Shown one piece after another: positions 1-26,570 of a DNA stretch of 26,570 nucleotides. Within the stretch, counting starts at the first letter, position 1. Every line of letters begins with the position of its first letter. A model generated the notes under the pieces. It ran no database searches, had not been told where the DNA came from, and was given only the letters and a program-made list of their open reading frames with translations. The position numbers and the translations under genes were made by a program. Source of the stretch: a virus; the IMG/VR virus record IMGVR_UViG_3300030118_003436, positions 3,868-30,437 of that record. The stretch is one strand, 5' to 3'.

Positions 1-940
1 CCCTTCTTTCCTGAAGAGCCTTTGCGTCTAACTCTGCAAGTACAACTAGCGCACTCGAAATGTCTGTAACACCACGATTTTTTAACGTTGTGCCATCACT
101 AAGTGTAAGGTTTTGAACAATCTCGGCTTGTTCTCTGGCTATCCTGTCACTTGTCTCGTCTGGTTTTTCTCCATCAAGAGGTGCCGTTGTAAAGTTATCT
201 TGAATGTCTTTAATTGTTGTTCGTAGCTTTGAATATTCATCTTGAGCTAACTTGAGTTCAGCATCTAGTCTTGCTTCTTGTGCTTTAGATGCAGTCGCGC
301 TTGCTTCAGCAGTTCTTCTTTCGGCGGCAGCTTTGCCCCTATTGAAATTAGCTTCATTGATTTTTGCCTCCATTGCTTCTGCTGGAGTCGTGATCCCATC
401 AGCGTTGGCAAAGTTTCTAAAGTCTACAGGGTCAATACCAGCGGTAGCCATTCTAGCCATAGTCTGTAGGTTTTTATCGGCGGCATCGGATTCAGCTTGG
501 CGTGACTTCAATGAATCTGTGGCTGATTTAAATATAATATTAGCTGCTGGGTGCTTACTTAATATCTTGGCATTCTTCATACCAAAGGCAGCTATGTCCC
601 TTTGCTTTTGGAAATTATTCTTGTTGGGATCGTCGATAATATTGTTTAAAGATTTTGTGAGTTCTTCTGTTCGTTCACCAAAATCTATTTCTTCTTGTGC
701 CTTGCGTTTCTTTTCTTCGAACTCAAGCAAACTACTTTGGTAAGCTAATTCAGAATTCCTTTCTCTCAGTAACTGAGAGCGTAACTTCATCATTTCCTCT
801 AGCTGAGGCTGAAGTTCTTGGTTCTCGTACGCAGTGATGAAGCCGCTTTCCCTACTAGTCAGACCATAAGTATTCCTTAATGGCTTGATATCACGGTTAA
901 AGAAATCGTCAGTTGCAACTGGAAATTGTGGTTCAGCCAT
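1..940 (-). CDS. unrecognised coiled-coil-rich phage protein (3' end beyond window)
   Basis: I read an uninterrupted minus-strand frame from the ATG at 940 to the left edge, about 313 residues, with the C-terminus missing. The N-terminus is MAEPQFPVATDDFFNRD. From about residue 40 the protein is dominated by Glu, Gln, Lys, Arg and Ala in long heptad-like stretches (for example QLEEMMKLRSQLLRERNSE and EEKKRKAQEEIDFGERTEE), which suggests extended coiled coil. No signal peptide or membrane segment is visible. It starts only 4 bases after the stop of the 420-residue gene upstream, so the two are very likely co-transcribed behind terL. Both begin MAEP, perhaps by chance. I do not recognise a family. 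A scaffold, internal virion or ejection protein is possible from the composition and from its place downstream of terL, but that is inference. The plus-strand open frames across this region are shadows. Confidence 0.8.
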   Translation of the reverse strand, partial: MAEPQFPVATDDFFNRDIKPLRNTYGLTSRESGFITAYENQELQPQLEEMMKLRSQLLRERNSELAYQSSLLEFEEKKRKAQEEIDFGERTEELTKSLNNIIDDPNKNNFQKQRDIAAFGMKNAKILSKHPAANIIFKSATDSLKSRQAESDAADKNLQTMARMATAGIDPVDFRNFANADGITTPAEAMEAKINEANFNRGKAAAERRTAEASATASKAQEARLDAELKLAQDEYSKLRTTIKDIQDNFTTAPLDGEKPDETSDRIAREQAEIVQNLTLSDGTTLKNRGVTDISSALVVLAELDAKALQERR

Positions 941-944
941 GGCT

Positions 945-2207
945 TTATGCTATTTTGATTGGAGGGTTTCTAACTTCCATAGTTCTTATGGGCTGGCTCT
1001 TTCCATCAATAACCATATTGCCATCCCTGAAAACTGGCCCCATATTGCCTCCCCTGAAAACTGGCCCATCCTGTCCTCCTACGTTAACGTTTGGCATAAA
1101 GTTAGGGTTATTTTTCATACGATCCATAAGCATTTCTTGAAGGCGCATATTACTCTCTCTGGTTCTAGCAACTCGTGCTTCTGCTGCGTCTCTCGCAGCT
1201 AAGAACTGCGGCGTAGCTACAGCTGGTGCGTTGCTTTCTGGTGAACTAGCCCAATCAGCCGCCGCTTTATTTGCCGCAGCAATGAATCCTTTTTTCCTAA
1301 GCATCCTTGCTTTTCGTAAACCAGCGTTTCTTGAGTATAAAGACCTTCTTGAACCAGACCCCAAGGTTCTGTTAGGGTCTTGCATTCTTCTAAAGAAATC
1401 GTTGTAGCTTGATATTCTATCTTTGTCGCGCCTTTCTCTTATTTCTGCCGCTTTACCAGCAACAAATTTTCTCCTTTCCTCCATTATCTCCCTGTCCATT
1501 TCTTTTTTGCCGATGCCCATCTCAGTCATCCCAATCTCAGCTAAGTCATTAACGCCACCCTCTCCGTCGATGTTGTTAGCTTTGACTTGTTCTGTAATCC
1601 TTCTTCTTAAATCTTGCCGATCTGAGAGTTTCGATAGCCTTTCATTTTCTTCTACCGTCTTATTGGTAGCTTGGAATGAATCAGGGAAGTCAGACACTGT
1701 GAGACTTTGTGACTCCGGTTCAGCGGCAGCCGTGGTAGTTTCAGCGGCAGCCGTGGCTCGTGTGGGGTTGTTCTCATCAAAGGCCGCAATCATATCTGAA
1801 GTTTCGCCTGCCGCTATAAGCCTCTGACGCTCTTCTCTATTTTCACGCGCTGTTTCTTCGGAGATGGCAGGTTGCTCTGATACTCGCTCCCCCATAGGTG
1901 GAGTGTTATATTCGATGACATCACCACGATTTGGTTTTCCTGTGGGTACATCAGCAGCTTGACTAACTGCACCTCCTGTTACACCTGCCGTTCCAGCATC
2001 ACCTGTCGGGCCAGTCACCCCCAGCCTCTGTTGCTTGTCCTCTTCCATCCTACCCTGAACTATTCTATTACGTTGTTCTACCTGTTCGGGAGTTCTAAGC
2101 TGATCTAATGGAGAACTACTCAAACCCCCCGATGGTTGCAGCTTTCCTGTTTGCAAACCCCCCGATGATTTAAGTGCCTTTGCTTTCTTTTTTTTAGGTT
2201 CAGCCAT
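945..2207 (-). CDS. unrecognised 420-residue low-complexity/charged phage protein
   Basis: The frame gives 420 residues beginning MAEPKKKKAKALK, a strongly basic start. A Gly/Ser/Pro/Thr-rich region follows to about residue 110. Then come an Ala/Thr/Glu segment with a short in-frame repeat (AAAETT-type, about residues 150-165) and Arg/Glu/Lys-rich helical stretches such as KKEMDREIMEERRKFVAGKAAEIRERRDKDR. The C-terminus has a short imperfect repeat, VFRGGNMGPVFRDGNM. No enzyme motif, signal peptide or membrane segment is visible. The gene lies between terL and another coiled-coil gene. A near-consensus promoter at 2215-2243 sits immediately upstream and would start the mRNA at the ATG. By position it may be a virion-assembly or internal virion protein, but I cannot assign a function. 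Confidence 0.85.
   Translation of the reverse strand: MAEPKKKKAKALKSSGGLQTGKLQPSGGLSSSPLDQLRTPEQVEQRNRIVQGRMEEDKQQRLGVTGPTGDAGTAGVTGGAVSQAADVPTGKPNRGDVIEYNTPPMGERVSEQPAISEETARENREERQRLIAAGETSDMIAAFDENNPTRATAAAETTTAAAEPESQSLTVSDFPDSFQATNKTVEENERLSKLSDRQDLRRRITEQVKANNIDGEGGVNDLAEIGMTEMGIGKKEMDREIMEERRKFVAGKAAEIRERRDKDRISSYNDFFRRMQDPNRTLGSGSRRSLYSRNAGLRKARMLRKKGFIAAANKAAADWASSPESNAPAVATPQFLAARDAAEARVARTRESNMRLQEMLMDRMKNNPNFMPNVNVGGQDGPVFRGGNMGPVFRDGNMVIDGKSQPIRTMEVRNPPIKIA
1719..1756 (-). repeat. 21-base in-frame tandem repeat inside a coding region
   Basis: The 17-base sequence TTCAGCGGCAGCCGTGG occurs at 1719-1735 and again at 1740-1756, a 21-base period equal to 7 codons. On the minus strand it encodes the Ala/Thr/Glu repeat of the 420-residue protein. 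The copies are identical, which suggests a recent slippage event that kept the reading frame. Confidence 0.8.
2121..2167 (-). repeat. 14-base direct repeat, 33-base period, near the N-terminus of the 420-residue gene
   Basis: CAAACCCCCCGATG occurs at 2121-2134 and 2154-2167, an 11-codon period in the minus-strand frame. It encodes two SSGGL/PSGGL turns in the N-terminal linker of the 420-residue protein. The repeat keeps the frame, so it is best read as a linker expansion. Confidence 0.75.
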
Positions 2208-2214
2208 AAGTTAA

Positions 2215-2243
2215 ATTATACAATTTGAATTAAAAAAAGTCAA
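2215..2243 (-). promoter_or_regulatory. sigma70-like promoter for the 420-residue gene; predicted leaderless start
   Basis: Reading the minus strand, TTGACT (2243-2238) is followed by 17 bases and then by a perfect TATAAT (2220-2215). Seven bases later comes the ATG at 2207. The -35 overlaps the terL stop codon (2242-2240). With standard spacing, transcription would start at or next to the A of the start codon, so the transcript would have essentially no 5' leader. No Shine-Dalgarno sequence precedes this ATG, which fits. Confidence 0.75.
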
Positions 2244-4027
2244 TCGACTAGGGTAGTATCAGCGTTTTGTAAAGCTCCACTTAATGTTTTTATAGATCGT
2301 GGAGGCTTATTGAAAGATACATCTCCTTCTTTTGGTGGGTCGACAGCTACTAAACCTAGTCTTTGACGAGCACAATCTAACGCTAAAAACGCTGCATCTG
2401 CAAGGTCTGGACTTTTACCAAAGCGAGCTTTGTATTCAGGTTTACTTTCAATTTTCATACGAAGGGTCGAACCCTTTACATGATCATAATTTCTTCCTGT
2501 TATTTCTTGCGCTAAATCTGAACTGACCCCAAAGATTTGACGAGTCCTCATCAACTCTTTACCAACAAACCAAAGTTCAGATACCCTATTAACGTAAAGT
2601 TCATGTCCTACAAGTTTGCTGTTGACGCTGACGCGCTTGTCACTTGCTTTACCTCCGAATGAAACCCTCATAAAACGGCCAGACCATTCACCTGCCAGAA
2701 CGTCACAAAACGGAGCACCAGCTCCAGTAGCGTCCACACTTACATTTTCAGGTGGGACGTTATGCTTTGTGCATAAATCTTTGATTTGTTTTACAATTTG
2801 GTAAGTCCTTGGAATCGCCTTATTAGTTGCGTCATCGTTTAAATGAACGGCTTGTCCAAACTCTATAACATATTGACCACTGCTGTCATAACCACACTTA
2901 GCTAAAAAAGCGATACACCTATCGCCGCCATTCGTGAAGGCCGGATCAATACCGCAAAGGTTAATCGGAGTGCTCTGCCATTGAACAGAGTTCATAGCTT
3001 TACTATTTGCTATTTCGTTTTCTGTATAAATACCTGTGGTCTCATCACTATCAAAGAAAACAGCTCTGACCATTCGCATATAACCTCTGCTTTCAACTCC
3101 AAGTAATGCTTTGTCTTCGGCAAGTTTTTCTTCCGTGGGTAGCCATGGGTAAATAGTTTCTCCTGCTAGAATGTTGGGAGATCTCTCTCCATCTAAACGA
3201 ACATATTTTCCTTTCCATTTAGTGTCCCACTCATCGGCAGTATTTGTGTCCACACTATCCCATCCGTCTTTAGGAGTTGACCAAACCCCAAATGCGTCGA
3301 AGCGGCTATTAGGGTTAGACATACCGATCATTTGAAATGAAGGGTTTTTACTCAAGTTTGTAAGACCTGCGTTAAGGATAGCTTCAGAAAGTTCTGAAAG
3401 CTCGTCGCCAATAAGGATCACGCGTTTTTGTTTAATACCAATGAATTTACCTACCGCTTCTTTGGTTTTACTTTTTTCCGCTGAGATCAATGAAAGCCCA
3501 GCTCGTTCTATAAGAATGTCTTTTTCGTTTACATAAGAAGCGTTGCCTATTGAATCCCTAATCTTGATCGGTGCATCATCAATAACGGATAGGAGAGACA
3601 TCACACTGCCCCATATACGTTTACGAGCTTCGCGCAGTGTAGTGGAAGTCATAAGGACTAGAGTGTCTTGGGGTTGAGATAGCCAATTGATTATCCCCCA
3701 CGCAGCCATTGTATGTGATTTCCCAGATGATGCACTTCCCCCAACAGCAAGATATTTATTGTTGATCGCAGCTCGTATCATCATCTCAGCCCACGGATGC
3801 TTAACCATTAACTTTTCTGGGAGATCTTCGCGGTTCCATAACTCATCACAAATTCTCCAGAAATAATATTCACGAGCAAGAGGTTCTTCATGTTTAGCAA
3901 AACCATAAAGAAGTGCTGTCAATAAGCTAGTTGGGGGAATAGAGAAACCGCCCACGTCCATCCTTTTTGTTTTAGGACAGATTTTAGGTTCTAGTAACTG
4001 CTTGCTCCTCTCTTCCTTTAAAGCCAT
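2240..4027 (-). CDS. terL: terminase large subunit (DNA-packaging ATPase/nuclease)
   Basis: A 595-residue protein with the two-domain plan of phage large terminases. The ATPase domain has a Walker A loop GGSASSGKS (residues about 96-104), Walker B VILIGDELSE (about 203-212) and a motif III-like GMSNPN (about 235-240). The C-terminal RNase H-fold nuclease has the expected acidic residues in GIDPAF (D361), VSVDATGAG (D432) and SPDLADA (D541, D544). It would pump DNA into the prohead and cut concatemers. The length is normal for the family and all key residues are present. It is encoded divergently from the HTH gene at 4054, with 26 bases between start codons, instead of directly downstream of a small-subunit gene. 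The ATG has no Shine-Dalgarno sequence; a promoter-like pair lies at 4037-4064. Confidence 0.96.
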   Translation of the reverse strand: MALKEERSKQLLEPKICPKTKRMDVGGFSIPPTSLLTALLYGFAKHEEPLAREYYFWRICDELWNREDLPEKLMVKHPWAEMMIRAAINNKYLAVGGSASSGKSHTMAAWGIINWLSQPQDTLVLMTSTTLREARKRIWGSVMSLLSVIDDAPIKIRDSIGNASYVNEKDILIERAGLSLISAEKSKTKEAVGKFIGIKQKRVILIGDELSELSEAILNAGLTNLSKNPSFQMIGMSNPNSRFDAFGVWSTPKDGWDSVDTNTADEWDTKWKGKYVRLDGERSPNILAGETIYPWLPTEEKLAEDKALLGVESRGYMRMVRAVFFDSDETTGIYTENEIANSKAMNSVQWQSTPINLCGIDPAFTNGGDRCIAFLAKCGYDSSGQYVIEFGQAVHLNDDATNKAIPRTYQIVKQIKDLCTKHNVPPENVSVDATGAGAPFCDVLAGEWSGRFMRVSFGGKASDKRVSVNSKLVGHELYVNRVSELWFVGKELMRTRQIFGVSSDLAQEITGRNYDHVKGSTLRMKIESKPEYKARFGKSPDLADAAFLALDCARQRLGLVAVDPPKEGDVSFNKPPRSIKTLSGALQNADTTLVD

Positions 4028-4036
4028 ATTTAAGTA

Positions 4037-4064
4037 ACAATAAGTCTTTTAATATGAGTATCAA
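4037..4064 (-). promoter_or_regulatory. candidate promoter for terL, overlapping the start of the divergent HTH gene
   Basis: On the minus strand TTGATA (4064-4059), a 16-base spacer and TATTGT (4042-4037) precede the terL ATG by 9 bases. The -35 lies inside the first codons of the plus-strand HTH gene. The match is moderate (5/6 and 4/6). Transcription would begin about 2 bases before the ATG, giving a nearly leaderless mRNA. The placement would let binding of a regulator at the HTH gene start also affect terL. Confidence 0.45.
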
Positions 4065-4614
4065 TTCCAAAGAAGAAATACAAAAACGCGCAGTAGAAAT
4101 GTATAAAGCAGACTGGAAAACTGCTGCTATTGCCAAAGAACTTGGTGTTCATGCTGGTACAGTAAGAAGATGGTTTAAAAAACGTGGCATTCCTGCCCGT
4201 AAAAACGGTGGAATTGAGTCTAAAATCGACACAACAGAGAAACATGTCGAAGAAGTGGACGAAAGTAAACTCACAAAAGAAGCTGCCATACTAGCCAAAC
4301 ATGATGCGCGTATGAAAGAAGAGGAAGAGATATTGCAAATTGCAGAAAGCCAAGCAAGTCCTGCCGATAAATATCAAAATTATATAGCTATGGCAGCGAT
4401 TAGATTGGCTAGGGACAATATGAAAAACATAAGTGGCCCTAGAAATATTAAAGAGCTTTCTGAACTAGATCAACTTATCCGCAGGAATCTTGGTCTGAAT
4501 TCTAAAAGTAGTGGGGGTGACGCCAACAAAATGCAAATTGATATTTCTATACTGAATAATAAAAGAGCCGATACGGGTAATGGAACAGTAATTGATATAC
4601 AGTCAGATGATTAA
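4054..4614 (+). CDS. HTH DNA-binding protein, putative terminase small subunit
   Basis: A 186-residue protein. Residues about 21-44 (WKTAAIAKELGVHAGTVRRWFKKR) form a clear helix-turn-helix of the kind found in small terminases and in resolvase/transposase-type DNA readers. A charged middle region follows (about 60-100). A helical section and the C-terminal stretch LGLNSKSSGG...MQIDISILNN (about 155-177) resemble the tail of many small terminases, where it contacts the large subunit. It is encoded divergently next to terL, which supports a packaging role: recognising packaging-site DNA and handing it to TerL. An alternative is a transcription factor governing the divergent start. It heads the plus-strand gene block. 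No Shine-Dalgarno sequence precedes the ATG, and I found no convincing promoter for it in the 26-base gap. Confidence 0.6.
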   Translation: MSINSKEEIQKRAVEMYKADWKTAAIAKELGVHAGTVRRWFKKRGIPARKNGGIESKIDTTEKHVEEVDESKLTKEAAILAKHDARMKEEEEILQIAESQASPADKYQNYIAMAAIRLARDNMKNISGPRNIKELSELDQLIRRNLGLNSKSSGGDANKMQIDISILNNKRADTGNGTVIDIQSDD

Positions 4615-4936
4615 CAACTTTGAAAATTTTTCGTGGGAGTATAATCCAGAGGAAGATCCTTATGTAAAGCGGCAGATAACGCCAGAAAACACTAAGGCAG
4701 TTCGGTATGAAGAAATAATGTTCTTCAATCAACTACATGAAGCTCTTGTAGGAGTAGTTGAAAAACCAGATGGGCCGCCTATTGCGTGTTATGACAGCCT
4801 CAAGTCTCTTGCAATTCTGCAAGATGAACACGGTCTTGATGAAGATGATGCAAGAATGGCACTCAATCAATTGATGGATACTGACCTTGGCCCAACGGCT
4901 CCTTGTTTCCTAGATACAACAATACTTGAAAAATAA
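4607..4936 (+). CDS. unrecognised 109-residue acidic protein
   Basis: I place the start at the ATG at 4607, which overlaps the end of the HTH gene by 8 bases (ATGATTAA); a TTG five codons upstream is an alternative. The product has 109 residues, is acidic and has no membrane segment or signal peptide. The middle (about 65-95, SLKSLAILQDEHGLDEDDARMALNQLM) looks helical and resembles small helical modules, but no family is recognised. The next gene starts inside its stop codon (TAATG), so translation of the block is probably coupled. Its position between the putative small terminase and a resolvase suggests an early or packaging accessory role, which is unproven. Confidence 0.75.
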   Translation: MINNFENFSWEYNPEEDPYVKRQITPENTKAVRYEEIMFFNQLHEALVGVVEKPDGPPIACYDSLKSLAILQDEHGLDEDDARMALNQLMDTDLGPTAPCFLDTTILEK

Positions 4937-5163
4937 TGAGCTTATTTAAAAACAAAGAACTCGTCCATAATCCAAGAGTTTTGATTCGTAGAACTGATAC
5001 TGAAGATGTTTCCTTTACAGTGAAACAACTTGAAGGTGCTTTTTATAGAGTTAAACCAGAGAACATGAAGGAGATTTTGTTTTTACAAGGACTTAAAAAA
5101 AACATATTTTTATATAGTCCTGCTTCTGGGGACGGATTAATTGTTACCCTCAACTTGTTTTGA
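4936..5163 (+). CDS. unrecognised 75-residue protein
   Basis: The gene begins within the stop of the preceding gene (TAATG) and ends overlapping the TTG start of the resolvase gene by 4 bases. The product has 75 residues with alternating hydrophobic and charged stretches (RVLIRRTDTEDVSFTVK, NIFLYSPASGDGLIVTLNLF), which look like beta-strands. It has no membrane segment, Cys cluster or catalytic motif. The very tight packing with its neighbours supports it being real. I do not recognise it. Confidence 0.7.
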   Translation: MSLFKNKELVHNPRVLIRRTDTEDVSFTVKQLEGAFYRVKPENMKEILFLQGLKKNIFLYSPASGDGLIVTLNLF

Positions 5164-5636
5164 TCGTAGGTATTGATAACGGATTGAACGGGGGCCTGTG
5201 TGCCATATCTAAAGCTAATGGTCTTGTCATAGATAAAATGGTGATGCCTACAAAGGTAGTATTAAAAAAGAAAGAGGTTGATACTCTAAAAATAAAAGAG
5301 TGGATCTTAGATTTAAATACTCCTTTTACAATCGCAATAGAAGAGCCACTCAAACACGCCAAAAGTTCACAAGCAGTCAGGTCGATGGCTTTAAGCTTTG
5401 GTAAGATTGTAGGTATGGCAGAAGCAAACAGGTATGACGTGCAAAGAGTTTCTGTGCATAAATGGCAAAAGCGTATGTTAGGTTTTGTGCCCAAAGGAAA
5501 ATCAAAAGAAGTTGCACTCGAACGTGCGCAACAACTGGCCGAAGACGAGTGCTGGATTAAAAACAAAAGGTGCCGCAAACCCCATGACGGGATGATAGAT
5601 GCGTTCTTGATTGCTCGCTATTTGTGGGAGGTCTAA
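5160..5636 (+). CDS. RuvC-like Holliday junction resolvase
   Basis: A 158-residue protein with an RNase H fold. It begins MIVGIDNGLNGGLCAI, with the first catalytic Asp at residue 6 in the typical beta-strand GIDxGxxGG. An acidic pair lies in IAIEEPLKHAK (E61/E62), and the C-terminal helix PHDGMIDAFLIARYL (D143, D147) completes the metal-binding acidic set of RuvC-type enzymes. It would cleave four-way junctions and branched DNA during replication and recombination, clearing DNA before packaging. The start is a TTG overlapping the previous gene by 4 bases; the GIDNG strand follows at once, so no longer N-terminus is needed. Length is normal for phage RuvC-like resolvases. Confidence 0.87.
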   Translation: MIVGIDNGLNGGLCAISKANGLVIDKMVMPTKVVLKKKEVDTLKIKEWILDLNTPFTIAIEEPLKHAKSSQAVRSMALSFGKIVGMAEANRYDVQRVSVHKWQKRMLGFVPKGKSKEVALERAQQLAEDECWIKNKRCRKPHDGMIDAFLIARYLWEV

Positions 5637-5654
5637 AGAATTTGAAAAATTTCT

Positions 5655-5681
5655 TTGACCGTTCTACGCTCCTGTGATTAC
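5655..5681 (+). promoter_or_regulatory. weak candidate promoter before the Cas4/RecB-like nuclease gene
   Basis: TTGACC (5655-5660), a 15-base spacer and GATTAC (5676-5681) with an upstream TGT (extended -10 type) precede the ATG at 5690 by 8 bases. The spacer is short and the -10 is poor. I include it because it lies in one of the few gaps of the plus block (53 bases) and has the same start-proximal geometry as the better promoters in this window. Confidence 0.3.
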
Positions 5682-5689
5682 GTGAGCGA

Positions 5690-6805
5690 ATGAATCAACC
5701 CGACCACTCTGAAAGAGGCCACGCAGAGTTTTCACCATCGTCACTAAAATACGTGGCAGGGTGCGCTGGATACAAAGGCAGAGATGGTTCTTCCGCAGCA
5801 GCAGAAATGGGGACAAGGATTCATGAGGCTCTTGAAATAGAAGATCCTAGTAACTTACAGAGTGAGGAAGAAGTAAGCATTTATCAGGAGATCATGAATG
5901 ATCAGGCTGAGTATCTTATGAACTTCGATTCGTTGGAGCTTACCGAAACTCACTCAGAGATTATGTTAGACGTTGCACTAAACGGCACTTCAACATATGG
6001 AACCTGTGATTTCTTAAATGTGTATGAGGGCACAAAGGGGGTGTTGATCGATTATAAGACTGGCATAAGCAAGATCGACACCCCCGATAAAAACTGGCAA
6101 TCTAAAGCTTACACTCTTGGATGCTTTCAAAAGTTTCCCAAACTTAAAACCATTGAGTTTGTCTTTTTTATTCCGCAAAGGAATGAAATCTTATCTCATA
6201 CTTTTAAGAGAAGTGACGTTAAGCAACTTACTGAAGAGTTGTCCGAAGTAATTATCAAAGGTGAAAAAGTAAGACCTAAATGGGATACAGGAACACCTGA
6301 TCTTTCAGAGCTTACCCCCACAGTAGATTGCAGATTTTGTAGGTATGAAGATGTGTGCCCAGCTTTAGGAGGGCTTGTTGTTGAAGTAGCGAAGAAAATA
6401 AATCCCCGTCTTCCTGATGTGGATATTGACTCCACTGAAGACCCCGAAGTTGTAGAACAACTCTGGGCTATTGCAAAAATAGTAACTAACTGGGCAGAAG
6501 GGTTTAAGAAAAGGGCGGTTGCTTTGGCAGAGGACGGCGTCGAACTCCCTACGCTACGCCTTAAAAAACTTGGGGTAAGGAAAAAAGTTACCGACCCCAG
6601 CACATTTATTTCTATTGCAGACAAATATGGTGTTGACACTGAAACAATCCTGAGCAATGTAAGCCTCCCTGTGAGCAAGATTGCTAAAGCCGTAGGAGAC
6701 ACTGCTGAAAAAGGAGGCAAACAAAAACTGTCTGCTGAGTTTTTAAGCGAATGTCAGGACGCAGGAATCATAGAAGAATCTCCCTCTCGACACACACTGT
6801 CGTGA
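5690..6805 (+). CDS. Cas4/RecB-like PD-(D/E)XK nuclease with probable Fe-S cluster
   Basis: A 371-residue protein. The N-terminus FSPSSLKYVAGCAGYKG carries C25. TRIHEALE follows with H45 in the position of the conserved His of RecB-type nucleases. The nuclease core shows GTCDFL (D107), VLIDYKTG (D121 and K123) and NWQSKAYTLGCF (Q137), matching the D...(D/E)xK...QxxxY order. A cluster CRFCRYEDVC (C214, C217, C223) with C25 would complete the four-cysteine Fe-S set of Cas4/AddB-like nucleases. Family knowledge suggests 5'-3' exonuclease action on DNA ends in phage recombination. The next two genes encode an unknown protein and a small coiled-coil protein, which could form a recombination set with it. 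The last ~130 residues are less clear and may contact a partner. Confidence 0.85.
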   Translation: MNQPDHSERGHAEFSPSSLKYVAGCAGYKGRDGSSAAAEMGTRIHEALEIEDPSNLQSEEEVSIYQEIMNDQAEYLMNFDSLELTETHSEIMLDVALNGTSTYGTCDFLNVYEGTKGVLIDYKTGISKIDTPDKNWQSKAYTLGCFQKFPKLKTIEFVFFIPQRNEILSHTFKRSDVKQLTEELSEVIIKGEKVRPKWDTGTPDLSELTPTVDCRFCRYEDVCPALGGLVVEVAKKINPRLPDVDIDSTEDPEVVEQLWAIAKIVTNWAEGFKKRAVALAEDGVELPTLRLKKLGVRKKVTDPSTFISIADKYGVDTETILSNVSLPVSKIAKAVGDTAEKGGKQKLSAEFLSECQDAGIIEESPSRHTLS

Positions 6806-6833
6806 GGAAACATAGAACCAAGAAACAAGAAAC

Positions 6834-7490
6834 ATGAGTAAAGAAAAAACTGAGCTTGCGAAAGCTCCCTCTACTGCCCTAACAACATCTGCAATTTCAG
6901 ATACGTTAGATCAATCAGACATTGATATTCCAAGAGTCAATGTCGTTCAAAAGACCAGCGACATAACTGGCCCTGATGGAACTCCTGCTCCGTATGGGTC
7001 TCTTGTATTAGACAAGAGGATCATTCTTGCACAACCAGAGGAACCAATTCAAGTGGTTCCCCTTAGTGCTACTAAAGCATGGAGAGAAGATGTTCCGTTT
7101 GAATCGGATGACATCCCACGCATTGCAAATAATGTCGAAGAGAAGAACAAACTCAGCACGGACTCAGAATATCCTATTCTTGAGTTTGCTGAAATTACTC
7201 TTCTGTTCAAGGGTAGTGATGACGTTGAGTCGTTTCCTTTCCCCCTTGGTAAACACAATTATGCAATGGGCAGGATTAATGTTGCGAAAGATGCTTATCG
7301 TCAAACCTTCAAAAGGTTGGCGACATTTGCTGTGTTTAACAAGACAACGCCTATTCACAAACGTCTATGGAACTTTCAATCAACTGCTATCACCCGTGGT
7401 AAATACAGTTGGTTTGCGCCGTCCCTAACTATTACTAACGAAGAACCAAGTGATGAAGTCGTAGACTTTATCTCTGGTTATTTAGGATAA
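6834..7490 (+). CDS. unrecognised phage protein, possibly ssDNA-binding
   Basis: A 218-residue protein with a polar, disordered-looking N-terminus (about 1-30). The rest is rich in predicted beta-strands and aromatics (LEFAEITLLFKG, RLATFAVFNK, WNFQSTAITRGKYSWFAPSLTI). The acidic C-terminus EEPSDEVVDFISGYLG ends in an aromatic/hydrophobic tip. An acidic tail after a beta-rich core is typical of phage ssDNA-binding proteins such as T7 gp2.5. Its place between a RecB-like nuclease and DNA polymerase is the usual site for such a gene. No diagnostic motif is visible, so this is an inference from architecture and context. It starts 28 bases after the nuclease stop and has a purine-rich (AAGAAACAAGAAAC) rather than a Shine-Dalgarno leader. 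Confidence 0.75.
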   Translation: MSKEKTELAKAPSTALTTSAISDTLDQSDIDIPRVNVVQKTSDITGPDGTPAPYGSLVLDKRIILAQPEEPIQVVPLSATKAWREDVPFESDDIPRIANNVEEKNKLSTDSEYPILEFAEITLLFKGSDDVESFPFPLGKHNYAMGRINVAKDAYRQTFKRLATFAVFNKTTPIHKRLWNFQSTAITRGKYSWFAPSLTITNEEPSDEVVDFISGYLG

Positions 7491-7705
7491 TGGATGCGGT
7501 ACAAACTCAAATGGAAGTCTTATCGGTTGAAATCGAAAGGCTTGGGGAAATAATCGAAAACATTGAAAAGGCCGTCGAAGCAAGCAAAGTTGATTTACAA
7601 GCCACAAAGATTATCAGAGATAGTCTTGTAACAGTGCTTGGCAGCTACTCCACCACAGCTCCTCTAGAACTGGGGTTGGATGTTGAAGAAACGGCACAAG
7701 AATAA
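7490..7705 (+). CDS. small coiled-coil protein
   Basis: A 71-residue protein starting in the stop of the preceding gene (TAATG). Residues about 1-45 form a heptad-patterned acidic helix (VLSVEIERLGEIIENIEKAVEASK), followed by a short helical stretch and an acidic tail. It has no membrane segment. The one-base overlap suggests coupled synthesis with the 218-residue protein, with which it may form a complex. No function recognised. Confidence 0.75.
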   Translation: MDAVQTQMEVLSVEIERLGEIIENIEKAVEASKVDLQATKIIRDSLVTVLGSYSTTAPLELGLDVEETAQE

Positions 7706-7724
7706 TTCCGACAAGGAATAGGTA

Positions 7725-7781
7725 ATGCGGCGGCCTTGGCTTGGGCTGGTTAATTTCATTCACCTAGAGGTAACCGCATAA
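7725..7781 (+). CDS. 18-codon leader ORF upstream of the DNA polymerase
   Basis: ATG at 7725 opens an 18-residue frame, MRRPWLGLVNFIHLEVTA, ending in TAA at 7779-7781. It is in the same frame as the polymerase ATG at 7854, and the 24 codons between are open (KPLPPTPTPLFRQSK...). With a few single-base indels the same DNA would read ...LVNSFTRGNR..., a string I half-recall from short marine phage ORFs but cannot verify. It may be a leader peptide, a decayed small gene, or chance coding in a structured RNA. There is no Shine-Dalgarno sequence. Confidence 0.3.
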   Translation: MRRPWLGLVNFIHLEVTA

Positions 7782-7795
7782 AAGCCTCTTCCCCC

Positions 7796-7839
7796 CACCC
7801 CGACTCCCCTTTTTAGGCAATCAAAGGGGGGTCGGGGTG
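7796..7839 (+). repeat. 17-bp hairpin ending 14 bases before the DNA polymerase start
   Basis: CACCCCGACTCCCCTTT (7796-7812) and AAAGGGGGGTCGGGGTG (7823-7839) pair over all 17 positions, with one G-U wobble (T7805 with G7830). The loop is 10 bases, 7813-7822. It is highly GC-rich against an AT-rich genome. The 3' flank GAACCCTATATACCT has no T-run, so it is not a standard terminator on either strand. It would sit against or inside the ribosome-binding region of the polymerase mRNA and so could limit translation. A replication-origin structure is another possibility. Confidence 0.8.
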
Positions 7840-7853
7840 AACCCTATATACCT

Positions 7854-9617
7854 ATGGATAAAAATATTTATGCAGTAGATTTTGAAACCTACTATGACAA
7901 AGAGTGCAGCATTAAAACTCTAGGAACGTTAGGCTATTTTAGCCACCCACAATTTGATGCATACATGGTTTCCGTTGTAGGAAACGATGGAACTAGTTTC
8001 GTTGGGCACCCAAAAGATTTTAACTGGGATATCCTTACAGGAAATATTGTGCTTTCGCATAACGCTAGTTTTGATGAGACCCTGTATCTTTACGGAGTAG
8101 AACATGAATGGTGGGATTCATGTGACCCATTTGAGTGGCACTGCACAGCAGACCTAGCCGCTTATTGTAAGCTCCCAAGATCCTTGAAAGGATCAACGGC
8201 AGAATTGTTTGACTTAACCGTAGATAAAAGCACGAGGGATAACATGTCTGGCAAGAGGTGGGAGGAAATGACAAAAGAATTTAAAGATGAGGTCAGTGAG
8301 TATGCACTAAAAGACAGTGAACTGTGCCTTAAATTATGGGAGACATTGAGTGATAAGTGGCCTGAGTTCGAAAGGAACATAAGCAGCTTGAACAGAAAGA
8401 TTGTTCAGGAAGGAATCCCCATCAACGAAGATCTTTTAAAGGAGCAACTAGAAACTATTAAAGTTAAGTTGTTTGAAGCAGAAGAAGTTATTCCGTGGCT
8501 GGGTGAAAAACCGTTACTTAGTCGTGCAGCATTCGATGAGCAATGCTTGCTGGTAGGGATTGAGCCTCCAGTAAGTTTAGCTGTGACTGATGAAGAGTCC
8601 CAGAAATGGGTAGAATATCATAGCAAAGAATTTGCGTGGATAAGTGCGGTGAAGGATTGGCGAAGGATTAACTCTCTCCAAAAGAAGTTGGAAAGTTTTG
8701 ATTACGCAACGATGCCTAACGGCAGATATTACGGGGGATGCATGTATTTTGGAGCGCATACTGGGAGATTTTCTGGATCTGGGGGAAACTTAAACTTACA
8801 GAATTTACCAAGGGAGGAAATGTTTGGTGTAAACCTAAGGCATTTAATAGCTCCTAATTCTGACAAAAGATTAATCGCAGTTGATCTTTCTCAGATTGAA
8901 GTCAGGACACTTTGCTGGTTAGCTAAGGATTCCGAAATGCTTGAAGAGATACGTAACACAGATGATATCTATGAAGCTTTTGCCATAAGGTTTGGTATGT
9001 GGAATGAAGAAAAAGGATCAATAAAACAAGACCCCAAACTAAGGCACGCAGTAAAAGGAATGGTGTTGGGTTGCGGCTATGGGGCAGGAGCTGCTAGGTT
9101 TGCTTCTATGTCTGGTATTAGTGAAGACGAAGCTGGGAAAAGAGTTCGTAAATATCGGATGAAGATGAGGAGGGTTAAGAACCTTTGGGATAAATACACT
9201 AGTGATATCGAATGCTCCCACCAAGCTAAGTCTGAATTTACTGTGGATCTTCCTAGTGGTAGAGTTATCAACTATGGTCGGCTAAAAGCTTTAGCGGAAG
9301 GGGGAAGACTTCACTTTATAACCAAAATGCCTAAGCACGGTAAAAATATTACAGTCCGTCTTTGGGGAGGGCTTGTGGCAGAGAATGCCAGCCAAGCTTT
9401 AGCCAGAGATATTTTTTCTGATATGCTCCTGAGGGTAGATAAAGCAGGACATAGAATCATTATGCACGTTCATGACGAGATGGTAATTGAAGCGGATGAA
9501 GATAAAGCCAAACAAACACTAGAGGATGTTATCTCCATAATGTCCAAACCTCCTGAATGGATTCCCGATATCCCAGTAGATGCAGAAGGATCAATACTAA
9601 CAAAATATGAAAAATGA
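7854..9617 (+). CDS. family A DNA polymerase with 3'-5' exonuclease, Leu-type motif B
   Basis: A 587-residue replicative polymerase without a 5'-nuclease domain. The proofreading exonuclease has AVDFETY (D9, E11), LSHNASFD (N70, D74) and YALKD (Y150, D154). The polymerase domain has TGRFSGSGGNLNLQNLPR (about 303-320), motif A AVDLSQIEVR (D344), motif B RHAVKGMVLGCGYG (R397, K401, L405, Y409) and motif C MHVHDEMVIE (H540, D541, E542). All catalytic residues are intact. The residue aligned to E. coli Pol I F762 is leucine (L405). Work on marine phage polymerases links this variant to slower, less error-prone replication and often to temperate lifestyles. The gene ends with a 4-base ATGA overlap with the primase-helicase, so the replisome pair is probably translationally coupled. 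Its start lies behind a strong hairpin. Confidence 0.96.
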   Translation: MDKNIYAVDFETYYDKECSIKTLGTLGYFSHPQFDAYMVSVVGNDGTSFVGHPKDFNWDILTGNIVLSHNASFDETLYLYGVEHEWWDSCDPFEWHCTADLAAYCKLPRSLKGSTAELFDLTVDKSTRDNMSGKRWEEMTKEFKDEVSEYALKDSELCLKLWETLSDKWPEFERNISSLNRKIVQEGIPINEDLLKEQLETIKVKLFEAEEVIPWLGEKPLLSRAAFDEQCLLVGIEPPVSLAVTDEESQKWVEYHSKEFAWISAVKDWRRINSLQKKLESFDYATMPNGRYYGGCMYFGAHTGRFSGSGGNLNLQNLPREEMFGVNLRHLIAPNSDKRLIAVDLSQIEVRTLCWLAKDSEMLEEIRNTDDIYEAFAIRFGMWNEEKGSIKQDPKLRHAVKGMVLGCGYGAGAARFASMSGISEDEAGKRVRKYRMKMRRVKNLWDKYTSDIECSHQAKSEFTVDLPSGRVINYGRLKALAEGGRLHFITKMPKHGKNITVRLWGGLVAENASQALARDIFSDMLLRVDKAGHRIIMHVHDEMVIEADEDKAKQTLEDVISIMSKPPEWIPDIPVDAEGSILTKYEK

Positions 9618-11779
9618 AATACAGATACCTTAAAAATCTTAGAGCCAAAAAAATTACAGCTTGCGATGACATGTCGCAGATTGTTGCCCAGAGACCAGTC
9701 TTTAAATCAAAAGCATTATATAGAGAGTGGTGTGGTAAAACTGACACTGATCATTATTTCTTTAGTTTGGCAGAGGGCCTTAATAGTGGGGCGCGTATCG
9801 AAGGTGAGAATAAAGTAGTTAAGGTACATGGTGTTGCTGCTGATTACGATGCGCCCGTTGACTGGGCTAACGTCGATAATATTATCGCCGCTAAGTGTGT
9901 AGATTGTATGCCTTCATGGAGGGCGATGACATACAGCGGATACATTCGTGTCGTTTTTGAATTCGAAGAAGTATGTTCTGTGCCTCATTTTCTTTATCGT
10001 CCTTTTATGGGCGAACTCAAAAAGCTTATAAATTTTTCTAAGATATTTGCTGGGTACGATAAGAAGTCTGAAGAGCCATCACAGTATTTTGAGTTGGGAA
10101 CCGAGTGGGTTGCGCTGAATGGAAAGGTTCCAGCGGCGGTTGTCCAGACTGCACTTATCAAAGCAGCTAAGAATAACCCTCCTGAATCTGCTGACACATC
10201 TATACCCATAGAAGAAGTCGCTGCTGAAGTTCAAAAGAAATTTCCAAATCGTTGGATAGGAGACTTTGAAGTGGGGTCAAGAGGCCCTTTGTTCTGGATT
10301 GATGATGGAATTGATAGGGAGGGGTGTCAGGTATTTGAAGATGGGATGATTGTCTATTCAGACAGAGACTATGGATGGAAGCCTTGGAGAGAAATATTTG
10401 GGCCTAGCTTTGTTAAAGGCTATGAGCAAAAGAAGATGGGGGGCTTACTTGATGAGTATTGGTTTAATGGCAGACAATTTTTTAAGCTGTTACATGGAGC
10501 AGCACAACCTATCCCTAGAGATCAGCTCGTCCTAGAACTTAGACAGCGTGGTTTTAAGAACTCTACAAAGAAAGGAGACAACATTTCTGAAGTGGAGAAT
10601 GCTATATTAGTTATAAGCAACCAGAATAGAATAAATGAAATAGCTCCTGTTGTGTTTAGACGTAACGAAATAGTCGTTGATTTCAACGGCCTTAGGATAC
10701 TTAACAGTTCTAACATCCAGCCTATATTACCTTCGGGTGATCCTGACCCCTCGAATTGGCCTTGGCTCGATATGTTCTTTGACCAGTTCTTTGTGGACTC
10801 AACTGAGGTGAGAACTAAGTATTACTTCTTTGCGTGGATGAAGCGATACCACGCTGGTGTTGTAAACAACAGGGAAGATCAAGGGCAAGCGTGTATTCTT
10901 GTAGGGCCAGCTAAGAAAGGTAAGACACTTGTATCAAATAAAATTATTGCCGCCGCAGTAGGAGGGTATGCAGATGCTAGTGACTACTTGTCTGGGGGAA
11001 CAAAGTTTAACAAAGATTTGGGAAGAGCAGCTTGTTGGGTAATTGATGATACCGTTAGTGCTGCTTCATTTCAAGATCAGCGCAAAGCGACAGAGCTTAT
11101 TAAGAGAGCTGTAGCTAATCCCCGTATTGAATTTATGGCTAAGTATGCAGACGCTGTAACTTTACCATGGGCAGGGAGAGTTGTTGTCAGCCTTAATGAT
11201 GACGCGAATAGTATGAGCGTTATACCAACTCTTGATTCAAGCAATAAGGATAAGCTCATGGCATTTAAAGTTTCGAACACGCCTTTTAATTTCCCTGTCA
11301 AAGCAAAGCTAGAAAACATTATCGCTACTGAAATGCCCCATTTCCTTGCTTGGTTGGATCAATGGAACCCACCTGCCGAGATCCTAGATGATGACAGGTT
11401 TGGTGTAAAAAGCTTTATCGACAAGAGTATTGCTCATGCGGCCTACGACAACTCAAGTAGATCACAAGTAGCAGAGCTTGTTGATTTCTTTGCTAAAGCA
11501 GCTCGTGAAAACGATGTCGAAAGAGAATGGAGTGGGACATTGACTGAGTTCCAGCGAGCTTTACACACCTACAACAACGGCAGAACTTTAGGTTCCTCAA
11601 ACAAAATTGAGTTCGTGCGGAATGGATTAGCACATATGGAAGATGGTGGTAAGTCCAACTTGAAACTTAGACCCATCAAGTCTGTTGGTAAGGGTGGTGG
11701 TAAGATATGGACTATCAATATAGAGGAGAAATATGATATCGACTTTACAGAGAATTCGAAGGACGCAATGCTCCAATAG
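9614..11779 (+). CDS. primase-helicase fusion (prim-pol-like N-terminus, P-loop helicase C-terminus)
   Basis: A 721-residue protein. The N-terminal ~180 residues include VHGVAADYDAP (D77, D79), which resembles the hhDxD motif of archaeo-eukaryotic primases (prim-pol), followed by RAMTYSGYIRVVFEF and FELGTEW. The C-terminal half has Walker A LVGPAKKGKT (about 429-438), Walker B CWVIDDT (about 474-480) and RVVVSLNDD further on, in the pattern of SF3/DUF5906-like phage helicases. It would unwind DNA and prime synthesis for the polymerase encoded just upstream (4-base overlap). The helicase call is firm; the primase call rests on one motif and on the usual fusion architecture. The 3' end overlaps the convergent nuclease-like gene by 35 bases, and the terminator for this transcript lies further inside that gene. 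Confidence 0.85.
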   Translation: MKYRYLKNLRAKKITACDDMSQIVAQRPVFKSKALYREWCGKTDTDHYFFSLAEGLNSGARIEGENKVVKVHGVAADYDAPVDWANVDNIIAAKCVDCMPSWRAMTYSGYIRVVFEFEEVCSVPHFLYRPFMGELKKLINFSKIFAGYDKKSEEPSQYFELGTEWVALNGKVPAAVVQTALIKAAKNNPPESADTSIPIEEVAAEVQKKFPNRWIGDFEVGSRGPLFWIDDGIDREGCQVFEDGMIVYSDRDYGWKPWREIFGPSFVKGYEQKKMGGLLDEYWFNGRQFFKLLHGAAQPIPRDQLVLELRQRGFKNSTKKGDNISEVENAILVISNQNRINEIAPVVFRRNEIVVDFNGLRILNSSNIQPILPSGDPDPSNWPWLDMFFDQFFVDSTEVRTKYYFFAWMKRYHAGVVNNREDQGQACILVGPAKKGKTLVSNKIIAAAVGGYADASDYLSGGTKFNKDLGRAACWVIDDTVSAASFQDQRKATELIKRAVANPRIEFMAKYADAVTLPWAGRVVVSLNDDANSMSVIPTLDSSNKDKLMAFKVSNTPFNFPVKAKLENIIATEMPHFLAWLDQWNPPAEILDDDRFGVKSFIDKSIAHAAYDNSSRSQVAELVDFFAKAARENDVEREWSGTLTEFQRALHTYNNGRTLGSSNKIEFVRNGLAHMEDGGKSNLKLRPIKSVGKGGGKIWTINIEEKYDIDFTENSKDAMLQ

Positions 11780-12278
11780 GTAAGTGATACCCATCTACTT
11801 TATAGGTGAATCCGTAATCATCGGGTTCACCTTTTTTCTTGTAGAGTCCTGATTTCTGAATCTTGAGTCCTGTAGCCCAACCCAGCATCCATGCTCTGGT
11901 AAAATCTTTTTTTACCCTGACAAAGAAATAAGCATTGGCAGGAAGCTTCTTTCCCTCAGCACAATTAACTGAAGCAGTGTAATGAGGCTGCGGTTTGCCA
12001 GCGCAACTCTTTGCCTTTACGTCTATCTTACGTTTACCAATCTCGTAGTCGTGGGTGTATGTTTTATCACCCACATAAACAGCTTCAGGATACAGTTTTT
12101 CAAAGGCAACCTCCCCCAAAAAACCTGTCATTCTTCCTGCCCCTCTCGTAAAGGAGTTGGGCAGCACCCCTAATTCTTCGCTTCGTTCGAACGCTTCTTT
12201 TATATTGTCGCTGTTAGGCGTAAAGATTAGCATGCCCTTAGTTCTATGGAACTGAGGGGGCAGCTTCTTGCGTTTCAT
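11745..12278 (-). CDS. PD-(D/E)XK restriction-endonuclease-like protein
   Basis: A 177-residue basic protein. GFLGEVAFEKLYP (E56) followed by HDYEIGKRKIDVKAKS (D77, D86, K88) matches the E...D...DxK layout of PD-(D/E)XK nucleases. VRVKKDFTRAWMLGWATG (about 120-140) looks like the strand/helix that follows the core. Such phage proteins include homing-like, Holliday-junction and host-DNA-degrading nucleases; the substrate cannot be told. It is the last gene of the minus block, overlaps the metallopeptidase-like gene by 4 bases and runs tail to tail into the primase-helicase (35-base overlap). Part of its 3' coding sequence also carries the plus-strand terminator, so its sequence is under a double constraint. 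Confidence 0.7.
   Translation of the reverse strand: MKRKKLPPQFHRTKGMLIFTPNSDNIKEAFERSEELGVLPNSFTRGAGRMTGFLGEVAFEKLYPEAVYVGDKTYTHDYEIGKRKIDVKAKSCAGKPQPHYTASVNCAEGKKLPANAYFFVRVKKDFTRAWMLGWATGLKIQKSGLYKKKGEPDDYGFTYKVDGYHLPIGALRPSNSL
11804..11837 (+). terminator. intrinsic terminator for the plus-strand replication block
   Basis: AGGTGAATCCG (11804-11814) pairs with CGGGTTCACCT (11822-11832) over 11 bp with one G-U wobble and a 7-base loop, followed at once by a run of six T (11832-11837). It lies 25 bases beyond the primase-helicase stop, inside the coding sequence of the opposite-strand gene (around its KKKGEPDDYGFTYK segment). On the minus strand there is no matching T-run, so it acts in one direction only. 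Confidence 0.85.
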
Positions 12279-12574
12279 CCACTACTGGTTCGTTTATTTA
12301 ATCTGTCCCAAGCAGGAAAAAATACTTCATCCATGCATCGGACTACGGCTTCTTGTTCAAAGGTTTCACAGAAGCCTACTCCAGATATACAAAGACTAGC
12401 CTCCATTAACTCGTGCCTCAGTGTTTGCATTATCTGTTGATCTTTTAAATGCTTTGATAAAATTATGACTTTTCTATCGTGACTGTAGTACCCAAACAAA
12501 CCGTCATCACTTAAATCTTCTTTTAAGATACGAACTGTTTGCCCTGCTACTCGTATAGTTTTGGGAATCCTCAT
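12275..12574 (-). CDS. small putative metallopeptidase-like protein (HELME motif)
   Basis: A 99-residue protein with an N-terminal strand-rich part (IPKTIRVAGQTVRIL, KVIILS). A helix follows with TLRHELMEASLCISG (H54, E55, E58), resembling the zincin HExx(H/E) helix of ImmA/IrrE- or SprT-like phage proteins. A later acidic helix, FEQEAVVRCMDEVFF, could supply another ligand. The usual second His of HExxH is Glu here, so zinc binding and activity are uncertain. It starts inside the stop of the amidase gene (TAATG) and overlaps the nuclease-like gene by 4 bases, so it belongs to the lysis-end operon. A role in lysis, or in cleaving a host regulator, is speculation. Confidence 0.65.
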   Translation of the reverse strand: MRIPKTIRVAGQTVRILKEDLSDDGLFGYYSHDRKVIILSKHLKDQQIMQTLRHELMEASLCISGVGFCETFEQEAVVRCMDEVFFPAWDRLNKRTSSG

Positions 12575-13119
12575 TACACATAAAAATTGTTAATTCCCTT
12601 TGCATAAACTTTAGCTAACTTGTCCAAATCAGACATAATCAAGGATACATCACTAGAATTTGATCCGAAGAACGGTTCAGATATTACAGCGTAGCAAGGC
12701 GTCTTACGCAAGAACAGTGCTCCTCGTTGCCCTCTTCCTCGCGCCTTAACCCCACGGGAACGCAACGTAGGGTAATACTTATCCATTTGTTCTTTTAGTT
12801 TTGTGGCGAGTCTTTTCCCTCCCCTACTAGTCTCCCAATGTAGCCACTCATGTCCTGTAGCTTTGGGGCCAGCAGCGTTAAAATGTAATTCAATACACGC
12901 GTCGACATTATCTTCCCTCATTTTACGGGACACATAATTCATTGCCCCTACATAACTACGAGCGTTGTAATCGTCGTATACTTTGTATGGAACTTTGAGC
13001 ATAGGCGTTATCAAAGGTACAAGTTCTGAATTGAACTTATGCTCACTGATACTGTTAGGCCCTACAGTGTAAGCCCCGTTATCTCCTTCCCTTGAATGTC
13101 CTATGGCTAGTCCTATCAT
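12574..13119 (-). CDS. endolysin, N-acetylmuramoyl-L-alanine amidase (Amidase_3-like)
   Basis: A 181-residue protein that fits the zinc amidase fold cutting the bond between MurNAc and the peptide stem. MIGLAIGHSREGDNGA carries the first ligand H8, SISEHKFN the second (E26), CIELHFNAA the third (H79), and AVISEPFFGSN the catalytic Glu (E148). No signal peptide or cell-wall-binding domain is present, so it needs a holin to reach the peptidoglycan. This fits the two small membrane proteins just upstream. The start overlaps the stop of the 57-residue membrane gene (ATGA). A minimal single-domain lysin is typical of phages of Gram-negative hosts, and the lipoprotein in the same block points the same way. 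Confidence 0.9.
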   Translation of the reverse strand: MIGLAIGHSREGDNGAYTVGPNSISEHKFNSELVPLITPMLKVPYKVYDDYNARSYVGAMNYVSRKMREDNVDACIELHFNAAGPKATGHEWLHWETSRGGKRLATKLKEQMDKYYPTLRSRGVKARGRGQRGALFLRKTPCYAVISEPFFGSNSSDVSLIMSDLDKLAKVYAKGINNFYV

Positions 13120-13289
13120 TTTTTGTACTTAAAAATTAATCGATAAAGAGATACAGCGGCTACTGCGATTCCTAGTATAAGAGATATCACGCGTAACCAA
13201 TATTCTATCTGCTCTTGCATAGACGCAGCAATTGCTATCGTTGGAGTTAAAGTCCCAAGAAGGGTGTCGATTAATTTTGAAGAGTTCAT
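13116..13289 (-). CDS. 57-residue small membrane protein (holin/antiholin-like)
   Basis: Read directly from the sequence: ATG at 13289, stop TGA at 13118-13116, 57 residues. The N-terminus MNSSKLIDTLLGTLTPTIAIAAS is mildly hydrophobic. The single strong membrane segment is WLRVISLILGIAVAAVSLYRL (about 31-51), ending in the basic tail IFKYKK. It is flanked by 4-base ATGA overlaps on both sides, with the lipoprotein gene and the amidase gene, so it is firmly part of the lysis operon. Size, one or two membrane segments, a basic C-terminus and the place before the endolysin fit a holin or antiholin. The other candidate is the 62-residue protein at 13609-13797. Confidence 0.7.
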   Translation of the reverse strand: MNSSKLIDTLLGTLTPTIAIAASMQEQIEYWLRVISLILGIAVAAVSLYRLIFKYKK

Positions 13290-13528
13290 TTGCTGCCAAT
13301 TGTTATAGCTCTTAGGTATGAGTAATGACTGTGAAACTTGTGCCCTTCTCTACCCGTTAGGGTACCTTCAACAAATTGATATTTTTTACCTTCAATCAAC
13401 GTTATCGTCGGTGGATCGTAAAGTGCGCTCTCGTTCGCGACTGAGTCGTTTGCCCAATCTTTCGATGCGCAGCTTTGCAGCAGGACTACCAATACGGGCA
13501 AGCTCATCAATTTCATCTTCAATCTCAT
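13286..13528 (-). CDS. outer-membrane lipoprotein, putative o-spanin (Rz1-like)
   Basis: An 80-residue protein with a signal peptide MRLKMKLMSLPVLVVLLQSC ending in a lipobox (LLQSC, lipidated Cys 20), giving a mature part of about 60 residues. Most of its first half (13392-13528) is encoded in a different frame inside the 71-residue gene at 13392-13607. This overlapping arrangement, with a lipoprotein in an alternate frame of a charged coiled-coil protein beside the endolysin, is characteristic of Rz/Rz1 spanin pairs that fuse inner and outer membranes at the last step of lysis of Gram-negative hosts. It is not notably proline-rich, unlike lambda Rz1. The alternative is an unrelated phage lipoprotein. 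Confidence 0.7.
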   Translation of the reverse strand: MRLKMKLMSLPVLVVLLQSCASKDWANDSVANESALYDPPTITLIEGKKYQFVEGTLTGREGHKFHSHYSYLRAITIGSK

Positions 13529-13607
13529 CTATATACCGTGTCTTTTTTAGTTCTATTAATCCTACAAAAGCTTCTAAGGCTGCTGTGATTAAACGCATTA
13601 TGCGCAT
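13392..13607 (-). CDS. putative i-spanin (Rz-like), overlapping the lipoprotein gene
   Basis: A 71-residue protein. A short N-terminal hydrophobic stretch (MRLITAALEAFVGLIEL, about 4-20) is followed by a highly charged, coiled-coil-like region (TRYIDEIEDEIDELARIG, then KLRIERLGKRLSRERERTLR). The plan (membrane anchor plus periplasmic coiled coil) and the out-of-frame overlap of 137 bases with the lipoprotein gene fit an inner-membrane spanin. The membrane segment is weak, with a Glu in it, and the protein is short for an Rz, so this is a moderate call. It starts 1 base after the stop of the holin-like gene. Confidence 0.55.
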   Translation of the reverse strand: MRIMRLITAALEAFVGLIELKKTRYIDEIEDEIDELARIGSPAAKLRIERLGKRLSRERERTLRSTDDNVD

Positions 13608-13608
13608 A

Positions 13609-13797
13609 TTATTTCTGTTTGCTCTTTCCGATATTCAACGCCAGCCATTCGACCACGACATATAGCTTCCGCACAATGCCATCATCTTTAGGTGTGGGAG
13701 TTAAAGCACAGATAGCCGATGCCACTGCTACAACCGAAGTTAAAACTCCGACAACTTGCTGTTTGTTTTCAGTAATGAATGTAATAAGGTCTGTCAT
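13609..13797 (-). CDS. 62-residue holin-like membrane protein
   Basis: The N-terminus MTDLITFITENKQQ precedes a membrane segment VVGVLTSVVAVASAICALTP (about 15-34). A polar turn PTPKDDG, an amphipathic stretch VRKLYVVVEWLALNIG and a basic end KSKQK follow. Size, topology and position at the head of the lysis block suit a holin, which forms the membrane lesion that releases the endolysin. The ALTPTPKDD...VVEWLALNIGK pattern is one I associate with small membrane proteins of marine and alphaproteobacterial phages, unverified. It lies 2 bases after the stop of the 326-residue structural gene. There is no Shine-Dalgarno sequence before its ATG; TATAAT sits one base before the ATG, too near to be its own -10. 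Confidence 0.7.
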   Translation of the reverse strand: MTDLITFITENKQQVVGVLTSVVAVASAICALTPTPKDDGIVRKLYVVVEWLALNIGKSKQK

Positions 13798-13799
13798 AA

Positions 13800-14780
13800 T
13801 TATAATAAGTTAGGGACGCGTGAGCCAGATCCAGACGGATCGAAGCGAATAGTTGGTTTGGCAGCTCCCCTGTATGCGTCTAATTCTTCTTCAAGAAGCT
13901 GCTTGCATATGGCCCAATGATAATTGGCCCGTTCAATATCTGCATTATCCTCAGCAACTGAACCTAACAAGGCGTGTTTGATTGCGTTTAAATTGCTAGG
14001 ACGAACCACATCGTAAGAATTTACTAGTGGTTTAAATTGTCTTTTAACCAGTAACTTGAGAGTTTGAGATGTTTGCGTCACATCTTTACCTATTCTGTAT
14101 CTTCTGAATCTAGTTACTGTGTTTGCTTGTTGTATTTCTGCCAGCTCTAACTGCTCTGTCACATTTCCGGCAGCTGTATTTACTTCAAGAGCTTCGACTA
14201 ATACAGGGTCTGGTAAGTTAGAATCCCCCGTGCGTATTTGAGTTACCGCAGTAAAGGTTTCTCCAGTCGCAGAACTTGACAACATCCCTGCTCCAGCCGT
14301 TTCAAAGTTAGTGGTGTACTCAATTGTTTCCGGCGTTGTGCTGTTATTTAAACCCGTAACAGTTATAAAATTATTGCTAGTTCTGGGTATCTGAGTCCTT
14401 GGTTTGATAGGTAATACCCTTATTATGTATTCTTTTTCAGGGTTCAACTCGTTAATGGTGGGCACAAACCCATCATCAATTAGCCCATACATACCTAAAG
14501 TTGTTCCATCAGTATTTCTTCCAGTCAACCTGTAGTCATGGAACTGTGCTCTAACCTGAGCAGGATCATCTTCAAGCAGTGCCAGAACTACAGATTCTGC
14601 TTCAGGTAATGTAAAATCTCCATCGGTTGTTTGTATCGTAGTCTCATAAAGAAGATCACGCCACATGCCCATCCCATACAGACGGGGTAGGATCAAATTA
14701 AGCTCCGCTATAAAGCTTGACCCTACGGTTTTATATTTAGACAAGGCTTCTTCTACGCCTGCCACAGTTAAAGTAGCCAT
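13800..14780 (-). CDS. putative virion structural protein, possibly head-tail connector
   Basis: A 326-residue protein. The N-terminal helix-rich part (MATLTVAGVEEALSKYKTVGSSFIAELNLILPRLYGMGMWRDLLYE) and the helical C-terminus (NLNAIKHALLGSVAEDNADIERANYHWAICKQLLEEELDAYRG) flank a beta/Thr-rich centre (about 110-220). This outline suits small connector or adaptor proteins of the tail tube base that sit under the portal. The order, between larger structural genes and the lysis block, agrees. There is no sequence motif that settles it. A promoter with 17-base spacing lies just upstream, and GAGGT directly abuts the ATG. Confidence 0.6.
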   Translation of the reverse strand: MATLTVAGVEEALSKYKTVGSSFIAELNLILPRLYGMGMWRDLLYETTIQTTDGDFTLPEAESVVLALLEDDPAQVRAQFHDYRLTGRNTDGTTLGMYGLIDDGFVPTINELNPEKEYIIRVLPIKPRTQIPRTSNNFITVTGLNNSTTPETIEYTTNFETAGAGMLSSSATGETFTAVTQIRTGDSNLPDPVLVEALEVNTAAGNVTEQLELAEIQQANTVTRFRRYRIGKDVTQTSQTLKLLVKRQFKPLVNSYDVVRPSNLNAIKHALLGSVAEDNADIERANYHWAICKQLLEEELDAYRGAAKPTIRFDPSGSGSRVPNLL

Positions 14781-14785
14781 ACCTC

Positions 14786-14814
14786 ATTGTAATGGCTAAC
14801 ACCGTTAAGGTCAA
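14786..14814 (-). promoter_or_regulatory. sigma70-like promoter for the 326-residue gene and lysis block
   Basis: On the minus strand TTGACC (14814-14809), a 17-base spacer and TACAAT (14791-14786) lie 5 bases before the ATG at 14780. The hexamers match at 5/6 each. The predicted start lies within the start codon, so a leaderless or zero-leader transcript is expected. It could drive the structural gene and the lysis genes behind it. Confidence 0.65.
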
Positions 14815-14826
14815 GTTATCAACTTT

Positions 14827-14853
14827 ATCAAGTCTTTTGATAAGGGACTTGAT
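14827..14853 (-). repeat. 8-bp inverted repeat in the gap after the 490-residue gene
   Basis: ATCAAGTC (14827-14834) and GACTTGAT (14846-14853) are perfect inverted copies around an 11-base loop. They begin at the stop codon of the 490-residue gene and end 13 bases upstream of the -35 at 14814. There is no T-run on the minus strand, so it is a weak terminator at best. It could be an RNA 3'-end stabiliser or an operator next to the promoter. Confidence 0.5.
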
Positions 14854-16325
14854 TACGGGTCTTGGCAATAGTCACATTGACTTGATTCAGGTTCTTTAAC
14901 CACCTTCAAATTATCGTAAGAACCTGTATATACCTGCTGAGTTCCAGTAGGAGTAACAACATCCACACAGGTAAGCTCTGTAATTGAACTTGTCTGTGTT
15001 AAAGAACCGTCATCAGATATTCCAGTTATTTGAACAGCACTCGTAACTCCCACAACTTCACTAGGGCTATCAACATATGTAACACTGGCTGGCGTAGCTT
15101 CTAATGCGGCAGAAGTAATCTCATACCCTACGACCCAATAGCATGCTTCACTAGCTCCTGAGTAACCAGTCGTAGATGTTTCCACACAAATTTTAACCCA
15201 AGGTAATGTTCTTTCAGATCCATCAGCCCACATCTTGTTATGCGGTGTTCCTTGGATCATATTGGAGTTGGACTGTCCGTCAGCCCAAGCAGTAGTTATT
15301 GTTTGAGTTGTGGTGGGGCAGGAAGCAACAGAAACACTAGTAGTTGTAGTGGCAGGAACTGTCGTGAGTGTTAGTGTTTCAACGGGCAAGTCTCCGAAGC
15401 AACGAACCAGCCCATCTTCTACAATCCCCACAAACTTATCACCCACTTTGATTGTTTCGTTCTTACGATTACCGTAAATCTCAATAGTGTCCCCATTTGT
15501 AGCTACGTTTATCTGAGCAACTCCAGAAACCCTATTATCCCCAGAACAATTTTCTGTTTGTCCTTTACTCGTTAATGTTCGTAAATTTTTAAAGTCATCA
15601 CTCTCTGTATAGTCTTTGTAAACATTCTCACCTCCACCTACGTTTTTGAGTGCATCATACCCATGTATCCAAAACATAGGGCCACGCTGCCCTTCTAAAG
15701 CTCCCATGACTTGGGCTTGTCTACCGTCTACATCTGAATCGAACTGATGCTTTACAAATTTAAAATCCTGTATGAAGCATATGGGGATATTGTATTCTCC
15801 ATCTTTCCCCACACCCCCAAGACCATCAGGTAAAGTAAAATTAGTAGATGCTGGGACTTCAGTGCCTTCTCCAACTTTTAATACGTAAGGTGAAGGTGCT
15901 TCTTCTCCTTCGTTCTCTGCCTCCTCTGTTTTTATGTTCCCGTGATCATCAGTTTTAAACTGAGCATAAACTACACACTCAGCTTGAACTGCTATCTGCA
16001 ACGGTGTTAGTGGGTATCTCTTTACAGATTCAGCGAGTGGGTGAATTACATACAAGAATGCTTTAGATATACATACAGTTTTATCTTCTTCCTGAAGATT
16101 ATATGGTTCGTGCTCTTCTCTGAAAGGGATAAACTCTCCGGCAATCCTCTCTCCTTTTTGATCAGAAAAAGGTCTTGCCTGATAAAACTCAGAGTTGCCC
16201 TGTTCTATTATTGGGCTTGGGGCGTAATCACTAACCCTAGTTAACTCTGGTTCTTCACCCGTCAAACCCATCTTAGGTCTGTTATATTCTACATTGAACC
16301 CTGAATCTGTATCATTATCAGCCAT
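14853..16325 (-). CDS. unrecognised virion structural protein (490 aa)
   Basis: The product is acidic and beta-rich, without membrane segment or signal peptide. The N-terminal ~90 residues are charged and look disordered (MADNDTDSGFNVEYNRPKMG...). The middle holds GKDGEYNIPICFIQDFKFVKHQF and HNKMWADGSERTLPWVKICVE. A Thr/Ser-rich stretch (VETLTLTTVPATTTTSVSVAS) resembles linkers of tail or decoration proteins, and the C-terminus SSQCDYCQDP carries a CxxC. It starts in the stop of the 430-residue gene (TAATG), so the two are coupled. Its position between the adsorption genes and the connector-like gene suggests a virion part. No family is recognised. Confidence 0.7.
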   Translation of the reverse strand: MADNDTDSGFNVEYNRPKMGLTGEEPELTRVSDYAPSPIIEQGNSEFYQARPFSDQKGERIAGEFIPFREEHEPYNLQEEDKTVCISKAFLYVIHPLAESVKRYPLTPLQIAVQAECVVYAQFKTDDHGNIKTEEAENEGEEAPSPYVLKVGEGTEVPASTNFTLPDGLGGVGKDGEYNIPICFIQDFKFVKHQFDSDVDGRQAQVMGALEGQRGPMFWIHGYDALKNVGGGENVYKDYTESDDFKNLRTLTSKGQTENCSGDNRVSGVAQINVATNGDTIEIYGNRKNETIKVGDKFVGIVEDGLVRCFGDLPVETLTLTTVPATTTTSVSVASCPTTTQTITTAWADGQSNSNMIQGTPHNKMWADGSERTLPWVKICVETSTTGYSGASEACYWVVGYEITSAALEATPASVTYVDSPSEVVGVTSAVQITGISDDGSLTQTSSITELTCVDVVTPTGTQQVYTGSYDNLKVVKEPESSQCDYCQDP

Positions 16326-17617
16326 TACATTCCATTAGAAGAGGGTTTATGGACAGTCCATTTTGTCCTGAGATACCCTCCTCTTGCTGGTTCCTGAGTG
16401 TCTTTGGCAACATGAGTTTCAGGTATGCTAGACGGGCTAGTTGTTGGAACTGTTTTAGTATATGCGGTATACTTGTATACAGGATCTACTGTTCCTGAAG
16501 TGCAGCTAAGTTCACCCCCGTTCATCAAACAAGGAGGTATATTGATTTGAACATATGGGGTTCCGAATGTAAAAGACTGAGGCTCAAAGTTTTGAACTTG
16601 AAGACCAGTGAAAGGAGCCGCAGACCAAGAGACAGTAACATCTGTTTGGCACGATCCCCTAAACGATTCGGGATTCATATTATACTCCACGAAGGTTGTA
16701 TTCTGACCATCGTGTTTCTCCCACGGTATTATCTGAATAGATTCCAATACGGGAGGGAATGAGTGATCCATAGCAGTTGAATAAGCCTGCACAAGGATGT
16801 TGCCAACTCCATTTGAGGCAACTCCATCAGGTGCCCCAGCTACTGTTTCTTTTTTTACCACCTCAAACCAATCGGTAGATACTTGCCTGCCCTCCCTGTA
16901 AGAAGCTATTCTTCTGGAAGGGGAAGATGATGTATCTCTAGTTTGGGACTTCCAATATCTGGCACCCCCATCACTAACTAAACTCTCAATACTTTGATTA
17001 GTAGAAGTATTTGCTTCAGTTATTGTTTCCCCTCTGTAGTGGTAAGAAACTGTTTGAGTTAAGTTATACTGAGATAAGTCATCCCATGCTATTGTTTTTA
17101 TGGGGGTAGGATCAATGTATGTCCTTTGCTCAACAACAAAAATTCCGTCTAACTCTTTATCACCAATTCGCTTTTGATCGCGAGCCATCAGCACGTAACC
17201 TTTGCCCGTGAAGTTAGCTGAAGTTGGTGCAACAGGCATAGCAGTTCCTGCGGCATGAACTGCGGCATCTTCGGTAAATGAAGAACGAAGATCTACATAA
17301 GTCCTTACAACGGTATCAAACTTTGTCTGCCCCAAGTTGGCTTGAGAAAATTCAAAGTTATACTCATCTTGTGATTCCCTAGCATTGACGTAAAAGTAAA
17401 AGTAAAGCTGACCATTTTGATCAGCTTGTTTCACATGCGCCAATATGTGATTAGGAAACTGCACCTTGTCTGGGTGCGGTGTTCCATAAGCAGGAGGAGT
17501 CTTGCCCACCCTCTGAGCATCTACAGTTTCGTAGAACAGAAGGTCTTGTACGTTCGGAGATACGAACGTTAAAACAGTCTGCCGCTGAGGGCTGGGCTGG
17601 TTCCTCTGTACAGGCAT
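16325..17617 (-). CDS. unrecognised virion structural protein (430 aa)
   Basis: The N-terminus MPVQRNQPSPQRQTVLTFVSPNVQDLLFYET is followed by a largely beta-rich sequence with many Tyr/Gln/Thr (GQLYFYFYVNARESQDEYNFEFSQ). The C-terminus is Ser/Thr/Pro-rich (TKTVPTTSPSSIPETHVAK...GGYLRTKWTVHKPSSNGM). There is no signal peptide, membrane segment or enzyme motif. It is coupled by TAATG junctions to the small acidic gene upstream and the 490-residue gene downstream. A tail or baseplate role is inferred from neighbours only. Confidence 0.7.
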   Translation of the reverse strand: MPVQRNQPSPQRQTVLTFVSPNVQDLLFYETVDAQRVGKTPPAYGTPHPDKVQFPNHILAHVKQADQNGQLYFYFYVNARESQDEYNFEFSQANLGQTKFDTVVRTYVDLRSSFTEDAAVHAAGTAMPVAPTSANFTGKGYVLMARDQKRIGDKELDGIFVVEQRTYIDPTPIKTIAWDDLSQYNLTQTVSYHYRGETITEANTSTNQSIESLVSDGGARYWKSQTRDTSSSPSRRIASYREGRQVSTDWFEVVKKETVAGAPDGVASNGVGNILVQAYSTAMDHSFPPVLESIQIIPWEKHDGQNTTFVEYNMNPESFRGSCQTDVTVSWSAAPFTGLQVQNFEPQSFTFGTPYVQINIPPCLMNGGELSCTSGTVDPVYKYTAYTKTVPTTSPSSIPETHVAKDTQEPARGGYLRTKWTVHKPSSNGM

Positions 17618-17823
17618 TACTCTGCTACTTCTTCAACTTCAACTGGGGCAGGAGCATCTTCTTCCTCAGAAGGAACGGGGTCATCTGCAAATTTCTCAGC
17701 AAGATATCCTGCGGCACCTGAAATCGCAAGCCCACCCTCTGTTGGATGCTTGACTGCGAGGTTGATTAGATTGATGAGCACTCGTCTTTCGTCGGCGTTT
17801 AGTTCGATTGTTTTAGTATCCAT
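17617..17823 (-). CDS. small acidic protein (68 aa)
   Basis: The N-terminal helical half (TIELNADERRVLINLINLAVKHPTEGGLAISGAAGYLAEKFAD) is followed by an acidic, Pro-containing tail (DDPVPSEEEDAPAPVEVEEVAE). There is no membrane segment. Such small acidic helical proteins occur among structural genes of marine phages as assembly chaperones or unknowns. It is the first gene after the promoter at 17832-17860 and couples to the 430-residue gene by TAATG. Confidence 0.7.
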   Translation of the reverse strand: MDTKTIELNADERRVLINLINLAVKHPTEGGLAISGAAGYLAEKFADDPVPSEEEDAPAPVEVEEVAE

Positions 17824-17831
17824 ATGGGTTC

Positions 17832-17860
17832 AAACTAGGGTTGATAGGTAAATTTTTCAA
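17832..17860 (-). promoter_or_regulatory. candidate sigma70-like promoter for the structural gene group
   Basis: On the minus strand TTGAAA (17860-17855), a 17-base spacer and TAGTTT (17837-17832) lie 8 bases before the ATG at 17823. Hexamer matches are 5/6 and 4/6. As with the other promoters here, the transcript would start at or one base before the ATG. Confidence 0.5.
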
Positions 17861-17865
17861 GGTTT

Positions 17866-18555
17866 TTAAACGAAAAAAGATTTTAGGTGGCCTACGCGTA
17901 ACTTAGGCACTACCAAAGGCTTAATACCTGTAGCATCATAGCAGTTGCGGCAGAAGCTTACATCTTCAAAAGACATGTCTTTTATGTCCATTTTAGCTCC
18001 TCCGTTTGGGTTTTTGCACCCTTTTATCTCTACAGGATTAAGAGGGTAGTAGGGATACTCCATCTCTTCATAAATAGATCTGTGGACTTTGGTAAAACCA
18101 AACCCACACCAGTCTACTTTAATTAGCTTTGAGGGAGACTCTTGTGCTTTTTTCTCCATAAAATCTCCAGACAAAAAGGGCATGTGTAAATGTTTACGGA
18201 AGTAATCCTCGTCCCACTTACCTACCATTGCTGTATCCGATCCATCACTCTTATACCAACCCGTTACAAATTTGTGTTTAGGATCTATTCGATGCAAATA
18301 CTCTATTTGATCTATTGAAAATTGAATATCGGAATCAATCCAAAATAACCATTCTGCTTCAATTGGTCTTGTGTCGTAGTTGCCCCTACCTCCTGTAGCT
18401 AAGAAATTTCTAGCAAAATTCAAAAACAAACCATTGCAAGTAAATATCTGTGAGTTGTTCTTCGCGCACCAAGAATGAAGATCTAGGTATTGTTCGAACA
18501 ACTTACCATGTATACCTCTATGGTCTATAGGTATTAGAAATACTGTGTTAAGCAT
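17866..18555 (-). CDS. GT-A-type glycosyltransferase
   Basis: I place the start at the ATG at 18555, which overlaps the fibre stop by 8 bases (ATGCTTAA), because the GT core begins at once (MLNTVFLIPI). A longer open frame to 18609 would only add fibre-overlapping sequence. The 229-residue product has the donor/metal DxD motif in EAEWLFWIDSDIQF (DSD at 74-76). KFVTGWYKSDG, KVDWCGFGFTKVHRS (about 146-160), an acidic MSFEDVSF (E197, D198, acceptor base region) and the C-terminal VGHLKS with His 223 follow. This is the pattern of small phage GT-A sugar transferases. The direct coupling to a tail-fibre gene suggests that it modifies the fibre, another virion protein or the host surface. Confidence 0.75.
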   Translation of the reverse strand: MLNTVFLIPIDHRGIHGKLFEQYLDLHSWCAKNNSQIFTCNGLFLNFARNFLATGGRGNYDTRPIEAEWLFWIDSDIQFSIDQIEYLHRIDPKHKFVTGWYKSDGSDTAMVGKWDEDYFRKHLHMPFLSGDFMEKKAQESPSKLIKVDWCGFGFTKVHRSIYEEMEYPYYPLNPVEIKGCKNPNGGAKMDIKDMSFEDVSFCRNCYDATGIKPLVVPKLRVGHLKSFFV

Positions 18556-21500
18556 TAGCAAGGGACTCAATATAAGCAACTGACCCGACTTCAGGTTCGG
18601 GGGCTTCAATTACTTCAGCCTCTTCAGGTTCTTCAATATCAACCTCTATTGCAAGCTTATCAATATCTTTTCTTTCTCCATAAACAACGTAGAAATAATT
18701 CAAAGGTTCATCGGTATTTGACCCCACAACAACATCTCCGTTGGACTCCACAGAATCAACAAACAAACATTGATTGGCTCCAATAGCCGTAAGTTCTACT
18801 GTCATGGAATCAAGGTCTACCAGCCCACCCCAATAATCCGGCATAGTTATAGTGTTGGAGGTGCTCTTACCTCGGAAGTATACACCAATCTCTGGCCCCT
18901 CAAGAGAGGCATGTACAAGCTGCTTGTTCTCTTTGGTTGGGTGATCAATTACAAAACTCTTATACGAGCCTTGAATACTACCATTAACTTGTAGTGCGTA
19001 GTAACCCGATACAGAACTGGTTCCTATACCTACGTTGCCTTGGATAAGCATTCCGTTAGTAGGAGCCGTAGCTGAAGTATAACTGGCTCCGATAGCTACA
19101 CCCCCATTAACTGCGAGTTTGCTACTTAGAGAAGTAGTCCCCACACCCAGTCTACCTGCGCTGGTGATCGTTACACCGCCGCTGGCAGAACTTGTGCCGC
19201 CGTTTGGCCTGAACCTAAAACCTTTACTACTAGAAGCAGCAAAATACATGTGGTCTGTACGCTTGGCAAATATCCTGTGATGACCATTGGTTAAGTTTGT
19301 TGTTCCGATTCCAAATGATCCATAGTCTCCTCCGAAAGTGCCATCGACATCAATCTTACTGTTGGCATCAGTGATAGTGACATCAGCTAAGGAAGCGTTG
19401 CTTCCTGATTTGTAAAATGTAGAAGCATGATACCCATCTAGTTTATCCGCATCTAATCCAGAGCTACTGCCGTCAACGGTCTTGATCGCGGTAAGAATCT
19501 CACTAGCAGTCTGATCTCCTTTAGCTCCGCTTTCAATCCCATCTAACTTATTCTTGAGTGTTGTGGTAAAATTCTTTTGAGTAAGTCCTCCGTCTCCTAC
19601 TGAGTAAGTTGTATTCGTATCTGACCAAGGGACATGCACGTACATCTTCTCGTTAGAAAGTTCGACTGGGTAGTACTTACCATTCTCCGGATACCCAATC
19701 TTTACACCTCCTCGTGTAGATGAAGATGCCACGGGTAACGAATAGTTATTTGCGTTAGATGCAATACCATCTAACTTAGACTTTAAAGCACTGGTGAAGT
19801 TTCTTTCAGTTAGTCCATTGTCTCCTACTGAGTAAGTAGTGTTAGTGTCTGTATTGATGCTGTCTTGCAGATTATCTAAAGTCATGTATTTCCACTCGGA
19901 ACCAGATTCGTCCCAAAGGAAAATTTTATCCGTAGTAGCATCAGTGGACTCATTCAACTCGCTTAGAGCTTCTGGGTCATACTTACTATGGAAAGACATA
20001 GCGCCTAATCCATCTAGACCTTTGTTTACAAGCTCTTGTATCGAAGGTTCGTTACCATTGACTTCTTCAAAACGTGGCCCATAGAAGTCTATAGAAGTAT
20101 TTTGATCAACGCTGTAGTATAAGTAAGTTCTATGTTGCTGAATGGTAGAACCATTCTTCATCATGAATTCGTTTGCACCGAAAACTTTTTTACCTGTTGT
20201 GCAGTCGTAAATTCCCCCCTGCCCACTCGTTGTAGCTCCTGATGACTGATATGGCTGGATGTATCCTATAGATACATACCACCTATCTTGGACGAAGCTA
20301 CTGTAACTCTGAGATTTAAAGTATGGGTTACTATTAACGGATCCATTAATATTTAAAGTGTGGCTTCCACTACAACCGTGATAAAAGGTTCCACTATTTG
20401 AATCATCCGTTGGTCTAAAATAAATAACAGACCTATACCCTTTAGTCGAATCAACCCCATTGATAGTGCAGTTCCAGCCACCATCAGCATCACTCGATGC
20501 ATCATTAGATGGAGTCTGCCACACGACACCTTTTGCCCCGTTTGGCAAAGTTTCTACAGACCTAGTGTTTTCAGCTTCTGCTCCATTTTGACCATAGTCA
20601 CCATTGAAGTTGAAGGGAGCCGTTCCAATACTACTCCAACCACTTGGGGCAGATCCACTAGTATCTCCTGACCACCCGTAGGTATTCATATAGTTACCTT
20701 GAACGCCTAATGTCTTGAAGTGATTAGTAACTTCACTCTCTGTATAATAACGTGAATCTAAGTTGGTACTACTTAACCCAGTTACGTGACCAAAAGTATC
20801 AAGAGTAACGTCTTGGATGACTGAGCCATTACTATTGTTAATAGATGACTGCGAAGATGTATCAGAGTGACTAAACGTAGTGCTAGATAAATTTAATCCT
20901 GATCCAGCAGCGTAGGTTGTATTGGTATTTGTGTCTGTCCAAGGAACGTTGACATACATCTTCTCAGATGAAAGCTCGACGGGGTAGTTCTTTCCGTTCT
21001 CGGAATACCCAACCTTAACACCACCTCTAGTAGAAGAAGAGGCAAGTGGTAGCGAGTAGTTGTTCGCACTGGCAGCAATACCATTTAACTTACTTTTAAG
21101 TGCGTCCGTAAAATTGTTTTGAGTAAGTCCACCATCCCCTACCGAATAAGTTGTATTAGTATCAACCCAAGGAACGTTGACATACATCTTCTCAGATGAA
21201 AGTTCGACGGGGTAGTTCTTTCCGTTCTCGGAATACCCAATCTTAACACCACCTCTAGTAGAAGAAGAAGCGAGTGGAAGAGAGTAGTTGTTAGCATTAG
21301 TAGCTCCAGTGTATCCAAGATCTGCGAGTGTCAACGTACGTGTGGAGTGTGATTGAATCACACCGTCTGTCATATTCAACTGGTCAATAACAGTAGAGCC
21401 AGATGTGTTTATGTCAGAGTCTGTGCCAATTACTTGATTAAAAGAAGATGCATGTAGCCCATCAAGTTTATCCGCATCTAATCCAGAACCAGATCCATCG

Positions 21501-22486
21501 TTATTGCTATGCCAAACATTGTAGCCTAAGACAGAAAGATTGCTTCCATCCCATTTTAATTCTTTCCTATTACTCCAAGCTGTATTGTTACTAGGAAATG
21601 CATAAGCAATGAATCCACCTTCTGCTCCAACAAAAACGGTTTCCCCTGAATTGTTGATATTAGAATTTAATACTGTTGATGTGTCTCCACCTGCAATTAT
21701 AACGGCATCGTCATGACCAATCGTGATAGCACCATTAGCAGTCATCCTCTGAAGGATAGCTTGCCCATCGACAGACAGAATGGTTCCAGTGTCAGGGGTG
21801 TAGTTTAATGTTCCTGAGAAATCATCGTTTGCATTACTTCTCAAAAATGCAGAACTATCAATACCATCAAGAAGGTTTGAATCAGCAGCTTTAGCACTTA
21901 CTCCTAACTTGCCCGAAAGTGCGGAAGTTATTGAAGAAGCATAACTTGAATTATCATCAATTGCTGCTGCCAGCTCGTTAAGAGTATTTAGGGCTGCTGG
22001 AGCACCATCAACCAAATTGTTTATCTGTGTCGTAACATACGATTGAGTAGCGTAACTAGGATTACTAGACGGAACCCAAGTAGGCGTTACATCTGCACCA
22101 GCGGCAATTCCATCTAATTTATTTTTAAGAGTGGTAGTGAAATTCTTTTGAGTAAGTCCACCATCTCCTACTGAGTAAGTTGTATTAGTATCAACCCAAG
22201 GAACGTTGACAAACATCTGCTCAGATGAAAGTTCGACGGGGTAGTTCTTGCCATTCTCAGTATATCCAACCTTAACACCTCCTCTTGTAGAAGAAGTGGC
22301 AAGTGGTAGCGAGTAATTGTTTGCGTTAGCAGCAATGCCGTCCAGCTTTGAACCATCAGAAGCAACGTCTCTGCCATCTACATTCCCAGATATAATTATA
22401 TTACCACCTACAGTAATATTACCACTGCTCTGGTAAGTCCCAGAAGTGTGCGTAAGTTTTCGTTGTGATGAAGTTACAGTAGCCAT
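18548..22486 (-). CDS. long repeat-built tail fibre / receptor-binding protein
   Basis: A 1312-residue protein. The N-terminus (MATVTSSQRKLTHTSGTYQSSGN) is followed by beta-structured repeats: KLDGIAANANNYSLPL, TRGGVKVGYTENGKNYPVEL, MFVNVPWVDTNTTYSVGDGGLT, repeated with a 76-residue period where intact. Interspersed LDADKLDGLHAS/LDGYHAS modules are common in phage fibres. A central Gly/Ser/Trp-rich insertion (about residues 595-830, including GYNYM-like YGWSGDTSGSAPSGWSSIG) looks like a separate receptor-binding domain. The C-terminal ~130 residues include KSFVIDHPTKENKQLVHASLEGPEIGVYF, a domain I associate with marine phage fibres, and an acidic tail. The gene starts 2 bases before the stop of the upstream adhesin gene and its stop overlaps the glycosyltransferase start. 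Confidence 0.88.
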   Translation of the reverse strand: MATVTSSQRKLTHTSGTYQSSGNITVGGNIIISGNVDGRDVASDGSKLDGIAANANNYSLPLATSSTRGGVKVGYTENGKNYPVELSSEQMFVNVPWVDTNTTYSVGDGGLTQKNFTTTLKNKLDGIAAGADVTPTWVPSSNPSYATQSYVTTQINNLVDGAPAALNTLNELAAAIDDNSSYASSITSALSGKLGVSAKAADSNLLDGIDSSAFLRSNANDDFSGTLNYTPDTGTILSVDGQAILQRMTANGAITIGHDDAVIIAGGDTSTVLNSNINNSGETVFVGAEGGFIAYAFPSNNTAWSNRKELKWDGSNLSVLGYNVWHSNNDGSGSGLDADKLDGLHASSFNQVIGTDSDINTSGSTVIDQLNMTDGVIQSHSTRTLTLADLGYTGATNANNYSLPLASSSTRGGVKIGYSENGKNYPVELSSEKMYVNVPWVDTNTTYSVGDGGLTQNNFTDALKSKLNGIAASANNYSLPLASSSTRGGVKVGYSENGKNYPVELSSEKMYVNVPWTDTNTNTTYAAGSGLNLSSTTFSHSDTSSQSSINNSNGSVIQDVTLDTFGHVTGLSSTNLDSRYYTESEVTNHFKTLGVQGNYMNTYGWSGDTSGSAPSGWSSIGTAPFNFNGDYGQNGAEAENTRSVETLPNGAKGVVWQTPSNDASSDADGGWNCTINGVDSTKGYRSVIYFRPTDDSNSGTFYHGCSGSHTLNINGSVNSNPYFKSQSYSSFVQDRWYVSIGYIQPYQSSGATTSGQGGIYDCTTGKKVFGANEFMMKNGSTIQQHRTYLYYSVDQNTSIDFYGPRFEEVNGNEPSIQELVNKGLDGLGAMSFHSKYDPEALSELNESTDATTDKIFLWDESGSEWKYMTLDNLQDSINTDTNTTYSVGDNGLTERNFTSALKSKLDGIASNANNYSLPVASSSTRGGVKIGYPENGKYYPVELSNEKMYVHVPWSDTNTTYSVGDGGLTQKNFTTTLKNKLDGIESGAKGDQTASEILTAIKTVDGSSSGLDADKLDGYHASTFYKSGSNASLADVTITDANSKIDVDGTFGGDYGSFGIGTTNLTNGHHRIFAKRTDHMYFAASSSKGFRFRPNGGTSSASGGVTITSAGRLGVGTTSLSSKLAVNGGVAIGASYTSATAPTNGMLIQGNVGIGTSSVSGYYALQVNGSIQGSYKSFVIDHPTKENKQLVHASLEGPEIGVYFRGKSTSNTITMPDYWGGLVDLDSMTVELTAIGANQCLFVDSVESNGDVVVGSNTDEPLNYFYVVYGERKDIDKLAIEVDIEEPEEAEVIEAPEPEVGSVAYIESLANA
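19587..19814 (-). repeat. 228-base fibre repeat, diverged copy
   Basis: One 76-codon unit starting CCTCCGTCTCC. It shares the 228-base period and the encoded order of motifs with the other units but differs at many codons. The next unit begins at 19815 (CCATTGTCTCC) and breaks off after about 45 bases. Confidence 0.7.
20901..21300 (-). repeat. two adjacent 228-base-family fibre repeats, the second incomplete
   Basis: A unit at about 20901-21128 is followed by one at 21129-about 21298 (CCACCATCCCC...). The two share long identical stretches (for example the ATACATCTTCTCAGATGAAA region), then diverge. Their shared variants (Lys for Gln in SEKM, Tyr for Phe in MYVNVPW) differ from the units at 22158 and 25053. 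Confidence 0.7.
22158..22385 (-). repeat. 228-base fibre repeat nearly identical to a copy in the other fibre gene
   Basis: The first ~152 bases from 22158 differ by eye at only three positions from the unit at 25053 in the separate fibre gene 24383-26570. The shared stretch then continues with more changes. Confidence 0.75.
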
Positions 22487-22487
22487 A

Positions 22488-24233
22488 TTAGTGTCTTAGT
22501 CGTTTGCGATTAACTTTAAATTTAATATTAGAATCTTTTGCTGCTGCGTGTAGAGATTGAAAAGAAACCACCATATCACCATTATAACCCGTATAATATG
22601 GGGCTTTATCTGGGTGACCTGTGCAGACTAACTTAACTCGCAGTTGATTTCCAGTAGTAGAAAAAACGTGGGAAGTTTCAGAGTCTTTATCATAAGTCTC
22701 CCAAGAACTCCCATTATTGTTGGATACATATATGGTAGCAGTACACCCCGATGGTGTGTGCAAATTAAAAGTATTTGTTACGAAAACTTGATCGATGTTA
22801 GCAGAATTTTCTAAAGTGAAAGTTCCCCATACACCTTCCCAGTTACCAATAAGCTCACGAGGTTTATCGTTTTCTTCCCAAATTTTAAACGAATGCCCAT
22901 CAGCTCCATAACCCATTTGAACCCAATACTTTGTTCCATTAGCAGAAGACATTAAGACTGCTCCACTTCCGTAGTCACTACGATAAGAACTCCCACGACC
23001 TCCTGTCGAAGTGTCCTCAGTAAGACTGTCTCTCCTTCTAAAGGAATGAACCTTATTATTATCAGTATCAAGGAAGCCACCCATCTGCGCCCAACCCCTA
23101 TCTCCGTGAATTGGTATGTGGTTAGGATAGCTAGGCAGCTTATCCATAGGGGTTCCAGAAGTCTTTTGATACTTTGTTCCAAATCGTAATAGTGCGTCTG
23201 TGAAAGCGATGTTATTAGAATCGTTAAAACTTACTTGGTTGTGAACGGTTGGAGCACTCCCACTCATACATGGCGTTATGTCAACATCAACTGCTTTAGT
23301 GTTACATCCTATCCAAAACCTATTTGGAGTGTTTACTGGATCAGGGCAAAAGAACCCTTGTTCATAACCATCGTCACCAACACCTGTGTCGCCTAAATCA
23401 CACCAAACTAACTTTGGTGATGCAGTAGATGCATCTTCTACGACAATAAAATTAGAATTGTAATACGCAGCATATATAACTCTGTCATTTATCTCGTCAT
23501 AAAAAAGCCAATGCCTGTATCCAGACCTATCTATCGTAGCTGTCCCTGATTTTAAATCTCCTGTGCCAGAACTGTTACCTAAAATTTGTTCTGTACCCGA
23601 ATTGAGACTTCTTCTACAGACTCGTCTTGCATGCCTGTTATCGTACTCACCCACATATATCCATTCCCCTGCTGCAACCAGCCCTGAAGTATAGTACAGC
23701 CCTGCACTGCTAATATTTAATCCGCTGCTACCTGCACCGCCTATAAATCTTTGAGGATTGCTATGTGTAGGTCTTGCATCTTTGACAAAAGTAGAACCAC
23801 CATTTAAACATCCACTATAATCAAAGGTGGTATAACCATCCACATTATAGGTCATCACCACTCCTAGCTTATTAGTTGTATCTATAGCTATACTTTGAAG
23901 ATGATTATAAGTACTAGAAGTATCTCTATATAAAAAATTATTATCTTGGAAGATTCTTGTCATACTTCCATCATTATTTAATCGTCTTACCGCAAACCCA
24001 TCTCCCCAACCTACTGTAAATAAAAGATCTCCATCTATCTCATATCCATTGGGAAATCCTATCACTCTATCTCCTCCGTCATACTGACCACTACTTGAGC
24101 TAACATGGGTATTGCTCAAACCACCCTTATGAACAGGGCCAATTGCTTTCTGACCAGAATAATCGTTTTGCCCAGCCCCAGTAATACTAATTAGATTAGC
24201 TCTAGATAATGATGCAGCTTTAAATTTAGACAT
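22488..24233 (-). CDS. putative adhesin / tail-associated receptor-binding protein (581 aa)
   Basis: A 581-residue beta-rich protein without the KLDGIA fibre repeats of its two neighbours. The N-terminal ~30 residues (MSKFKAASLSRANLISITGAGQNDYSGQKAIG) may be a docking segment. The body, about 60-420, has recurring strand/turn units with aromatic and Gly-Asp turns (DGDLLFTVGWGDGFAVRRL, SIAIDTTNKLGVVMTYN, YDEINDRVIYAAYYNSNFIVVEDAS) that look like blades of a beta-propeller. The C-terminal ~120 residues (GTFTLENSANIDQVFVTNTFNLHTPSGCTATIYVSNNNGSSWETY...) resemble a jelly-roll carbohydrate-binding or discoidin-type fold, though no motif confirms this. It lies between two fibre genes, so a cell-surface-binding role is likely. 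Its ATG overlaps the stop of the small gene upstream by 8 bases (ATGTCTAA). Confidence 0.65.
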   Translation of the reverse strand: MSKFKAASLSRANLISITGAGQNDYSGQKAIGPVHKGGLSNTHVSSSSGQYDGGDRVIGFPNGYEIDGDLLFTVGWGDGFAVRRLNNDGSMTRIFQDNNFLYRDTSSTYNHLQSIAIDTTNKLGVVMTYNVDGYTTFDYSGCLNGGSTFVKDARPTHSNPQRFIGGAGSSGLNISSAGLYYTSGLVAAGEWIYVGEYDNRHARRVCRRSLNSGTEQILGNSSGTGDLKSGTATIDRSGYRHWLFYDEINDRVIYAAYYNSNFIVVEDASTASPKLVWCDLGDTGVGDDGYEQGFFCPDPVNTPNRFWIGCNTKAVDVDITPCMSGSAPTVHNQVSFNDSNNIAFTDALLRFGTKYQKTSGTPMDKLPSYPNHIPIHGDRGWAQMGGFLDTDNNKVHSFRRRDSLTEDTSTGGRGSSYRSDYGSGAVLMSSANGTKYWVQMGYGADGHSFKIWEENDKPRELIGNWEGVWGTFTLENSANIDQVFVTNTFNLHTPSGCTATIYVSNNNGSSWETYDKDSETSHVFSTTGNQLRVKLVCTGHPDKAPYYTGYNGDMVVSFQSLHAAAKDSNIKFKVNRKRLRH

Positions 24234-24381
24234 TTTCTAATTCCTCTATCTTAGTTTTCGCTTCTTCCACAGCATCCCGACACAGTTTAATTAAGGTATC
24301 GTCTTCCCCTCTTTCTACTTCAAACTCATAGTCTTCTGTCCTTTCGGATAGAACATGCTTCCAATAATCTAGGTCTTCCAT
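24226..24381 (-). CDS. 51-residue charged helical protein between fibre genes
   Basis: I choose the ATG at 24381 (product MEDLDYWKHVLSERTEDYEF...), one base after the stop of the upstream fibre gene. A longer frame starting at 24438 would lie inside the fibre coding sequence and has a different composition. The product is 51 residues, acidic and almost wholly helical (EDDTLIKLCRDAVEEAKTKIEELENV). It overlaps the adhesin gene start by 8 bases. A fibre assembly chaperone is a reasonable guess from position and size; I do not recognise it. Confidence 0.65.
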   Translation of the reverse strand: MEDLDYWKHVLSERTEDYEFEVERGEDDTLIKLCRDAVEEAKTKIEELENV

Positions 24382-24382
24382 T

Positions 24383-26570
24383 TTATGCGATTGTGGTTTC
24401 CACCCAGAACTGGTGGTAATTGTTATTGTTATTCCCACTTATCTGGTAAACAAAGTTAGTGTTCATACCAGAGTAAACCTCTGTAGCAGAACTCCTTGAT
24501 AAGCTACCTTGAGAAGCGTGTTCGTGTTTGAAAACTTTATATGCTGTGACAAATCGAGCATTAGAACTAGGTGGATTCCACTGGATATGGAAGGCACAGT
24601 TCATAGGCACAACACTCATGTTAGTAGGCTCTGCACTAGATACAGTATAGGAAGTGCTACTTGTTGCCGCACTAGAAACGTTGCCCAATTTCTTGGCGTA
24701 TACTCTATATGCTTGTGTCCCTGTCTCCGTAAATGAGTTGTCAATGACACTCATAGTAGATGAAAAATCATCAGGAGATATGACAGAAATTAATCCAAAA
24801 TCACTGCCATCAACAGAACTGTAAACTAGATACTCATCTACACTACTTGTAGAAGATTGAGTGAATGAAATGTCTATAGTTTCACCTACAACAGAAACGT
24901 TAACGCTGGCTGGGGCAAGGGGTGCCGCAATGCTAGAACTAGTTAAATAGTTGGGATTACTGGAAGGAACCCAAGAGGGGGTCACATCTGCATTAGCGGT
25001 AATCCCATCTAATTTATTTTTAAGTGTAGTAGTAAAATTCTTTTGGGTAAGTCCACCATCTCCTACTGAGTAAGTTGTATTCGTGTCAACCCAAGGAACG
25101 TTGACAAACATCTGCTCAGATGAAAGTTCGACGGGGTAGTTCTTGCCATTCTCAGTATATCCAACCTTAACACCACCTCTTGTAGAAGAAGTGGCAAGTG
25201 GTAGTGAGTAATTATTAGCGTTATTCGCAATACCATCTAACTTACTTTTAAGTGTGTCGGTAAAATTGTTTTCAGTAAGTCCACCATCTCCTACTGAGTA
25301 AGTTGTATTAGTGTCAACCCAAGGGACGTTGACAAACATCTGTTCCGAAGAAACTTCGACGGGATAATTCTGGCCGTTTTCAGTATAGCCAATCTTAAAA
25401 CCACCTCTGGTAGAACTAGATCCTGCTGGTAACGAGTAGTTGTTCGCGTTAGCAGCAATGCCATCTAGCTTCGACCCATCAGTAGCTACGTCCCTGCCAT
25501 CTACGGTTCCTCCTAGTGTAATGTTATTACCTACATCTAAATTTCCAGCAGACGATAACGTCATTGCCGTACCATCTACTGAGTTGATGAACTGGAAACC
25601 ATTACCTGTTAACCCAGTTGTGGCTTTCCATGTTCCACCATAGTTTCGGAACTCTGATGTATCCGCAGTGTATACATTTCCTCCAGAGAAAATACCCGCT
25701 GAACCAATGTAACCTCTTGATGCTCCATCGACAGAAAACCTTAACTTACCTGAAGTTGCAAATAATCCTGAGTTATGAGAAGCAAATCTAAGACTTGGGG
25801 CATTGGAAGCACCATCAGGTATGGTTAAAACTCCAGTTAGGGTTCCACCAGACAGAGGAAGTTTGGTAGCAATGCTGTTGGTAACCGTAGTGGAGAAGTT
25901 AGCGTCATCTCCCAAAGCTGCTGCTAACTCATTGAGTGTATCAAGAGTAGAAGGAGCAGAATCAACTAAGTTGCTAATTTGCGTCCCAACGTATGATTGA
26001 GTAGCGTAGCTAGGGTCGCTGGATGGAACCCAAGTAGGTGTCACATCTGCATTAGCGGTAATTCCATCTAACTTATCTTTAAGGGCAGTAGTAAAATTCT
26101 TTTGAGTTAGTCCACCATCTCCTACTGAGTAAGTTGTATTAGTGTCAACCCAAGGGACGTTGACAAACATCTGTTCCGAATCGAGTTCGACTGGGTAGTT
26201 CTTACCATTCTCAGTATATCCAATCTTAACACCTCCTCTAGTGGTAGCATCTGATAATGGTAATGAGTAGTTGTTCGCGTTATCGTCGACACCTTCTAAC
26301 TTACTTTTAAGTGCGTCAGTAAAGTTGTTTTGAGTTAGCCCACCATCTCCTACTGAGTAAGTTGTATTAGTGTCAACCCAAGGAACGTTGACAAACATCT
26401 GTTCCGAATCGAGTTCGACTGGGTAGTTCTTACCATTCTCAGTATATCCAATCTTAACACCTCCTCTAGTGGTACCATCTGATAATGGTAATGAGTAGTT
26501 GTTCGCGTTATCGTCGACACCTTCTAACTTACTTTTAAGTGCGTCAGTAAAGTTGTTTTGAGTTAGCCCA
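24383..26570 (-). CDS. repeat-rich tail fibre with C-terminal fibronectin type III domains (5' end beyond window)
   Basis: The frame is open to the right edge, giving at least 728 residues; the methionine at 26398 is internal to a repeat, so the N-terminus is outside. Two near-identical 76-residue repeats open the visible part. Next come the WVPSSDPSYATQSYV / LDTLNELAAALGDD module, a non-repeated stretch (RFASHNSGLFATSGKLRFSVDGASRGYIG) and two more 76-residue units. The last ~190 residues read as two fibronectin type III-like domains (SVNVSVVGETIDISFTQ...EYLVYSSVDG and NMSVVPMNCAFHIQWNPPSS...YKVFKHEH...), which commonly aid carbohydrate or surface binding on phage tails. Together with the adhesin and the 1312-residue fibre it makes up the adsorption apparatus. 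Confidence 0.85.
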   Translation of the reverse strand, partial: GLTQNNFTDALKSKLEGVDDNANNYSLPLSDGTTRGGVKIGYTENGKNYPVELDSEQMFVNVPWVDTNTTYSVGDGGLTQNNFTDALKSKLEGVDDNANNYSLPLSDATTRGGVKIGYTENGKNYPVELDSEQMFVNVPWVDTNTTYSVGDGGLTQKNFTTALKDKLDGITANADVTPTWVPSSDPSYATQSYVGTQISNLVDSAPSTLDTLNELAAALGDDANFSTTVTNSIATKLPLSGGTLTGVLTIPDGASNAPSLRFASHNSGLFATSGKLRFSVDGASRGYIGSAGIFSGGNVYTADTSEFRNYGGTWKATTGLTGNGFQFINSVDGTAMTLSSAGNLDVGNNITLGGTVDGRDVATDGSKLDGIAANANNYSLPAGSSSTRGGFKIGYTENGQNYPVEVSSEQMFVNVPWVDTNTTYSVGDGGLTENNFTDTLKSKLDGIANNANNYSLPLATSSTRGGVKVGYTENGKNYPVELSSEQMFVNVPWVDTNTTYSVGDGGLTQKNFTTTLKNKLDGITANADVTPSWVPSSNPNYLTSSSIAAPLAPASVNVSVVGETIDISFTQSSTSSVDEYLVYSSVDGSDFGLISVISPDDFSSTMSVIDNSFTETGTQAYRVYAKKLGNVSSAATSSTSYTVSSAEPTNMSVVPMNCAFHIQWNPPSSNARFVTAYKVFKHEHASQGSLSRSSATEVYSGMNTNFVYQISGNNNNNYHQFWVETTIA
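25053..25508 (-). repeat. two head-to-tail 228-base fibre repeats
   Basis: Units start at 25053 and 25281, exactly 228 bases apart. The first is almost identical to the unit at 22158 in the other fibre gene. The second carries different codons at the SSEQ and GSSSTRGGFKIGYTENGQ segments and ends differently after about 190 bases. Confidence 0.75.
26112..26567 (-). repeat. near-perfect tandem duplication of a 228-base fibre repeat
   Basis: Units 26112-26339 and 26340-26567 differ by eye at two bases (GGGACG versus GGAACG, GGTAGC versus GGTACC). A further unit begins at 26568, so the array continues beyond the window. Each unit encodes 76 residues and carries VDDNANNYSLPLSDATTRGG-type sequence. 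Confidence 0.85.

Follow-up and report, generated by a model that had tools for sequence, protein, structure and literature searches.

The DNA analysed here (referred to as the window; 26,570 nt, positions 3,868 to 30,437 of the viral record IMGVR_UViG_3300030118_003436, the whole of which comprises 30,437 bases) raises the question of what is contained in 148 non-coding bases that separate the end of a short gene encoding 71 aa (7490..7705) from the ATG of a DNA polymerase gene at 7854. A first-pass annotation had described these bases as a structured leader with a strong hairpin and two competing pairings, resembling a riboswitch or attenuator. The gap is present as it had been described, and the downstream gene (polA, 7854..9617) indeed codes for a DNA polymerase of family A, with matches to Pfam DNA_pol_A (E 2.8e-33) and phrog_17 (E 1.8e-83). 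It is followed by a primase/helicase-like gene (9614..11779) with a weak match to phrog_1156 DNA primase (E 1.6e-4) and a Pfam DUF5906 domain. The product of the 71-aa gene upstream of the leader is coiled-coil-like by prediction and has no match in Pfam or PHROG. These genes and all leader features described below are on the plus strand. Genes were called as simple open frames, and many of the contigs used for comparison are fragments.

A pseudoknotted RNA in the leader

The entire 148-nt leader has a folding z of -3.5. Its first element is a small hairpin (TTCC-GACAA-GGAA, 7706..7718) directly after the stop codon and ahead of the motif described here; this hairpin is conserved in near relatives of the phage alone. 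The central part of the leader (7720..7789) looks, by sequence comparison, like a representative of a compact structured RNA class that has not been described before and that many phages carry. This motif, which starts with helix a and ends with the 3′ strand of helix d, is ~70 nt in length and was matched at 7718-7792 by a covariance model with 77.0 bits, the window row being part of the training alignment (A1). Its strand order, a-b-P3-P3′-a′-d-b′-d′, generates a chain of pseudoknots, in which helix a crosses b and helix b crosses d. Helix a consists of AGGT (7720..7723) and ACCT (7762..7765), the latter running directly into helix d, and helix b consists of TGCGG (7726..7730) and CCGCA (7774..7778). 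The P3 hairpin (7731..7735 paired with 7744..7748) is contiguous with helix b and has a loop that varies in length between copies. Helix d is formed by AGAGG (7766..7770) and CCTCT (7785..7789), and b and d correspond to stems 1 and 2 of an H-type pseudoknot. A UAA linker (7771..7773) connects d to b′, and an A-rich loop, UAAAAG (7779..7784), runs across helix b. Both are invariant in A1, partly by selection, because both are included in the retrieval pattern; the UAAAAG loop is also present in every copy retrieved through polA, and these copies were not selected by the pattern.

In 64 of the 80 non-redundant copies, a′ adjoins d without a gap. The strands of a′ and d are continuous, as are those of b and P3, from which two coaxial stacks can be predicted. 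By the same continuity, the RNA would have its 5′ end, where a starts, and its 3′ end, where d′ stops, at a single a/d junction.

The two pairings that had been thought to compete (ATGCGG/CCGCAT and AGAGG/CCTCT) correspond to helices b and d. Both exist, but they coexist in the 61 distinct copies of A1: 99.7% of cells are paired in helix b and 95.3% in helix d (98.7% in P3). The idea of mutually exclusive folds was therefore rejected.

A search for compensatory changes, which had been proposed as a check, gave a clear result. In A1 (alignment columns 3-6/59-62 for helix a, 9-13/72-76 for b, 14-18/40-44 for P3 and 63-68/83-88 for d), standard pairs occupy 96.3% of 1212 cells, and the covariation score is 0.541, compared with 0.164 after shuffling of columns (none of 500 shuffles reached 0.541) and 0.07-0.12 in slid controls with partners shifted by one to three columns. 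Changes on both sides of a pair occurred 244 times. The outer pair of helix a appears as A-U, G-C, U-A or C-G and its inner pair as U-G, U-A, C-G or G-C. Three of the five pairs of helix b show both-side changes in A1, where the retrieval pattern fixed purine/pyrimidine classes but left the combination of bases within a pair free, and further compensations were found in the wider set (TGATG/CATCA in L279 and TGACC/GGTCA in L286); pair 9/76, which is U-A in all other copies, is C-G in L439. The four outer pairs of helix d vary freely together in A1, and pair 67/84 occurs as G-C, A-U and C-G in further members. All four helix a pairs are possible in 74 of the 80 non-redundant copies, and in this wider set, where the pairings of b and d entered the selection, independent evidence comes only from helix a and from the two outer pairs of d. 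These findings support a conserved RNA structure of regulatory type. The covariance model (R2) also discriminates well: full-length members among the first loci scored 51-82 bits, whereas pattern-matched decoys that contain the same 18-mer by chance scored at most 26 bits, and diverged copies were matched down to about 34 bits. A protein-coding explanation was rejected, as core lengths fall in all three residues modulo 3 and the changes are compensatory.

The second pair of P3 (15/43) is an invariant G-U pair (61 of 61 copies), and G-U exchanges are frequent, which argues for function as RNA rather than as DNA. A function at the DNA level, for example as an origin or as folded single-stranded DNA, would agree with the location of the motif within the replication module of the polA phages. 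Considering these G-U pairs, the usual location of the motif on the strand of the upstream gene and its occurrence away from replication genes, we regard this explanation as very improbable.

The hairpin between the motif and polA

The strong stem noted in the first-pass annotation was reproduced exactly: a GC-rich, terminator-like hairpin of 17 bp with a 10-base loop (7796-7812/7823-7839; -33.7 kcal/mol, z -4.8) ends 14 bases before the ATG. Termination had been considered less likely than other roles for want of a T-run, and in the window the GC stem is indeed without a directly adjoining U tract, as would be present in an intrinsic terminator. However, U tracts follow the corresponding hairpin in five relatives (L037, L068, L134, L051 and L030), so the most suitable reading of the stem is a terminator, intact or decayed. 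In most polA phages, a strong hairpin lies between the motif and polA, its letters changing while pairing is kept by compensation; L217 and L226 contain no such hairpin, and their polA ATGs are located 7 and 4 nt after the pseudoknot, respectively. The 17-bp hairpin is an element separate from the pseudoknot, a terminator-like extra. A textbook intrinsic terminator does exist elsewhere in the window, directly 3′ of the primase-like gene (11804-11832), with an 11-bp stem followed by TTTTTCTTGT, that is, with the U run that is missing from the stem before polA.

Strong hairpins, with or without a U tract, follow the motif not only in the polA clade but also in L033, L076, L121 and L180. This arrangement would fit RNA-based antitermination similar to that by the put RNA of phage HK022, in which the nascent fold would bind the host RNA polymerase and allow it to pass the terminator(s) behind, here the 17-bp hairpin. 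Since there is little room for a promoter between the hairpin and the polA ATG, polA probably needs read-through; the single copy per genome described below fits as well, and RNA polymerase as the target would account for the strong conservation across phages. Nevertheless, no terminator closely follows the motif in L217, L226 and many other loci, and judging from these sequence arrangements we consider antitermination unlikely on balance. The two share a phage origin, a similar length, a location in early transcripts, terminators behind (for the motif, at part of the loci) and a low copy number per genome (PMC9378689). The put RNA is described as stem-loops and is not known to contain the pseudoknot chain of the motif.

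Distribution, neighbours and position of the motif

A search with the polymerase yielded 20 related contigs, of which 18 hold the leader, and all 18 contain the same core before polA: RGGTAATGCGGCGGC-loop-GCTGGTTA-n-TCATCACCY-NNNN-GGTAAYCGCATAAAAGCC-N′N′N′N′, with small variations. A pattern scan of the viral collection with GGTAAYYRCATAAAAGCC identified at least 119 stretches, most of which are full copies adjoining other genes. When scans for variant letters were added, the number of distinct copies rose to at least 183, or 80 after the removal of those with >85% identity. The copies come from phage contigs and a few bacterial genomes. Among 64 records searched whole, in which the viral records range from 4.6 to 211 kb, 60 contain one copy and the other four contain two. 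Paired copies located in one intergenic stretch or within a few hundred bases were observed at L119:3688-3887, L126:22-198, L115:1573-2104 and L279:418-582. The bacterial viruses that carry the motif number well over a hundred, are very diverse and have it beside many different genes.

The class that includes Cerasicoccus frondis contributed matches in 4 of 236 bacterial genomes, and a class of small genomes in 2 of 188. In C. frondis NBRC 105381 (contig JAVDPC010000022, L165), a RecT-like gene is located downstream of the motif. The single matches in the order of an Altibacter MAG (396 genomes) and in the class of a Rickettsiales MAG (190 genomes) are the query genomes themselves, and these copies possibly represent misbinned phage contigs. 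Bacteroidota as the sole host was rejected, because the one positive genome among the 396 of the Altibacter order is the phage contig itself. Motif queries of 50,697 phage records revealed no copy in isolate phages. A match in Pseudomonas phage PAK_P3 (L187) was dismissed as chance: it is antisense to a dCMP deaminase gene, has an E of 7 and is not matched by the covariance model. We found no description of the motif or its letters in the open-access literature, although unpublished or non-open accounts may exist.

The proteins encoded next to the motif fall into 40 clusters upstream and 49 clusters downstream, and tRNAs are found at other loci. Neighbouring genes include those for a polymerase, an HNH endonuclease, an exonuclease, a terminase and ParB-like, rIIB-like and integrase proteins. 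Downstream genes are unrelated to each other (polA, terminase, ParB-like, exonuclease, glycosyltransferase-like and tRNA genes) and are sometimes absent. In the phages in which an HNH gene precedes the motif (L026, L027, L049, L074 and L116), ~800 nt behind the motif contain no clear co-directional gene and look non-coding. The upstream neighbour is shared but the downstream neighbour differs in the HNH group, the L222 group and L336/L368, which makes a riboswitch for a single gene unlikely. The motif therefore looks like a context-independent RNA module and not a polA-specific switch.

These data bear directly on the proposal of a riboswitch or attenuator, in which a ligand or protein would stabilize the pseudoknot and control whether the following gene is affected by termination or translated. 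Open frames of at least 80 codons have their ATG no more than 35 nt from the motif in 23 of the 80 non-redundant copies; this proximity, the hairpin before polA and the tandem copies at L119, L115, L279 and L126 would be in line with such control. No Shine-Dalgarno sequence precedes the next ATG in any of the 23, a result that is uninformative because only 36 of 227 other genes on the same contigs have a Shine-Dalgarno-like site, so many of the hosts probably do without one. For polA in particular, the switch that had been suggested lost ground, as the helices are compatible and the same RNA stands beside unrelated genes and sometimes ahead of no co-directional gene at all. No conserved mutually exclusive helix is present. 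Rfam 15 yielded no match in the window at the gathering score, including to the phage glutamine-type riboswitches that were to be checked, and a permissive scan yielded chance-level matches only, mostly of microRNA models to the GC stem. Across 15 further loci, tRNA and tmRNA models alone reached the gathering score, none on the motif, and permissive scans of six loci produced chance-level matches and no family on the motif. By these scans of the window and other loci, the aptamers of glutamine-type and other known riboswitches are not recognizable in sequence or structure. The SAM-II, preQ1 and phage glutamine riboswitches also have an A-rich loop across stem 1 of an H-type pseudoknot; in contrast to them, the motif contains the extra crossing helix a and different conserved bases, and has neither a constant downstream pathway nor an Rfam match. 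Regulation of the riboswitch type thus appears rather improbable from sequence.

The tRNA neighbours and the low copy number are compatible with another explanation, a trans-acting small RNA that would be excised or separately transcribed and bind to a protein of the host or phage, to the ribosome or to a component of a defence system. A tRNA-Met ends just upstream of the motif in L082, L286, L302 and L279, and a tRNA-Thr is located just downstream in L067 and L137. The anticodon of the upstream tRNA is CAT in all four cases, three of which share an upstream gene cluster. In addition to this co-location with tRNAs, one copy per genome without a fixed neighbour and with a U tract or terminator behind it would suit a small RNA. 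So would L121, where a promoter-like site lies upstream, a terminator lies behind and no co-directional gene closely precedes the motif. On the other side, the short distances to stop codons (6-8 nt) and often to start codons (4-20 nt) suggest work inside an mRNA, and we hold a small RNA to be an unlikely candidate.

The spacing behind stop codons is distinctive. Among 26 upstream-gene clusters that end within 30 nt of the motif, the median distance from stop codon to motif is 6-8 nt in 11, compared with 2.1 expected under a uniform distribution (p 2e-6, the 6-8 nt range having been picked after the data were seen). This is approximately where the leading edge of a terminating ribosome would halt. 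The RNA could therefore fold during translation of the upstream gene. A stop-codon readthrough pseudoknot was rejected: the next in-frame stop follows after 0-48 codons without any pattern, and the spacing occurs in all three frames. In the flanks, G is rare at positions -1 and -2 (5 of 80 copies each versus a background of 20%, p 7e-4) and makes up 7% of the ten bases after d′. Of all copies, 34% have a TTTT no more than 20 nt from d′, compared with 10% of shuffled sequences. The location near the ribosome's leading edge, together with the 3′ location in the HNH-gene phages with no gene close behind, might indicate a passive structure at a 3′ end or translation boundary, one that would obstruct exonucleases or ribosomes beyond the stop codon. 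A simple hairpin would be enough for this purpose, and such a role leaves the invariant loop bases and the single copy per genome unexplained; we therefore consider it quite improbable.

Relation to HDV-like ribozymes and a candidate processing role

The single best guess that we can offer, a tentative one drawn from sequence, is that the motif is a cis-acting module for transcript processing, possibly by self-cleavage; RNA antitermination and a trans-acting small RNA come next, not far behind in likelihood. This reading is favoured by the covarying structure, by the autonomy evident from the varied neighbours, tRNAs and one copy per genome, by the boundary position 6-8 nt after stop codons with few G residues at -1 and -2, and by the tRNA-Met genes that end just before the motif, an arrangement similar to that of theta ribozymes. 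Small ribozymes typically show the same features, namely a comparable size, a double pseudoknot and invariant loops. The module would act autonomously on its own transcript, folding once the ribosome or tRNA leaves the sequence free. The transcript might then be processed at the module's own edge, by self-cleavage at or near the 5′ end as in HDV or by a cut that the module directs, which would give the upstream mRNA or tRNA a defined 3′ end and uncouple the downstream part. In the present phage, the mRNA for the exonuclease and the 71-aa protein would be split from polA, and the 17-bp hairpin would serve as an additional weak terminator.

HDV ribozymes have the nested order P1-P2-P3-P3′-P1′-(P4 hairpin)-J4/2-P2′. 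The helix order P1-P2-P3-P3′-P1′-P2′ contained in it equals a-b-P3-P3′-a′-b′ of the motif, and HDV-like ribozymes, including the theta ribozymes of phages, are of similar size, with two coaxial stacks predicted as well. In the motif, however, b′ lies inside the loop of the d hairpin, whereas P2′ of HDV follows P4; ~12-14 nt separate P3′ from a′; helix a has ~4 bp; and UAA stands where the J4/2 strand of HDV lies. With b′ within d, the helix order is not that of the HDV-like ribozymes; no Rfam match is present either, and the likeness to HDV is one of topology only. Some theta ribozymes and some copies of the motif are both placed beside tRNAs, the motif behind the tRNA; in theta ribozymes, the cleavage site adjoins tRNAs (PMC10879173). 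A putative new class of natural self-cleaving ribozymes, with a non-HDV order of the HDV-like double pseudoknot, dispersed among phages, present mostly once in a genome and cutting transcripts behind genes and tRNAs, is a possible but doubtful form of the processing reading.

Several observations weaken transcript processing as the function. Conserved compact pseudoknots are also known in riboswitches and protein-binding RNAs, and the U-rich tracts after d fit termination equally well. A promoter-like site precedes the motif by ~20 nt in L124 and L093, where the terminase ATG comes after the motif, and this arrangement places the motif at the start of a transcript. Furthermore, when ten orphan motifs were picked as candidate self-cleaving ribozymes in an earlier study, no cleavage was seen (PMC10085705).

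No family compared here matches the motif in sequence or helix order, so it may be novel at the level of the RNA family, and its function could be of a known kind. A conserved, nearly single-copy RNA without a fixed neighbour points to a common phage task done by RNA. If self-cleaving, it would join the very few classes of natural ribozymes; if acting on RNA polymerase or the ribosome, it would expose a general device of phage takeover.

Far from the leader, the last part of the window (19482-26570) contains tail-fibre-like genes on the minus strand, with at least eight repeats of ~300 nt that are often spaced at 228 nt.
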